NCBI RefSeq assembly: GCF_007741535.1
Contig: NZ_CP036525.1
Location: 682,001 to 746,000, forward strand
Source of the DNA: Rubripirellula lacrimiformis
Lineage (GTDB): Bacteria; Planctomycetota; Planctomycetia; Pirellulales; Pirellulaceae
DNA length: 64,000 bases
Direction of reading: 5' to 3'
This document shows positions 1 through 64,000 of the stretch, piece by piece (the first letter of the stretch is position 1; every line of letters starts with the position of its first letter). The translations under genes were made by a program, and so were the position numbers. Under the pieces are notes generated by a model, which searched no databases, had not been told where the DNA came from, and worked only from the letters and a program-made list of their open reading frames with translations.

Positions 1-785
1 CCGCCGATGCCTAGAACCAGTTCCTGCTGCAAACGCAGTTCGGCGCCACCGCCATACAATTCGCTGGTGATGCCGCGATGGGCCGGAAAGTTGGCTGCGT
101 CGTTACTGTCAAGCAAATACAGCTTCACACGACCCACTTGAACCTGCCAAGCACGCAGCCAAACCGAGTACCCAGGAAGGTCCACCTTCAGACGCAACCA
201 TTCCCCCTCGGCATCACGCAGCGGCCGGATCGGTAGCTGGCCGGGGTCGTTGTAGGGGTACAGGGCATGCTGTTGCCCGGCGTCGTCGATGGATTGGCGG
301 AAATAGCCTTGCTGATACAGCAGTCCCACGGCTACCACCGGCACGCCCAGATCACTGGCCGCCTTCAATTGGTCGCCGGCGACGTTGCCCAGACCGCCCG
401 AGTAGATGGGCAACGCCTCGCTAAGCATGAATTCCATGCTGAAGTAGGCGGCACACTTCAGTGGTGAATCGGCGTGCGTTTGTTGGAACCAAGCCGGTTG
501 CTCGGCCGTTTGCTTGCGAACGTTTCGCAACTGATCGACCTTCGCACGAAAGTCGACGTCCGCCAGCACGTGTTCGATCTGCTTTCGTGAAACGGTTTGC
601 AGAACCACCCACGGATTGTGCGTGATCTCCCAAAGCTCTGCATCTAGCCGACGCCAAATTTCGTCGGTCGCATGGTTCCAGGATGACCGTAGATCCAAAG
701 CCAATTCGGCCAATGCTTCGAACCCGTCAATTTTGACAGGAAGCAGGTCGTAGACCGGGTTCACATTTCGTGGGTTTCCAGACAT
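1..785 (-). CDS. glgP: Alpha-glucan (glycogen) phosphorylase, N-terminal part, truncated by window edge
   Basis: The minus strand is open from an ATG at 785 to base 1, so only about 261 N-terminal codons are present and the catalytic PLP lysine lies outside. The start has a DUF3417-like segment (LRSSWNHATDEIWRRLD) followed by phosphorylase sequence such as AYFSMEFMLSEALPIYSGGLGNVAGD, quoted in part here, which is characteristic of the bacterial/archaeal short alpha-glucan phosphorylases. The family releases glucose 1-phosphate from storage glucan in the cytoplasm. The start lies 3 bp after the stop of the SpoIIAA-like gene on the same strand, so the two are probably cotranscribed. AAGGA directly before the ATG overlaps that stop. 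Family call is confident; the exact subfamily is not. Confidence 0.85.
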   Translation of the reverse strand, partial: MSGNPRNVNPVYDLLPVKIDGFEALAELALDLRSSWNHATDEIWRRLDAELWEITHNPWVVLQTVSRKQIEHVLADVDFRAKVDQLRNVRKQTAEQPAWFQQTHADSPLKCAAYFSMEFMLSEALPIYSGGLGNVAGDQLKAASDLGVPVVAVGLLYQQGYFRQSIDDAGQQHALYPYNDPGQLPIRPLRDAEGEWLRLKVDLPGYSVWLRAWQVQVGRVKLYLLDSNDAANFPAHRGITSELYGGGAELRLQQELVLGIG

Positions 786-788
786 TCC

Positions 789-1148
789 TTATTCTGCCAA
801 CCATTTGCGAGCTTCGTCGATTTCGCTGACGTCAAAATAGCGAACGGAACCTGTCGTGAACGGTTTGCAAAAGATCGCCATGCCGTGTTCCCACTTCTTT
901 TCGCCCACGATCGCTAGCCGTTCAATGTCATTGAAGTGCTTGGCGTCAAACTTGACGTCTTCCCACAGGGCGGCGGCTTCCCAGCCATGGAAATCGTGCA
1001 TCTGAAACAGGATCCTCACTTTGCCATAGGCTTCGATCTGCCGTTCGACCGATGGCGTAAAGAGGGCGTAGGCAGCACGGTCCAGTTTCCCAGAGACGCG
1101 AATCTCCAACAGGTTTCCATCTTGGACTTCACTCAGTTCAACCGACAT
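789..1148 (-). CDS. SpoIIAA-like (STAS-related) protein
   Basis: This 119-residue protein resembles the SpoIIAA-like family: a small alpha/beta fold with the pattern LEIRVSGKL at the start and a GxxRYFDVSEIDEARKWL ending. Members are cytoplasmic, often linked to lipid or anti-sigma-like binding, but no biochemical role is settled. The ATG at 1148 has AAGGTG right before it. It is followed by the glucan phosphorylase gene after a 3-bp gap, which suggests an operon. A perfect 18-bp inverted repeat lies 24 bp upstream of the start and may control it. Confidence 0.75.
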   Translation of the reverse strand: MSVELSEVQDGNLLEIRVSGKLDRAAYALFTPSVERQIEAYGKVRILFQMHDFHGWEAAALWEDVKFDAKHFNDIERLAIVGEKKWEHGMAIFCKPFTTGSVRYFDVSEIDEARKWLAE

Positions 1149-1171
1149 GACATCACCTTAGGTTCGGAATG

Positions 1172-1216
1172 GATACAACGATTCAGCGTCCGAAGCGAAC
1201 GCTGAATCGTTGTATC
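1172..1216. promoter_or_regulatory. Perfect 18-bp inverted repeat (9-nt spacer) between divergent genes
   Basis: GATACAACGATTCAGCGT at 1172-1189 is the exact reverse complement of 1199-1216, separated by CCGAAGCGA. The palindrome lies 24 bp before the start of the minus-strand SpoIIAA-like gene and about 220 bp before the plus-strand MgtC-family gene. It could be an operator, a cruciform, or a 5' leader hairpin. The sequence shows the repeat; the function is inferred. Confidence 0.6.
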
Positions 1217-1435
1217 GCAACTGAAGTGCCAAAGAACAAACGGCGGAGCCCGGACCGTTGAACGGGGCATTGGGGACCGTTCTCTGCCCGGTATCGCGCG
1301 AACCACATCGATGGCGTCCCATTGGGGCCGTAGACGCACACCTCCTGCGCCCGTATGTGCTCAGTCGAGCGTTTGGCCTGCCATTTGTATAGATTATCGC
1401 TGTCCCAGCGAGCCTTCACCGCCAAAGTCAACTCC

Positions 1436-1936
1436 ATGAACTACGCCGAAATATTTACACCCACCGCTGCAGCCATGCTGTTGGGGGGCGTCATCGGAAT
1501 CGAACGACAAATCAGCGGTCACTTTGCTGGCTTGCGTACGCACATGTTGGTGTCCTTGGGGGCGGCGCTGTTCATCTTGAGCTGCCGAGAGTCGACGACC
1601 GGGGCCGAGTTTGACTTGACCCGCGTGGTGCAGGGAATCGCTGCTGGTGTCGGGTTCATCGGTGGCGGGGCGATTCTGAAGACCGGACAAGAGCACAAGG
1701 TGCATGGATTGACGTCCGCAAGCTCCGTCTGGCTGTCCGCGGCAATCGGTACGACCTGTGGCCTTGCCCAATATCCGTTGGCCGTGACCAGCGCCGTGAT
1801 GGGGCTCTTCATTTTAACGGGGCTGCGCCCGGTCGAAGGTCTCTTTGCGAAGCCGAAGAAAAAGACCCCAAAGTCGCCGCACGGTGGCACGCCGAAGTCG
1901 TCTAGCAGGGACGACCAAAGTTTCACGGACGACTAA
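1436..1936 (+). CDS. MgtC/SapB-family membrane protein
   Basis: The family signature is clear: LLGGVIGIERQISGHFAGLR near the N-terminus, then GVGFIGGGAIL, with about four or five membrane segments over roughly 130 residues and a basic, Ser/Thr/Lys-rich cytoplasmic tail. In other bacteria MgtC-like proteins sit in the inner membrane and affect magnesium homeostasis and F-ATPase activity; short members like this one (166 residues) lack the ACT-like C-terminal domain of classical MgtC. The reading frame is open upstream to 1355, but homology to the family begins at the ATG at 1436. It is monocistronic and converges on ftsH. Confidence 0.85.
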   Translation: MNYAEIFTPTAAAMLLGGVIGIERQISGHFAGLRTHMLVSLGAALFILSCRESTTGAEFDLTRVVQGIAAGVGFIGGGAILKTGQEHKVHGLTSASSVWLSAAIGTTCGLAQYPLAVTSAVMGLFILTGLRPVEGLFAKPKKKTPKSPHGGTPKSSSRDDQSFTDD

Positions 1937-1967
1937 GGCTACTCGCCACGTACCGGCATGCGATTCG

Positions 1968-2031
1968 GCTGCACGCTGATTTCGCTGCATACTGATTTCG
2001 CTGCACACTGATTTCGCGACACACTGATTTC
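1968..2031. repeat. Four tandem copies of a 16-bp repeat
   Basis: Units at 1968-1983, 1984-1999, 2000-2015 and 2016-2031 follow the consensus GCTGCACACTGATTTC with one to three differences each. They lie in the 202-bp gap between the convergent MgtC-family and ftsH genes, so they are non-coding. The period (16 bp) is not a multiple of three. Confidence 0.85.
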
Positions 2032-2138
2032 GCCGTATCGTGAACGAGCCAATGCGGCTTTGGCCCAAGTGAGTCCTGCGGGACTGGGTTGCAGTTCCGT
2101 GATCCGTTCAGGCGGGGGCCTCGATCAATCGTAGTTGA

Positions 2139-4199
2139 TCATGATGCCGAGACGATTTCGTCTTGCAACAAGGCATGGAACTGAGACGCATCCAACGTCT
2201 CGGTGCGTAGCAATTCCTGCGCGACGCGGTCGAGTTGTTCGCGGTGGTCATCCAAAATGCGTTTCGCATCCTTGTAGGCGTCGGCGAGCAACTGTTTTAC
2301 CTCAGCGTCAATGTGATCGGCCGTGTTGTCGCTGCAATCAAGACCGCCGGCATTCAAGGACGAATCGCCCAAAAAGACGTTCTCGCGGCGCCCGCAATGG
2401 GTCAGCCCAACGGCATCACTCATTCCGTACATGCAGACCATTTGCCGAGCCATCGCTGTTGCACGTTCCAGGTCGTTTTCCGCACCGGTGCTGATTTCGC
2501 CAAACTGAACTTCTTCGGCGGCCCGGCCGCCCAGCAATCCCTTCAATCGGTCCAGCAGCTCTGCCCGGGTCATCATGAACTTTTCATCGGTTGGCAGTTG
2601 CAACGTGTATCCCAACGCCGCCTTGCCTCGCGGGACGATGCTGATTTTGTGCACGGGATCGGCGTGCTGGCTGTAGGTGCCGACCAACGCATGCCCCGTT
2701 TCGTGATACGCGACACGCTCTTTCTCCTCGGCGCCTAAACGTCGACTTTTACGTTCTGGCCCGGCGACGACCTTCTCGACCGCTTCCTCCAGATCCTGTT
2801 GCGAAATCGTGGACGACAGGTGCCGCGCACTCAGCAGTGCCCCCTCGTTCATCACGTTCGCCAGATCGGCCCCCGAAAATCCCGGTGTTTCGCGAGCGAT
2901 GCGTTCCAAGTCAACGTCGTCGGAAAGTGGCTTGTTGCGAGCGTGAACGGTCAAGATTGCTTTGCGTCCGACAAGGTCGGGAGCGTCCATGACGACTTGG
3001 CGGTCAAATCGACCAGGCCGCAGCAAGGCTTTGTCCAGAACGTCGGGGCGGTTCGTTGCGGCCAACAGGATGACGCCGACATTGGCTTGGAATCCGTCCA
3101 TCTCGACCAGCAATTGATTCAATGTTTGCTCGCGTTCGTCGTTGACGTTCCCGACATGCACACCTCGTTGGCGGCCGATCGCGTCGAGTTCATCCAAAAA
3201 GATGATGCACGGTGCATTTTGCGTCGCTTGACGAAACAGGTCGCGAACACGCGATGCACCGACGCCGACAAACATCTCGACAAACTCGCTGCCGCTAAGC
3301 GAATAGAACGGCACCTTGGCTTCCCCGGCGACCGCTCGGGCCATCAACGTTTTGCCGGTTCCCGGCGGCCCCACCAATAGAACACCTTTAGGGATTTTGG
3401 CTCCCAACGCCGTGTACTTGTCGGCATGTTGCAGGAAATCGACGACCTCCTGCAGTTCGTACTTTGCTTCGTCGCATCCGGCAACGTCATCGAACGTCAC
3501 ACCGGTATCGCTGTTCACCGCCAGCTTCGCTTGGCTTTTGCCAAATCCCATCACGCCTTGGCCGACCGAGGCCACGCGTCGCGAAAGAAAAGTCCACAAC
3601 ACGAACACCAGAGCAATGGGAAGCACCCAAGAGATCAGGAAGTTGGACAGAAAGCTGGGCCGTACTCCGGTGTACGTTACATTCGCCGCGGTCAGTTCAT
3701 CGACCAACGTCGGGTCTTCCACGCGGACCGTTCGGAAATGGAGAAGGTCTTTGGCGTCCGCTTTCTGCTTATCGGAGGCAACCTCCGTGGACTTTGCGGG
3801 GGCCGTGTCGGATGATGCGGCCGCCTTAGAATCGGTGTCCGGCTTTGTTTCGGCAGGCTTCTTATCGCCTTCGTTCGAACCGGCATTTTGATCGTCGGGG
3901 ACTTTCGCCTCGACTGGTTCCACCGCTTCCGCATCGGGGACGTCAGCCGACCCCAGAATCTCGGTTTCCCCGATCTGGCATTCTTCGATCACATCGCTGG
4001 CGACGTACGATTTGAATTGGCTATATGGAATCGTGTGGATGTTCAACGCTCGCGAAAAGTCTTGCCAAAGCCAAACCGTCATCAGCGCCATCATCGCGAA
4101 CCAGATCATCGAACGCCAATCGTTCGATAGATCGGGTTTCGAGTTCGGCCCCTGATTGTGTGTCGTAGGGTCTGAGGGGGAGTCTGCGTTTTTGTCCAT
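2139..4199 (-). CDS. ftsH: ATP-dependent zinc metalloprotease FtsH
   Basis: The 686-residue protein has the full FtsH layout. There are two membrane helices (about 30-46 and 188-205) flanking a periplasmic segment. An AAA+ domain follows, with Walker A GPPGTGKT (277-284), Walker [10 protein letters not shown] (332-340), pore motif FVG (310-312) and the second region of homology [10 protein letters not shown] (391-400). The zinc peptidase site is HETGH (499-503). The family degrades unstable and misassembled membrane and cytosolic proteins. The periplasmic segment carries an unusual stretch (about 82-150) rich in Ala, Asp, Glu, Lys and Pro. The gene starts 26 bp after the cytochrome c gene and is probably the last gene of that operon. 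Confidence 0.97.
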
Positions 4200-4225
4200 G
4201 TTGCCGATCGTTCCTGCCTACCTGT

Positions 4226-4675
4226 TTAGTAGTACGGGTAATACTGGGTTGGCTCGTACGGGGTGACTTTGTAATGCGATTCCAAGAAGGTCACGAGGTC
4301 CGAGAGCTGCGTGATGGTCAGTTCGTCGTTGTAGGTTCGCATTTTGGACTTGTCGCCGTCCTTGATTTCATCGTCCGTGTAATGCACCGCGAATCGGTGC
4401 GACGGGTTGATGATGGATGTGACTAATTCGCCGTAGGTGACGACCACGAACTTTTTACCACCCAGGGCAACGATCGTTTGGTCGGGATTCTGGGGCTGAT
4501 CGAACTCGACACCATCGACGGTGTGACAGGCGGCGCATTGCAGTTCGCTGAACAGCTGCTGACCGCGTACGGGGTCACCTTCGGGCAAACTGAATCCTCT
4601 GCCGGATTTCGGATCGGGCGCGCAACCGCATGCGGCCAACATCAGCAACGCGATGGGGATGATGAGAACTTTCAT
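4226..4675 (-). CDS. Lipoprotein class I cytochrome c
   Basis: The 149-residue product begins with a lipoprotein signal (LLMLAAC lipobox, Cys16) and has one heme-binding CAACH motif (47-51). A methionine in DKSKMRTY could be the distal axial ligand. It is therefore likely a membrane-anchored monoheme electron carrier in the periplasm. The C-terminal end is Tyr/Pro-rich (TQYYPYY). Its start overlaps the end of gpmA by four bases (ATGA), indicating translational coupling. The redox partner cannot be told from the sequence. Confidence 0.88.
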   Translation of the reverse strand: MKVLIIPIALLMLAACGCAPDPKSGRGFSLPEGDPVRGQQLFSELQCAACHTVDGVEFDQPQNPDQTIVALGGKKFVVVTYGELVTSIINPSHRFAVHYTDDEIKDGDKSKMRTYNDELTITQLSDLVTFLESHYKVTPYEPTQYYPYY

Positions 4676-5493
4676 GGGTGGGCCTCTTGCTGGGATGGTG
4701 AGGGAACAAAACGTAAATCGCTACCTTTGACCGTATCGTTGGACAGCACGGGGGGCGGAACAACGCCGTGTTTCGAAAGTTGCGAAGGGATCGATTCACG
4801 GATAGACGTGGCGGGTTGGATCGCATCGTTGACCGGGATAACGATGGGTACGCCGGTCGGGATATCCAGATGGACAATCTCGTCATCCGAAACGTTATCG
4901 AGATATTTGACGAGTGCTCGTAGTGTGTTTCCATGAGCAACGATCAAAACGCGATTGGCGGCATCAAATGCTGGGACAATCGACCGGTGCCAGTACGGCA
5001 GCGTCCTTTCGATTGTGTCCTTCAGACTTTCGCCCAACGGCAGTTGATCGCTCCGCAACTTGGCATAACGTGGGTCACACCCTGGGAATCTCTTGTCACC
5101 GACGGTTAACAATGGTGGCCGAACGTCGAAACTTCGGCGCCACCGTTGAACCTGTTCTTCGCCAACTCGTTCCGCCATCTCGTGCTTGAATTCACCCTGC
5201 AGCGATCCGTAGTGTCGTTCGTTGAGACGCCAGCTACGCTGCACGGGGATCCACATTTGATCCATTTCTTCTAACGCCAACCAAAGCGTCTTGATGGCTC
5301 GCTTTAGCACCGATGTGAACGCGATGTCGAATTGGATTCCTTCGGTTGCCAGTCGGCGCCCCGACTGGATCGCTTCGGCGTGTCCCTGGTCCGACAATCC
5401 AACGTCGGTCCACCCGGTGAATCGATTCTGTAGGTTCCAGACGCTCTGGCCATGCCGAAGCAGCACCAGCGTCTTTTGCGATGGATTATTCAT
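4672..5493 (-). CDS. gpmA: 2,3-bisphosphoglycerate-dependent phosphoglycerate mutase
   Basis: The protein carries the histidine phosphatase/mutase signature LLRHGQSVWN with the phospho-accepting His14, followed by NRFTGWTDVGLS, LNERHYGSLQG and a C-terminal IVAHGNTLRAL with the second catalytic His. These are diagnostic of the cofactor-dependent mutase that interconverts 3- and 2-phosphoglycerate in glycolysis. At 273 residues it is slightly longer than the usual 230-250, the extra length being a tail after about residue 235. The gene overlaps the upstream alcohol dehydrogenase by 8 bp and the downstream cytochrome gene by 4 bp. Confidence 0.94.
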   Translation of the reverse strand: MNNPSQKTLVLLRHGQSVWNLQNRFTGWTDVGLSDQGHAEAIQSGRRLATEGIQFDIAFTSVLKRAIKTLWLALEEMDQMWIPVQRSWRLNERHYGSLQGEFKHEMAERVGEEQVQRWRRSFDVRPPLLTVGDKRFPGCDPRYAKLRSDQLPLGESLKDTIERTLPYWHRSIVPAFDAANRVLIVAHGNTLRALVKYLDNVSDDEIVHLDIPTGVPIVIPVNDAIQPATSIRESIPSQLSKHGVVPPPVLSNDTVKGSDLRFVPSPSQQEAHP

Positions 5494-6553
5494 TGAACAC
5501 GATCAATGGTTTTAACACTCCGTCTTCTTTGGTTTCCATCAGATGCAACGCCTTGTCGACATCATCAAAGGCGAACTTATGAGTCGTCAGCGGTGACGGA
5601 TCGACTCGTCCACGCTCGATCAAACCTAGCAACCGAGACATGCGGACGTTTCCGCCGGGGCACAGTCCCGTTCGGATCACCTTGTCGCTCATCCCGACGC
5701 CCCACTCGACTCGCGGGATGTCGACGCTGTCACCGTGGCCAAAGTAGCCGGCAACGGAGATCGTTCCGCCTGGGCGAGTCGCTTTGACGCACGCCTCGAA
5801 GGTTGTTTGCCCGCCGAGGCATTCGATCGCTGAATCAACGCCGACGCCGCCGGTCAGCTTGCGGATCTCTTCCAGCGGATCGACTTGGGTGTAGTCCAGC
5901 GTCACGTCCGCACCGAAATGACGCGACATTTCCAAGCGTTTGGCGACACCATCGACTCCGATCACCAATCCGGCACCTAGTAGTCGAGCACCCACCGTGG
6001 CCATCAAACCGACGGGTCCCTGCGCGAAGATGACGACCGTGCCGCCCAGCGGGATGTTCGCGTGCTCGGCCCCCATGAACCCGGTCGACATCATGTCGCA
6101 GGCATAGACCGCGGTGTCGTCGCTGATCGAATGAGGTATAGGAGTCAGGTTCGCACTGGCATCGTTGACGTGGAAGTATTCGGCAAAGTTACCGTCCTTG
6201 GTGTTGGCGAACTTCCATCCACCCAACATGTCTTCGCACTGCGACGTGTATCCGCGTTGGCAGTTTTGGCAGTGAAAGCATGGCGTGATCGCGTTGACGG
6301 CCACCCGGTCCCCCTCCTGGAACCCGCGTACCTCGCTGCCCAATTTGGCGACCACACCCACCGCTTCATGGCCGAGAGTCAGGTTGGTTCGGTCTCCGAT
6401 CGCGCCCTTCAACGTGTGGACGTCGGATGTGCAAACCAACGCGCGAGTGGTCTTGACGATGGCGTCGTTCGGGCCGGGTTCAGGAATGGGCTTGTCTGTG
6501 AACCCGACTTTCCCGATTCCTTCCATCACAAAGGCTTTCATCATCTTGGCCAT
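5486..6553 (-). CDS. Zinc-dependent alcohol dehydrogenase (secondary-ADH type)
   Basis: This is a medium-chain dehydrogenase. The N-terminal sequence (KAFVMEGIGKVGFTDKPIP) and CTSDVHTLKGAIGDR...GHEAVG match the NADP-type secondary alcohol dehydrogenases, with catalytic zinc ligands Cys, His and Glu in these motifs. Unlike the Thermoanaerobacter enzyme it keeps a four-Cys structural-zinc loop (CFHCQNCQRGYTSQC). A Rossmann segment (FAQGPVGLMATVGARLLGA) follows. The frame is open to 6724, but the ATG at 6553 has GGAG eight bases upstream and begins at the family's usual N-terminus. It is the first gene of a likely four-gene operon (with gpmA, cytochrome c and ftsH). The substrate is unknown. Confidence 0.9.
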   Translation of the reverse strand: MAKMMKAFVMEGIGKVGFTDKPIPEPGPNDAIVKTTRALVCTSDVHTLKGAIGDRTNLTLGHEAVGVVAKLGSEVRGFQEGDRVAVNAITPCFHCQNCQRGYTSQCEDMLGGWKFANTKDGNFAEYFHVNDASANLTPIPHSISDDTAVYACDMMSTGFMGAEHANIPLGGTVVIFAQGPVGLMATVGARLLGAGLVIGVDGVAKRLEMSRHFGADVTLDYTQVDPLEEIRKLTGGVGVDSAIECLGGQTTFEACVKATRPGGTISVAGYFGHGDSVDIPRVEWGVGMSDKVIRTGLCPGGNVRMSRLLGLIERGRVDPSPLTTHKFAFDDVDKALHLMETKEDGVLKPLIVFNE

Positions 6554-6962
6554 CGCCGTCTCCGCAAAACTAGGTGTGGGTAACATTTTGAATCTGGCAG
6601 ACTGCGTAAACGCAAACACCGTGCCAGCGGAATGTCGGGGCGATGGCAACCCCTTTCTACGCTGCAGTTGTGTCGCTATCGCTCGGTGGCACATCGCGGT
6701 GTCCACTATCGCGCGAATGTGCAAACGGGATTCATCGATAGACGTTGGGAAGTCAGCAAGACATCAGGTGTGGGGACGCCGCACGCTGGTCGACAACCGA
6801 CTTTGGCACGTGACATGCGTAAGCCGCTCCCGATGAAGTCATCTCTTTGTTCAGTGCCACTCGTTTGAAGACGTTCGGTCCCCATGGCATCGAAGGTTCT
6901 CTTCGGTTTTGACAAAGGGAATGGCTGTTTCCGCACAAACATTGTTGAAGGTAAGCCGAGCG
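6554..6962. other. Divergent intergenic region, no gene supported
   Basis: This gap separates the minus-strand alcohol dehydrogenase from the plus-strand universal stress protein and should hold the promoters of both. Reading frames here are shadows or weak upstream extensions. I see no hairpin or repeat worth naming. Confidence 0.5.
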
Positions 6963-7820
6963 ATGAGCAATACTTCTCAGTCGACCACCCAGGTTTCACC
7001 ACTGCGTGGCGTGCTGGTTGGCGTCGATGGCAGCGTCCATGGCCATGTTGCCATCGACCTGGCCGTGCAACTGGCCAAACAACATGGCAGCCGATTGGTT
7101 GGAATCGATATCGTTGACGAAGACGCCACGCAATTTGGTGACTACGGGGTGATCGACGAGAAGGCGGAGGCCGAACGCAAGGAAGAAATTCAACGCATGA
7201 TCCAGCGGGCCAAACAGAGCCTGGACGTCTTTGAACAACGCTGTGGCGAAGCAGGAGTCAACGGCATTCGCTGCCGAAAGGCCGGTGATGCGGCTCAGCA
7301 AATTGTGATCGAGGCCCAGCGTTGTGACTTGATCGTGCTAGGGCGTGAAACGCATTTCTATTCGGAATGGCGTCCCGACACGATCGTTGGCAATGTGCTG
7401 CGTCACGCGTCGCGACCCGTCGTGACGGTCCCGTTATCGCTGCCGCGTCAGCAGAATGTGCTGGTCGCCTTTGATGGCAGCCGTGCAGCCGGCAACGCCT
7501 TGTTCGCATTTGTCGCATCGGGACTTGGCATCAGCCAAAAGGTTCATGTTGTGAATGTTGGCAGCGATGCGGAATTGGCGGAATCGGTTGCAAAACCAGC
7601 CGTCGATTTTCTGGATCTGCACGGGTACGACTGCGCACTGCATGCCGTCGTGTCCGCTGGGAAAGCCGACAAAATCTTGCTGGATCACGCCGCCAAGCTG
7701 GATGCCGGCATGATCGTCGCTGGGGCATGCGGCCATGGGAGGCTTCGCGAGTTCATCCTTGGATCCGTCACAAAAACGCTGATTCAGGAATCGCAGGTTC
7801 CCGTCTTCCTGTTTCACTAA
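6963..7820 (+). CDS. Universal stress protein, two UspA domains
   Basis: Two tandem Usp domains are visible, each starting with a VLVGVDGS / VLVAFDGS strand. The second domain ends with the nucleotide-binding pattern GACGHGRLREFILGSVTK, which fits G-x2-G-x9-G-S and suggests ATP binding; the first has a weaker version (GRETHFYSEW...VGNVL). Tandem Usp proteins are cytoplasmic and act in survival under energy or redox stress. The chosen ATG at 6963 has GAAGG about 11 bases upstream; an in-frame ATG at 6921 and a TTG at 6909 are alternatives. It converges on the thioredoxin gene. Confidence 0.87.
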   Translation: MSNTSQSTTQVSPLRGVLVGVDGSVHGHVAIDLAVQLAKQHGSRLVGIDIVDEDATQFGDYGVIDEKAEAERKEEIQRMIQRAKQSLDVFEQRCGEAGVNGIRCRKAGDAAQQIVIEAQRCDLIVLGRETHFYSEWRPDTIVGNVLRHASRPVVTVPLSLPRQQNVLVAFDGSRAAGNALFAFVASGLGISQKVHVVNVGSDAELAESVAKPAVDFLDLHGYDCALHAVVSAGKADKILLDHAAKLDAGMIVAGACGHGRLREFILGSVTKTLIQESQVPVFLFH

Positions 7821-7844
7821 GCGGCGGCAATGCCTTCCCTGGGA

Positions 7845-7872
7845 TGCCTCCCCCACAGCCGGAATGGAGGCA
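7845..7872. terminator. Possible bidirectional terminator hairpin
   Basis: TGCCTCC (7845-7851) pairs with GGAGGCA (7866-7872) around a 14-nt loop, in the 62-bp gap between the convergent stress-protein and thioredoxin genes. There is no clear T-tract, so this is tentative. Confidence 0.3.
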
Positions 7873-7882
7873 GGCTGAATGC

Positions 7883-8305
7883 CTACTTGGCGGTGTTGGC
7901 GAACTGGACAATTTGCTGAGCGTTGAGGGCACCGGACTGTCTTGAAACTTCCGTTCCCTGTTGGAACAGGATCATGGTCGGGATTCCTGTAATTGCGAAC
8001 TGCGATGCTGCCACGGGCGCCGCTTCGGTGTCCAACTTTGCCAAGATGATCCGCGGCGACAACTGCGCCGCTGCGTCTGCGAATGCGGGTGCCATCATTC
8101 GGCAAGGGCCGCACCAAGGTGCCCAGAAGTCCACAAGAACGGGCACATCGGTTCTGGCGATGAATTTGGCGAAACTTGTCTCGGTCAAATCAATTGGACG
8201 CGTCGGCAACAGGGCCTGTTTGCACTTTCCGCAGACAGGCTTGTCGTGCAACTTCGAATCCGGCACTCGATTCACGGCCGAACATGCAGAACAGACTAGA
8301 TTCAT
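7883..8305 (-). CDS. trxC: Thioredoxin 2-type protein with N-terminal zinc ribbon
   Basis: The 140-residue protein has an N-terminal zinc finger with two CxxC pairs (Cys5/Cys8 and Cys25/Cys28) followed by a thioredoxin fold with the active site WCGPC (64-68) and the cis-proline loop GIPTM. This is the TrxC layout: a cytoplasmic disulfide reductase whose zinc site is redox-sensitive. The frame is open to 8512, but the ATG at 8305 has AAAGGA nine bases upstream and starts exactly at the zinc ribbon. Confidence 0.93.
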   Translation of the reverse strand: MNLVCSACSAVNRVPDSKLHDKPVCGKCKQALLPTRPIDLTETSFAKFIARTDVPVLVDFWAPWCGPCRMMAPAFADAAAQLSPRIILAKLDTEAAPVAASQFAITGIPTMILFQQGTEVSRQSGALNAQQIVQFANTAK

Positions 8306-8812
8306 GATTCGGATTCCTTTTTTGCTTTCGCCAATGTTGTTGATTCTAAGTTGATGCTGAATAGCAACCGAAAGCAACCGGAGTGCCAAGTTCGACATTC
8401 TTAGTTTGGGAATCGATCGGCGGATCAGAAGGGCAGCAGGCACAGCGGTTTGGATGTGCGAACGCGGTCGTGTTGTGCGATACTGCACACCTTGGTCAGC
8501 GATGGGCGGCATGCAAAGCAGCCGAGGGATCGCGTTGGAGAACCAACCGGATCGTCCATGTCATCAGCGAAAGACCGATCAAGCTGGTCTTCCGCATGGT
8601 CGACGCCATCTTTGGACGCAGTGTCACGATTGGACGACTCGTATGATTTTCTTTACTTGCCATCTGTCGCCGTGCATCACGCGTTGGCATAGCAAATGCA
8701 ACCCAAGTGAAGGGTCGCTCGGAAAGTTGCTGACGGACGCCGACGCATGAATGGAATTTGAACGTCGGATATTTTGCATCTACTAATTGTGTGGCCTAGA
8801 GAGTCTCGAGAC
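8306..8812. other. Intergenic region of about 500 bp, no gene supported
   Basis: The gap lies between the minus-strand thioredoxin and the plus-strand acyl-CoA synthetase. Several short overlapping plus-strand frames exist (for example an ATG at 8558 giving 44 Ser-rich codons to 8692), but none has recognisable similarity or a convincing ribosome binding site. Promoters for both flanking genes should be here. Confidence 0.5.
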
Positions 8813-11512
8813 ATGCCGATTCGGAATTTAGACAAGATTTTTGCCCCCCACAGCGTTGCGGTTATCGGGGCGAGCAAGCGTCCGGCCAGCGTTGGAAACA
8901 CGGTTCTGTTGAATTTGGTCGATGGCGGATTCACCGGCTCGGTGTACGCGGTGAATTCAAAGTACCAAGAAATTGGCGGCGTGGCATGTTTTGGTGCGGT
9001 CGGCGAAATACCCGACCCAGTGGACTTGGCCGTCGTCTGTACTCCGGCGGTGACGGTGCCGGATATCGTTCGCCAGTGCGGCGAAGCGGGCATTCGCGGC
9101 GTTGTGATTTTGTCGGCCGGTTTTCGGGAAGCATCCGAAGAGGGTGCGAAACTAGAAGCTGAAATTCTAGCCGCTGCGAAGCATTTTGACGGCATGCGGA
9201 TCGTCGGCCCAAACTGTCTCGGCATCATGGCTCCGCATCAGTCGCTCAACGCAAGCTTCGCGAGCGATTCGCCTCAAAAAGGACGTGTCGCGTTCATCTC
9301 TCAGTCGGGGGCACTGTGCACGGCCGTTCTTGATTGGGCGATTCAAGAAAATGTTGGCTTTTCGAACTTCGTCTCCGTCGGCAACATGCTGGATGTGGGG
9401 ATCGCCGATCTGATCGACTACTTTGCGACCGATGGCTATACCGAATCGATCATTTTGTACATGGAATCGATTAGCAAGGGCAGGGAGTTCATGTCGGCGG
9501 CTCGCGCGTTTGCACGTGAAAAGCCGATCATCGCGTACAAGGCAGGCCGGTTCGCCCAGTCGGCCAAGGCGGCCGCGTCCCACACCGGTGCGATGGCGGG
9601 CGTCGATAGCGTTTATGAAGCAGCGATGGCACGCGCCGGCATCGTGCGCGTGTTCGACGTCGACGACTTGTTCGATTGTGCCGAACTGCTTGCTCGCCAA
9701 AAAACTCCATCCGGCCCTCGTTTGGCAATCATCACCAACGCGGGCGGCCCCGGTGTGATGGCAACCGATGCCCTGTTGGATCGGCACGGCGTTTTGGCGG
9801 ATCTTTCCGAAACGACGATTGCCAAGCTGAACGAGAAACTTCCCGCGTCCTGGTCGCACGGCAATCCCGTGGATGTGATCGGCGATGCCCCGCCCGAACG
9901 TTTCTCGGCGGCGGCGGAGATTGTGTTGGCCGACGAGGGCGTCGATGGCGTGTTGGTGGTTCTTTCACCTCAGGCAATGACAGACCCAACGGGTGCGGCC
10001 AACGCTGTCATCGAAGTCGCGAAACGGTCTCACAAACCACTGATCGCGGCGTGGATGGGGGGCGGGAAAGTTCGCCAAGGGATTGAACTTCTGAATGATG
10101 CGGGGATTCCGACCTATTCGTCGCCGGAGAAAGCCATCCGCGCGTTCATGCATCTTGTGTCGTATGCGCGGAACCGCGAAACGCTGTATGAAACGCCGCG
10201 AGAGGTTCCCATCGAGTTTTCGCTGGATCGGAAAAAGCTACGCGATGTGTTCGATACCGTTTTCAATGAAGGGCAGGACGTTCTTAGCGAGTCAGCATCC
10301 AAGACGCTTCTAGAAGCGTACGAGATCCCCGTGACGAAGACCTCGGTGGCTCGGTCAGCCGAGGATGCGGTTCAGTGTGCCACCGCCGTTGGCTATCCCG
10401 TTGCGCTGAAAATCTTCTCGCCCGATATCACACACAAAACGGACGTTGGCGGTGTTGAGTTGAATTTGGCAAATTCCGATGCGGTTGCCGGAGCGTTCAA
10501 TCGAATCTTGAGCCGAGCAAAGCAGCATCGACCAACCGCACGTCTTGAAGGGGTTACCGTTCAACATATGTTGGTTGCACCCAACGGACGCGAATTGATC
10601 ATCGGTGCCAAACGCGATCCAGTGTTCGGGACGGTCTTGATGGTGGGGGCCGGTGGCACCAACGCAGAACTGTTCCGCGACCTATCGTTGGAACTTCCGC
10701 CGCTCAGTGAACGTCTTGCCCGACGCATGCTGGAATCGCTGCAGGCGTGGCCACTGTTGCAGGGGTATCGCGGCCGTCCCGGTGTCAATCTGGATCGGCT
10801 GGTCGAGGTGCTGATGCGTTTGTCGTACTTGGTGGCGGATTATCCCGAGATCGTCGAACTGGACGTCAATCCGCTGCTGGTGACCCCCGATGACGTCATC
10901 GCTCTTGATGCCAGGATCGTGCTGGACCGTCAGACGATTCTTCATCCCGTTCGCCCGTACTCGCATCTGGCCATCCGGCCCTATCCGAATGAATTTGCCA
11001 AGATCGTGAAGCTGAAAGACGGAACGTCCGTTTTGCTACGCCCGATCAAGCCAGAAGACGAACCGATGTGGCACGATCTGGTGGCCAGCTGTTCGTCCGA
11101 GTCGCTGCACCTGCGTTTTCGGTACATGTTCAAGGCAACGACGCATGCAATGGCAACTCGTTTCTGCTTCATCGACTACGACCGAGAGATCGCGATCGTC
11201 GCTGAAACCCAAGTGGACGGTGAGCGACGACTGATTGGCGTCGGGCGTTTGGTGGCCGATGTCGACCATCGCGACGCAGAGTATGCGGTGCTTGTCAGTG
11301 ATCCTTGGCAGGGGAAAGGGCTGGGATCGTTTCTGACGGACCACTGCCTAGAAATCTGCCATCAATGGGGGATTCGATCCGTGATTGCCGAAATGGCCAT
11401 GCAAAACGATCGCATGATCCGAATGTTCGATCATCGTGGATTTGAAATCGATCGTCGCCATGCTTTTGACGCCGTGGTGGCTCGCAAGAAACTCGCAGTG
11501 CAAAAGAAATAG
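8813..11512 (+). CDS. ADP-forming acyl-CoA synthetase fused to GNAT acetyltransferase (Pat/PatZ-like)
   Basis: The 899-residue protein has a CoA-binding Rossmann domain (VAVIGASKRPASVG), succinyl-CoA-ligase-like domains (FISQSGALCTAVLDWA), an ATP-grasp domain (about 490-700, ALKIFSPDITHKTDVGGV) and a C-terminal GNAT domain (about 730-899, with the acetyl-CoA loop DPWQGKGLGSFL). This is the architecture of the Pat/PatZ protein lysine acetyltransferases. His257 in SHTGAMAG corresponds to the phospho-histidine of active ADP-forming synthetases, so the synthetase part may still be active, unlike in Salmonella Pat. The ATG at 8813 begins at the conserved N-terminus; the upstream extension starts with TTG. 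It converges on an HDAC-type deacetylase. Confidence 0.9.
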   Translation: MPIRNLDKIFAPHSVAVIGASKRPASVGNTVLLNLVDGGFTGSVYAVNSKYQEIGGVACFGAVGEIPDPVDLAVVCTPAVTVPDIVRQCGEAGIRGVVILSAGFREASEEGAKLEAEILAAAKHFDGMRIVGPNCLGIMAPHQSLNASFASDSPQKGRVAFISQSGALCTAVLDWAIQENVGFSNFVSVGNMLDVGIADLIDYFATDGYTESIILYMESISKGREFMSAARAFAREKPIIAYKAGRFAQSAKAAASHTGAMAGVDSVYEAAMARAGIVRVFDVDDLFDCAELLARQKTPSGPRLAIITNAGGPGVMATDALLDRHGVLADLSETTIAKLNEKLPASWSHGNPVDVIGDAPPERFSAAAEIVLADEGVDGVLVVLSPQAMTDPTGAANAVIEVAKRSHKPLIAAWMGGGKVRQGIELLNDAGIPTYSSPEKAIRAFMHLVSYARNRETLYETPREVPIEFSLDRKKLRDVFDTVFNEGQDVLSESASKTLLEAYEIPVTKTSVARSAEDAVQCATAVGYPVALKIFSPDITHKTDVGGVELNLANSDAVAGAFNRILSRAKQHRPTARLEGVTVQHMLVAPNGRELIIGAKRDPVFGTVLMVGAGGTNAELFRDLSLELPPLSERLARRMLESLQAWPLLQGYRGRPGVNLDRLVEVLMRLSYLVADYPEIVELDVNPLLVTPDDVIALDARIVLDRQTILHPVRPYSHLAIRPYPNEFAKIVKLKDGTSVLLRPIKPEDEPMWHDLVASCSSESLHLRFRYMFKATTHAMATRFCFIDYDREIAIVAETQVDGERRLIGVGRLVADVDHRDAEYAVLVSDPWQGKGLGSFLTDHCLEICHQWGIRSVIAEMAMQNDRMIRMFDHRGFEIDRRHAFDAVVARKKLAVQKK

Positions 11513-11571
11513 CCCCGCATTGCCGGTGTGGCCAAAGTCGCTGAACGCTAGTTGGTTCGCGGCGTAGTGTG

Positions 11572-12507
11572 TCAGTTTTCTTCTAGCAGTTCTTCCAAAT
11601 GAACGGTAACGCAGTCCGACAGGGCGTGTGGGTTGTAGCCTCCTTCGAGCACGCTGACTAGTTTTCCGTCGGCATGTTCGTTGGCGACATCTAGAAGCGC
11701 ACGAGTGATTGCTTGATAGTCGTGCGTTTCCAGCCCCAGCGAACCGACCGGGTTGTCCTTGTGAGCATCAAAGCCAGCGCTGACCAGAACCAGTTGTGGC
11801 TTGAAATCGTTTGCAAAAGATTTCAGTTCACGTTCAAAAACTTTTAGCAATTCTTCTCTCGTGGTTCCTTGTCGGATCGGCACATTCAAGTTGGTACCGA
11901 TTCCCGCACCGGCGCCGATTTCTGTCGCCGATCCGGTTTCGGGATAAAGAGGGGAACCATGAATCGAGAAGTACGCGACGCGCGGATCTTCCCAAAAAAT
12001 TGCTTGTGTGCCATTTCCGTGGTGGACATCGATGTCGACGATCAAAACTCGTTCAGCGCCCAATTCTCGCGTCGCGACCCGGGCACCAACAGCGACATTG
12101 TTGAACAAGCAAAACCCCATCGCGTGCTCTGGCATCGCGTGGTGCCCAGGTGGGCGAACCAGGCAGAATGCGTTTTTGTCTTCGCCGCGGACCACTCGTT
12201 CCACCGCATCGCACACCGCGCCCACCGCCAAACGAGCGACCTCGTACGATTTCTCGCTCACCACGGTGTCTTCTTCGATAAATCCGCCACCGTTGGTTGC
12301 GAATTGTTGGACGTATTCCACATGTTTCAGGGTGTGGGCGTAACAAAGCCTTTCGACCGACGCAGGCTGCCATGATGGACGGCGACAACTTGCATCGAGT
12401 CCGACAAAGCTCAGGTGCCGAACGACAGCGCGAATGCGTTCCCCGTTTTCGGGGTGGTCGCCCGTCACGTGTTCTTGAAAAACCGGGTTGTAGTAGAACA
12501 GTGTCAT
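11572..12507 (-). CDS. Histone-deacetylase-family (class II/AcuC-like) deacetylase
   Basis: The 311-residue protein has all marks of the arginase/deacetylase fold: RPPGHHA (paired active-site histidines), DIDVHHGNGT (zinc ligands Asp and His), SAGFDAH (third zinc ligand Asp) and EGGYN near the end. Bacterial relatives remove acetyl groups from lysines (AcuC on acetyl-CoA synthetase) or from polyamines and other small amides. Its convergent position next to the Pat-like acetyltransferase supports a role in protein acetylation control, but the substrate is not proven. Confidence 0.92.
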   Translation of the reverse strand: MTLFYYNPVFQEHVTGDHPENGERIRAVVRHLSFVGLDASCRRPSWQPASVERLCYAHTLKHVEYVQQFATNGGGFIEEDTVVSEKSYEVARLAVGAVCDAVERVVRGEDKNAFCLVRPPGHHAMPEHAMGFCLFNNVAVGARVATRELGAERVLIVDIDVHHGNGTQAIFWEDPRVAYFSIHGSPLYPETGSATEIGAGAGIGTNLNVPIRQGTTREELLKVFERELKSFANDFKPQLVLVSAGFDAHKDNPVGSLGLETHDYQAITRALLDVANEHADGKLVSVLEGGYNPHALSDCVTVHLEELLEEN

Positions 12508-12604
12508 TTGGTTAAACGTTTCCCCATTGCTGCCCTCGCAGCGCTCTCTGCAGTGTTTGGTTCCGATTCAAGTGTTTGTCTTTTTCGTTTGTGTTGGCCG
12601 AGGA

Positions 12605-13483
12605 TCAAGCTAGCGTGCGGGCCGCTTGTTGGTAACCAAAGTCGATCAATTCGTCGGCGCGGTGGAACTCCAGCATTTTGCACCGGTTTTTCGGGATCAC
12701 AATCACCTTGTCCGGTGGAGATGCCGCAATTTTCAATCGCGCGATCGTGGATTGCATCGCATCGAACGCGTCGTTGACCACGTCAAACGCTGCCCACTCT
12801 TGTTCGCCCGAGCTTCCCAGCGATTCTTTCATCTGCGAAATGAATCCCTGTAGCCGATCTCGAATCAATGACGGAGCCGTCTTTTCCAGCGGCAGTTGCG
12901 TCTTTGGGTCGATCGGGTCATCCACCGATCCGCCCGCGTCCACCGCAATGGTCATGTCCGTGTGATCGCGAAAGGTTGGTGCGATCGGCATGGGGTTCAA
13001 CACACCGCCATCGATCAAGTCGACCCCGTGCCGTCTGAATGGGGTGAACAGGATCGGCAACGAAATCGACGCGCGGATGGCGTCGAATAGAGGACCTGAT
13101 TGAATCCAAACTTCTCGCTGTCGTTTCACGTCGGCAGCCACCGCAGTGAACGGCACCGGCAAGTCCTCGATCTGTTGGTCACCCACCAGTTCGGCCAAAG
13201 CGTTGATGATGCGGTCTCCGCGAACCAACCCCGTTCTGCTCCACGCCACATCCAATAAAGTGACGATGTCCAGACGGGTGATGGCCCGTGCCCACTGTTC
13301 GTATTCGTCCAACTTTCCGGCGGCATGCACACCACCGACCAAAGCCCCCATCGAACATCCCGAGATGGAACGAATCTGGTATCCGTGTTCCTCTAGCCAG
13401 TGAATCACTCCGATATGTGCAAGCCCGCGGGCACCGCCACTGCCCAAAACCAGTGACACAGTCTTTTGCTTTTCGATGTTCAT
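12605..13483 (-). CDS. Patatin-like phospholipase (RssA/NTE type)
   Basis: The protein opens with the oxyanion-hole motif LVLGSGGARGLAHIGV, followed by the nucleophile elbow GCSMG (Ser44) and a later DGGVLNPMP carrying the catalytic Asp of the Ser-Asp dyad. No signal peptide is visible, so it is probably cytoplasmic or peripheral to the inner membrane. The family hydrolyses acyl esters of phospholipids. It follows the small helical gene upstream on the same strand by only 6 bp, so the two are probably one transcript. Confidence 0.92.
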   Translation of the reverse strand: MNIEKQKTVSLVLGSGGARGLAHIGVIHWLEEHGYQIRSISGCSMGALVGGVHAAGKLDEYEQWARAITRLDIVTLLDVAWSRTGLVRGDRIINALAELVGDQQIEDLPVPFTAVAADVKRQREVWIQSGPLFDAIRASISLPILFTPFRRHGVDLIDGGVLNPMPIAPTFRDHTDMTIAVDAGGSVDDPIDPKTQLPLEKTAPSLIRDRLQGFISQMKESLGSSGEQEWAAFDVVNDAFDAMQSTIARLKIAASPPDKVIVIPKNRCKMLEFHRADELIDFGYQQAARTLA

Positions 13484-13489
13484 TGACCC

Positions 13490-13903
13490 CTAGACTGCCG
13501 CTTCCAAGGCAGCCTTCAGAATCGCCACTTGCGCCATCGCGGTGTGGTGGTGTTTCTTGATGCGTTCATGAGCCTCTTGCTGAGTTTGGTGTAGTTGTGC
13601 CTGCTTGGCGTGTTGGGCGTTCAGCGGATCATCGGCGACATTTTCAGGATTATCCTTCAGGCACGCCGCCAAGCTCTTCTCGTGATGCTCTAAGCTTTCT
13701 TCGAGTGCCAGCAGTGTGTTGGCGTGGCTCTCTAGAGACTTTCCATGATCTTGGATGCGTTGCATGGTTTCTTGCAATTGAACCAGCGCGGTTGAGTGTT
13801 CTGTTCGCCAATTTTGAATATCGTCTTGCCAACACGCCACATCGCTTTGCCAGTGACGGTGGTCTGCATGGGTTTCAGCGGCTGATTGTGTCTTCACGTT
13901 CAT
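13490..13903 (-). CDS. Small helical, His-rich protein of unknown function
   Basis: The 137-residue product is not recognised. It is hydrophilic, rich in Ala, Gln, Glu and His (clusters HRHWQ and KKHHHT), has no membrane segment or signal peptide and looks almost entirely alpha-helical, with heptad-like stretches from about 40 to 85 suggesting a coiled coil. Its stop is 6 bp before the patatin gene start, so translational coupling is likely and it may be a partner or regulator of that lipase. The frame and spacing support a real gene. Confidence 0.65.
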   Translation of the reverse strand: MNVKTQSAAETHADHRHWQSDVACWQDDIQNWRTEHSTALVQLQETMQRIQDHGKSLESHANTLLALEESLEHHEKSLAACLKDNPENVADDPLNAQHAKQAQLHQTQQEAHERIKKHHHTAMAQVAILKAALEAAV

Positions 13904-14109
13904 CGTGCCAGTTCCTTGGGGCTATCGGGCGGTTTCTTGTTTTCGGACAATAAGAAAAGCAACACACGTGCCAAACGGAACCGGATTCGCTTGGGGACAG
14001 GAACCAAGAGAGAGCTGATTGCTGCCGAAAGACGTCCTGCCAAAGCCGTTCGATTGTGTTCGCAAGTTTCGATACACCCCAAGTTCATAGGCACGAGGTA
14101 TTCCAGCTG

Positions 14110-14715
14110 ATGTCCAAAAATTTGGGTTCTTTGTTGGAGGAGATTCACGAGCTGGAGCGCGCCGTTTCGGACAAAATCCAACAGACGAAGCAAGATCTGC
14201 CGTTCGAAATCGCACATGGGCGGGCATTCTTTCGCCCAGATGTGCGGCGGCGTCACAAGATCATGGCTAAACGAGCGTGGCGGACCATTCGCGAATCTTC
14301 GTTTCTTACCTTCGCCACGGCGCCGGTGATCTATTCGTTGCTGATACCGATTTCACTGCTGGACCTGCTGGTGACCGTGTACCAATGGACCTGCTTTCCC
14401 ATCTATCGGATTCCCCGAGTTCGCCGCGACGAATACGTCGTTATCGACCGACATTTGCTGGGCTATTTAAACGTGATTGAAAAAATCAATTGCATTTACT
14501 GTGGCTACGGCAACGGCGTTTTAGCGTACGCACGCGAAATCGCGTCACGGACAGAACAGTATTGGTGCCCGATCAAACACGCCAAGCACGTCAAAGGATG
14601 TCACGCACGCCAATGCCTCTTTTGTGAATTCGGAGATGCCGACGGGTATAGCCGCAGTTTCACCTCACTCAGGACCCAGTTCAGTGACTTGGAGGCTCCC
14701 GAAGCATCGCAGTAG
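14110..14715 (+). CDS. Conserved membrane protein with cysteine motifs, function unknown
   Basis: After a helical N-terminal part comes one hydrophobic stretch (roughly residues 72-98, long enough for one or two membrane passes) and then a soluble domain with six cysteines: Cys128 and Cys131 in NCIYCGYGNG, Cys153 in YWCPIKHA, and Cys164, Cys169 and Cys172 in GCHARQCLFC. The spacing suggests binding of zinc or an iron-sulfur centre. I recognise the NVIEKINCIYCGYGNG-type segment as recurring in unnamed bacterial proteins but know no function. The ATG at 14110 (GAGG about 11 bases upstream) is preferred over the in-frame ATG at 14056. Confidence 0.7.
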   Translation: MSKNLGSLLEEIHELERAVSDKIQQTKQDLPFEIAHGRAFFRPDVRRRHKIMAKRAWRTIRESSFLTFATAPVIYSLLIPISLLDLLVTVYQWTCFPIYRIPRVRRDEYVVIDRHLLGYLNVIEKINCIYCGYGNGVLAYAREIASRTEQYWCPIKHAKHVKGCHARQCLFCEFGDADGYSRSFTSLRTQFSDLEAPEASQ

Positions 14716-14926
14716 AGCGTGATTCACGCTGCGATGATCGTTCAAGTGCGATCTCACATCTGGGGTTTCTGCACGCAATTCTTCCGGTAACGGTCGACTT
14801 GCGTCGCGGGTCGTCCGACGGTCATGGACGAGGGTGAAGCACTTCGGTGCGATCGATTCCAAGGGATTGGCACCGTAGTTGCATTCTAAGATTTCTGAAA
14901 ACGACTTTGAAATTAGGATGGAAACC

Positions 14927-15454
14927 ATGGCCACTCGTATTGATCAGAGAAGCACCGCTGTCAACGAAACGAACGAACCCGATCTTGGGGAACCGGATGC
15001 GCATGTGATATCGCGTCATTTGCGTACCGGCACTCGTGCGCTGCTGATCGCATTCATTGCGGCAACGATTCTGCTGTTTCTGTTCTACCGACAAGCTGCC
15101 TATCTTGCTGCCATCCCGGTGCCGATATTGGCTGCTGGGTTGATCATCGTGAACGAATTGGAACGTCGATCACGAGCTTCGGCACTGCGGGAAGCTCATC
15201 AGACGCAGATCAGCCAAAGTGAGATCGAAGCGGACGTCGAAACGGCCGGCATCGCAATGGCTTTGAAGATTTTGGGAGTCCTGATGCTCGGTACCTTCGT
15301 CATCGCAGCAGCGTTCTTTGACTCGGCAGTCTTGGGGATCGGTGCCGCCGTCGCGCTGCTGTTGGTTCTGTTGATCGAACTTCCGTTTTTGCCCCTGATG
15401 ATTTCCGAGTCCCAACGGGACGAACGAGAAAAGTTGACCGGAAAACGTGATTGA
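14927..15454 (+). CDS. Four-helix membrane protein of unknown function
   Basis: The 175-residue product has four predicted membrane segments: ALLIAFIAATILLFLFY, LAAIPVPILAAGLIIV, LKILGVLMLGTFVIAAAFF and GIGAAVALLLVLLIELPF. A charged cytoplasmic loop rich in Ser, Glu and Arg lies between helices 2 and 3. The ATG at 14927 has AGGA at a good distance; in-frame starts at 14918 and 14879 (TTG) are possible. No family was recognised. It converges on the giant gene, whose stop is 57 bp away. Confidence 0.65.
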   Translation: MATRIDQRSTAVNETNEPDLGEPDAHVISRHLRTGTRALLIAFIAATILLFLFYRQAAYLAAIPVPILAAGLIIVNELERRSRASALREAHQTQISQSEIEADVETAGIAMALKILGVLMLGTFVIAAAFFDSAVLGIGAAVALLLVLLIELPFLPLMISESQRDEREKLTGKRD

Positions 15455-15511
15455 TCACGTGTGGGCCCGGTGAATCGCGTGGGAATCGCTGGGCTTCGCC
15501 GTATCGCTGCT

Positions 15512-18500
15512 TCAAAACGATGCCAGCACATCGTCGGATCGAAGGCGTCGATTGTCGTCGATGGCTTGAGCAAAGATCCAATCTCGGCCGTCATCACCGT
15601 CGAACTCGTCCTCGACTCCGTCGCCTTCCCGCGTTGCGGTAAGATCGGCCAACAGATCAGCCATCCGGTCAGCGACCGTTGTGCCGGTATCGATCCAGCG
15701 ACTGGTCAAAGCCGCTGCATCGTTGACACCGACAGCCGTACGCAGCGAACCGGTGATCATCAAATCGTCGCCGGAACCGCCATGCAGTCGGTCGGCCCCT
15801 AGGCCACCGATCAGCACGTCGTCTCCACCGTGTCCATAGACACTGTCGTCGCCCGACCCTGCATCCAGGAAGTCACCCGCGGCGCCGCCTCGCAATTTAT
15901 CATTGCCCGCGCCACCAAAGATGCGTAGTGGAATCGTAAGCCTTCGGTCCGACGTCAGATGGTCATCGCCGTCACCACCGAAAATGTCGATGCGGCTGAT
16001 GTCCTGATAGATGGTTCGAAGCGAGTTGCGTCCCGATCCCAAGCGTACTTCGACTGAATGGGGCTGGTTGCGGACATCGTCTAGGCGGATGTCATCGTCC
16101 AGTTCGGTTCCGCCCAACACCAAAATGAATTGGCCGGGGTTGTCCCCATCGGGAATCAATCGCGTATCGACAACGGTCAACGTGTGGGTGTCCACGCCCT
16201 GTCCGTTCTCGGTATCCGTTCCGATGACCGTGATTGTGTAGGTCCCGGAAACCGTCGGAATGAATTCAAATTCGTGAAGCGATCCCACGGCGATCAGGTT
16301 GTCGTTGGCGTCTTTCACTTCCCACAGGAACCGTGCGATGGCTGTCACCGGCAGATCGGTCGTGGTTGCCACCAACACAACCGGTTGGCCAGGCACAACG
16401 ATATCGATGCCCGTGATCTCGACATTCCTAGCAACGGGGGCTAACGGGGTGTCCGGGTCGCCGTTTTCCGTGCCGGTGTTCCCGTTCGCCGCGGTATCGC
16501 TGATCCAATCAGCAGGCGTCGATGCGCCAGCAGCAGCGTCCAGCAACAGTTGCTTGGTCAACTGGGGCATTGTTTCAAAACGGAACGCTCCGATCGCGTT
16601 GCCCAGGTCCAGGTTGGGATAGTTGCCGCCGTCGCGACGTTCGACATCATTTCCCGATCCACCGCGAAGCGAGTCGTCGTCGTTTCCGCCGCGGAGCGTG
16701 TCGTCTCCGGCATCGCCATCGATTTCGTCATCGCCGACGCTGCCAAGCAATTCGTCGTTGCCTTCGCCACCGCTGATCGTGTCTTCGCTCAACTGCACGT
16801 TGACGTGTGCAAGCGCCGCGCTGTCCAAGAACTCTTTCATCGCGTCTTCGAGGTATCCGATCTGATACGTCGAACGCCGCAGGGTCACTTGACGTGCGGG
16901 ATCATCAACCATCAATGGCGAAACGATGGAAACGTTGTCGCCGATCACAATGTCGTCGCCGTCGCCCGCTTCGATTGCATCGTTGTCGATTCTCCATTGA
17001 CCTGCGATCGCACCATGTCGGTTGGCGGGCAGGAATGCATCCGTTCCCGCTTCGGCAAGTCGTGCTCGGGCGACGTGATGATCGAAGCTGGTTGGTGCAC
17101 TGGTGCGATCATTCGCAGCGATCTCGTTGATCAATCTTTCGACGTGTCGGTCCAGGTCATCAAGTTCTAGTTGGGTTGTCGGGGCCGTTAGAACCAATGG
17201 AGAAACAATCACGCTTTCGCCGCCTGCGACGACGTCCCTGCCAGTACCTGATTCGATGATGTCGTTGTCAAGACTGCGGTCGAAACCGGGAACGTACGCA
17301 ATTCGATTGATGGATGTTCGCAGTGACAGCTGTTCAGCCATGCGAATGACCCGCGCACCGCGTCGTGTCGACAACTCGTTCGACTGAACTGCCGCAGCAG
17401 CGTTCATCTGGTCCAACAACAGATTCAAACTGTCGGTGTCCAGCCCGTCGGCCAAAACCGACGCAGGGAAGTCGCCCAGTGTCCCGGTAACCAATGGAGC
17501 CGAGAAGATCGTGTCGCCGCCCAGCATCAAGTCATCACCGTCATCGCCGCGAAGCGAATCACCGCCGATGACCAGTTCATGATGCTGAACGTAGTCCGCC
17601 GTTGCCGCATTGATCGCTGGCAATCCGGGGCGTGATGATGCCGCATCGGCCAACAGTGTGTCGATGATCGAAAGGTGCGCGATATTGATCAGATAGGCCG
17701 CGTCATCCCCGATGGTTTCTAAATCAGCAAACTGTGCTTGCAGCGCCATCGCGTTTTGCGATGGGGTGCCACCACCGGGCAATATGTGTGTGGCTGGCAA
17801 ACGATAGACCGCGTTGTCGCCAACGACCGTGTCGTTTCCGTCACCCGCATGGATCGTATCGCCGCCGATCGTGATGATTGGTTCGTTAACCGGATTGCCG
17901 TTGATTTCGTATTGAACCACGTCGCGGTCCAGTGCGAGTCCTTCCAAAGCGTAGAGCGTCGCCGCGACGGTTGCGGTCGCACGATCCAGCGATGCTTGGA
18001 TCGGGGCGATACCGGTCTGTAGGTCGCTGGCAACGATCAACTTGTCACCCACCAATACGTCCGATCCGTCGCCACCGGTGATGGTGTCGCTTCCGTCCAA
18101 CACGTCGGTGTGGCCGGCGAATCCAGCAGTCACCACGATCGATGGATTGATTCGCAGGTCGACGCTGGTGATGAAACTGTCTTCGCTGGCGATGCGAGCG
18201 ATTTCCGCATTGACGTTCGTGACGCGGTCGAATCGTGGTAGATGCGTCACCAACCCATCGGGTTCGCCGACAAATTCCGGCACGATCACGTGTCCGAACG
18301 CTGGTAGAACAAGTTCAATGCCCGACAACGTTTCCGCGCCTGCCGCGACACCGATCAAACGAATTGCATCGACCATCTGTGGCAAGTCGGTTTCCATGGG
18401 CGCGACGTGGATACCATGATCGCCCACGATTGTGTCATCGCCGCCTGCGCCGCCCAAAGTATCATTGCCGTGCTGGCCAAGGATCACGTCGTTGCCATCG

Positions 18501-21500
18501 CCGCCATCGACCACATCATCACCCGCCGATTCGTTCGCGGTGGAGTTCAGGTCGATCAAGATCGCGGTGGTTTCCCACTGGCGTGTGAAGAATTCAACGT
18601 TCTTGAATCCGGATGGCAGCGTGACGCCGCCGAAGACGATCCGGTCGGCTGCCAAAAGTTGATCCGCCAAATCGGTCGGCAATCCAGCCAACCCACCGGG
18701 GCCCATGGGGATGATGTTGGTCACGCGGCCGATCGACTCAGTGATCAGATCTCGGTGCCAAGTCCCGTCGCTGTTCAGTTGCGGCGTGCCATCGGTGCGC
18801 AGGTCACGCAGGATCTGGCCTGCATCGGAAAGAATGAAATCTTGCCCAGCGTCGCCGAATAGCGTGTCGGTTCCCAGTCCGCCGATGATTTCGTCATCAT
18901 CGTCGCCGCCATGAATTTCATCGTCCCCACGCTGGCCATCCAGAACGTCCATCCCGGCGTTGCCGTGGATGATGTCGTCGCCCTGGATCAAGTCGCGATC
19001 GTCAAAGGCTTGGACATCACGAACAACGATCGTATCGAACGGGGCTAGGTAGTTTTCCCAAGTGCCCAACTGTGTGCTGATCAGGATTCGAGAGATCAAT
19101 CCGTTGTCGCCCAGGATCGCATCGCTGTTGGCGTCACCACTGATCGTGTCATTGCCGTCGGCCCCGAAGATCACATTGTGGCCACCGACCAAATCATCTT
19201 GTCCATCGCCACCGTTGATGACGTCGTCGCCTTGTCCGCCGAAGACAAAATCGTCACCTCCGTCGCCGGTGATGATGTCGTTTCCGCCGCCATCGGCCGA
19301 CGTGATGAATCGGCTAATGACGTTGCGATCGGTAGGACGCGAGTAGTCGATTTCGGCGTGGTCGCCAAAAATCACATCATGTCCGCCATCGCCACCAATC
19401 GTGTCGCCAGCGGTCCCGCCGATGATGATGTCGTTGTCGTCACCGCCAAGAATCGTATCAGCATCGCCGAGGGTTGGATCCACGGTGATGATGCGATCAA
19501 CCGAAGTCGCGTCCGTATCAAAGAAGATAAAGTCGATCATTCCGTTGTCGCCCAGAATCACGTCCCGCGAATCGCCGCCGGTGATCGTGTCGCTGCCGCT
19601 GCCGCCAAGCAGAAAGTTGATGGCGTTGCCGGCGGTGATCGTATCGCTGCCGCCAATTGTGTGCGTCTTGGTCGTGATGCTGGTGTGGATTCCGGTCGCC
19701 GGATCAAACACTGCGATCCCTTCATCTCCAACAATGATGTCGGGTGCTGCGTCGCCACCGGCCAACAGCACGTCGTCGCCGGCACCGCCGAACAAAATCT
19801 TTTCGCCATCGCCAGCAGTGATGAAGTCGGTGCTTCCGAACGTGGGTTCGTTGGTTTCGATCCGGGCCAGAATGGCAACGCCGGTTGTTGTGTCGAAATC
19901 GGCTTGTCCACCATCGCCCAGGATGATGTCGTCGCCTGATTCGCCTGCCAGCGGATTCTCGCTGCGGTCGTAGTTCACATAGTCGGTGCCGAAGCCTCCG
20001 AACAGGATGTCGTTGCCGTCGTCGCCCGAAAGTAGATCGTCGCCGCCGGTTTCGGGAGTCTTGGTGCGAACCCGATTGAGTGCACTGGTGACAACGCGAG
20101 CGCTGATGACCACTGCGTCGCGATTGATGGTCCCTGTGTCCCCCAGAATGATGTCGTTCCCGGTTTCGCCGTTGATGTCGTCATTTCCCGCACCACCGAA
20201 GATTTGGTCCGAACTTGCACCGCCGCTGATCACGTCGTTTCCGCCCTGCAGGTCATTGACCGTCAGAATCAAGTTGGCATCACGAACGATCCCGTCGGTC
20301 TGGTCTTCTGGAAACGTCGAAATTCGATACTCACTGGTCAAGTCCAATGACTGGGTGAACTCGGGCGAGATCATCAGGGAGGTTGCGTCGTTGCCCGTGA
20401 TTAGCCGTGGCTTTTCCAGGTACCCCGTTCCGTTGTTGATGTCGACGTAAAGTCCAGCGAGTCCAATGTCGAAATCATCGGCCAATGGGAACGCGGCGCT
20501 GGCGTCCCGTAACGTGGTCGAAACGCCAAAGTCACCGGTCGCACTGCCCAGAATCGGTTCCGGAGCACTTCCTAATCGGGTGACGATTCGCGGGTTGCCA
20601 AACTCGTCGTCTTTGCCAAAGAAATCGACCCGCCCTTCATCTCCGAACAGGATGTCTTCGCCGGCACCGCCGATGATCGTGTCGTTGCCTTGTCCGCCGA
20701 AGACGACGATTCCACGGTTCGATGCGCTGGCGTCGATGATGTCGTCGCCACCTTGCGTATTGATCGCGATCGCGCCGTCGGCCGCGTTGGTGACGACATA
20801 GGTGTCGCCGATGGTTGGCAATTCAGCCCACAGCCCGTCGATGCTTAGCGTGTCTGCGGTATTGCCCAGGATCGTTCGCGTTTGGACCGTTCCGACCGAA
20901 TTGGTCAGCGTGACTTCGTAGCCTGCCAAGCCGTTGTCGGATCCGAACGACGCGCCGGTGTCAACTAAGTTCGCAAACGCGGTGGGGGTTGGATTCGATC
21001 CGCCGGTGGTCGTGCCTGTAAATGAGACTTCGTCGTCGTGGTTCACTGCGACGTTCACGACGTCGCCTTGACGGTTCGTCGGTGCCCAGAAGACATCGTT
21101 GCCGGTGTTCAAAAACGTCCATGTTTGGAAGCTTTCGTCTTTGTCCGGTGTGGCGACATCATCGCCGCGGCTATGAGTGCCAAGGACTTGGAAATCGTTG
21201 TTGCCGCTGCCCAAATCAATCTGCAGCACTTCCAGGTTGCCATAGCGGATGCCGCCGGCTTGCAAGCGGCCGCCAATTGCAATGTCGGGACCCATGTTCA
21301 GCCCCCAGATGCGGTTCGCGGTCAGATAGCCGGTGCTGTCGGCGGGACTGTCCTCGTCGTGAACGAACATGAAATCGACCGAGTCGGATTCGTCCACAAA
21401 GAAGTTCAGGCTCTCGGACGTGATCGCGTAACTTTTCACCAACGCTTGGCGGCTTCCAAAGCTTTCGTTGATCGTCAGCGAAATCTTTCCATCAACGATT

Positions 21501-24500
21501 GTGGCGTCGGTGATCAATCGGAAACGCCCAACCAATGGATCCTTGGAACTGCCGACGGTTGCGGTCGGGAATTCGGCCTGCCAATCCACCGTCGGCTCCG
21601 TCGCAACGACCTCGATCGTGTTCCCGATCAGAATCCCCACGTTGCTTAGATCCGACGCGATCCCGATGCCGGCCAACTCGATCGCCGTCAGCGTTTGCAG
21701 CGTGACGTTGGTATCAGCGATCGAATCCACATCGCCGGTGCGTTCTTTGACGTTCGTTTCGCCAGGTAACAATTCGGGCTGGCCCAGTCCTTCTAGCGAT
21801 CCGTCGCCGCCGCCACCGTCGATGATGACCGGCCCCAGGATCTCGCTGACCGTGTTGGGACCGTTGGCGAATACTTTGGTGTCACCACCGTCGACTTTCG
21901 CATCATCAATGGCTCGCACGCCGATGCGAACGGGTTGGTCCCAATTGGTTTCATTGAACGTGACGATCAAGTTTTCCGGATTCGATGGGTCGACGGCGAC
22001 CCGGTCGGATGGCAACCCGTCCAGGTTGTAGACCTCGACTTGCTGGGCGTCGGTGCGAACGCCTCCGGTTCGAGTCGTTTTGGTGATTTCGGGTGTGATC
22101 GTGATCTGTACGATGCCGGTTCCGTTGCCGCTGCCGTCATCGGGTCGGCCCGTCAACACGACTTCATATTCGTCCAACGCGAAAGATTCGATCAGCGTTC
22201 GACTGACGATGAGTTCGACGGGCGTCACGGAGTTGGTCAGCGTGTAGGTGCCGGTCTGCGTTTCGAATCCCTGTGCCGATACGTACACGACACCATCGCT
22301 GGTTGGGGTGAAGGTGATCCGCGAGTTCTGGTCGACACCGGGTGTGATGTCGTCGTTGCTGTCGATCAAGATGCCGCTGGAATCCAGCAACCGCAGGAAC
22401 GGATTGGTTAGCGATCCCGACCCAACTAAGTCAAACGTGTATGCGTTGCCCGCCGAAACATCGACGGCGTACCAGTCCTGGTCACCGGACGAATTGATTT
22501 CGTTGACGGTCGAACCGGGGGCCTGCAAGCGAGCCGGCGTGGATATGGACGCGGGGATGTCCGACAAAAAGCTAGATGTCAGCGTGTAAGTGCCGGTTCG
22601 GTTGAAATAGCCGGCCGCGGCCAGAACATAGTTGCCCGTCGTCTGCGGTGTGAATGCAATGCTTGAATTGAGGCCAACCCCGCTGTCGTCGTTGGCGGCC
22701 AGAATGCGACCGCTATTGTCGTGCAGGTACAAGTACGGATCGGGAAGCGTGCCAGCCCCGGTGTGAGATCCTTCAAGTGAAAACTGGTAGGTCGCACCGG
22801 CGACCAATTGGATCGCATGATTTTCGCGTGCAAACTGGGTAGCGATGTTGCCGGTCACACTGCCGAAGGTGGACAGCCCGGTGGGGACTTCGTTGGACAA
22901 CGTCAGTTTGCTGGTGTTGTCAACTTGGACGCTCCAAAATTGATCGATGCTAATGGTCGTCGCGGTGTTGCCTGTGATCGTCGCGGTCTGGCCCAAACCA
23001 GTCCCGTCGGCCACCGTCACGATGCGACCGACCAATGAATCGTTGCTGAAGTTTGTGCCAGAGACTTCAATCGCCATGAACGATGCGGCACCCTCGACAA
23101 CGTCCGTGGATCCGCCACTCTCGCGAACCAAAACGGTCGGTGCGTCGGCGTCGCTGATGCGAACCAAAATTGGCTGCGTGAACGTGGCGTCAAAGCCGGC
23201 ATCGGTAAATTGGTAGGTGACATGTAAGTCGCTGCCCAGAACCCTGGCGAAATCGTCGCCAGCACGGAACACGATCTTGTTCGAAACCGATTCCCAGGCC
23301 GGCATCGCCGGTGTTCCCGGATGGGTGGATGCGTCGTATGCCGATAGGGTTTGCCCGTTGTAGACCACCGCTGCGATGGACGACGGTTGGTGGCTTAGAC
23401 CGACGAATTCAACAGGTTCGTTGATCGGAATCACAAAGTTGTCGGTGTGCGTAACCGATTGATCGACATCCGCAGATGTCGTCACCATCGTGATCAAGGA
23501 GGTGTGGAACCCTTCGCGAATCAAATCATGGAGCGCCGTGACACGAACGGTCTGGTACGTGTTCCAATTCGTTGTCGTGAAGTTCAATTGGTTGGTGGGG
23601 ATCGGCGAAGAGTCCAAGTTCTGAAGCGACAGTTGAATGCCGTCGTATTCCAGCGTCACCGTGACACTGGATGTCGGTTGTCGCGAAAGCCGAACCTGAA
23701 CAACTTCTTGCTCGCCCAGATGGTCTCCGTCACCGCCTTCGATCACCGCAGTAACGGTGTCGAAATCTTCGGATACCGAACCGGCGACTGCGGAATCGAA
23801 TGCCTTGGTCTGGTCGACGATCAATCCGGCCTCGTCGTTGTCGTTGACTTCCACCCCAACACTGGCAACGGCCAATCCGTCATAACGCGCGATCCGATAT
23901 AGGCTTTCGCCCGCAACGGGATCCGTGCGCCAACCACCGTTCAGAATCAGTGTCGTGCTATTGATCGATGCGATCACCAATCGTTGCTGTCCAGCACCCG
24001 GTCCGCCAACGATCTCTAGCGTCGCACCACGCAGTCCCTCGGGGCCGAATGCGGGATCGTCGAAGTTCACGCTGGTGTCTGTGAACGTTGTTCGCGTGTC
24101 CAGTTCGGCGGGGAAACTTGGATCGACGGGCAACCCCGTCGGCGTTTCATCAATGCCGGTGACCTTGCCGATCAGCGAGTCGTCGATGCGGATTTGATAC
24201 TGGCTGTTTCCATCGGGAACATCACCAACATTCCAGCCGCGATCCAGCGTCAGGCTTAGATCTCGCAGCACACCCTTGTTGAAATCTGCGGTCGCGGCAT
24301 TCACAGTGAACTGCAAACCGTACGACAACGACGAAGATCCGTAGTGAGCATCGAAATTGTTGACGTGCGCCGATGCGGTGAAGGTCAGGTTGATTTGCCC
24401 ATCATCCACGATGGTTTGCAGTTCAGCCTGCGATAGTTCGATCGAGGCCGTCATCTGCTGATAGAAACGTCCGTCCAAACCACTGAACAAGACGGCCCGG

Positions 24501-27500
24501 TCGATCCCGTCGATCGTGGCGGTCAAGTTTTCGCCGGAGTAATCGAAGTCACCCGAGACAAATAGGCGTAGGGTGGCACCGGAAGTGACGTCGACCTTTT
24601 GGTTGCCTTCGGTTAAATCGAGTGCAAACGAGGCCGGGCGACTCGTGTAGATGCCAGTTTGTGAACCCGTCAGTGCGATGACTCCATCGGCCCCCGTGAT
24701 GAAGCGGCTTTGGCCGGTGCCCAATCCGTCCACCATCGTGACTTGGCGGCCCAGAAGATCGTCCGCAGTATCAAGGAATGGATTCAGCGGATCCAACGGG
24801 TCCGTGATTGCAATCGTTGCATTGGCGGCGGCCAGTGGATGGCCGGTCAACGGTGCGCCGTCCAGATCGATGGAGAACGTGCTGGTCGTGTCGGGGACTC
24901 CTGCACCGGCCAGCCATGACCGATCCACGCTTAGAACCATGTTCCCGTCCACCAAGCGAGCGCCAAGAATCCGTCGGTCTTGAATGGTGCTTTCGTCGGC
25001 CGAGGTGACGCGAATGCTTTCGCCCAGGAACTCGTAGAACGGACGATCGGTGTCGATCGTGATCGTCGGGCTCCCGTTGACCGAAATCGGGTTGCCTTCG
25101 ATGCTGGAATTGGCGGACACGACCAAGTGATTGATGACGCCGGATTGTTGGCCTTCGGAGGCATCGTCGTTGTACGTGAAGTTGACGCTTTGTGACAATT
25201 CGGGACGCGTGAATAGTCGACCAGTGTCTACCTGCACCGCATTGTCTGCTCGCATTTCGACGCGTTGCGGGATCTGCCAATTGTCGGCGGTGAAGCGCAG
25301 CGTGACGACCGACCCATCCGCCTTTTCGTCCGCGCCCGGTGCAGGACTGGTCAATCGGAATGCGAATGCACCGACCTCGCGGCGATCGGGACTCGGCAGC
25401 GGGGCCAATGCCTTTACCAGCACGTCAAAGCCCAACAGGGGTGCCCGCGACAACAAGACTTCATAGAAATCGATCAGCGAAGAATCCGATGATGCGGTTT
25501 CGCTGATGATGCTGGATCCGCCGCTGGGGCGAATCACCACGAATGGTTCGTCGTTGTCGGCAACGTTGGCTGAAACGCCGTATACCTTCAGATCTTCGTA
25601 ACGCACATCATTTGAAAACGTGACGCTATTGGTCACGATACCGCTGTGCCCCTTCAAGTCATTGCTGACCACCGGCGGTGTGTCGCCCGACGCATTGAAT
25701 GTGTCATCGCCCAATCCGCCGAACAGTTCTGTGATGAATGTTTCGTTGGTGCTTTGCAAATAAAAGCGATCGTTTCCTTCGGCCCCGTCGACTCGCAACG
25801 ATTCAATGTTTGTAAAGTTGATCGTCAGTCCGGCACCATACACACCCGTATTGGCGATCACAAAATCGTCGCCGAATTCGGTTCCGATCACGGTGAGTGT
25901 GTCGAAGCCGTCGCCGCCGTTGATATTGACCGGTGCATTGACCGCGTACTGGACAAGGTCAGCACCCGCACCACCGGTGATGTCTGTCCGTTCACGTTCG
26001 GGCTCGCGAGAACCGACCAGTGCGAAGGCGCGGACTTCGAAATTGTCATCGCCTGCATCGCCATTGAGTGACAGAACCGCCTTGTTATGAAAGACCACAA
26101 ACCGGTCGCTACCCAGACCACCGTTGATCGTCATCGGCGCGCTGATGCCGTTGGACAGGAATCCACGGGTGGTTTCAATCGTCGCGAAGACATCATCCAC
26201 CGACACGTTGGCGTCGACTTGATTGCGTTCGCTGCGGAACAGTTGCCCGATCTGGAACGTGTCGTTGCCTTCTTCGCCGTTGATCGTCACTTCCGCCGAT
26301 GTGTCATCCACGGCGAACCGGTCATCACCAACGCCGCCGTTGACAATGATGCGTTCGACACCCAAGTAGTTGATCCGTTGGACCGATGGGTCGTAACCGG
26401 CATCGTCCGATGCATGATCGGGATCCGAAAGCATCGCGACAAAGGCGTTGGCACCACTGACGCTGGCACGCAGCAAGAATTGGTCGGCCCCAAGGGTTCC
26501 GTTGGCGACAAAAATGTCGGTGTCTTCGGCCGGCCCGCTATCGATCACCTGGATGAACGAGACGGCTTTTCCGGCAACGAAAAATAATTGATAGGTGTCG
26601 TCGCCTGCATCGCCATCGACGATGTCATTGCCGTCGCGGACGTTCAGCAGATCGTCGCCGTCGCCCCCTTTGACACGATCGCTGGCCGCACCACCGTCAA
26701 GCGAGTCGTTTCCGGCCGCCCCATTGATCGTATCGTTGTGTTGTTCGCCGAACAGTTCGTCATTGCCGTCGCCGCCATCGATGGTGTCGTTGCCCAGTCC
26801 ACCATAGATCACGTCGTCGCCGTCGCCGCCTTCGATGATGTCCGCGCCGCGACCACCTTCGATGCGGTCACGTTGGGCACCGCCACGAAGCGTGTCGCGT
26901 CCGACGTTGCCCAGTACGATGTCGATGCCGTTTCCGCCGTCGATCGTGTCGGATCCTGTGCCGCCGTCGATCACATCGTCTCCGTCGCCACCGTCAATTT
27001 CATCGTCATCACGCCACCCACGGATGATGTCGCGATCGTTGCCGCCGGAGATCGTGTCGCGTCCATCACCGCCGAACAGAATGTCCAAACCGGCTTCGCC
27101 AAGGATCCAATCGTTTCCCAGCCCGCCGTCGATCAGGTCGTTGCCGTCGCCGCCACGCAAGGTGTCGTTTCCGCGTCCGCCGACCAAAATGTCGTTCCCG
27201 CCGCCACCGGAGTAATTGACCGGAATCGTTACGCTATCCATCGTCAACAGCATGTCGTCACCGAGGCCGCCGGTCGCCAAAATGCTAGAGATGTTGGTGA
27301 ACTGCTGCGAGTATCCGTTGCCCGAAACGGTGATGTTCTGACGCCCGTTGCTATCCGGTGCACTGGCCGCGCCAATGTAGCGCACATTGTTGGCGCCCCC
27401 ATCCAGAGCCAAAGTTAGGCTGTCACCGGCGACCGTTCCCAGGCTTGTAAACCCGACCGTTTTGAACGTGATTGGGATGGTGAAGCCGATCGTGATCACG

Positions 27501-30500
27501 TTGATCCGAGCACTGAAAAGCTTCTTCGAAATTTTCAGTCCCAATGGTGGTGACTTCTGTGACAGGAAGATGCCAACGGTGACCACTGCGAACACATCGG
27601 CACGCACTTCAATCCGGATTCCGTTGTCAAACGCGTCGACTCCGTCACCGTCATAGGTGCGGTCGGTGTCGTTTACGGTATAGTCGGTCAACGCATCAAA
27701 CTCGTAGGCACGAATTCGTCCGTCGTCATTGGGATCGGTAAAGTTCAAATCTTGACCGACGAATAGTGCTAGTTCGAAGCCAGCCGATGCGGATATGAAT
27801 TCGGCAAGCGCTCCGCCAAAGACCACGCGGAACGGGTCGACTTCAATGCCCATGCCGATCCCACCCAGGATCCGCACCTGTGGTTCGTCGGATCGTGTTT
27901 GCGCACCTTTGGCGCCCAAGCCCGTTCCCGCGCTGGATTGGTTTCCTGCGCCGACGCTGACGTTTCCGATGGCGCTAGGGTTGGGTTCGACGCCTTCGTA
28001 GTCATCAAAGTAGAATCCGTTGATGATGTCTGCCGGATTTCCGGTGATCCCGTACTGCTGCAATCCGGTGGTATCCATCGCAAACGCATAGTCCGCTTTG
28101 GCTTCGAAGGCGATGGACAAGAACGGAACAGCGTACTTCGCCCGGTCCAATGGCCGTCCTACGAAGATTCCCACCAAGCCGCTGCCGGTCAACGTTTTTA
28201 GCACCTTTTCCCAACTCAACGGGAACATCTGGTACAGACGCAAAGACAGTTCCGGTGTGCTGTACGTCAGCAGGTTGCTGTCGCTTTCGCTTTGTCCGTT
28301 GAAACGGGTTTGTCCAAGCAGCAGACCAAACGAATGCTCCAAGATCGGCAACTTGATCGGCTCGATGGTGACATCGGGCAACGTTCCTAGGCCGCTGAAT
28401 GTCGGCAGGCTGGCGTCCAACAGTCCGCCAAAACCGCTGACCTTATCGAAGCCGGGCAACAGCTGGGTCGTCACAAAGCTTTGTGCTGCGTCACGGGCGG
28501 TGCTGGTGCGATCACGAGCGATTCCAGCGATCTGGCCCAGAATCGTACCCTGTCGATCTCCGTTGGCATCCACGATGACAATCTCGGCGCCCGCAGACTT
28601 GGTGATCGTTTCGGTGGTTGTAAATCCAGGGCCTTCAATCGTCAGGACCGTGTCGGACACGGATGCCACGACGTAAATCCCATCGTTCGCGCCGCCGCTC
28701 ACTTCGAACCGGTCTCCTGCTTTGAACCCGGCTGAGTTCCAAGTCTGCACGTTCGATTTTAGCGACGCATTGTGGGTCCCCGAGGCGAGCGCCGGAACAA
28801 TGCTGCGGGCCTTCAGGGTCAATTGGTTGGTAGCAACGCTGGTGATTTCATAGTCGCCGCTCATCGCCCCCGCACCCGTGATGGACAGGGCATCACCGGA
28901 AACGAATCCAGTGGTGTCAAATCCAGAGGCCGAAACGAAGACCGTCAAACCAAAGGGTCCGCTGGAGAAATTCAGGGAACCGTCGTGCGATGCATTGGAT
29001 CGTGTGATCGTCGTGCCATCGAACACCAGATCGGGGCTGCCTGTCGATCGCATCGGCGCGTCGCTTAGTTTCCCCAGTTCGCGTTCGTTGTTGGTGGCTC
29101 CGCTTAGCAACGACGCAATGCTGCGACGACCGGAAGACGAACGAGCTGCGGTGGCATCGATTTGGAAACTGCCAAGATCGATCCAGGATTCGCCGGTCAA
29201 CTTTTGGATTGGGACCAAAGTCATATCGTCGAATTCGCCCGATCCACCCAACAGGTCTGCCAGGAATTCGCCGATCACGTCTCGTTCGAATGGCTTGCCA
29301 CCGTTAGCGAGTGCTCGCAGTGCAATCACGGCTCCCGTGAAGTCGCCCGTTTCGGCCTTGCCGCCAAATGCCGAGGGCGCGTCGGCGTAGGTGGTTGTGT
29401 CGAAGATCAACGACAGGATCGGCAAGGCTTCGCTTTGCAGAAACACCATAATCGGATCGACCGCTTCCAATGCCACGCTGGTGCGAGTGATGGTGGGGCC
29501 CAAGAAATCTCGGACGAAACCAGTCAGTTCGAACTGCACCTTGTTGAAAGCGATGCTGGGGGGGCTGAGTTCGGTCAGCAAAGATGCATCCACCCCCCAA
29601 TCCCATCCGGTGACGTCCAGTTGCATGCGATAGGGAGGGAACGCGGCGCCCTCAGGTAGGTCGGTTTGCAAGAGCAGCGACAGATCATGGACGACGAACT
29701 CGCCACCGGATTTTTCAGTGATCGTCATTAGGTTCGGCAGAGGGTTCGCCGTGAAGCCGTCGACCGGGCGAATCGGAAACGGTGATTCTGAAATCAAATC
29801 ATTCAACGACAGTCGGGCGTTTCCGCCGATGACCGATGGATCAATCAGGTCGACGGTGAACGTGCCGCTGATCACTGATGGAACCGCGTTTTGGTTTTGA
29901 ATCCGGAAGGGCAGGGTGCCCATACGGGCGGCAAGTCCGGTTGTCTGATCGCTTCGGATGAACGCGGATCCACTGGTTTCATTGACCAACACGGAATCCA
30001 CCGAAATGGTCTTTCCTGAATTGCTGATCGCGATGATTTTGAAGTCGCCATTGTTGGACGATGTTCCGGTCACCGAGACGATGTCGCCTAAGCGAAATCC
30101 GTCGTTTCGCCAGTCGCCGGTGGATCGCGTGATCGTGTCCGGATTGTCGACCAGTTCCGTCACCGGCGCGATACCCGTGAATTCGGGGAACGTGTAGGTT
30201 CGACTTTCCACCGCGTCGCTGAATGTTAGCGACGGACGCTCGGTTTGCGAAATATGCTGAACCGTGACGTGGACGCCGCTGACGGGGCCTTCCGGAGACA
30301 CGCGGTCACTTGCCAATGCGGTCGGAACGAACGCATCATCGGTCGCTTCCAGTGTCAGTGTTCGTCCGTCGGAATCGATCTCGCGAACGATGTACCGACC
30401 GTCATTTGCACCCGAACCGGCAACCGTGATGATGTGGCCCGCCTGAAAACCATCTAGCGTCCAGTTGCCGCGTTCGCGAACCATCGTGGGTCGATCGTCG

Positions 30501-33500
30501 GCCGGGTTGGCGAACGTCAATCGCGGGTCGCCTGTCATCGAGACCGTGGACGTTGGCAGCCCCACGTCCAACGTGATCTCCAAATCCGCCATCGAATCCA
30601 CATCGATGTAAACGCCATCGGCGATGCTGATCCCGACGGCCAGTGGCAGATCGAATCCGAATTGTACGTCGGCCAACGCATCGATCTGCAAACCGAGCCC
30701 CGGCAGCAACAGGTCCAAATCGACCGGTGCATCAAGCGATTGCGGTGACGCCGCCAAGTGCATGTTGTATTCGACGCCCACGACAAGTTCGCGTCCGCCG
30801 ACGGTGATCGATTGATTGATCACCGTGACATCGTCAATGTTGACGATGGAATCGCCCGACGATGGATCGTTCTGCAGCCAATTGAATCCGCCGGGACCAA
30901 AGGCGTCAAAGAACGATTGGCGGATCGATTCGGCAGAGATGGAACTGCCGTACAAATTCAAATTGTCAAAGACCGAATCACGCATCTGAGTCAGGAAGTC
31001 GGCCGCATCGGCTAGCTGATCGCGGACCAGCGGAAGATCCTGGCCCAACAAGGCCACATCCAACGCTTCGTCTAGTTTGGTGAACAGGTCGTAGTAACCG
31101 AGCTTGAAACCTTCCATCGAATCGGCGAACGAAAAATTTTGCGTCAAGGTTTCGAACGTCGGCCATTGGTTACTGCCGCCGACCAAGTTCGTGGTCAGCG
31201 TGCTGTTGCCGATGGGTGTCTGAACATCATCGATCGAAACCGAAATGCTGGGCAGTGTGTTGGGCGCGTCGTTGGGGATGACCTGTTGAGGAAACGCCAA
31301 GTCAAAGGTCGCATCCAGATTGCCGCTGATCGAGACGCTGGTGATGTTGCCGTCACCTGCCGATAGGATTGCCGACGCAATGGCAACGTTGTTTTCCAGG
31401 TTCACTGCATACGTCGCGGGCGCGGTGGACGTTGTCTCGCTTCCATCAGCGTCCAAAATGAACGATCCCGTCAATACTTCGACAGGGATACTGCCCAGCA
31501 ACGTAGTGAATCGAAGTGAATCGTCGTTGATGGCGCGAAGTTCGAACGAAGCTTCTGTTCCTGATCCCGTCGCACTGTCACCGACCAAGAACGCGGCAGG
31601 GGTGGCAGGGGTGGAAAGGTCGATGCCCAATTGAACCAACACGGATCCGTCGGCGGTGACATCGGCGGGGCTGGTGCGAAGGGTATCGACAATTGCTGCA
31701 ACCTTTTGCAGTCCCAGCGTCTCGCGATCGAGTCCCAATTTGGTCAGGTCTAGCGATACGGGAACGGTTGTCGAAATGGCATCCAGGTTCAGGTCTAGAT
31801 CGATCTGCAACTCGCTTGTCGCCGCGTCAAATTTCAGCCCTGCGGTCAATGTGGCGCCATCGATGGGGGCAGACAACGCGGCGTTCAATTCTTGCAGCGA
31901 ACCGGGGCGAATGTCATCGGGAAGATCTCGCAGTTCCTGTACCCGCGCCTTGAACGCGTCGCCAAAGGTGAACAGGTCGCCCAGGCTGGACGACAGTCCC
32001 GGCAGACGGCTGGCCAGTTCTGATTGAGTTTGCAGGGTCAGCAAGTAGTCGCCAGCCGATTCCAGATAGTCGAACACGTCATCGACTGACAGTTCTTCGG
32101 TGGCGATCAGCAACTTTTGCACATCGTCGGTACTGCCCAGCATTGCGGTGACGGTTTCGACGTTGTCGCGGACGTTGTATAAGTCGGCGATTGCGACCGT
32201 TACGCCGGTGTTCAATCCCGCACTGACGCCGTCCACCGATGGTTCGGGGCGAACGTCGAAGCGAACATCCAAGGGGTTGTCAAAGGAGACTTCGTTCCCG
32301 ACCAACCAGATGAATGGGGCAGCCAGACCTGTCCACAGCTGACTGAGATTGGCAGGTTGCAACGTCAGCGATGTTGCCAAATTGGAACTTGCCGCGTCGA
32401 TTTCCAAGTTCGTGAAGTCGACCGAAAGAGGCCCATGCATGCCGGTTCCGCTGCCGCCGGTGCTGGCTAGTCCAACCTCGAATTGGATGGTGGGCGTGAC
32501 ACTTTCGGAAAAGCCCAAGTGGGCGGCGGCGGTGTCGCCGTGCAACGCCTGGCCGCCAATGATTTTGTAGGGCGATTTCAGCTCGATTACGAATTCGTCG
32601 GCAAGTTCGTCGTCGACGGGTGATGTGAAGTCGACGTTGTTGTTCGTTGACACCGACAGCCCCAAGTCCTCGACAACAGAACTTCCCACGCCGTTTGTGA
32701 TCGTAAAGGTCGACAGGGTTGTGCCATCGGATCGGCCAATCAACGATACCGTTCGACTGCTGGGATCAATGATCGAATCAAAAAGTTCACGACCAACCAG
32801 TGCATCGCGAGCCGCGTCGACGATGCGATCGGCGACGTCTTCGATGGTTTGCAAAGCGGGGGCTGCATCCAAGTCGACACCAAAACTGGTGAAGCCGTCC
32901 ATCATCAACACCGTGATGTCAGGAGCGCTTGATTGGTTGGTGCGTAGGACGATGCCGCCGCTTCCGTCAAATAGCAAGGCGTCGGCGGATGTGTTCTGAT
33001 CGTCTGCCCCACCACCCAGACCCAGGCCCTGTTTCGCTCCTGAATCGTTCAGCGATTCGACGGTGATCGTGGCGCCACCGTCGGTTCGGTCGACCAGCAC
33101 GATGCCGTCGCCCAAAATTTGCACGTCGAATTGCCAATCGTCAGCGAACGACGAACTGGATGCTACCGACAATCCTGTGTCCACCGCAGCGGCTTTGGTC
33201 GTTTCGATCAAATCGCCTAGCGACACGATCGAATGATCGATTCGATAGACGCTGGCGCCGTTCAAATTGACTTGTTTCGCCGATCCGTGAAGGCCCAGTG
33301 ATGACGCGGCTGTTCCCGATACCGCAAACGTAGGCGAACTCGACACTTCGCTAGGATCGATCAACGATAACGTGCCTCGGGTCGAATCCAGAGTTGCGAA
33401 CCCGTCCAGCCGATTGATGGACTCGCCCGACGGTGCGACGGAGGTTCCTGCCACGGCGGCTGATGCTTCAATTGCTTCGACGACTTCGCCCAGGGTGACG

Positions 33501-36109
33501 GGAGCCGATCCGGTGGAGTCGATGTTGGCGTCTAGGTCGACGGTGAATACGGTTCCGTCGTTCAGGATAAAGCTGAGGTCGCTTGCTGAGTCGCCGGATG
33601 TCGTGATTCCCGAACCGCTGTTGAAGCTAGCGAGTGTCTTGGCTGCAAGATTCTGGTCCAGATCCACTTCAAAGCTGGTCCCGTCAGCCAAGTGAATCCG
33701 AAAGTCGTCTTTCCCTTCGACAATTGCGATGCCGTTGCCCTGATTCAAATCAGAGACTTGCGTGGACGGCGAAAGTGGCGTTTGAAAACCGATCTTGTTC
33801 AGTGTTAGTTCTAACGGCAGATGCAGCGTCAACGTTGGTGTTTCAAGATCCACTGTGTTCGTTGTGGCCAATTCGGTAAACGAACCAAAGTCGGGCAACA
33901 GCAGTGTGTCGACGGAATTCGCGTAGACCTTTTCGATATCGACCGTTAGTGTGAACTTCGACGAAGCGGCGTCATAGGCCATCGCCCCGATCGTCGTGTA
34001 TGCAGAATCGGTCGCCAGCGTCACCATCTCTTGCAGCGTTTGGAAATTCGCCAAGGATCGTGGTGCAACGTCGATCAGATGGTCCAGTGCTGCGTCACCG
34101 GTCACGTTGCGAAGACCTGATCCCTGGGTCAGGCCAAATTTAGAAGCGAAGGTGTAGTCGTCGTCGCTGGGATCCTTGATGGGGACAATCTCGAAATCGT
34201 TGTCTCCAACGGCGACGCTCTTGTCGACCAGCATCAAGCTTCCGTTGGCATTGTTTACGACATCGAAGACGGATGCACCGGGCGACGCCGCCGCAATTCG
34301 GCTGGTCAAGCCCGAGACCGTAGTCACGCCGTCCACATCGACATCGAACGATGACCCACTGCGAAGATGGACCGTGAATTCGGGGGTCGCATCGACACTG
34401 GTGCCCAAAGACTCGCTGTCGCCAATCAGATCTGCAAGCAGCGTGCCCCCCGCGTATCCGGGCTGACGAATCGGTCGCAGAAATTCGTCGCGGAACAACG
34501 TTTCGACATCAGCCAATTCACCAATGGTCTTGGTTTGTCCAATCAGAATCCGTTCGTTCTGAAACGCTTTTTGCCCGAGCGCATCCAGGTAGTCGCCGAC
34601 CTGTTCCATCACCTGGAACACGGATCCGGAGTCGAGGTTGAAAAAGTCGTTGATCGGCAGTGTCGACAAATTTTCGGATAGCGCAGCGGCCGCCGAATCA
34701 AATTCGTTGACCGCGTAGGAAATGGTTCCTGTCACCGAATCTGTCACGCCGGACACATCTTTGGCGATTGCAAATAGGTCCATGTTCACGTTGGCCGTCG
34801 CAGATGCGTCGGCGACCAGGCTGGATAACCCGTTGGCGGCTTGCAGTTGGGCCGTCGTTCGCATTCCTAGCACGCTGGTGTCGATCGTGGTGTCGGCATC
34901 GAAGCGAAGCGTGCTGTTGCTGGAACTGGGGCCGTGGGCGCCCACTTCGAGTTCCAACAATCCTGCATTGATCGCGAATTGCGCATCGGTCAAGTTGACG
35001 TCGGCGGTCACTTGGATGTCGCTACCGAAATCAGCAAAGAAAAACGGTGCAGCGCTGGCGTCGATGCCGATCGAAAAATCCCAATCGAACGTTGTGATCA
35101 CATCGCCGGTTAGACGCGATGGAACCAACAGGCTGTCAAGTGTTCCATCCAGGCTGGTGATCGTCGGATCCAAATCCAACGCGACATCGCTGTGAGTCAG
35201 CGTGGCATTCAATTGCAGATCAAGCGTCGTGACATCGCCATCGATCCGGCCAACCGTGTCCAGTGTGAACGAAAGAGTCCCCGTTCCCGCGTAGGTGTTT
35301 CCGGCTGTCTTGATCGCCTGAACCAATCCGGCCACATCGGGATCCTCTGCGCCGGTGCTGGCTAGGTAATTGGTTGCAGGTTGAACCAAGACGGAATCCA
35401 TGACGTCGCCGATCGGCGTTAGGTCACCGATCGATTGTCCATTCAGGATTCTTAGCGTCTGACCCATCCGGTCGTGTTCCGCTAAGTCATCGCCGATCGA
35501 CTTGATCGCGGTCAAACCATCGTTGAATGCCGTGATGCTAGCAGTGGAATCGAATACGGTGGGCGAAAGGTGAAAGGATCCATCCGCGGCAAAACGCACT
35601 GAGTTGCCACCGGACTTTTGCACCGTGCTTTGTCCGCCAGATGCATTCGACGACAGCGCCCCGCTGACGGATGACAAATCAATGTCGCCGCCACCGGTGT
35701 CAACGATCACGACTTCGCCCCAAGCGTCCCCCAGTTGATAGGTGTCATTGCCTGCTTGCCCAAACAGATCGACACCCGTGATCGAGTTGACCGCCACTTG
35801 GACCGTGTTGTCACTGGGGTCGGTGTCCGTGAAACCGATCGCGGTCAGAGTGCTGTTGTTCGAAATCACATAGTTCGCGCCAGTGATCTCGACGGACAAT
35901 TCATCGTTGCCACCGGTCGTATCGGTGACCACCAAGCGATTGCCGGTCAATTGAACATCGGCGGCCAGCATTCGCCGCAGTTCCAAAGTTTCAAAGAGGG
36001 ATCGTCGAACCCTGGTAGTTCGATGAGTGCTGCGATTGCGAACAGGGTGACCACTTCGGGAGACAACAGGGCGGTTTCGCAACTGTTGATACAGACGTTC
36101 AAGCTTCAT
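15512..36109 (-). CDS. Giant secreted LEPR-XLL / RTX repeat protein (about 6,865 aa)
   Basis: One uninterrupted frame encodes about 6,865 residues. The N-terminus is basic and carries FETLELRRMLA at residues 39-49, the LEPR-XLL-type segment of planctomycete secreted proteins. A very long beta-rich region follows (to about 2960) with recurring modules, including DGTSFxVDLD-type units. Then come RTX block 1 (about 2965-3170), Calx-beta-like and other beta modules, two PPC-like domains (about 4430-4630), RTX block 2 (about 5115-6490), a PKD-like domain (about 6560-6650) and RTX block 3 (about 6705-6785). The protein should be extracellular and calcium-binding; adhesin, surface layer or matrix roles are inferences. 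The frame is open upstream to 36304; the ATG at 36109 puts LEPR-XLL at its usual distance. It is divergent from a beta-barrel gene. Confidence 0.93.
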   Translation of the reverse strand: MKLERLYQQLRNRPVVSRSGHPVRNRSTHRTTRVRRSLFETLELRRMLAADVQLTGNRLVVTDTTGGNDELSVEITGANYVISNNSTLTAIGFTDTDPSDNTVQVAVNSITGVDLFGQAGNDTYQLGDAWGEVVIVDTGGGDIDLSSVSGALSSNASGGQSTVQKSGGNSVRFAADGSFHLSPTVFDSTASITAFNDGLTAIKSIGDDLAEHDRMGQTLRILNGQSIGDLTPIGDVMDSVLVQPATNYLASTGAEDPDVAGLVQAIKTAGNTYAGTGTLSFTLDTVGRIDGDVTTLDLQLNATLTHSDVALDLDPTITSLDGTLDSLLVPSRLTGDVITTFDWDFSIGIDASAAPFFFADFGSDIQVTADVNLTDAQFAINAGLLELEVGAHGPSSSNSTLRFDADTTIDTSVLGMRTTAQLQAANGLSSLVADASATANVNMDLFAIAKDVSGVTDSVTGTISYAVNEFDSAAAALSENLSTLPINDFFNLDSGSVFQVMEQVGDYLDALGQKAFQNERILIGQTKTIGELADVETLFRDEFLRPIRQPGYAGGTLLADLIGDSESLGTSVDATPEFTVHLRSGSSFDVDVDGVTTVSGLTSRIAAASPGASVFDVVNNANGSLMLVDKSVAVGDNDFEIVPIKDPSDDDYTFASKFGLTQGSGLRNVTGDAALDHLIDVAPRSLANFQTLQEMVTLATDSAYTTIGAMAYDAASSKFTLTVDIEKVYANSVDTLLLPDFGSFTELATTNTVDLETPTLTLHLPLELTLNKIGFQTPLSPSTQVSDLNQGNGIAIVEGKDDFRIHLADGTSFEVDLDQNLAAKTLASFNSGSGITTSGDSASDLSFILNDGTVFTVDLDANIDSTGSAPVTLGEVVEAIEASAAVAGTSVAPSGESINRLDGFATLDSTRGTLSLIDPSEVSSSPTFAVSGTAASSLGLHGSAKQVNLNGASVYRIDHSIVSLGDLIETTKAAAVDTGLSVASSSSFADDWQFDVQILGDGIVLVDRTDGGATITVESLNDSGAKQGLGLGGGADDQNTSADALLFDGSGGIVLRTNQSSAPDITVLMMDGFTSFGVDLDAAPALQTIEDVADRIVDAARDALVGRELFDSIIDPSSRTVSLIGRSDGTTLSTFTITNGVGSSVVEDLGLSVSTNNNVDFTSPVDDELADEFVIELKSPYKIIGGQALHGDTAAAHLGFSESVTPTIQFEVGLASTGGSGTGMHGPLSVDFTNLEIDAASSNLATSLTLQPANLSQLWTGLAAPFIWLVGNEVSFDNPLDVRFDVRPEPSVDGVSAGLNTGVTVAIADLYNVRDNVETVTAMLGSTDDVQKLLIATEELSVDDVFDYLESAGDYLLTLQTQSELASRLPGLSSSLGDLFTFGDAFKARVQELRDLPDDIRPGSLQELNAALSAPIDGATLTAGLKFDAATSELQIDLDLNLDAISTTVPVSLDLTKLGLDRETLGLQKVAAIVDTLRTSPADVTADGSVLVQLGIDLSTPATPAAFLVGDSATGSGTEASFELRAINDDSLRFTTLLGSIPVEVLTGSFILDADGSETTSTAPATYAVNLENNVAIASAILSAGDGNITSVSISGNLDATFDLAFPQQVIPNDAPNTLPSISVSIDDVQTPIGNSTLTTNLVGGSNQWPTFETLTQNFSFADSMEGFKLGYYDLFTKLDEALDVALLGQDLPLVRDQLADAADFLTQMRDSVFDNLNLYGSSISAESIRQSFFDAFGPGGFNWLQNDPSSGDSIVNIDDVTVINQSITVGGRELVVGVEYNMHLAASPQSLDAPVDLDLLLPGLGLQIDALADVQFGFDLPLAVGISIADGVYIDVDSMADLEITLDVGLPTSTVSMTGDPRLTFANPADDRPTMVRERGNWTLDGFQAGHIITVAGSGANDGRYIVREIDSDGRTLTLEATDDAFVPTALASDRVSPEGPVSGVHVTVQHISQTERPSLTFSDAVESRTYTFPEFTGIAPVTELVDNPDTITRSTGDWRNDGFRLGDIVSVTGTSSNNGDFKIIAISNSGKTISVDSVLVNETSGSAFIRSDQTTGLAARMGTLPFRIQNQNAVPSVISGTFTVDLIDPSVIGGNARLSLNDLISESPFPIRPVDGFTANPLPNLMTITEKSGGEFVVHDLSLLLQTDLPEGAAFPPYRMQLDVTGWDWGVDASLLTELSPPSIAFNKVQFELTGFVRDFLGPTITRTSVALEAVDPIMVFLQSEALPILSLIFDTTTYADAPSAFGGKAETGDFTGAVIALRALANGGKPFERDVIGEFLADLLGGSGEFDDMTLVPIQKLTGESWIDLGSFQIDATAARSSSGRRSIASLLSGATNNERELGKLSDAPMRSTGSPDLVFDGTTITRSNASHDGSLNFSSGPFGLTVFVSASGFDTTGFVSGDALSITGAGAMSGDYEITSVATNQLTLKARSIVPALASGTHNASLKSNVQTWNSAGFKAGDRFEVSGGANDGIYVVASVSDTVLTIEGPGFTTTETITKSAGAEIVIVDANGDRQGTILGQIAGIARDRTSTARDAAQSFVTTQLLPGFDKVSGFGGLLDASLPTFSGLGTLPDVTIEPIKLPILEHSFGLLLGQTRFNGQSESDSNLLTYSTPELSLRLYQMFPLSWEKVLKTLTGSGLVGIFVGRPLDRAKYAVPFLSIAFEAKADYAFAMDTTGLQQYGITGNPADIINGFYFDDYEGVEPNPSAIGNVSVGAGNQSSAGTGLGAKGAQTRSDEPQVRILGGIGMGIEVDPFRVVFGGALAEFISASAGFELALFVGQDLNFTDPNDDGRIRAYEFDALTDYTVNDTDRTYDGDGVDAFDNGIRIEVRADVFAVVTVGIFLSQKSPPLGLKISKKLFSARINVITIGFTIPITFKTVGFTSLGTVAGDSLTLALDGGANNVRYIGAASAPDSNGRQNITVSGNGYSQQFTNISSILATGGLGDDMLLTMDSVTIPVNYSGGGGNDILVGGRGNDTLRGGDGNDLIDGGLGNDWILGEAGLDILFGGDGRDTISGGNDRDIIRGWRDDDEIDGGDGDDVIDGGTGSDTIDGGNGIDIVLGNVGRDTLRGGAQRDRIEGGRGADIIEGGDGDDVIYGGLGNDTIDGGDGNDELFGEQHNDTINGAAGNDSLDGGAASDRVKGGDGDDLLNVRDGNDIVDGDAGDDTYQLFFVAGKAVSFIQVIDSGPAEDTDIFVANGTLGADQFLLRASVSGANAFVAMLSDPDHASDDAGYDPSVQRINYLGVERIIVNGGVGDDRFAVDDTSAEVTINGEEGNDTFQIGQLFRSERNQVDANVSVDDVFATIETTRGFLSNGISAPMTINGGLGSDRFVVFHNKAVLSLNGDAGDDNFEVRAFALVGSREPERERTDITGGAGADLVQYAVNAPVNINGGDGFDTLTVIGTEFGDDFVIANTGVYGAGLTINFTNIESLRVDGAEGNDRFYLQSTNETFITELFGGLGDDTFNASGDTPPVVSNDLKGHSGIVTNSVTFSNDVRYEDLKVYGVSANVADNDEPFVVIRPSGGSSIISETASSDSSLIDFYEVLLSRAPLLGFDVLVKALAPLPSPDRREVGAFAFRLTSPAPGADEKADGSVVTLRFTADNWQIPQRVEMRADNAVQVDTGRLFTRPELSQSVNFTYNDDASEGQQSGVINHLVVSANSSIEGNPISVNGSPTITIDTDRPFYEFLGESIRVTSADESTIQDRRILGARLVDGNMVLSVDRSWLAGAGVPDTTSTFSIDLDGAPLTGHPLAAANATIAITDPLDPLNPFLDTADDLLGRQVTMVDGLGTGQSRFITGADGVIALTGSQTGIYTSRPASFALDLTEGNQKVDVTSGATLRLFVSGDFDYSGENLTATIDGIDRAVLFSGLDGRFYQQMTASIELSQAELQTIVDDGQINLTFTASAHVNNFDAHYGSSSLSYGLQFTVNAATADFNKGVLRDLSLTLDRGWNVGDVPDGNSQYQIRIDDSLIGKVTGIDETPTGLPVDPSFPAELDTRTTFTDTSVNFDDPAFGPEGLRGATLEIVGGPGAGQQRLVIASINSTTLILNGGWRTDPVAGESLYRIARYDGLAVASVGVEVNDNDEAGLIVDQTKAFDSAVAGSVSEDFDTVTAVIEGGDGDHLGEQEVVQVRLSRQPTSSVTVTLEYDGIQLSLQNLDSSPIPTNQLNFTTTNWNTYQTVRVTALHDLIREGFHTSLITMVTTSADVDQSVTHTDNFVIPINEPVEFVGLSHQPSSIAAVVYNGQTLSAYDASTHPGTPAMPAWESVSNKIVFRAGDDFARVLGSDLHVTYQFTDAGFDATFTQPILVRISDADAPTVLVRESGGSTDVVEGAASFMAIEVSGTNFSNDSLVGRIVTVADGTGLGQTATITGNTATTISIDQFWSVQVDNTSKLTLSNEVPTGLSTFGSVTGNIATQFARENHAIQLVAGATYQFSLEGSHTGAGTLPDPYLYLHDNSGRILAANDDSGVGLNSSIAFTPQTTGNYVLAAAGYFNRTGTYTLTSSFLSDIPASISTPARLQAPGSTVNEINSSGDQDWYAVDVSAGNAYTFDLVGSGSLTNPFLRLLDSSGILIDSNDDITPGVDQNSRITFTPTSDGVVYVSAQGFETQTGTYTLTNSVTPVELIVSRTLIESFALDEYEVVLTGRPDDGSGNGTGIVQITITPEITKTTRTGGVRTDAQQVEVYNLDGLPSDRVAVDPSNPENLIVTFNETNWDQPVRIGVRAIDDAKVDGGDTKVFANGPNTVSEILGPVIIDGGGGDGSLEGLGQPELLPGETNVKERTGDVDSIADTNVTLQTLTAIELAGIGIASDLSNVGILIGNTIEVVATEPTVDWQAEFPTATVGSSKDPLVGRFRLITDATIVDGKISLTINESFGSRQALVKSYAITSESLNFFVDESDSVDFMFVHDEDSPADSTGYLTANRIWGLNMGPDIAIGGRLQAGGIRYGNLEVLQIDLGSGNNDFQVLGTHSRGDDVATPDKDESFQTWTFLNTGNDVFWAPTNRQGDVVNVAVNHDDEVSFTGTTTGGSNPTPTAFANLVDTGASFGSDNGLAGYEVTLTNSVGTVQTRTILGNTADTLSIDGLWAELPTIGDTYVVTNAADGAIAINTQGGDDIIDASASNRGIVVFGGQGNDTIIGGAGEDILFGDEGRVDFFGKDDEFGNPRIVTRLGSAPEPILGSATGDFGVSTTLRDASAAFPLADDFDIGLAGLYVDINNGTGYLEKPRLITGNDATSLMISPEFTQSLDLTSEYRISTFPEDQTDGIVRDANLILTVNDLQGGNDVISGGASSDQIFGGAGNDDINGETGNDIILGDTGTINRDAVVISARVVTSALNRVRTKTPETGGDDLLSGDDGNDILFGGFGTDYVNYDRSENPLAGESGDDIILGDGGQADFDTTTGVAILARIETNEPTFGSTDFITAGDGEKILFGGAGDDVLLAGGDAAPDIIVGDEGIAVFDPATGIHTSITTKTHTIGGSDTITAGNAINFLLGGSGSDTITGGDSRDVILGDNGMIDFIFFDTDATSVDRIITVDPTLGDADTILGGDDNDIIIGGTAGDTIGGDGGHDVIFGDHAEIDYSRPTDRNVISRFITSADGGGNDIITGDGGDDFVFGGQGDDVINGGDGQDDLVGGHNVIFGADGNDTISGDANSDAILGDNGLISRILISTQLGTWENYLAPFDTIVVRDVQAFDDRDLIQGDDIIHGNAGMDVLDGQRGDDEIHGGDDDDEIIGGLGTDTLFGDAGQDFILSDAGQILRDLRTDGTPQLNSDGTWHRDLITESIGRVTNIIPMGPGGLAGLPTDLADQLLAADRIVFGGVTLPSGFKNVEFFTRQWETTAILIDLNSTANESAGDDVVDGGDGNDVILGQHGNDTLGGAGGDDTIVGDHGIHVAPMETDLPQMVDAIRLIGVAAGAETLSGIELVLPAFGHVIVPEFVGEPDGLVTHLPRFDRVTNVNAEIARIASEDSFITSVDLRINPSIVVTAGFAGHTDVLDGSDTITGGDGSDVLVGDKLIVASDLQTGIAPIQASLDRATATVAATLYALEGLALDRDVVQYEINGNPVNEPIITIGGDTIHAGDGNDTVVGDNAVYRLPATHILPGGGTPSQNAMALQAQFADLETIGDDAAYLINIAHLSIIDTLLADAASSRPGLPAINAATADYVQHHELVIGGDSLRGDDGDDLMLGGDTIFSAPLVTGTLGDFPASVLADGLDTDSLNLLLDQMNAAAAVQSNELSTRRGARVIRMAEQLSLRTSINRIAYVPGFDRSLDNDIIESGTGRDVVAGGESVIVSPLVLTAPTTQLELDDLDRHVERLINEIAANDRTSAPTSFDHHVARARLAEAGTDAFLPANRHGAIAGQWRIDNDAIEAGDGDDIVIGDNVSIVSPLMVDDPARQVTLRRSTYQIGYLEDAMKEFLDSAALAHVNVQLSEDTISGGEGNDELLGSVGDDEIDGDAGDDTLRGGNDDDSLRGGSGNDVERRDGGNYPNLDLGNAIGAFRFETMPQLTKQLLLDAAAGASTPADWISDTAANGNTGTENGDPDTPLAPVARNVEITGIDIVVPGQPVVLVATTTDLPVTAIARFLWEVKDANDNLIAVGSLHEFEFIPTVSGTYTITVIGTDTENGQGVDTHTLTVVDTRLIPDGDNPGQFILVLGGTELDDDIRLDDVRNQPHSVEVRLGSGRNSLRTIYQDISRIDIFGGDGDDHLTSDRRLTIPLRIFGGAGNDKLRGGAAGDFLDAGSGDDSVYGHGGDDVLIGGLGADRLHGGSGDDLMITGSLRTAVGVNDAAALTSRWIDTGTTVADRMADLLADLTATREGDGVEDEFDGDDGRDWIFAQAIDDNRRLRSDDVLASF
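15755..15990 (-). repeat. RTX repeat block 3 (C-terminal)
   Basis: Within the giant gene, nonapeptide units such as GGAGNDKLRGG, GHGGDDVLIGG and GGSGDDLMI fit the calcium-binding GGxGxDxUx consensus. It follows the PKD-like domain and lies about 80 residues before the C-terminus, where secretion-linked RTX blocks are often found. Confidence 0.85.
16160..16435 (-). other. PKD-like domain in the giant protein
   Basis: The encoded segment begins VEITGIDIVVPGQPVVLVA, has FLWEVKDANDNLI in the middle and ends GTYTITVIGTDTENG followed by HTLTVVD. This is the beta-sandwich pattern of PKD domains, common in extracellular carbohydrate- or protein-binding proteins. Confidence 0.7.
16640..20760 (-). repeat. 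RTX repeat block 2, long and interrupted
   Basis: About 1,370 residues contain many RTX clusters (for example GGQGNDTIIGGAGEDILFGD and GGAGNDDINGETGNDIILGD) separated by non-repeat strands that often end ILGDxG and then a 20-60 residue spacer. The unit of RTX cluster plus spacer recurs many times, which suggests amplification of a larger module of around 60-80 residues. Confidence 0.85.
22225..22815 (-). other. Two tandem PPC-like domains in the giant protein
   Basis: Two consecutive beta domains share the pattern of bacterial pre-peptidase C-terminal domains: YQFSLEG, then PYLYLHDNSGRILAANDD, IAFTPQTTGNYVLAA and TGTYTLTSSF in the first, and DQDWYAVDVSAGNAYTFDL, PFLRLLDSSGILIDSNDD and TGTYTLTNSV in the second. 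Confidence 0.8.
26600..27215 (-). repeat. RTX repeat block 1, about 200 residues without a break
   Basis: This is the most regular block: consecutive units such as GGGGNDILVGGRGNDTLRGG and GGDGNDELFGEQHNDTING continue for more than twenty repeats. Such a run should form a long calcium-loaded beta-roll. At DNA level the repeats also create long open frames on the opposite strand. Confidence 0.92.
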
Positions 36110-36437
36110 CAAGCTGATCCCAAATCCATTCGGGGCATGCAATCGTTGTTTCCACGCACCGTCCTGGTGCGTCGGGTCGTGACACTGAGATTCGACTTGA
36201 GCCAAACTTCGCAATTTGTGCCAAAAACCCGATTTGCGGAGTGTAGTCAGTTTCACGACAAGGCGAAAGGCAGTTTCGCAGCGAGTTTTACGCGCCAAAA
36301 ACACGTGATTTCCAGTGAATTGGCCTACCTGCTGACCGCCGTGCCGTGATAGTCACACCTTTGACGACACGTAGGCTCCGCTTGCGAACAATGAACACCT
36401 TTGATTCCACTTGATGATTCCAGCTATGCCCACAGCT
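36110..36437. promoter_or_regulatory. Shared divergent promoter region of giant protein and beta-barrel genes
   Basis: About 330 bp separate the two divergent starts. No other gene is supported; the minus-strand frame that continues the giant gene to 36304 is probably untranslated leader. No clear sigma-70 boxes or operators could be picked out by eye. Confidence 0.45.
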
Positions 36438-37676
36438 ATGAAACTGCGTCGTGAAACTGACCCAGCGATCCACTCCTGGCTGATTCGCACCGCCATGGGA
36501 CTGTTGTTGATCGCGCTGCATAGTTGCCCGAACCAGACTGCGTGGGGACAAGACTTTTCGTTGGACGGTTTCTCGATCAGTGATCCAAAGCCGACGGACC
36601 AGGATTCTGCGGCCGGCGAAGAAGCGATCGCCAAGGTTGGTTTCAACGAATCGTTGGCCATGGGCACCGTCCAGTCGCATGAAGATCTATTGGCAGAGGT
36701 CGCTGGCCTGCGGTCGCGCATGCTGCAGCAGGAAATGAAGACGGCGTCGCGCGATTTCAAAGCATTCGAAGCAGAACCCGGTCGTCGCTGGTTTGCGACG
36801 TACGAAAACCTGTTGATTCAACCACTGCAAAGCAACTCGACGGCCGTCATTGTGCAAACCGATGACGGGTACACCCATCTCCAGTTTCCATGGGAACTGT
36901 CCTACAGCCCCCGTGTTCAAATTGGATCCGAAGCGACCGGCGGGCTGTTGGGGTGGCGCGTCCGTTACTGGCGTTTCAATCAAAACGAACGATTCTCGGC
37001 GAACGATGCGAACGGCTTGATCCCGACGGGCAGCTTTGGCAGCGTCGGATTCCTGAGCGAAGAAGGCGACATCGTGACCGGGGTCCGCGACTTAGCCGAA
37101 GGTTCGTTCAATAGCGAAGTTCGGGCAGATGTGATTGACTGGGAACTGCAACAACAACTATCGCCATCGTTCGACGTGTACGCTGGGATTCGGTACGGGA
37201 AAATCGCACAAAGTTACCAAGCGAAAACCGACGAAGGCGACGTCTTCTCCAGTTCAGAGTTCCGCGGTTTCGGTCCGACCGTTAGTTTGCGGATGCGACG
37301 AAGTCTTCCGGTGGACCACATCAGTCTGTTCTGTAATCTGCGTGGATCGATGCTGCTTGGTCACAAAGCGTTTCATGCAGATGACAACATTGTTGACAAT
37401 TTCAGTCAGTCGATCGGAGCGGTCGACCTGCGTTCCTATGCCGATGGCATGGACACCCTCGTCGGCAATGCTGAAATTCAGCTCGGAGTCCTGTTGACGA
37501 TGACCGAATGGTTGAACATCAGTGTCGCGTTGGAAGCACAGCACTACGGGAACGTTGGTGGTGCTAACCCGACCGCCGTGTTCACCGGCGACGATGGTGG
37601 AATCAACGGCGACGGTCCCATGGACGACGGAATCGGATTCGCAGGCGTCAGCGTCGGCAGCGAAATCAGCTGGTAG
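36438..37676 (+). CDS. Outer-membrane beta-barrel protein (Lpg1974-like), putative
   Basis: The protein has a signal peptide (hydrophobic GLLLIALHS, likely cut after AWG), a short helical region and then alternating amphipathic strands with aromatic ends. The last residue is Trp in SVGSEISW, as usual for outer-membrane barrels. Segments such as YSPRVQIGSEATGGLLGWRV and FDVYAGIRYGK resemble the Lpg1974-type porin-like family common in planctomycetes. The frame begins at 36411 (TTG), with ATGs at 36414, 36426 and 36438; I chose 36438 because it gives a normal signal peptide. Divergence from the giant RTX gene suggests a linked envelope role. Confidence 0.65.
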   Translation: MKLRRETDPAIHSWLIRTAMGLLLIALHSCPNQTAWGQDFSLDGFSISDPKPTDQDSAAGEEAIAKVGFNESLAMGTVQSHEDLLAEVAGLRSRMLQQEMKTASRDFKAFEAEPGRRWFATYENLLIQPLQSNSTAVIVQTDDGYTHLQFPWELSYSPRVQIGSEATGGLLGWRVRYWRFNQNERFSANDANGLIPTGSFGSVGFLSEEGDIVTGVRDLAEGSFNSEVRADVIDWELQQQLSPSFDVYAGIRYGKIAQSYQAKTDEGDVFSSSEFRGFGPTVSLRMRRSLPVDHISLFCNLRGSMLLGHKAFHADDNIVDNFSQSIGAVDLRSYADGMDTLVGNAEIQLGVLLTMTEWLNISVALEAQHYGNVGGANPTAVFTGDDGGINGDGPMDDGIGFAGVSVGSEISW

Positions 37677-38238
37677 GGTCAACTCGACCTGCTGGTCTCT
37701 CGCGAGGCATCCATCCGTGATGCGTGTACGAGAGACGTTGTTGTGAATCAACAAGGCGTCGAAACTTCTCTGACCAAATGCCGAACGTCGTTGCCCTTCC
37801 AGATCAGGCGGGATCGGATTGCGGCAGTACGCCTCGCCTGCAGACTCTTGGCAGGGTGTCGTTATTCGCCGTCCCATGGCACGGACCGAATTTTGCGTGC
37901 GGAAATCCATTTGACCACTCCGGCGGCTATCGCCCAGGGCAATGTGATCAGGTCGGTCCAACGCCGGTTGCCGAGAACCAATCATGAACGGATGGCGGGG
38001 GGCAGCCTGAGCCTGTGGCGTTGAATCAAACGGTGCGGGGGGAACATAGGGGTTCGTCACGTGAAGGCATTTGATTCTAGAGTTGCAAGGCGGTCACTCG
38101 TCGAACGGCATCGGCATTCTTAGGTTTCGCGATCAAACCGGAACCATCCGGGCGTGATTCGAGTCCGCTGGCTGGTCGACGGATCCGAATCGACGGAGCC
38201 GGGCGTTCGATAAACCCGACTTTCGAAAAACACGCTCC
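37677..38238. other. Intergenic region of about 560 bp, no gene supported
   Basis: The region lies between the beta-barrel gene and the convergent GNAT gene. Apart from the hairpin at 37697-37738 I see nothing in it. Short frames on both strands lack similarity and plausible starts; a 268-codon minus-strand frame (37254-38060) runs antisense through the barrel gene and is rejected. Confidence 0.5.
37697..37738 (+). terminator. Hairpin terminator candidate after the beta-barrel gene
   Basis: GTCTCTCG (37697-37704) pairs with CGAGAGAC (37731-37738), with an inner stem GCATC/GATGC, starting 20 bp after the stop codon. There is no T-tract after it, so the role is tentative. Confidence 0.45.
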
Positions 38239-38736
38239 CTAGGGCTCGCAATCTGGTGGACCATCATTTTGGATTTTCAACCCGAAATGAATTTGCTGGG
38301 CGATTTCTTCAAAGCCCATGCCGCGGTAAAGATGGTTTCCGGCTGCGTTGTTGGTCAGTGTTTCGATGCGTGCCACGGTCAGCCCGAGGGAATCAAAATG
38401 ATCCAATGCTTTCTGGATCAAGGATCGGCCGAGTCCTTTGCCCTGCTGATGACTGGCGACGGCTAGGTTGGGGATGTAGCCGACACCGGTTTGTTGGTCA
38501 TGCCAAGTGGTGATGAACCCGCATAGGTCATTCCCTAGGACTGCGACAAACGCGCCGTCTGGATCGCGACGAACGTCCTGTTCGATGCTAAACGCTTTAC
38601 GAACCGTCCAGTCGGTTTCGCCCAAGATGCCAAATCGTTGCTGCATCTTGCGGTCAATCGAAACCTCTGCGAATCCTTCGATCGCAATTCGCTGCATCGC
38701 GATTAGATCGGCTGGTTGGTATCGGCGTAGAATCAT
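38239..38736 (-). CDS. GNAT-family N-acetyltransferase
   Basis: The 165-residue protein is a single GNAT domain: an N-terminal LRRYQPADLIAMQRI strand-helix, IPNLAVASHQQGKGLGRSLI (acetyl-CoA pyrophosphate loop Q-x-x-G-x-G) and the late NHLYRGMGFEE motif typical of small GNATs. The substrate cannot be told. It starts 14 bp after the Nramp-type transporter on the same strand and is probably cotranscribed with it. Confidence 0.88.
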   Translation of the reverse strand: MILRRYQPADLIAMQRIAIEGFAEVSIDRKMQQRFGILGETDWTVRKAFSIEQDVRRDPDGAFVAVLGNDLCGFITTWHDQQTGVGYIPNLAVASHQQGKGLGRSLIQKALDHFDSLGLTVARIETLTNNAAGNHLYRGMGFEEIAQQIHFGLKIQNDGPPDCEP

Positions 38737-38750
38737 GGCGTCGCAGACGA

Positions 38751-40010
38751 TTAGAGTAAATCAACGAACAGGATTTTGGCGGAAATCAGTAGCAAGACGA
38801 TCAATCCTAGGCCTGCGATCCCGTTCGTGATTGGGCCGTTCGTGTTTTCGCCCATCACGGATTTGCGATTGGTCAGCCACAGAAGTGTCGCTGCGATCAA
38901 CGGCGATGCAACCACCGTGGTTGCCTGGGCCGCCACGATCAAACCTGCTGGTTTCCCAACCCCCATCACGATCATGTACAGGGCCACGCCCATTCCGGAA
39001 AGCAGCACGATGGCTGTCATGATCCGAGGACCACGGTCATTGGGAAGATTCCCAAGCTTCAATGCATCCGCCAGCACAAATCCACCGACCATCGAGTTGA
39101 CGATGAACGAAGAGTACGCGGCCGAGAACAGGCCAATGCAGAAAACGAATCGTCCGGCTGGTCCGAACAACGGTTCCAATTGATTGGCGATTTTGGAAAC
39201 ATCGTTGATGTCGTCCAGCGTCATTTCGCCAGAGATCAATTGCGGATGAAACACGGACGCCGACGTGCACATGATCATCAGCGTGATGACGGCCATGATC
39301 GTCGCACCGACGCGCGCGTCGAACAAACCAAGTTTCATGTCGTTGATTTTCCAGCCTTTGAAACGCACCAGATAGGATTGATAAAATGCGTTGGAAACGA
39401 TGAAGGTGGTCCCGATCAGGCCCATCAGCGGCAAGCCAATCTCTGTCGTTCCAGCAAATGGATTCAGTCCTTGCAGGATCGCCATCGGGTCCGGCCTTGC
39501 GAAAACAAGGTTGATGGCAAACGCGATCAACATCACGCCAACCAACGCCGCCATGCACCGTTCCAGCACCGCGTACAAGTTTTTGAATCCAAACAGAAAC
39601 ATCAACGCCAACGCATTCAGGATCACGATCCAGTAGTTCCAGGGGATGAATCCGTTGATCGCTGCATGAACGCCAAGGTTGTTGCCGAACTGGTATGCCG
39701 CCGCGATGAAGAAGACGGAAACGCCAACCAGGATCGATAGAAATCGATGCGCGGCTTCGGCGATCACGTCGCCGGCGGATCGTTGGGTCACGACGCCCAA
39801 TCGCACGGCAAGCGTCAGATAGACCGACATGAAGATCACCGAAACGATGACCACCCAAACGTTGGCAAATCCTGCGGTAGCGCCAACGGACGAACTCGTG
39901 ACGATGCTGCCGGGGCCGATCACGACACAGGCCGATACGAGTCCGGGGCCAAGGATCTGAAAAAAACGCCCGAATAGCGAAACGGGTTTGGCGTCTGGTG
40001 AATCAGTCAA
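38751..40010 (-). CDS. Nramp-superfamily transporter with altered metal site
   Basis: The 419-residue protein has about eleven membrane helices. The first, GPGLVSACVVIGPGSIVTSS, aligns without gaps to the Nramp motif GPGxxxAxxxxDPGNxxT, but the metal-binding Asp is Gly32 and the Asn is Ser35. In helix 6 (LIGTTFIVSNAFYQS) the conserved Met-Pro-His is Ile204-Val205-Ser206. Known Nramps take up Mn(II) or Fe(II) with protons using exactly these residues. The fold assignment is well supported; Mn/Fe transport is doubtful and another substrate is possible. Confidence 0.82.
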   Translation of the reverse strand: MTDSPDAKPVSLFGRFFQILGPGLVSACVVIGPGSIVTSSSVGATAGFANVWVVIVSVIFMSVYLTLAVRLGVVTQRSAGDVIAEAAHRFLSILVGVSVFFIAAAYQFGNNLGVHAAINGFIPWNYWIVILNALALMFLFGFKNLYAVLERCMAALVGVMLIAFAINLVFARPDPMAILQGLNPFAGTTEIGLPLMGLIGTTFIVSNAFYQSYLVRFKGWKINDMKLGLFDARVGATIMAVITLMIMCTSASVFHPQLISGEMTLDDINDVSKIANQLEPLFGPAGRFVFCIGLFSAAYSSFIVNSMVGGFVLADALKLGNLPNDRGPRIMTAIVLLSGMGVALYMIVMGVGKPAGLIVAAQATTVVASPLIAATLLWLTNRKSVMGENTNGPITNGIAGLGLIVLLLISAKILFVDLL

Positions 40011-40708
40011 TGTGGTGTGTCCAATGGTTCAGCGAAACTGGTCAACCGGTTCGGCAGGGAAGGTGAGGGCAGGCTGGTGGCGAGACTCTGGGCGAATTCC
40101 GCAACGGATGGTGGGAACGTTCGATTGGAACCGGTCTGCCCGGTCGCTCGCCCTTTCGGACCGAGATTGGTCAAACGTCTGTTGGTGGGATGTCGGTCAT
40201 GATGCGGGCAGCGTGACTGCGCCGTCGGTGCTCGCATGATCGTGTCGTTCTTCTCTGTCGCCCGAACCTCGTTGCACGATTTGTCGGGCACAGTGGAGGA
40301 CTTGATCGCATCCATCTTAGCTGCATTGTGCATTCGAATGGGCATCCGGCCGCCGGGTTTCTGAAAGACCAAAAACAACCTGACCCCGTCGGATGATGCT
40401 CGTGGATTGTGGATTGTGGGGCGTGGGATTGAACAAGCTCCGCTGGCTTCCCGGCCAACGCGTCATCGTGGTTCATCGGATGGCTGCGTGTTTCGAAGCG
40501 ATCGTTGGATCCGAACTGCCGGTGGTTGATAACGCTTCGTGTCGAAGACGCTAGGTTTTCGGTTTTCGATAGGATATGCTGATGATCGGGGCGAGAAAGG
40601 GGGGCGTAAGGCAAAGCGAGAAGTTCAATCGCGAAGCCGTTTCTAAGCAGATGTTGTTTCCGGAAACAGCGTCATCTTCATCTAATGCGACAAGTTGTTG
40701 GCACATCT
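40011..40708. other. Intergenic region of about 700 bp, no gene supported
   Basis: This gap separates the minus-strand transporter from the plus-strand sulfatase and marks the left edge of the catabolic island. Overlapping short frames on both strands are low-quality. It should hold the promoters of both genes; no clear repeat or hairpin was found. Confidence 0.5.
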
Positions 40709-42199
40709 ATGAAACATCACCTTTGGGTCGTTCACGTACTTGTCTTTGGAATTTTGGTCTCGCGCGGCTTTGCTGCTGAACCGCCAAATGTTGTTTTCAT
40801 TTTGAGCGATGATCATCGATTCGATTTCATGAGTTGCATCGAAGGTTGTCCCGAATTCTTGAAGACGCCCAACATGGACCGGATTGCCAGCGAAGGAGCG
40901 GTTTTCAAGAACGCATTCGTTTCGACCTCGCTTTGTTCGCCCAGTAGAGCGTCGATATTGACGGGCCAATACATGCACCATCATCGCGTGGTGGACAACC
41001 AGCGGGATGTGCCGGTCGGTACCCGGTTCTTTCCCTCGGACTTGCAGTCCGGCGGATACAACACGGCCTTTGTCGGCAAGTGGCACATGGGGCATGACAG
41101 TGATGAACCCCGCAGCGGATTTGATTACTGGGCTAGCTTTCTGGGGCAGGGCGTCTATCACGATCCGACGCTGAACATCAACGGCAAACAAAACTCGTTT
41201 TCAGGGTACACCACCGATGTGCTGACCGACCTAGCAATCGACTGGCTGCGGGATCGTGATTCGTCGGACAAGCCGTTCTTCTTGTATCTGTCTTACAAGG
41301 CGGTTCATTACCCATTCACTCCGGCGCCTCGCAATCAAGGCAAGTACAAAGACGAACCGATTGACTATCCCGAGACGATGGCCAATACCGAGCGGAATTA
41401 TCGCACCCAACCGAATTGGGTGCGGAATCGTCGCTACAGTATTCACGGCATCGACCACATGGAAACGGGTGCATTTGATAACGACCCCGTGCCGGACTTC
41501 GACGATCTGTACCACGCTTACGCGGAAACTGTGTTCGGGCTGGACGAGAACGTTGGTCGCGTTCTGGACTACGTCGACCAAGCTGGCCTTCGTGACAACA
41601 CGATCGTGATCTACATGGGCGATAACGGTTTTGAATTGGGCGAGCATGGATTCTATGACAAACGAGATGCCTTCGAGCACTCTATCCGTGTGCCGATGCT
41701 TGCCAGAGCACCGGGCAGAATCGCTGCGGGGACGATCGTCGAGGAAATGGTTCAAAACATCGATGTTGCGGCGACGATCTTAGACGTCTGTGATGTGCAG
41801 CCGTCCAAGGATGTTCAGTTTGATGGAAGATCGATGCGGCCACTGTGGGAAGAGACCGCCGAATCCAAACAAGCCCTTGCGGATTTGCCGTGGCGGGATC
41901 ATCTGTTGTACGAATACCACTGGGAATGGAATTTTCCCGCAACGCCAACGACGTTGGCGATCCGGACGGATCGGTTCAAGTACATCTACTACCACGGGGT
42001 CTGGGACCAGAACGGGTTCTACGATCTGAAAACAGACCCGCACGAGCGGCACAATTTGATTGATGTGCCCGCGTATCAGCAGCAGATCACTTCGCTGCAG
42101 AATCAACTGTTTGACGAGCTGCAGACGTCCGGCGGATTGGCTTTACCGATCCGTCCACCTGTGGGGGAAAGGCTTGGGCAACGCAAACTGCCCAGATAA
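40709..42199 (+). CDS. Secreted sulfatase (type I, formylglycine-dependent)
   Basis: A signal peptide (VHVLVFGILVSRGFAA) is followed by the sulfatase start PPNVVFILSDDHR with metal-binding Asp residues, and the signature LCSPSRASILTG in which Cys76 is the residue converted to formylglycine. FVGKWHMG and MGDNGFELGEHG follow at the expected places. It should act in the periplasm or outside, removing sulfate esters from glycans or small molecules. An in-frame ATG at 40685 exists; 40709 gives the cleaner signal peptide. It is the first gene of the plus-strand run 40.7-45.8 kb. Confidence 0.93.
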   Translation: MKHHLWVVHVLVFGILVSRGFAAEPPNVVFILSDDHRFDFMSCIEGCPEFLKTPNMDRIASEGAVFKNAFVSTSLCSPSRASILTGQYMHHHRVVDNQRDVPVGTRFFPSDLQSGGYNTAFVGKWHMGHDSDEPRSGFDYWASFLGQGVYHDPTLNINGKQNSFSGYTTDVLTDLAIDWLRDRDSSDKPFFLYLSYKAVHYPFTPAPRNQGKYKDEPIDYPETMANTERNYRTQPNWVRNRRYSIHGIDHMETGAFDNDPVPDFDDLYHAYAETVFGLDENVGRVLDYVDQAGLRDNTIVIYMGDNGFELGEHGFYDKRDAFEHSIRVPMLARAPGRIAAGTIVEEMVQNIDVAATILDVCDVQPSKDVQFDGRSMRPLWEETAESKQALADLPWRDHLLYEYHWEWNFPATPTTLAIRTDRFKYIYYHGVWDQNGFYDLKTDPHERHNLIDVPAYQQQITSLQNQLFDELQTSGGLALPIRPPVGERLGQRKLPR

Positions 42200-42266
42200 G
42201 AGTGCACCCGAAATGCTCTCGGCTTGTTCCGTTGCCATCCCAACCTTTTTGGCCAAGGCCACTGAA

Positions 42267-43298
42267 ATGAATCTCCCTGATCAAATCGATAGCGAATCAC
42301 AACTGGACCAGTTGCTGGCACGGCCGAGCGAGCGATTGGTTCGCTGGATGTCGGCGATGGACGGTGACGTGATGATTTTAGGGGTGGCTGGGAAGATGGG
42401 AATTAGCTTGGCGCAATTGGCGGTCAATGCAATCGAGCAAGCGGGAGTGAAGAAGACTGTTTATGGAGTGGCAAGATTCTCTAGCCCAGGTTCGCGTGCG
42501 TTGCTGGACTCGCTAGGCGTCAAGACGATTGCATGCGATCTGATCGACCGTGCTGCGGTTGCGTCGCTGCCCAGAACCAAGAACGTCGTATTCATGGCGG
42601 GACGTAAATTCGGTACCAGCGGTTCGCAAGCGTTGACCTGGGCCATGAACACGATGGTTCCAGCGAACGTGATCGAGCATTTTTCACAATCCCGTATCGT
42701 CGCCTTTTCGACCGGGTGCGTGTATCCGTTGGTTCCCATCAACGATGCTCCCGACGAAACCGTCGAACCTGCACCGGTTGGCGAATACGCTCAGTCGTGT
42801 TTGGGACGTGAACGTGTGTTCGAATTTGGCAGCGTATCGAACGGGACCCCGGTCTGCCTGTTCCGGCTGAATTACGCCGTCGACTTGCGATACGGAGTCA
42901 TCTATGACATCGCCGAAAATATTTGGAACGACCGGCCGGTCAACAATGGCGTCGAAGCGTTCAACATGATCTGGCAGGGAGACGCGAATCATCAGGCTCT
43001 GATGTGTCTTGATCAGTGTTCGTCGCCTGCCAGCAAGATCAACGTCACGGGCACCGAAACGTTGCGTACCGAAGACGTCGCTCGTCAACTCGGGGAATTG
43101 CTGAACAAGCCCGTGCGTTTTACGACCACCGCCAGCCAGGTTTCTTATCTCAGTGACAGTGCAAAGGCGACAAGTTTGTTCGGCCCGCCATCGGTGACCG
43201 CCGAGCAACTGATTCGCTGGCAGGCTCATTGGGTCAGCGTCGGCGGACGCTCGCTGGGGAAGCCCACACACTTTGAAGTCGTCGACGGCGGCTATTAA
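42267..43298 (+). CDS. NAD-dependent epimerase/dehydratase family protein (SDR)
   Basis: The 343-residue protein has an N-terminal dinucleotide-binding loop GVAGKMG after a beta strand (VMILG), then VFMAGRKFG and FSTGCVYP, as in extended SDR sugar epimerases. The usual YxxxK is seen only in changed form (EYAQSCLGRE), so catalysis may differ. No signal peptide, so it is cytoplasmic. The ATG at 42267 has AAGG at a proper distance, while the open frame extends back into the sulfatase gene. The DHDPS-like gene follows after 17 bp, so both likely act in one sugar-acid pathway. Confidence 0.8.
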   Translation: MNLPDQIDSESQLDQLLARPSERLVRWMSAMDGDVMILGVAGKMGISLAQLAVNAIEQAGVKKTVYGVARFSSPGSRALLDSLGVKTIACDLIDRAAVASLPRTKNVVFMAGRKFGTSGSQALTWAMNTMVPANVIEHFSQSRIVAFSTGCVYPLVPINDAPDETVEPAPVGEYAQSCLGRERVFEFGSVSNGTPVCLFRLNYAVDLRYGVIYDIAENIWNDRPVNNGVEAFNMIWQGDANHQALMCLDQCSSPASKINVTGTETLRTEDVARQLGELLNKPVRFTTTASQVSYLSDSAKATSLFGPPSVTAEQLIRWQAHWVSVGGRSLGKPTHFEVVDGGY

Positions 43299-43315
43299 GA
43301 AAAGGGATCAATCGA

Positions 43316-44389
43316 GTGCAGATCAACGAAATTCCAAAGCCGATTCGCGACAGCGTTCAGAAGGGAATCGTTATCCCCGCAATGCCGTTGGCGTTGGACG
43401 CCCAGCGTGGTTTGGATCGGCAGTGCCAAGCCGCGCTAGCACGGTACTATATCGACGCGGGTGTGGGTGGCATCGCAGTGGGGGTTCACACCACGCAATT
43501 CGCAATCCGTGACCCCGGCATCAATTTGTTCGAACCGGTTTTGAAGCTCACTTCCGAAGTGATCGACGACTATTCAGCGGCTCAGGGCCGACATGTTTGG
43601 AAGGTTGCCGGCGTCTGTGGAACGACCCAGCAAGCGGTCCGGGAAGCGACGTTTGCTGTCGACCATGGCTACCACAGCGGTCTATTAAGCCTCGCCGCGC
43701 TTGCAGGCGAAAGCCACGACAAGCTGCTGGACCATTGCCGCGAAGTGGCTGCTGTCATTCCTGTGATCGGGTTCTATTTGCAGCCAGCTGTGGGCGGATG
43801 CAAGTTGCCGTATTCGTTTTGGCGTGAATTCGCGGAAATCGAAAATGTGATCGCGATCAAGATGGCGCCGTTCAACCGCTACCAAACATTGGACGTGGTT
43901 CGTGCCGTCTGTGATTCCGGATGCGAAGACAAGATCACGCTGTATACCGGAAACGATGATAACATCATTGTCGATTTGTTGACCGAATACCGAATTGCTT
44001 GTGATGCGGGGCCAAAGTCGGTCCGCATCCGCGGTGGTTTATTGGGGCATTGGAGCGTTTGGGCTCGGGCGGCCGTCGAATTGCTTGACGAAGTGCATGC
44101 TGTGGTCGCCAGCGGCAACGGGGTCCCGTCGGAATTGCTTCGACGCAACATTGAATTGACGGATTGCAATGCGGCGTTCTTCGATGCGGCAAACGATTTC
44201 GCCGGCTGTATCCCCGGGATTCACGAGGTCTTGCGACGTCAGGGATTGATGCGAGGAACTTGGTGCCTGGATCCCAACGAGGTCCTTTCCCAAGGACAGT
44301 CTCAGGAGATCGATCGAGTGACAAAGGCGTACCCGCATCTGAACGACGACGGGTTTGTGCAGGACAACCTACGCCGGTGGTTGTCGTGA
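43316..44389 (+). CDS. Dihydrodipicolinate synthase/N-acetylneuraminate lyase family protein
   Basis: The 357-residue protein is a DapA/NanA-type TIM barrel. The Schiff-base lysine is Lys182 in VIAIKMAPFNRYQ, and the tyrosine before it is in GFYLQPAVGG (Tyr154). At this length it exceeds ordinary DapA (about 290), as do sugar-acid aldolases and dehydratases of the family. It starts with GTG at 43316, preceded by GGGA. Its close link to the epimerase and the sugar-catabolic context argue for a 2-keto-3-deoxy sugar acid rather than lysine synthesis; this is inference. Confidence 0.82.
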   Translation: MQINEIPKPIRDSVQKGIVIPAMPLALDAQRGLDRQCQAALARYYIDAGVGGIAVGVHTTQFAIRDPGINLFEPVLKLTSEVIDDYSAAQGRHVWKVAGVCGTTQQAVREATFAVDHGYHSGLLSLAALAGESHDKLLDHCREVAAVIPVIGFYLQPAVGGCKLPYSFWREFAEIENVIAIKMAPFNRYQTLDVVRAVCDSGCEDKITLYTGNDDNIIVDLLTEYRIACDAGPKSVRIRGGLLGHWSVWARAAVELLDEVHAVVASGNGVPSELLRRNIELTDCNAAFFDAANDFAGCIPGIHEVLRRQGLMRGTWCLDPNEVLSQGQSQEIDRVTKAYPHLNDDGFVQDNLRRWLS

Positions 44390-44537
44390 ACCGATCCCCG
44401 ATGTGTGATTGATTGGTTGATTCGGCGCTTGACGCGTCTTTGCAGCGACCCGAAAATCTGTGCGACTGCGGGGGGAGACTAGTATCCTGATTCCAAGCGA
44501 ACTGATTCCATACGAATGACACCTAGGTGAGACAGCA

Positions 44538-45827
44538 ATGAGAAAACTTTTTGTAGCGGCAATGATGTTCGGGCTGTTAGTGCCCTGCGGTCCGACTGCG
44601 CCAGCGGCAGACGTCGAAGATGGCTTCGTTTCACTTTTTAACGGAAGTGATTTGACCGGTTGGGTCAAGCGCGGCGGGTCTGCCGAGTATGCGGTCCAGG
44701 ACGGATCGATCGTTGGGAAGTGCGCGCCGGACACACCGGGAAATACGTTTCTGTGTTCGGAAAAAGAATTCGGAAACTTCGTTCTGAAGCTGCAGTATCA
44801 ATTCCTGGAAGACGGGAACTCCGGCGTCCAGTTCCGCTCTGCCGCGCGTCCAGAGGGCGATGGCCAGCGGGTTTATGGTTATCAGTACGAAATGCGTCCC
44901 GGTGGCGACATGACCGGCCGTATTTACGACGAAGGACGCCGCGGACATAAGTTCGGCATCATTTGGCTGGACGCACACACACCTCAGGATCGAATGGATG
45001 CCGCGCAGGCAAGCAATCAGGCGGGGCAGTGGAACGACGTCGAAATTCAGTGTGTCGGCCCGTCCATCAAGACATGGCTCAATGGCAAACTGGTTGTCGA
45101 TATGTTCGACAGTCTATCGATGAAAGGATTTTTGGGGCTGCAGATTCACGCAGGCAAATCCGGCAGTGTTGCTTGGCGGAATATCCGCGTGAAGGATCTG
45201 GGCGAAAGCAAGTGGGATTCATTCTTCGTCAAAGGCGACGACGGCAACTACCAGCTTTCTAACGCCAAGTTCGTGCTGCCGGAAGAATGGTCTTTCACCG
45301 AAGACGGTGTTTTGCATGGCGTCCACTCCAAGAGCCAGGGCAAGGATGGGCTCGTCATTTCCACCGATGATTACGACAACTTCATCGCTCGCGTCACCTA
45401 CCGAATGCACGGCGGCAACAGTGCGTTGTATTTCCGTGCCGAAGAGACGAGTGCCCCGTGGGTACTGCGCGGATTCCAGAATGAAATCGCCAACAACGGC
45501 AAAGACTCGGCGCTCTGGCACACCGCCGGCATCATTGATGGGAAAACGATTCCCGGTCGCGGTTGGATCGTCGCCAACGACGAGCTTGTCGAAACGGTTC
45601 GCAACAAGAACGACCAGTGGAATACGACCTGCACGGCCGCGTATGGCGACCGACTGGTCCAGACGCTGAACGGATTCTGCACATCGGACATCGTCGACGA
45701 AGAGTGCGAAAAGACGGGCAAGCTGGGCCTGCAAATGCACGGTGGAACCGACTGCGAAATGTTCTTCAAGGACTTCGAAGTCATGCCGATCACCCCAGAA
45801 ATGATGAAGCTGATCAACCGGAAGTAG
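44538..45827 (+). CDS. Secreted protein with two DUF1080 domains (3-keto-disaccharide hydrolase family)
   Basis: A signal peptide (LFVAAMMFGLLVPCG, cut near APAA) is followed by two DUF1080 beta-sandwich domains. The first (about 27-220) has FVSLFNGSDLTGW, FRSAARPEG and WNDVEIQCVGPSIKTWLNG; the second (about 235-425) has FIARVTYRMHGGNSALYFRAEE and a final LGLQMHGGTDCEMFFKDFEV. Some members of the family cleave 3-keto-glycosides made by Gfo/Idh/MocA oxidoreductases, two of which are encoded nearby, so a 3-keto glycoside route is plausible. It ends the plus-strand run. Confidence 0.88.
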   Translation: MRKLFVAAMMFGLLVPCGPTAPAADVEDGFVSLFNGSDLTGWVKRGGSAEYAVQDGSIVGKCAPDTPGNTFLCSEKEFGNFVLKLQYQFLEDGNSGVQFRSAARPEGDGQRVYGYQYEMRPGGDMTGRIYDEGRRGHKFGIIWLDAHTPQDRMDAAQASNQAGQWNDVEIQCVGPSIKTWLNGKLVVDMFDSLSMKGFLGLQIHAGKSGSVAWRNIRVKDLGESKWDSFFVKGDDGNYQLSNAKFVLPEEWSFTEDGVLHGVHSKSQGKDGLVISTDDYDNFIARVTYRMHGGNSALYFRAEETSAPWVLRGFQNEIANNGKDSALWHTAGIIDGKTIPGRGWIVANDELVETVRNKNDQWNTTCTAAYGDRLVQTLNGFCTSDIVDEECEKTGKLGLQMHGGTDCEMFFKDFEVMPITPEMMKLINRK

Positions 45828-45873
45828 GTCGTTAAGCCGGTGACGCAAGAGCACCCCAAAGCCAAGTGGCCCC

Positions 45874-45935
45874 GTAGGACGGCCTTTCCAGGCTGTCGTT
45901 GCTTCTCCATAGACGGCCTGGAAAAGCCGTCCTAC
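45874..45935. repeat. Inverted repeat hairpin, likely dispersed palindromic element
   Basis: GTAGGACGGCCTTTCCAGGC (45874-45893) pairs with 45916-45935 with a single mismatch, around a 22-nt loop. A third partial copy of the right arm (ACGGCTTGGAAAAGCGG) follows near 45947. It starts 47 bp after the DUF1080 gene and may double as its terminator. Confidence 0.7.
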
Positions 45936-45976
45936 ATGAGCTCACAGACGGCTTGGAAAAGCGGCGAGTTCGCACC

Positions 45977-46230
45977 GTGGAAGCGCATCAAGTTGTGGCC
46001 GTGGACTCGTCGTCCTTCTATGCGATCGCGAACCACACGATTGCTCGATACGACAAGCAATCCGCCAAACGCCTTGTTCGCTGGGAAGCGCCCGCCGGAT
46101 CGGGGGATCCAGCATCTCAATAGTGGCGTCGTGATTGATGGGCACCTGCACTGCGCAAACGCCAATAGGCCAACGAAACCGCTTGAGATCACCATCGAAA
46201 TCTTTGATGCCGAAACGTGCACGCCCGCCA
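45977..46230 (+). pseudogene. Remnant of a secreted-protein gene with frameshift
   Basis: One frame encodes AVDSSSFYAIANHTIARYDK and RLVRWEAPAGSG, then the coherent sequence jumps to another frame near 46105: GIQHLNSGVVIDGHLHCAN followed by ITIEIFDAET. Together these look like consecutive parts of one beta-propeller-like family seen in planctomycetes (from memory). No start, signal peptide or downstream part is intact. The frameshift could be a sequencing error, but the missing ends point to a decayed gene. Confidence 0.45.
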
Positions 46231-46357
46231 CGAAGTCGTCTTCATGTGGGTGTCAGCGATTGTGCTACCACAGCGGGATTGGTTCCGTTTGGAAATGCGA
46301 TTCCGAGTCAGATGCGTCGGATTTTCCAACGCTTCGTTCGGCAAGCCTAAGGATCGA

Positions 46358-47701
46358 CTAGATCCAGGTTGGTTCCCAACCTTTTCGGTAGGGCTTGGTG
46401 ATCCACTTTTGCGCCTCGGGCTGGTTGGTGATCTTCATCGCTTCGGCATCCCAAGCGAGCTGTTGGCCGGGGAATCGGATCCCGATGGTGCCCAGCAACA
46501 CAGTCTCGGTCAAAGGGCCGGCGTAGTCGAAGTGGGAAGTGGTTTTCGCTTTGCCCATGCATGCATCGGCCCACTGCGTGTAGTGGTCAACGCCTTCGAT
46601 GACAGGCAACTCGTTTGCAGGAAATCGATCTTCTGGAAACAGCACCGGCATCGCCACGTGAGGAATGACCAGCGACCCTTTCTCGCCGACCAGGACTGAT
46701 CCCGCAGTCGGCAGCTTGTAGTCCGCGGGGATGTCCCCCAGTTTCTCGCGTGGCGGCAATACGCCGGCCGCGTCGTACCAGGTGACCGGCAGTGTGGTGC
46801 CCAGTGTGTACTTGGTTCCAGGGAACTCGTAGCTTACGCTCGCGCGATCGGTCCAGGTCTCTGGAAGCAGGGTTGGTGCTTCCACCGTGATTTTGGTGGG
46901 TGAAGTGAGCTGGAGCGATTTGAACACAGGATCCAAAATGTGGCATCCAAAGTCGCCAAGCTGGCCCGTTCCATAGTCTTGCCAACCGCGCCAATTGAAC
47001 GGATGGTACATGCCCACCTTGAACGGACGCTCGGGTGCAACGCCTTGCCATAGGTCCCAACGGACATGCTTGGGCACGGGATCGCTGCCTTGGGGTCTGG
47101 CGATGTTTCTTGGCCAGGATGGTTGGCCCCCTTGCCACGAGTGGACCTCCGTGACCTTGCCGATCAGGCCTTCGTGAACCATGTGTACCGCTGTGCGATA
47201 GGCCGAGTGCGATTGGATTTGGTTGCACATCTGCGTCGTGACATTGTATTTCGCAGCGGCCGTTTTCATTTGCCTTGCTTCGTAGACGGTGTGCGTCAAC
47301 GGTTTCTGGCAGAAGACATGTTTCCCCAAATGCATCGCAGCCATTGAAATCGGAGCGTGCATGAAATCGGGCGTCGACACCATCACACCATGGACGTCGG
47401 CCGATTCGTCAAGAAGCTTGCGCCAATCGTCGTATTGTCTGGCCGAGGCGTACTTCTGCGCGGCTTGACCAAGATGCTTTTCCGAGCTGTCGATGTCACA
47501 CAGTGCGACTACTTCCACATCGGGGCTGGCGGCCACACCATTCAGATCGCTCCATCCCTTTCCGCCGGTTCCGACACTGGCGATCCTTAGTCGTTGGTTC
47601 GCGCCGTAGACGCGTGAATACGACATGGCGTTGAGTCCGATTGCTGCGCCGGCCGCAGTGGTGGACTTCAAGAACGAGCGGCGGGTGGGAAATGTGGCCA
47701 T
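46358..47701 (-). CDS. Twin-arginine-exported Gfo/Idh/MocA-family oxidoreductase
   Basis: The 447-residue protein starts with a Tat signal (TRRSFLKSTTAAGAAIG), then a Rossmann motif SVGTGGKG, ALCDIDSS and the conserved CQKPLTHT (the EKP motif of the family with Gln for Glu). The C-terminal half carries GQLGDFGCHILDP, typical of the planctomycete subfamily. Such exported enzymes carry NAD(P) tightly bound and oxidise or rearrange sugars in the periplasm. The second of two closely spaced ATGs, 47701, has GGAG eight bases upstream. It is divergent from a metallophosphoesterase gene. Confidence 0.9.
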   Translation of the reverse strand: MATFPTRRSFLKSTTAAGAAIGLNAMSYSRVYGANQRLRIASVGTGGKGWSDLNGVAASPDVEVVALCDIDSSEKHLGQAAQKYASARQYDDWRKLLDESADVHGVMVSTPDFMHAPISMAAMHLGKHVFCQKPLTHTVYEARQMKTAAAKYNVTTQMCNQIQSHSAYRTAVHMVHEGLIGKVTEVHSWQGGQPSWPRNIARPQGSDPVPKHVRWDLWQGVAPERPFKVGMYHPFNWRGWQDYGTGQLGDFGCHILDPVFKSLQLTSPTKITVEAPTLLPETWTDRASVSYEFPGTKYTLGTTLPVTWYDAAGVLPPREKLGDIPADYKLPTAGSVLVGEKGSLVIPHVAMPVLFPEDRFPANELPVIEGVDHYTQWADACMGKAKTTSHFDYAGPLTETVLLGTIGIRFPGQQLAWDAEAMKITNQPEAQKWITKPYRKGWEPTWI

Positions 47702-48045
47702 GGCCATTCTCCGAGGTAGGTTGGGTGGGGCGGGATCTGTCTGAAAGGCGGGAAGCGGCACGGAATCCAATCGAATTGTCGGTCGTCGTGTGCCAGCGGC
47801 TATTATGCTAGCTCGCCCATGCACGCGTCACAACAGAAGCCGGCGACTTCGGTGTCATTCGCAAAGGATCGATCCCCGCGACGGCGGTGAAACTAGTGGT
47901 TGCTTGGACCAAGTGGTTGCCTGTGCACTGTTGAGTCGTCGCGGGGCATGCGGCAATGTCCATTGGGATGGACCGCGATACGCGGATGTGTCGCGATCGT
48001 GTTCTACTTGTTCGCAATGAAAAACGTCATGGAGAGGAAGCATAC
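47702..48045. other. Divergent intergenic region of about 340 bp
   Basis: It lies between the Gfo/Idh/MocA gene (minus) and a metallophosphoesterase gene (plus) and should hold promoters of both. No gene or repeat is supported. Confidence 0.5.
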
Positions 48046-48960
48046 ATGCCCATTCATTTGACCAGTCTGCGTCGAAGATCGTTCTTGCAAACGTCGCTTG
48101 GCGCCGGTGCCAGTCTGCTGACGTTCGGCCCAGCATTGGGCGACCAGACGTACGATGCAACGGAACATGTTGCGTTGCTGTCCGACACGCACGTGGATGC
48201 GGACGCGACGAAGGTGGTTCGAGGGTCCGTGATGTCGGCGAACCTGGTGAATGTGATCGAGGATGTTCTTGATCAAACGCAGAAGCCAACGATCGCGTTG
48301 ATTGACGGCGATTGTGCCTTCAACGTCGGCTTGCCTGCGGATTACAAGACACTGGCGTCCATGCTGACCGCGTTTCCTGCGGCTGACATTCCGCTGCACA
48401 TGACGATGGGAAACCATGACGATCGAGTCGCGTTTCACAAACAATTTGCCAGCCACGGCAAGGAGAACGCGGCCGTCGATGGGAAACACGTTTCCATGGT
48501 CGAAACGAAATTTGCCAACTGGTTTTTGATCGACACGCTACAGCAGGTCAATCATGTAACCGGCGAAATGGGCGCGCAGCAGATCCGTTGGCTCCGCGCG
48601 GCACTGAAGGCCAATGCTGGGAAGCCCGCGATCGTTGTCGGACACCACAATCCACAGTTCAACGTGCCCGACGGTGGCCGTGTGACCGGTCTGCAAGATT
48701 CGGTGGCGCTGTTCGATTTGCTTGAATCACAGCCTCACGTCAAAGCCTATGTCTTTGGACACACGCATAGCTATAGCGTCAAGCAACGGCCCAGCGGCCT
48801 ACACCTGATCAACTTGCCTCCGATTGGCTACGCCTTTAGCGAGACCAGCCCCATCGGTTGGGTCGACGCGTCCCTGTCGGCGACGGGAATGCAGTTGACT
48901 CTGCGATGCATCGACAACGGACACGATCAACACTTGGCAACCGAAACCGTTGCTTGGTAG
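48046..48960 (+). CDS. Tat-exported calcineurin-like metallophosphoesterase
   Basis: After a twin-arginine-type leader (LRRRSFLQTSLGAGASLL) come the five metallophosphoesterase motifs in order: LSDTH (Asp47, His49), IDGDCAF, MGNHDD, VGHHNPQF and FGHTHSY. These residues bind two metal ions. The protein should act in the periplasm on phosphomono- or diesters; the substrate is unknown. The ATG at 48046 has GAGGA well placed, and the frame upstream to 47956 has no signal sequence. Confidence 0.9.
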   Translation: MPIHLTSLRRRSFLQTSLGAGASLLTFGPALGDQTYDATEHVALLSDTHVDADATKVVRGSVMSANLVNVIEDVLDQTQKPTIALIDGDCAFNVGLPADYKTLASMLTAFPAADIPLHMTMGNHDDRVAFHKQFASHGKENAAVDGKHVSMVETKFANWFLIDTLQQVNHVTGEMGAQQIRWLRAALKANAGKPAIVVGHHNPQFNVPDGGRVTGLQDSVALFDLLESQPHVKAYVFGHTHSYSVKQRPSGLHLINLPPIGYAFSETSPIGWVDASLSATGMQLTLRCIDNGHDQHLATETVAW

Positions 48961-49062
48961 CGTGTCGGTGTACCTTTGGCGTCGCTGATCAGGATCGGCG
49001 AGACCCGATTGTCGTGTTGCACCGTATGGTAAATTCGGGTGGGTGCCGGGATGCTTGATTGT

Positions 49063-49092
49063 CGGATCTGCGTCGCTGCGCTCCTTCATCCG
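49063..49092. repeat. Possible dispersed REP-like element
   Basis: CGGAT (49063-49067) and ATCCG (49088-49092) border CTGCGTCGCTGCGCTCCTTC, in the gap between convergent genes. I remember near-identical strings as frequent intergenic repeats in Rhodopirellula-type genomes, but only one copy was noticed in this window. Confidence 0.35.
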
Positions 49093-49127
49093 GCCTACAT
49101 GGCTACGTGGGTACACCTCTACGTCAC

Positions 49128-50462
49128 CTACGCGAATTTTGTCGTGCCGGGGATGGCGACTTTCCACGGCGGGACGGGAGTGTCCCAGGCGATGTTGTCG
49201 GGCATCAGATCCTGCTTGGCATCCAGGGCTTGCTGCCAAGTGATTTCTTGACCGGTGTAGGCCGACTCGCGTGCCATGATGGCCATCAGGGTTGATTTGG
49301 CAAAGTAATCACCATTGTTCAGGTATCCGCCGGATCGTAGTTCCCGATAGAACGCATCGTGTTCGGTCTGGTGTCCGACCTGCTTTTTGCCGTTTCCCTT
49401 TCCGGATTGCCATGCGGTTGGGCCGGCAATTTCGTATCGCGTCTTGCCCGCGCCGATGCAGGTTCCCTTTGTCCCCGCCAAACGCATGTCGAATACATTG
49501 GCACATCCTTTCTGTTGTCGGCTGGTCGTGTAGAGCTCGGAACCGTTGGCAAATTTGTAGAGAGCCGCAAAGTGATCGTAGGTGTGTCCGTACATTTCTT
49601 CCGTTCTGGTCTGGCGGCCGCCCGTCGCCAAACAGGACACCGGATAGCCGCCCATCACCCAAGCCATGCGATCGATCTCATGCACAAATTGCTCGATCAG
49701 AAAGTCACCGGAAAGCCAAGTGTGATAGTGCCAATTCGAAAGTTGGTATTCAACGTCCGTTTGACCAGGCTTGCGCGGCTTGACCCACGTTCCACCGCCG
49801 TATCGCGACATCCGGCCATTCAAGATTTCGCCGATGGCACCGTCTTGGACGCGCCGGGTCATCTCGATCGTTTCGGGTTCGTATCTCGCGTGCAAACCGG
49901 CGACGATGAACAGGCCCTTTTCCTTTGCTTTGGCCGCCGATGCCAACACACTGCGGATTCCGGCTGGATCGACGGCTGCGGGTTTTTCAGCAAAGACGTG
50001 CTTTCCGGCGTCGATCGCGGCACTCAGATGAAGGGGGCGAAACCCAGGCGGTGTGGCTAACAACACGACGTCGATGTCGGTCGCTAGAACTTTCTGATAA
50101 GCATCGAGTCCCGTAAACTGCATTTCCTCACTGACGTCGATGCGGCTGCGAAAGTCCTTTTGTCGCTGTAGAGTTTGCAGGCAGCCCTGCAGTCGATCTT
50201 CGAATGCGTCTGCCATCGCGACTAGCCGGATTCCTGGATCAGCTTTCAATGCATTCAGTGTGGCCCCGGTACCGCGCCCGCCACAACCGATCAGTCCAAT
50301 CCGAATGTCGTCGTCGACACTGACATGCGGTGTCTGTGCCGACGATTTTGTCTGGGCAAGTGTGGCGCCCACCAAGGCACTTCCCGACGCCTTCAAGAAG
50401 GTGCGGCGACGCGCTTGCGATGCGATGTTCGATGGTTCAGGAAGTTTGCGATCGTTTTGCAT
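49128..50462 (-). CDS. Twin-arginine-exported Gfo/Idh/MocA-family oxidoreductase
   Basis: The 444-residue protein has a Tat leader (ARRRTFLKASGSALVGATLA), Rossmann motif IGLIGCGGRG, the intact sugar-oxidoreductase motif FAEKPAAVDP and a C-terminal beta domain with YHTWLSGDFLIEQFVHEID. It is only distantly like the protein at 46358-47701, so it probably serves another substrate or step. The frame runs upstream to 50675 over the next gene; the ATG at 50462 starts just before the Tat motif. It follows the TIM-barrel isomerase gene by 67 bp on the same strand. Confidence 0.9.
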   Translation of the reverse strand: MQNDRKLPEPSNIASQARRRTFLKASGSALVGATLAQTKSSAQTPHVSVDDDIRIGLIGCGGRGTGATLNALKADPGIRLVAMADAFEDRLQGCLQTLQRQKDFRSRIDVSEEMQFTGLDAYQKVLATDIDVVLLATPPGFRPLHLSAAIDAGKHVFAEKPAAVDPAGIRSVLASAAKAKEKGLFIVAGLHARYEPETIEMTRRVQDGAIGEILNGRMSRYGGGTWVKPRKPGQTDVEYQLSNWHYHTWLSGDFLIEQFVHEIDRMAWVMGGYPVSCLATGGRQTRTEEMYGHTYDHFAALYKFANGSELYTTSRQQKGCANVFDMRLAGTKGTCIGAGKTRYEIAGPTAWQSGKGNGKKQVGHQTEHDAFYRELRSGGYLNNGDYFAKSTLMAIMARESAYTGQEITWQQALDAKQDLMPDNIAWDTPVPPWKVAIPGTTKFA

Positions 50463-50529
50463 GGCGGCATTTCCATTGGGTAAGAGAGGCGTTGTTGAAG
50501 ACATCTTAGGAGGCATCGACTTCACTCGG

Positions 50530-51369
50530 TCAAAGGTCCAGCACCTGGTCCATCCAGTGCGAGATGCCGGCGATTCGCTGAGCGTCGCCGCCTGCGACTT
50601 CGGCCGATGCCCAGCCCGAAAAATTGACGGTGGCGAGTTCCTGGCGGACTTTCTGCCAATGCACTTCGCCGCCATCTGTGCCGACTGCTGTCTTTGACTT
50701 CAGCTTGGGGTTACCAAATACCGCGTGACCCCGGTCCTTGATGTCCAGCTTCCCAATCCTATGCCCCAGCACGTGTGCCCAGTGCTGGGCACTTTGCTTC
50801 GTCCAAGTGATTGTGTTGCCGGTGTCATAGTACGCACCGACCACGGGGGACTCCAATTCGTCGATGAAGCGAGCCATTTCTTCGGCGGTCTTCAGAAACG
50901 AAGCGCGTACGTTTTCAACCAGCAGGCGAACATTGTGTTTTTCCGCGTGCGGAATCGCTTTGCGTGCGATTTCGAGTGATCTGGCGAAGTTGTCGGCGTA
51001 GCTAAGTTTTGCAATTTCGCGAGCGATGATCAAAACTGAGTTGCCGCCAACCTGTTGGCAAAGATCGATCGACGCCGAATGGTCGTCGTCGTACCCATGG
51101 ATCACACCGTGCACATCAATCTGGGTGGCATCGATCGCGGCGAGAATGTCTTTGACCGCTAGTCCGTCTCGCAGGCTGATCTCGACCCCGTCAAACCCGG
51201 ATTGCTTCAGCAGTTGAAACTGATCAGCCAGCGGAAGTCGTTCGCCAATCATGGAGTATTTCAGCGACTTGGGAATCTTTCCCGTGAATGGCCCGCCCAG
51301 CAGTGGTGGAGCAGACGCGGCCATGGTGCCCAGCGCGATCCCGCCTTGGAGAAATTTGCGTCGATGCAT
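50530..51369 (-). CDS. Xylose isomerase-like TIM-barrel protein (sugar phosphate isomerase/epimerase family)
   Basis: A Tat-type leader (HRRKFLQGGIALGTMAAS) precedes an AP-endonuclease-2 TIM barrel: FDGVEISLRDG, VHGVIHGYDD, VRLLVENVRA (metal-binding Glu), VGAYYDTGNT (Asp) and IGKLDIKDRG (Lys/Asp). The residues for divalent-metal binding are present, so sugar isomerase or epimerase chemistry in the periplasm is likely. The ATG at 51369 has GGAG nine bases before; the 105 codons upstream lack family similarity. It sits between the FAD oxidoreductase and the Gfo/Idh/MocA gene, all on one strand. Confidence 0.87.
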   Translation of the reverse strand: MHRRKFLQGGIALGTMAASAPPLLGGPFTGKIPKSLKYSMIGERLPLADQFQLLKQSGFDGVEISLRDGLAVKDILAAIDATQIDVHGVIHGYDDDHSASIDLCQQVGGNSVLIIAREIAKLSYADNFARSLEIARKAIPHAEKHNVRLLVENVRASFLKTAEEMARFIDELESPVVGAYYDTGNTITWTKQSAQHWAHVLGHRIGKLDIKDRGHAVFGNPKLKSKTAVGTDGGEVHWQKVRQELATVNFSGWASAEVAGGDAQRIAGISHWMDQVLDL

Positions 51370-51476
51370 GCTTGGGGCTCCGTTAGCATTCGAACTGCCG
51401 GCCGGCGGACAACACTGGTCGCGACAAACGTAATCGCGTTGCCGAGTCGCTTGGGACTGATGATACGGTGGACTGT

Positions 51477-53171
51477 TCAGGACCACTGCGTCTGAACACC
51501 TTGACCGCGAATGAACTTTTGGAAATCGTTCAACAATGGTTCGTTGGATCGAATCGCATGCGGCGTCTGCTTTTGTTTCAGCGCGAAGCTGACCAAGCAC
51601 CCGACGGCCTCGCCGATTCCCCATTCCACCGGGTGCAGGCGGTAGCAGCCGCTGGTGATGTGCGTCGTGCCAATGTTCTTGCACGCCGGCAACAGGTTCT
51701 GCATCCTGGTCGGCAGTAGAGATCCGAGCGGAACCTGGAACGGAAACGTAGAAAAATCGATGTAGTTGTCGCCGCCGGAACTGGGGTGCAGGTCGATCGC
51801 ATAGCTGCCGACGCCGACCGAATCCGCGAATGCTGCGGCGGCAATTTCGGATGTCGGTTTGCCAGTCACCTTGCTCCGGTTTTCGCGGCCGACGTGTTCT
51901 TCTAGGACAGTGAACTCGGCTTGGATGCGACGCGATTCGCGGACGTAGGGCGTCTTAGCCAGTCCATCCTGAGTGCCCATCAAATCAGGGCGAAGCCGCA
52001 GTCCGGGGAAACCCGTGCCACCGTCGGGGCGAGGTGCTTCGGTCTGCAACCAATACAACAGCGAAAGACTCAATTGTTTGGCGCGCGCGATATGCCGCGC
52101 AGATTCATCGTCAGACACGCCGACAAGATTGCCCAGCAGGTAATCGTTCTGTGGCCAATTGATCAGACTGATGTCGCCGGCGAACCGCCCCGGCGTAAAC
52201 AGCGACCGATCGATCATCCGCCGATAGGTCCACAGGTTCAGTGCGCCCCCGGTGGATTTGCCGCCAAGGGGATCAAAGCCCAGTCGTTTGGGATTTCCCG
52301 TTGGGGGATGACTGTACGTCAGGTCTAGCAACCGACCCGGCCATGGCGGCACCATTGGCGGAACGAAGTCACGCCAGAAAGAGAACTCCTCTGGTCGATC
52401 GATCGTGTGGTCTTCGCCGGCAAGATGGTCGACGGCAAAACACATCGTGAATGCCTGGTGGTTGTTCGGATCCGCGGTTTCACTGGCATGCAGTTCGTTC
52501 GTCTGCGACTGTGCCTCCGATCCGGTGACAAACTCGGTCTGCGTGATGGGCAGCAGGTCGCCCAATTCGGTGGCATCGACGAAGTACTTCCCACGCAGCA
52601 CACGCGATTGGCCTGTCTTTGTCGAGCGAACGCTGACCGCACGGACCTGGTCGTGTTGTACATCGGCAGTCGTCGCGACGTGGTCGCGTAACAACACAAG
52701 CTGTCCAGATGCTTCGTACGGGGCCAGCCATTGTTCCAGCACGGCCAACGAAACCTTGGGTTCTGCACACAACCGGGACACGTTTCCGTTGCCGGGATTC
52801 AAATGTGGATTTTGGCGAGCCGTGTCGGTCAGCGGGTAATTGTCGCGATAGTACTTGCGGATGCGTGATCGCAGTTCACGGTAGGATTGATTCGCACCGC
52901 TCGTTTCAATCAAGTGGTGTTCATCGGGCGGAACGCCTTGGCTAGTCAGTTGCCCGCCGATCCAGTCCGTCGATTCGGTCATGACAACTTGCAAGCCATT
53001 TCGAAGCGCCGCGATCGCCGCCGCACACCCTCCCAGCCCGCCGCCGACAATCACAACATCAACGGAATGTTCATGTTCGGATCCAGCGAACGATGGTGAA
53101 AAGGGGGCCGCGATCGCGCTACAGGCAACGGCAGCGCAGAAAGTCCGGCGTGTTTGACGGTTTCGGTTCAT
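51477..53171 (-). CDS. Exported FAD-dependent oxidoreductase (FAD_oxidored/PF12831-like)
   Basis: The 564-residue protein has a Tat-like leader (QTRRTFCAAVACSAIAAPF) and the FAD-binding motif VDVVIVGGGLGGCAAAIAAL (GGGLGG at 43-48), then ESTDWIGGQLTSQG and KYFVDATELGDLLP, as in the FAD oxidoreductases abundant in planctomycete and Bacteroidetes glycan loci. Near the end are LPACKNIGTTHITSGCYRLHP and WGIGEAVG, also typical. It may oxidise a sugar or cyclitol. It is followed by the TIM-barrel gene after 107 bp and preceded by the C45/hydrolase fusion after 29 bp, suggesting one operon. Confidence 0.88.
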   Translation of the reverse strand: MNRNRQTRRTFCAAVACSAIAAPFSPSFAGSEHEHSVDVVIVGGGLGGCAAAIAALRNGLQVVMTESTDWIGGQLTSQGVPPDEHHLIETSGANQSYRELRSRIRKYYRDNYPLTDTARQNPHLNPGNGNVSRLCAEPKVSLAVLEQWLAPYEASGQLVLLRDHVATTADVQHDQVRAVSVRSTKTGQSRVLRGKYFVDATELGDLLPITQTEFVTGSEAQSQTNELHASETADPNNHQAFTMCFAVDHLAGEDHTIDRPEEFSFWRDFVPPMVPPWPGRLLDLTYSHPPTGNPKRLGFDPLGGKSTGGALNLWTYRRMIDRSLFTPGRFAGDISLINWPQNDYLLGNLVGVSDDESARHIARAKQLSLSLLYWLQTEAPRPDGGTGFPGLRLRPDLMGTQDGLAKTPYVRESRRIQAEFTVLEEHVGRENRSKVTGKPTSEIAAAAFADSVGVGSYAIDLHPSSGGDNYIDFSTFPFQVPLGSLLPTRMQNLLPACKNIGTTHITSGCYRLHPVEWGIGEAVGCLVSFALKQKQTPHAIRSNEPLLNDFQKFIRGQGVQTQWS

Positions 53172-53200
53172 GGAGATTGCTTTCAGTTTTCGACGTGAAT

Positions 53201-56020
<2,820 letters not shown>

Positions 56021-56384
56021 AGGGTTCTCGTCAAAATGCGACTACGTTCTTGGTGTGGTTCAACGTGCAGGTGTGGTTCGACTTGCTAGGCGATGCCGCC
56101 ACCCGGCGAGGTCCAACGGCACGTCGGCTTTCGATATCGTACCTGACGCAATGGATGGAAGTTTCGAATCATTCAGCAGAATGCCAGCGTCGATGGTCGG
56201 AACACTTTCGCGGCCCAGCAATTCAGGGTTCGAAAATCGGTGTCGCGGAGCTGCCACGGAACAGTATGGCAGAGGCGAAATGGTCGGATCAGAGTGGTTA
56301 GAATAGGCAAGAAGCGGGTTGTCCCGGCCCCTGAATCGGCTCCTGCCCCTTTTTGTTCCAGTCAACCAAACGAGAGTTCATTCG
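56021..56384. other. Divergent intergenic region of about 360 bp
   Basis: It lies between the C45/hydrolase fusion (minus) and a metallophosphoesterase gene (plus). A short direct repeat GGTGTGGTTC occurs twice near 56050-56080. No gene is supported; promoters for both sides are expected. Confidence 0.5.
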
Positions 56385-57383
56385 ATGAAACGTCGTGCAT
56401 TCGTTCAAACGGCAGCCGCTGCTTCGGTTGCCGGACTCGCATCCCCAGCTGCGGTTGCTCAACCGCCTTCTCGGCACGATGCGGGGCGTGGGGAATCGTT
56501 CGCGATCGACGACAACAAAGTCACGTTCTTTACCAACGCCGTGCCGCGCCCAGTCAACGTCATGATTGTGGCGGACACTCACCTGTTCACCGATGACCAG
56601 CGAGGCGAGCCGTACCAAGAATTCAGTGGCCGAATGGCTAAGGCGTACAATTCAACGACTCACGTCCGAACCGGAAAACCAACCAATCCGGAACAATGTT
56701 TTGAAGAAGCTCTCGCGCGAGCGGAAACCGGAGACATCGATCTGCTGGCACTCGTCGGAGACATCTTCAGCTTTCCATCCGAGGCTGCCATCGAATGGGT
56801 CACTCAGCGACTTGCAGCCATTCAAACGCCGTGGTTGTATGTGGCGGGAAATCACGACTGGCACTACGAAGGCATGGACGGAACGCTGGATGAACTTCGA
56901 GCCGAATGGATTGAACGCCGATTGAAGCCACTGTATCAAGGGAGAAATCCTCTGATGGCGGCGTACGATCTGCATGGAGTTCGCTTTGTGGCGATCGATA
57001 ACTCGCACTACGAAATTCTACCGGAACAGCTCGAGTTCTTCCGGACGCAGGTAAGTCGCGGTCAGCCCATGGTCCTACTGGTCCATATTCCGTTGTATGC
57101 AGCGGGACGTTCGATGGGATTTGGTTGCGGAAATCCGGAATGGTCCGCCGCCACGGATCGCAACTTCAAAATCGAACGCCGCCCCAGGTGGCCGGAATCC
57201 GGCCATACTCAGACGACGCTCGACTTTCATCGCGAGGTCTTCGAAGCCGCCAACCTGATGGGGGTCTTTGCTGGGCACATTCATCGGCAGTCCGTGGATG
57301 TTGTCAACGGCATTCCTCAGTTTGTGACCAATGCCAACGCCGTGGGAGCCTTCATGGACATTCGCTTTGAACCGCAGGTTTGA
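56385..57383 (+). CDS. Exported metallophosphoesterase
   Basis: The leader MKRRAFVQTAAAASVAGLAS looks like a Tat or Sec signal. The dimetal motifs follow in order: VADTH (Asp64, His66), LVGDIFSF, AGNHDW, LVHIPLY and FAGHIHRQS. The protein is only weakly like the one at 48046-48960, so the two are not recent duplicates. It likely acts on phosphoesters in the periplasm. The ATG at 56385 is preferred because it begins the signal peptide. A sulfatase gene follows on the same strand after 152 bp. Confidence 0.88.
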   Translation: MKRRAFVQTAAAASVAGLASPAAVAQPPSRHDAGRGESFAIDDNKVTFFTNAVPRPVNVMIVADTHLFTDDQRGEPYQEFSGRMAKAYNSTTHVRTGKPTNPEQCFEEALARAETGDIDLLALVGDIFSFPSEAAIEWVTQRLAAIQTPWLYVAGNHDWHYEGMDGTLDELRAEWIERRLKPLYQGRNPLMAAYDLHGVRFVAIDNSHYEILPEQLEFFRTQVSRGQPMVLLVHIPLYAAGRSMGFGCGNPEWSAATDRNFKIERRPRWPESGHTQTTLDFHREVFEAANLMGVFAGHIHRQSVDVVNGIPQFVTNANAVGAFMDIRFEPQV

Positions 57384-57535
57384 TTCCCATCGCCAGTGTC
57401 CAGTTGCGCTGGTTGATCCCACCCATTCCCTCGGTCGTCCGATTGGCTCCGCATTCTTTTTTTGTTCCACCGTCAAGCGATCGAGTAATCGTCCGCAATC
57501 GGACCAGGTAGCACAACAACATGAAAGGTTCGTTC

Positions 57536-59149
57536 ATGCCACGACAATTTTGCTCACAGATCTTGGTCGGTTTGGTTCTTGCGATCTGTCCTGCACTTCA
57601 CGCCGCTCAGCGTCCCAACATCATCGTCATCATGGTGGACGACATGGGGTTTTCCGACATCGGGTGTTACGGCGGCGAGATCCCGACTCCGCATTTAGAT
57701 TCGCTGGCGACAGGCGGCGCACGGTTTTCGCAGTTTTACAACACCGGTCGATGTTGCCCCACGCGAGCCTCGCTGCTGACCGGTCTGTATTCTCATCAAG
57801 CGGGCATCGGTTGGATGACCACGGACCAGGGAGTTCCTGGGTACGCGGGGCGATTGAATGATCAGTGTGTCACGATCCCCGAGGTTCTCGGTGGGGCCGG
57901 CTACTTCACGGCGATGACGGGAAAATGGCATGTTGGATTCAATCACGGAGTCACTCCGTGGGGCCGCGGTTTTGATCGCTGTTTAAGCTTGCCGGCGGGA
58001 GGTTTGCATTTCTCCAATCAAACAGGATCCAAGGGCGGCACGAAGTTGTTTCTCAACGGCGAGGAAGTTTCGCGAGACGACCCCCAATTCAATCCGCCAT
58101 GGTACGGAAGTGATCTGTGGACCGAGCAGGGGATCAAGTTCGTCGATGAAGCAATCGCAGAGAACAAGCCTTTCTTTTGGTATCTCGCTCACGTCGCGCC
58201 GCACTTTCCTTGCATGGCTCCGGAGGCAACGATCGCCAAATATCGGGGGACCTACATGAAGGGGTGGGACGTCCTGCGCGAAGAACGCTACGCACGTCAG
58301 GTCAATGCAGGGTTGATCGACAAGAACTGGGATATGGAACCTCGGCCGGACGAAATACCGGCTTGGGATTCGCTTTCCCCCGAAGAACAAAAACGCTACG
58401 ACGACATGATGGCGATCTACGCCGCGATGATTGACGAAGTCGATAAGAATGTTGGCAAGCTGGTTGATGCTCTCACCAAACGTGGGCAACTGGACAACAC
58501 CCTGATTCTGTTCCTGGCCGATAACGGTGGCAACGCGGAAGCGGGAGTGAAGGGGAAGTACAACGGAGACAACCCGGGCGATCCGCACTCTGATGTGTTC
58601 ATCGGCCGCTGCTGGGCCCATTTAAACAACACGCCATTTCGGAAATACAAACACTACAACCACGAAGGTGGAACGGCATCGCCATTGATCGCTCATTGGC
58701 CTGCTGCGATCAAGTCACGCACTGGTTGGGTTGAAACGCCCGTTCATTTGATCGACGTCATGGCAACTTGCGTCGATCTTGGTGAAGCCAGCTATCCGGC
58801 TGAGTTCAAGGGCCACATCATCACGCCTGCACAGGGGCAGAGCCTCAAGCCATTGCTGACTGCCAGCGGAACCTTTTCCGATCGCCCACTGTTCTGGGAA
58901 CACGAAGGGAACGCGGGAATACGCGTCGGAGATCGCAAATTGGTTCGGCTGGGCATGAAAGGCGAATGGGAATTGTTTGACCTGAAAGCTGATCGCACCG
59001 AGCAGGAAAACTTGGCGGCGGAAAACGTCGACGAAGTCCAATCGCTCAGTCGTCAGTGGCGGCAATGGGCAAAGTCGGCCAACGTGTTGCCCAAGCCGGA
59101 ACCAAAGGCGAAGAGGAAAAGAAGACAACCCAAGGACGCGGCAAAGTGA
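57536..59149 (+). CDS. Secreted arylsulfatase
   Basis: The 537-residue protein has a signal peptide (ILVGLVLAICPALHA), the sulfatase start RPNIIVIMVDDMGFSDIGCY with paired metal-binding Asp residues, and the signature RCCPTRASLLTG, where Cys73 fits the C-x-P-x-R site for formylglycine. Later motifs TGKWHVG and FLADNGGNAE are in place. It follows the arylsulfatase A-like layout with a lysine-rich C-terminal tail (KPEPKAKRKRRQ). The second ATG, 57536, is chosen because AAAGG lies eight bases upstream; 57521 is the alternative. Confidence 0.94.
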   Translation: MPRQFCSQILVGLVLAICPALHAAQRPNIIVIMVDDMGFSDIGCYGGEIPTPHLDSLATGGARFSQFYNTGRCCPTRASLLTGLYSHQAGIGWMTTDQGVPGYAGRLNDQCVTIPEVLGGAGYFTAMTGKWHVGFNHGVTPWGRGFDRCLSLPAGGLHFSNQTGSKGGTKLFLNGEEVSRDDPQFNPPWYGSDLWTEQGIKFVDEAIAENKPFFWYLAHVAPHFPCMAPEATIAKYRGTYMKGWDVLREERYARQVNAGLIDKNWDMEPRPDEIPAWDSLSPEEQKRYDDMMAIYAAMIDEVDKNVGKLVDALTKRGQLDNTLILFLADNGGNAEAGVKGKYNGDNPGDPHSDVFIGRCWAHLNNTPFRKYKHYNHEGGTASPLIAHWPAAIKSRTGWVETPVHLIDVMATCVDLGEASYPAEFKGHIITPAQGQSLKPLLTASGTFSDRPLFWEHEGNAGIRVGDRKLVRLGMKGEWELFDLKADRTEQENLAAENVDEVQSLSRQWRQWAKSANVLPKPEPKAKRKRRQPKDAAK

Positions 59150-59188
59150 ATGTGCCGACATCGGGCGTTCGCCTGCTCGGCACATTCA
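59147..59188 (+). terminator. Long hairpin overlapping the arylsulfatase stop codon
   Basis: TGAATGTGCCGA (59147-59158) pairs perfectly with TCGGCACATTCA (59177-59188), and the loop itself contains GGCG-TT-CGCC. The first arm begins with the stop codon. No T-tract follows, so it may be a terminator or an RNA-stability hairpin. Confidence 0.5.
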
Positions 59189-59414
59189 TCAACCGGTGGG
59201 AATCGGTTCGCCAGGGCAGGCCTCTGCCAATGGCGTGATACAATTCATGCCGCTGAACAAGCTTGCCCATGGGAACCGCAGTGGGGGGGCAAGCGATCGA
59301 GGCTCTCCACCCGCGAACCCGGACCTTGCACGAGCCGCCTGTGTCGGTGAGGCGAAAATGGGGGGCGTGGCAGCGACAAACACCTTTCTCTCGTTGCGTT
59401 TGATTTGGAAGAAC

Positions 59415-62309
59415 ATGTTGAACAGACACTCCCTGCCCGTTTGCTGTGCTTGGTTGTTCGCAACTGGGATGCTGATTCCTTGCTCGGCCGCGGATGCTGG
59501 CGACCGCCCCAATATCGTGTTCTGCATGGCCGATGACTGGTCGTGGCCGCACGCTGGGGTTCTAGGGGATCCCGTCGTCAAAACGCCGAACTTTGACCGC
59601 GTGGCGAACGAAGGTGTGCTGTTCCCCAACGCGTTTGTTTCAACGCCATCTTGTACGCCCAGTCGTCTAAGCGTTCTGACCGGACAACATCACTGGCGAT
59701 TGAAAGAAGGCGACAGTCTTGGGGGATCGCTACGAGAAGACTACGACGTGTACACCGAGATGCTGCAGAAGTCGGGTTACCATCTGGGACGTTTCGGCAA
59801 GGGAGTCTGGCCCAGCGAGCATACCTTTCGCAAACGAGATTCATTTGGCCAGCGTTACCGATCCTTTGACCAGTTCATGAAGGATCGCAAGGCGGATGAA
59901 CCATTTTGCTATTGGCATGGTGGTTCGGACCCCCATCGTCCATACGAACTGGGGATCGGAAAGAAGAGCGGAATCGACTTGACGAAGATCCCGATTCCGG
60001 CCTGCCTGCCCGATAACGAGGTCGTCCGGGGGGATGTCGCCGACTATTTGTGGGAGGTGCAACGTTTTGATCGAGAGGTCGGTGAGATTCTTCAAAAGCT
60101 GGAGGCGATCGGCGAACTGCAGAACACGATTGTGGTTGTCAGTGGCGACAACGGTATGCCGTTTCCTCGTTGCAAAGCAACGCTTTACGACCAGGGAACT
60201 CGCGTGCCGTTGGCGGTTCGTTGGGGGGCGAAGGTGAAGGGCGAACGAACGGTGACGGATTTTGTCAGCCTTTGCGATCTTGCCCCGACATTTCTTCAGG
60301 CAGCCGGTTTGGACGTTTCTACTCAGATGACCGGTCGCAGTTTGTTGAGCATTCTTCAATCCGATCAATCCGGGACGGTCGACGCTACTCGCACGTTCGC
60401 TCTGGCCGGCACGGAGAAACATGTTTACGCGTATCCGAGACGGTCGCTGCGAACCAGCGATTTCCTGTACATCCGCAACTTTGACCCGAGCGCATGGGCA
60501 ACCGGGCAACATGGTGCCGGGACCGAACAGTACGACTTTGCCAAGAATCCTTGGCCGACGGGCAAAGGGGCGTTTTCCTATGCGATCGATCCGTCGCCAA
60601 CCAAACAACTGCTGCGGCTGCAGCGCCACCAATCGCAGGTTCAACCGTTTGCTGATCTGGCCTTTGGGCAGCGGCCCGACGAGGAACTGTACGACCTGGC
60701 GGACGACCCCGACCAACTTCGCAATGTCGCCGCGAAACCCGAATACGCCAGTGCGCTTACCCGTCTTCGACAGCAGTTGACCGCTGAATTGATCAAGAGC
60801 AATGATCCGCGAGTTTCCGTGGCCGGGTATTCGTCGCGTGACGTGGAAGGCTGGCCGGTTCGCGTCAGTGACCGGCTGATCAGCGAAAAGGGTGACGAGA
60901 CGGATCGTGCACTTCAGTTGCTGGCGTCGCAACTGCAAACCGTCAAACAAGTGGTCCCACCATCAGCGCTTGGCCGCATCATCAACGTGCCGATTTGGTT
61001 GTCACCACCCTACGAAGGAGTTCGGCCAACGGGCGAGTACCATCCGGGATCGGCGTGGCTGAAACGACAGGGACGCCCAAGTGCTTTGCACCAATGTGTG
61101 GAGTTTACCAACACGGCCATTTTTGATCGTGAAATCAAACGCATGCCTGTGATGGTGCTGCATGAACTCGCACACGCCTACCATGATCAGGTGCTCGGGA
61201 ACGACAACAAGGAAATTGCAGAGGTCTTCGCAAGCGCCAAGGAAAGCGGGATCTACAACATGGTTCAGCGGGAAAATGGAAAGACCGAACGGGCCTATGC
61301 GATTACGAACCCGATGGAATATTTTGCTGAGTTGACGGAAGCGTTGTTTGGACGCAACGATTTCTATCCCTTCGATCGCGCTCAGCTGCAAAGGCATGAC
61401 CCCGCCGCCTACGACGTGCTTGTGCGTCTGTGGAAAACAGAGTCTGTCGATTCGGCTGATGAAACGGCGCACTATCGAGTCGAAAAGCCGCCGGCCGACC
61501 TGCGATTGAAACCCTTTTACGAAAAGTATGTTGACGCCAGCGGTTATCCGATCATCGCCTCGTCCAAGGTCAATGATTTTGCGCTTCTAGAGGCTGCCTA
61601 CCTGGTCGACATGATGCTGGCCAAGCGACCCGACATCCGGGCAGCAATGGTCGCCAGCGGATCACGGCTGATCGTGATGGCGCACGACGAATTCACGACC
61701 GACATCCCCGAACACTCGCATTTACGCCCCAGCGATTACTGGGACGCAAGAGCACGCGGGTTAGGCGGATCGCGGGATGAACCCGTTTGTTCGTGCGGCG
61801 AAGAGAATCTGCTCGGTTTCGACGGGGATCCCTATTCAACCGAGAATATTCTGATTCACGAGTTTGCGCACAATATCCATTTGCGCGGTCTCGTGAATCT
61901 GGACCCGGCGTTTGACGATCGATTGAAACTGGCGTACGAACAGGCGATGAAACGCGGCCTTTGGAAGGGAAAGTACGCGTCGACCAACCACGCCGAGTAC
62001 TTCGCCGAAGGTGTGCAGTCATGGTTCAACAACAATCGACAACCCGATCACGATCACAACCACGTCGATACGCGAAGCGAACTGCAGGAATACGATCCCG
62101 GGCTGGCCGCGATTTGTAAAGAAGTTTTTGGACCGACACAGCTGGTCTATACCAAACCGGCAACTCGAATCTCGGGGCACCTTGAAGGTTACGATCCTGA
62201 ACAATCGCCTCGTTTCCAGTGGCCAGCACGACTCAAGCAAGCCAAGTCGAAGATCCGGAACGATACGACGAAACGTGGCACGAATCGACAAAAAGAATAC
62301 AAGAATTAG
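59415..62309 (+). CDS. Sulfatase fused to two tandem HExxH zincin domains
   Basis: The 964-residue protein begins with a signal peptide (VCCAWLFATGMLIPCSA) and a type I sulfatase domain to about residue 460: NIVFCMADDWSW and the formylglycine signature SCTPSRLSVLTG (Cys80). Two metallopeptidase-like domains follow. The first has HELAHAYHD (583-591) with EYFAE (635-639); the second has HEFAHNIH (815-822) with EYFAE (861-865). The shared HExxH...EYFAE pattern shows that the two are related. A sulfatase with two zincins acting outside the cell on a sulfated glycoprotein or mucin-like substrate is an attractive inference. The frame is open to 59196; the ATG at 59415 gives the signal peptide. Confidence 0.9.
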   Translation: MLNRHSLPVCCAWLFATGMLIPCSAADAGDRPNIVFCMADDWSWPHAGVLGDPVVKTPNFDRVANEGVLFPNAFVSTPSCTPSRLSVLTGQHHWRLKEGDSLGGSLREDYDVYTEMLQKSGYHLGRFGKGVWPSEHTFRKRDSFGQRYRSFDQFMKDRKADEPFCYWHGGSDPHRPYELGIGKKSGIDLTKIPIPACLPDNEVVRGDVADYLWEVQRFDREVGEILQKLEAIGELQNTIVVVSGDNGMPFPRCKATLYDQGTRVPLAVRWGAKVKGERTVTDFVSLCDLAPTFLQAAGLDVSTQMTGRSLLSILQSDQSGTVDATRTFALAGTEKHVYAYPRRSLRTSDFLYIRNFDPSAWATGQHGAGTEQYDFAKNPWPTGKGAFSYAIDPSPTKQLLRLQRHQSQVQPFADLAFGQRPDEELYDLADDPDQLRNVAAKPEYASALTRLRQQLTAELIKSNDPRVSVAGYSSRDVEGWPVRVSDRLISEKGDETDRALQLLASQLQTVKQVVPPSALGRIINVPIWLSPPYEGVRPTGEYHPGSAWLKRQGRPSALHQCVEFTNTAIFDREIKRMPVMVLHELAHAYHDQVLGNDNKEIAEVFASAKESGIYNMVQRENGKTERAYAITNPMEYFAELTEALFGRNDFYPFDRAQLQRHDPAAYDVLVRLWKTESVDSADETAHYRVEKPPADLRLKPFYEKYVDASGYPIIASSKVNDFALLEAAYLVDMMLAKRPDIRAAMVASGSRLIVMAHDEFTTDIPEHSHLRPSDYWDARARGLGGSRDEPVCSCGEENLLGFDGDPYSTENILIHEFAHNIHLRGLVNLDPAFDDRLKLAYEQAMKRGLWKGKYASTNHAEYFAEGVQSWFNNNRQPDHDHNHVDTRSELQEYDPGLAAICKEVFGPTQLVYTKPATRISGHLEGYDPEQSPRFQWPARLKQAKSKIRNDTTKRGTNRQKEYKN

Positions 62310-62341
62310 GTTCTGTCGAACTCTTTTGCGAGCCATTGCGA

Positions 62342-62640
62342 ATGCACAAAGCAATCTTCTCGACCCTGGCAATGATGGGGCTGTGGCTATCGCCGGCGGT
62401 CGCTGTTGCCGAGGCCGACAAGCCTAATGTCTTGTTCATCGCCGTCGACGACCTCAATGACTGGATCGGTTGCTTGGGCGGTCATCCCCAGGCAAAGACG
62501 CCGAACATCGACCGGCTTGCGGCCAGCGGAGTGCTCTTTACGAATGCACATTGCCCCGCTCCTGCCTGCAATCCTTCACGCAGCGCGATCATGACCGGCA
62601 TTTCGCCTCATGTGTCTGGGCTTTACGACAACCGCAGCAG
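62342..62640 (+). pseudogene. Sulfatase gene truncated by insertion element
   Basis: An ATG at 62342 begins a signal peptide and a normal sulfatase N-terminus: KPNVLFIAVDDLNDWIGCLG and APACNPSRSAIMTG, with Cys76 in the C-x-P-x-R site. The layout is of the iduronate/choline-sulfatase type. Similarity stops after GLYDNR (about codon 98, base 62635), and the frame runs into unrelated DNA leading to a transposase gene, ending at 62716. The rest of the sulfatase should lie beyond the element, outside the window. It starts 32 bp after the fusion gene. Confidence 0.8.
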
Positions 62641-64000
62641 TTCCCGGCGGTTGGCTAAATCCCGTAAAATACGGTGTGGTGATTTGCTAGCGTGTCGCGA
62701 TTGGATGAAGCCTTGATTGGAGCCGGGGGTTGACGCTCCAATGGACGGCTTTCGCTCTCGTCCAAGGCGATCGATCATGACCCGTCCGGCGCCCCCGTTC
62801 CCCAAGTTGCGGCGATTCCTTTGCGCTGATGCACTCATCGATACGTTACGCCGGAGATTTCAATCGGTCCCCGACGCGCGGGAACAATCCGGGACGGTTT
62901 ATCCAATGGTGGATACTCTCTTGGCTGCGTTTGCGATGTTCTCACTCAAAGACCCATCACTGTTAGCTTTTGAAGAACGGTCCGGCGAACCTGCCATCAA
63001 ACGACTCTTCGGGATCGACGCTATTCCCAGCGATACGTCCATGCGAGAGATCCTTGATGGTATCGATACAAGTCATCTCAACGAAGCCTTTGCAGACATC
63101 TTCCACGAACTTCAACGCGGGAACGTCCTGCGAGAGTTCGCGTTCCACAACAATCATTACCTGCTAGCGATCGATGGCACTGGATACTTCTGTTCCTCAA
63201 AGATCCATTGCCCCGAGTGCTTGGAACGTAAAACCAGTGGTGGCAAGATTCAGTATGTGCATCAAGCGGTTGCCGCGGTGCTCGTTCATCCCGACCAGAA
63301 AGTCGTCATCCCACTGGCAATCGAACCCATCGTCAAACAAGACGGAGAAACCAAAAACGATTGCGAACGCAATGCGACACGACGCCTATTGAGGCGAATT
63401 CGCTTGCTCTATCCGAAGATCAAGCTGATCGTGGTCGAAGACGGACTGGCCAGCAACGCTCCGCACATCGCCGACCTGAAAGATCTGAAGATGAGTTACT
63501 TGCTCGGTGCAAAACCGGGTGACCACGCTCACTTGTTCGATCAAGTGATTGCTGCGGGCGACGAAGACCGAATCGAAACACTCACACGGGTTGACCCGAT
63601 CGGTAACCGCGTCATCCAAAGCGAGACCCAGTACGTCAGTGACCTGGCGCTCAATGCGTCGAATCAATCTCTGCGAGTGAATTTTCTGCAGCACTTTGAA
63701 TACGACAACGATAGCGGCGAAGTGAGCAAGCGATTCAGTTGGGTGACGAACGTCACGTTAGATCGTTCGCTGCTATCGAAATTCACCGCGGGAGGTCGTA
63801 GTCGCTGGCGGATTGAGAATGAGACGTTTAATACGCTCAAGAATCAAGGCTATCACTTTGAACACAACTACGGTCATGGAAAGCAAAACCTATCAACGGT
63901 ACTGATGCTGCTGATGTTTTTAGCGTTCATGGTTGACCAAGTACAGCAAGCATGCTGTCCGCTGTTTGCCTCGGTGCAGGAGAAGTTCAAGAGTCGCCGA
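62636..64000 (+). mobile_element. Insertion sequence, left part (right end outside window)
   Basis: The left border is set by where the sulfatase similarity stops, near 62636. The element contains a leader with a small palindrome (CCGTAAAATACGG near 62668) and a transposase gene that continues past the window. Terminal inverted repeats and the target duplication cannot be checked because the right end is missing. Confidence 0.7.
62777..64000 (+). CDS. DDE transposase (IS4-like), 3' end outside window
   Basis: The frame is open for 408 codons from the ATG at 62777 to the window end; an in-frame ATG at 62741 is possible. A likely DDE triad is Asp133 in LAIDGTGYF, Asp222 in VVEDGLASN and Glu347 in SRWRIENETFNTLK, the last resembling the YREK region of IS4-type transposases. 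The long spacing to the Glu holds an inserted beta domain, as in IS4 relatives. It is transcribed in the same direction as the sulfatase gene it interrupts. No frameshift is seen, so it may be active if the 3' end is intact. Confidence 0.85.
   Translation, partial: MTRPAPPFPKLRRFLCADALIDTLRRRFQSVPDAREQSGTVYPMVDTLLAAFAMFSLKDPSLLAFEERSGEPAIKRLFGIDAIPSDTSMREILDGIDTSHLNEAFADIFHELQRGNVLREFAFHNNHYLLAIDGTGYFCSSKIHCPECLERKTSGGKIQYVHQAVAAVLVHPDQKVVIPLAIEPIVKQDGETKNDCERNATRRLLRRIRLLYPKIKLIVVEDGLASNAPHIADLKDLKMSYLLGAKPGDHAHLFDQVIAAGDEDRIETLTRVDPIGNRVIQSETQYVSDLALNASNQSLRVNFLQHFEYDNDSGEVSKRFSWVTNVTLDRSLLSKFTAGGRSRWRIENETFNTLKNQGYHFEHNYGHGKQNLSTVLMLLMFLAFMVDQVQQACCPLFASVQEKFKSRR

Follow-up and report, generated by a model that had tools for sequence, protein, structure and literature searches.

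What substrate would call for a sulfatase and two peptidase-like domains in one apparently secreted polypeptide is the question raised by a gene near the end of the window, a 64,000-nucleotide stretch of the Rubripirellula lacrimiformis genome (contig NZ_CP036525.1, positions 682,001 to 746,000). The original prediction described one frame holding a complete sulfatase (Cys80, in CTPSR) and two HExxH domains that each carry EYFAE, and this description has held: the plus-strand frame at 59415-62309 translates into 964 amino acids with no stop.

Architecture and conservation of the fusion protein

The main features of the gene and its surroundings are collected in Table 1. A longer frame could begin at GTG 59196, and it is the ATG at 59415 that brings with it the Sec-like leader, recognized by eye, on which the predicted secretion of the chain rests. 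The fusion is present as one copy in its own genome (8.54 Mb, one contig). A full-length structural model, built from a 22-row alignment, reached a mean pLDDT of 58, and for this reason no claim is made on the mutual placement of the three domains.

Table 1. Features of the fusion gene and adjacent genes (window coordinates)
Feature	Position	Strand	Basis
Sulfatase - zincin A - zincin B fusion gene, 964 aa	59415..62309	+	Frame translation, motif positions, alignment
Probable Sec signal peptide, about residues 1-26	59415..59492	+	Hydrophobic leader, AxA-like end, by eye
S1 formylglycine sulfatase domain, about residues 31-469	59505..60821	+	Pfam, nearest solved chains S1_8A/S1_8B
CTPSR, starts residue 80	59652..59666	+	Motif
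Zincin domain A, about residues 470-680	60822..61454	+	Motifs, profiles
HELAH of A, 583-587	61161..61175	+	Motif
Tyr628 of A	61296-61298	+	Alignment
EYFAE of A, 635-639; Glu635 predicted third zinc ligand	61317..61331	+	Motif, PPEP-3 analogy
Zincin domain B, about residues 693-955, Pro-Pro-endopeptidase-like predicted fold	61491..62279	+	Fold comparison
HEFAH of B, 815-819	61857..61871	+	Motif
Tyr854 of B	61974-61976	+	Alignment
EYFAE of B, 861-865; Glu861 predicted third zinc ligand	61995..62009	+	Motif, PPEP-3 analogy
Upstream sulfatase gene	57521..59149	+	PF00884 1.9e-56
Downstream sulfatase gene, first part; cut by insertion sequence	62342..62716	+	ORF 62219-62716, internal ATG chosen as start
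DDE transposase gene of insertion, extends beyond window end	62717..64000	+	ORF

A search with residues 465-964 as query scored 7979 proteins, 6695 of them at E ≤ 1e-3; the best 120 were listed. Domain orders, called with our own profiles for the sulfatase (S) and the two zincins (A and B), were A-B in 73 of these, S-A-B in 23 and B-A in 20, with one case each of B-A-A, S-S-A-B, S-S-S-A-B and B-B-B-B; some of the A-B calls may be contig-end pieces. The S-S-S-A-B protein has two sulfatases, one of them split by the profile, and the B-B-B-B protein by eye has three copies, one split. Extra A matches, 7 in sulfatase-fused proteins and 16 in others, proved to be split-off tails of A devoid of the motif, and the boundaries were redrawn. 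The three-domain layout, which had been proposed as something to look for elsewhere, occurs in 25 of the 120 homologues among the matches listed, a count that includes P0001 itself, a protein with a partial sulfatase (P0014) and two with a second sulfatase (P0002 and P0031). Source names are mostly missing from the 120 entries, several being labelled 'hypothetical protein', two 'MtfA' and one 'arylsulfatase A-like enzyme'.

A stop or frameshift between the domains had been named as what would overturn the prediction. None is found in the frame, and 22 of the 25 sulfatase-fused proteins, from genomes and from metagenome proteins, were aligned end to end, with a mean pairwise identity of 71% in S, 66% in A, 37% in the linker and 80% in B. 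The sulfatase-A-B arrangement is a conserved family and more than a one-off. Its recurrence as the same frame in other genomes and in metagenome proteins, together with the single-contig genome to which the window belongs, makes it extremely improbable that two genes were wrongly joined by an artefact of assembly or annotation. Among 13 listed genomes of the same genus, the window genome included, 6 (G000, G046, G092, G167, G181 and G193) hold an S-A-B frame of more than 1000 amino acids, and G159 has a 666-residue frame in which the sulfatase part is shortened. At the family level, the A-B profile finds matches at E ≤ 1e-20 in 154 of 199 genomes. Proteins with A-B, B-A, A or B and no sulfatase have been detected in Planctomycetota, Verrucomicrobiota and a few other groups; they share the peptidase domains at 52-76% identity among the matches listed, some over half of the query only, and differ in that some are fused to DPPIV/S9, SASA, DUF885 or other domains.

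The sulfatase domain

The whole protein matches the Pfam models Sulfatase (2e-31; 109.9 bits, cut-off 25) and SGSH_C (6e-17), and the C-x-P-x-R motif is present as CTPSR, which places the domain among the S1 formylglycine sulfatases. Cys80, which by family knowledge is presumably converted to formylglycine, is invariant in the 22 aligned S-A-B proteins, as are D40, D41, R84, K129, H136, H174, D245, N246 and K254, which we take from the family to be metal- or sulfate-binding residues. The closest solved chains by sequence are S1_8A, then an N-acetylglucosamine-6-sulfatase, then S1_8B, with SGSH after these, at a similarity too low for the sugar to be named. The formylglycine motif and the metal- and sulfate-binding residues are common to the fusion and to both the S1_8 sulfatases of the lambda-carrageenan pathway and SGSH, its best matches among solved chains, but the solved S1_8 chains measure 514-651 residues and have no peptidase domain, where the fusion has two. 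On largely structural grounds, PMC12549532 assigns the S1_8A and S1_8B chains to the galactose-2-sulfate of lambda-carrageenan.

The tandem zincin domains

The two zincins had been described as mutually related, and the relationship is clear in both BLASTP (27% identity over 139 columns, E 1e-7) and profile-profile comparison (probability 98.8, E 6e-17, 99 columns). With the whole chain, the Pfam models ATLF (6.5e-8; 32.9 bits, cut-off 27.4) and Peptidase_M90, the MtfA family (4.6e-6; 26.8 bits, cut-off 26.2), exceed their thresholds. Structure prediction and profile searches of the separate domains had been suggested: a Pro-Pro-endopeptidase (PPEP)-like fold is predicted for B, and A and B alone fall below the cut-offs of ATLF (20.2 and 18.4 bits) and M90 (17.8 and 22.5 bits), and no NCBIfam model matches either. 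The A-B profile found nothing among solved chains at E ≤ 10.

In each domain an HExxH motif is followed by a downstream glutamate, with a tyrosine seven residues ahead of it, and these five positions (H583, E584, H587, Y628 and E635 in A; H815, E816, H819, Y854 and E861 in B) are invariant in all 22 aligned S-A-B proteins. The tyrosine and glutamate have counterparts with the same spacing in PPEP-3 (Tyr190 and Glu197), and it is by analogy with Glu197 that Glu635 and Glu861 are predicted to bind zinc. Among the 120 listed proteins and the loci, four A or B copies depart from the motif pattern: in three of them (from P0095, P0115 and L109) HExxH, Tyr and Glu are by eye intact and it is the residues following Glu that vary, and the fourth is a middle copy in P0120 with an altered HExxH.

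The predicted fold of B is closest to the Pro-Pro endopeptidases, with 14-18% identity in the aligned part, and lethal factor comes second; A is covered by whole-chain lethal-factor rows only, at an rmsd of about 18, which is weak. By analogy, A and B are gluzincins of PPEP/lethal-factor type with predicted activity, so that the zincin assignment of the original prediction stands and its generic character gives way, through the fold of B and the motifs, to this more specific likeness. PPEP-1 (Zmp1), PPEP-2 and PPEP-3, of the MEROPS M34 group, share their fold with B and the HExxH, Glu and Tyr set with both domains; they are also extracellular, as the secretion leader suggests for the fusion. 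Solved PPEPs are nonetheless short single peptidase units of about 170-215 residues, whereas the fusion carries two in tandem along with a sulfatase. Of the N- and C-terminal domains of anthrax lethal factor (Pfam ATLF), the N-terminal one is not known to be catalytic, whereas here both domains retain HExxH and Glu, a tandem lethal-factor-type fold with both predicted active sites kept, and a sulfatase partner is added; relatives of the fusion domains come from environmental genomes, with no sign of a toxin role seen. Fold likeness does not establish Pro-Pro specificity; CD1597, a PPEP-like protein with an intact HExxH, is described in PMC11460543 as having no Pro-Pro activity.

Genes beside the fusion

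In five Rhodopirellula or Rubripirellula loci (L004, L005, L006, L015 and L021) a common same-strand gene order surrounds S-A-B: the end of a sulfatase gene, a gene with no Pfam match in L005, a sulfatase and the fusion, followed by a sulfatase, an M1 aminopeptidase with HEAT repeats and a Xaa-Pro dipeptidyl-peptidase. Pfam and NCBIfam were run on the genes of L005 and the other four were assigned by similarity, L006 holding the last gene in part. The window genome has one copy of the Xaa-Pro dipeptidyl-peptidase gene (771.5 bits, cut-off 642), at a distance of 3.85 kb downstream of the fusion, and no ORF of at least 180 amino acids occupies the expected M1 position. The fusion is followed by this peptidase gene in 6 of the 7 informative loci among those examined, the exception being G159, with its shortened sulfatase, where the peptidase gene is on another contig; the contigs of L002, L003 and G167 are too short to inform, and those of the remaining sulfatase-fused proteins lie outside the count.

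A separate sulfatase ORF is found nearby in 14/15 S-A-B, 18/70 B and 2/3 B-S loci as well as at the S-S-A-B locus, and in 0/17 A-B, 0/3 B-A and 0/2 S-B loci, figures in which some genomes count twice and locus lengths differ. DPPIV/S9 fusions are present in 10 of the 70 B loci, which partly repeat.

Linkage to hydroxyproline catabolism

A second link to proline has been observed around relatives of the fusion. The Verrucomicrobiales locus L007, which encodes a two-sulfatase-A-B fusion, includes a cis-3-hydroxy-L-proline dehydratase (643.7 bits, cut-off 500), along with genes resembling those for Xaa-Pro aminopeptidase (249.7, cut-off 465) and for 4-hydroxyproline epimerase (423.6, cut-off 442), both of which score below threshold. 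At L009 an A-B gene is followed by a DHDPS-family gene, DUF885, a hydroxyproline-epimerase-like gene (423.8, cut-off 450) and a D-amino-acid-dehydrogenase-like gene (287.9, cut-off 383), the last two again below threshold; we take these enzyme classes to be those of 4-hydroxyproline breakdown. In an unselected NCBIfam scan of 94 neighbouring ORFs at 17 loci (14 A-B, two B-A and L007), the dehydratase was the commonest match (5), several families including 4-hydroxyproline epimerase had 2 matches each, and the remaining families were mostly unrelated to proline. The dehydratase is above cut-off in 11 of 17 genomes (those of 16 scanned loci, with L019 replacing L030), once each except in G207, and in 5 of the 11 it lies inside the fetched locus (L007, L008, L012, L013 and L014). 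Elsewhere it adjoins frames joining DPPIV/S9 and A (L117 and L120) and a B-A-DUF885 frame (L116).

The association was then counted at class scale, in a sample of 248 genomes of which 152 have A-B at E ≤ 1e-60 and 144 the dehydratase at E ≤ 1e-100. Of the 91 genomes listed with both, 18 have a dehydratase gene and an A or B gene no more than 3 kb apart, where 0.15 would be expected, and the two are on the same strand in 18 of 18. The Poisson P of 3e-31 ignores relatedness and, as the 18 genomes represent 11 genera and 5 families, overstates the independence of the cases, not the direction of the effect; the 18 include G648, the genome to which L012, the source of the hydroxyproline idea, belongs. 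A control enzyme family of the same superfamily, NF010624, lies within 3 kb in 0 of 65 genomes (nearest 9.9 kb), and for Pro_racemase the figure, counting same-strand cases, is 2 of 89 (0.14 expected). In the other 73 of the 91 genomes the dehydratase and an A or B gene do not lie within 3 kb of each other, a figure to which contig breaks contribute. The phylum of L010, considered as an independent sample, has A or B at E ≤ 1e-60 in 10 of 240 genomes, too few for a linkage test.

The dehydratase lies about 2 Mb away from the fusion in the window genome, and is absent at the threshold used from 5 of the 6 same-genus genomes with the full fusion (G046, G092, G167, G181 and G193). In the draw from the window's own family, three genomes only (G111, G143 and G162; by eye) have it at 3 kb or less from a listed A or B gene. 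The fusion itself is therefore linked to proline by the Xaa-Pro dipeptidyl-peptidase gene, and to hydroxyproline through its relatives and L007. Both the linkage of the fusion to the Xaa-Pro dipeptidyl-peptidase gene and that of A/B to the cis-3-hydroxyproline dehydratase are newly observed here. A literature search of titles and abstract openings, covering few subscription journals, returned no description of a sulfatase-zincin-zincin fusion and no link of A/B domains to hydroxyproline.

Proposed function and alternatives

Architecture, conservation, the predicted fold of B and gene linkage together form the basis of the function proposed here, to which we give a probability of about 0.5: a secreted three-enzyme chain that would degrade a sulfated glycoprotein with a polypeptide rich in proline, hydroxyproline or both. 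The S1 sulfatase, activated by formylglycine at Cys80, would strip sulfate from the glycan, as its family suggests. Domains A and B, judging from fold and catalytic set, would then cleave the polypeptide thus laid open at bonds that involve Pro or Hyp; in each domain HExxH and the downstream Glu would bind a single zinc, with the Tyr as a putative oxyanion helper. Going by the neighbouring genes, the peptides may be trimmed by the Xaa-Pro dipeptidyl-peptidase, in relatives also by the M1 aminopeptidase, and in other bacteria with A, B or both a hydroxyproline epimerase or dehydratase would consume the freed hydroxyproline.

More tentatively, the A/B zincins could constitute a large unnamed branch of the PPEP/lethal-factor type that opens Pro/Hyp-rich glycoproteins for food, the sulfatase fusion being the version for sulfated ones. 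Targets that would perhaps suit such a branch are algal extensin- or AGP-like walls, or a diatom wall protein with 3,4-dihydroxyproline, a residue reportedly described in diatoms by Nakajima and Volcani in 1969. One candidate substrate class is formed by the green-algal hydroxyproline-rich wall glycoproteins treated in PMC10762512. A testable function is thereby offered for a peptidase branch of thousands of proteins, and a part of the numerous planctomycete sulfatases may be directed at glycoproteins instead of free polysaccharide; if the reading is true, planctomycetes have a dedicated route into the protein-bound pool of algal carbon.

Other readings have been considered. A sulfatase combined with proteases fits a glycoprotein, as originally predicted, but the mucin-like substrate then suggested is not the best guess, since the gene neighbours of the fusion and its relatives point to a proline/hydroxyproline-rich protein. 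A mucin-like or glycosaminoglycan-bearing glycoprotein, cut with no proline preference, would agree with the resemblance of the sulfatase to S1_8, a subfamily including N-sulfoglucosamine sulfohydrolase, and to a chain named N-acetylglucosamine-6-sulfatase, as well as with the SASA esterase as another fusion partner of A-B. We regard it as quite unlikely, given that the nearest solved chains are assigned to a carrageenan sulfate and that such a substrate does not predict proline- or hydroxyproline-linked neighbours. It is unlikely, too, that A and B act on bacterial protein, in the release or maturation of surface proteins, with the sulfatase freeing the cell from sulfated polysaccharide in a process of detachment and not of feeding. 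The closest predicted fold is indeed that of the PPEPs, and PPEP-1 is described in PMC11460543 as cutting adhesion proteins, but the linked Xaa-Pro exopeptidases, M1 aminopeptidase and hydroxyproline catabolic genes point to complete degradation.

In a further reading, one zincin, A likelier than B, might be a binding module or regulator and only the other one cut. The N-terminal domain of lethal factor is a precedent for a zincin turned to such use, A is less conserved than B, and the whole-chain lethal-factor rows, weak as they are, cover both domains; this division of roles is nevertheless unlikely, as the five catalytic positions of A do not vary and frames with A but without B adjoin the dehydratase in other genomes.

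Order of duplication and fusion

Whether the peptidase unit was duplicated before or after it joined the sulfatase had been left undecided. The scores separate the domains cleanly, with 136 of 136 A copies higher on the A profile and 205 of 205 B copies higher on the B profile, and both occur without the sulfatase, in A-B and B-A order and singly in frames. Because A and B are thus distinct subfamilies found apart from the sulfatase and in both orders, the duplication most likely preceded the fusion. The A tree places 25 of the 28 sulfatase-fused tips in one clade (support 0.96). The fused copies in the B tree are mixed with B of other proteins, the best group holding 27 fused copies among 43 tips, so that B may have been exchanged later and a single fusion event is not claimed. 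Joined S-B is present in L039 and, with identical scores and possibly in the same genome, in L098; in L031, L032 and L041 it is B that comes first, ahead of a sulfatase with a low score on our own S profile.

Proline-directed partner genes

Fusions of the B domain, the second of the two zincin domains, to a DPPIV/S9 peptidase were found at ten loci (L052, L054, L055, L057, L058, L062, L066, L071, L073, and L075), and this peptidase is a second proline-directed partner. A comparison of match positions showed that the genes for cis-3-hydroxyproline dehydratase and Pro_racemase are no more than about 2.5 kb apart in five of the genomes surveyed (G570, G527, G552, G604, and G612), a proximity which supports the dehydratase annotation.

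Other genes in the window

The sulfatase gene downstream of the fused gene is split by an insertion, and its second part lies outside the window. By eye, the C-terminal part of the 939-aa ORF resembles an alpha/beta hydrolase, and this ORF may be a fusion.

Genes upstream and downstream of the fused gene
Feature	Window position	Locus L112	Strand	Details
Sulfatase-like gene	40685-42199			15-19 kb range upstream of fused gene
DHDPS-family gene	43316-44389			Weak match; 15-19 kb range upstream of fused gene
939-aa ORF	53201-56020		-	Pfam AAT (acyltransferase) match at 384-501
Split downstream sulfatase gene	62342-64000	6718-9806		DDE_Tnp_1 transposase within insertion
Second part of split gene		8382-9806		

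Domain composition of relatives

Two homologous proteins (P0003 and P0014) and the protein at locus L084 have A and B whole but a sulfatase part that has been shortened or is largely absent, possibly through decay or an assembly effect. A short segment resembling, by eye, the VHL beta domain precedes the A/B domains in P0058, P0031, and L116, lying in P0031 between its two sulfatases; no Pfam match to this domain was obtained in P0031 or L116. A further relative, P0120 (782 aa), carries three B-type copies in a single protein, with the HExxH motif altered in the middle one.
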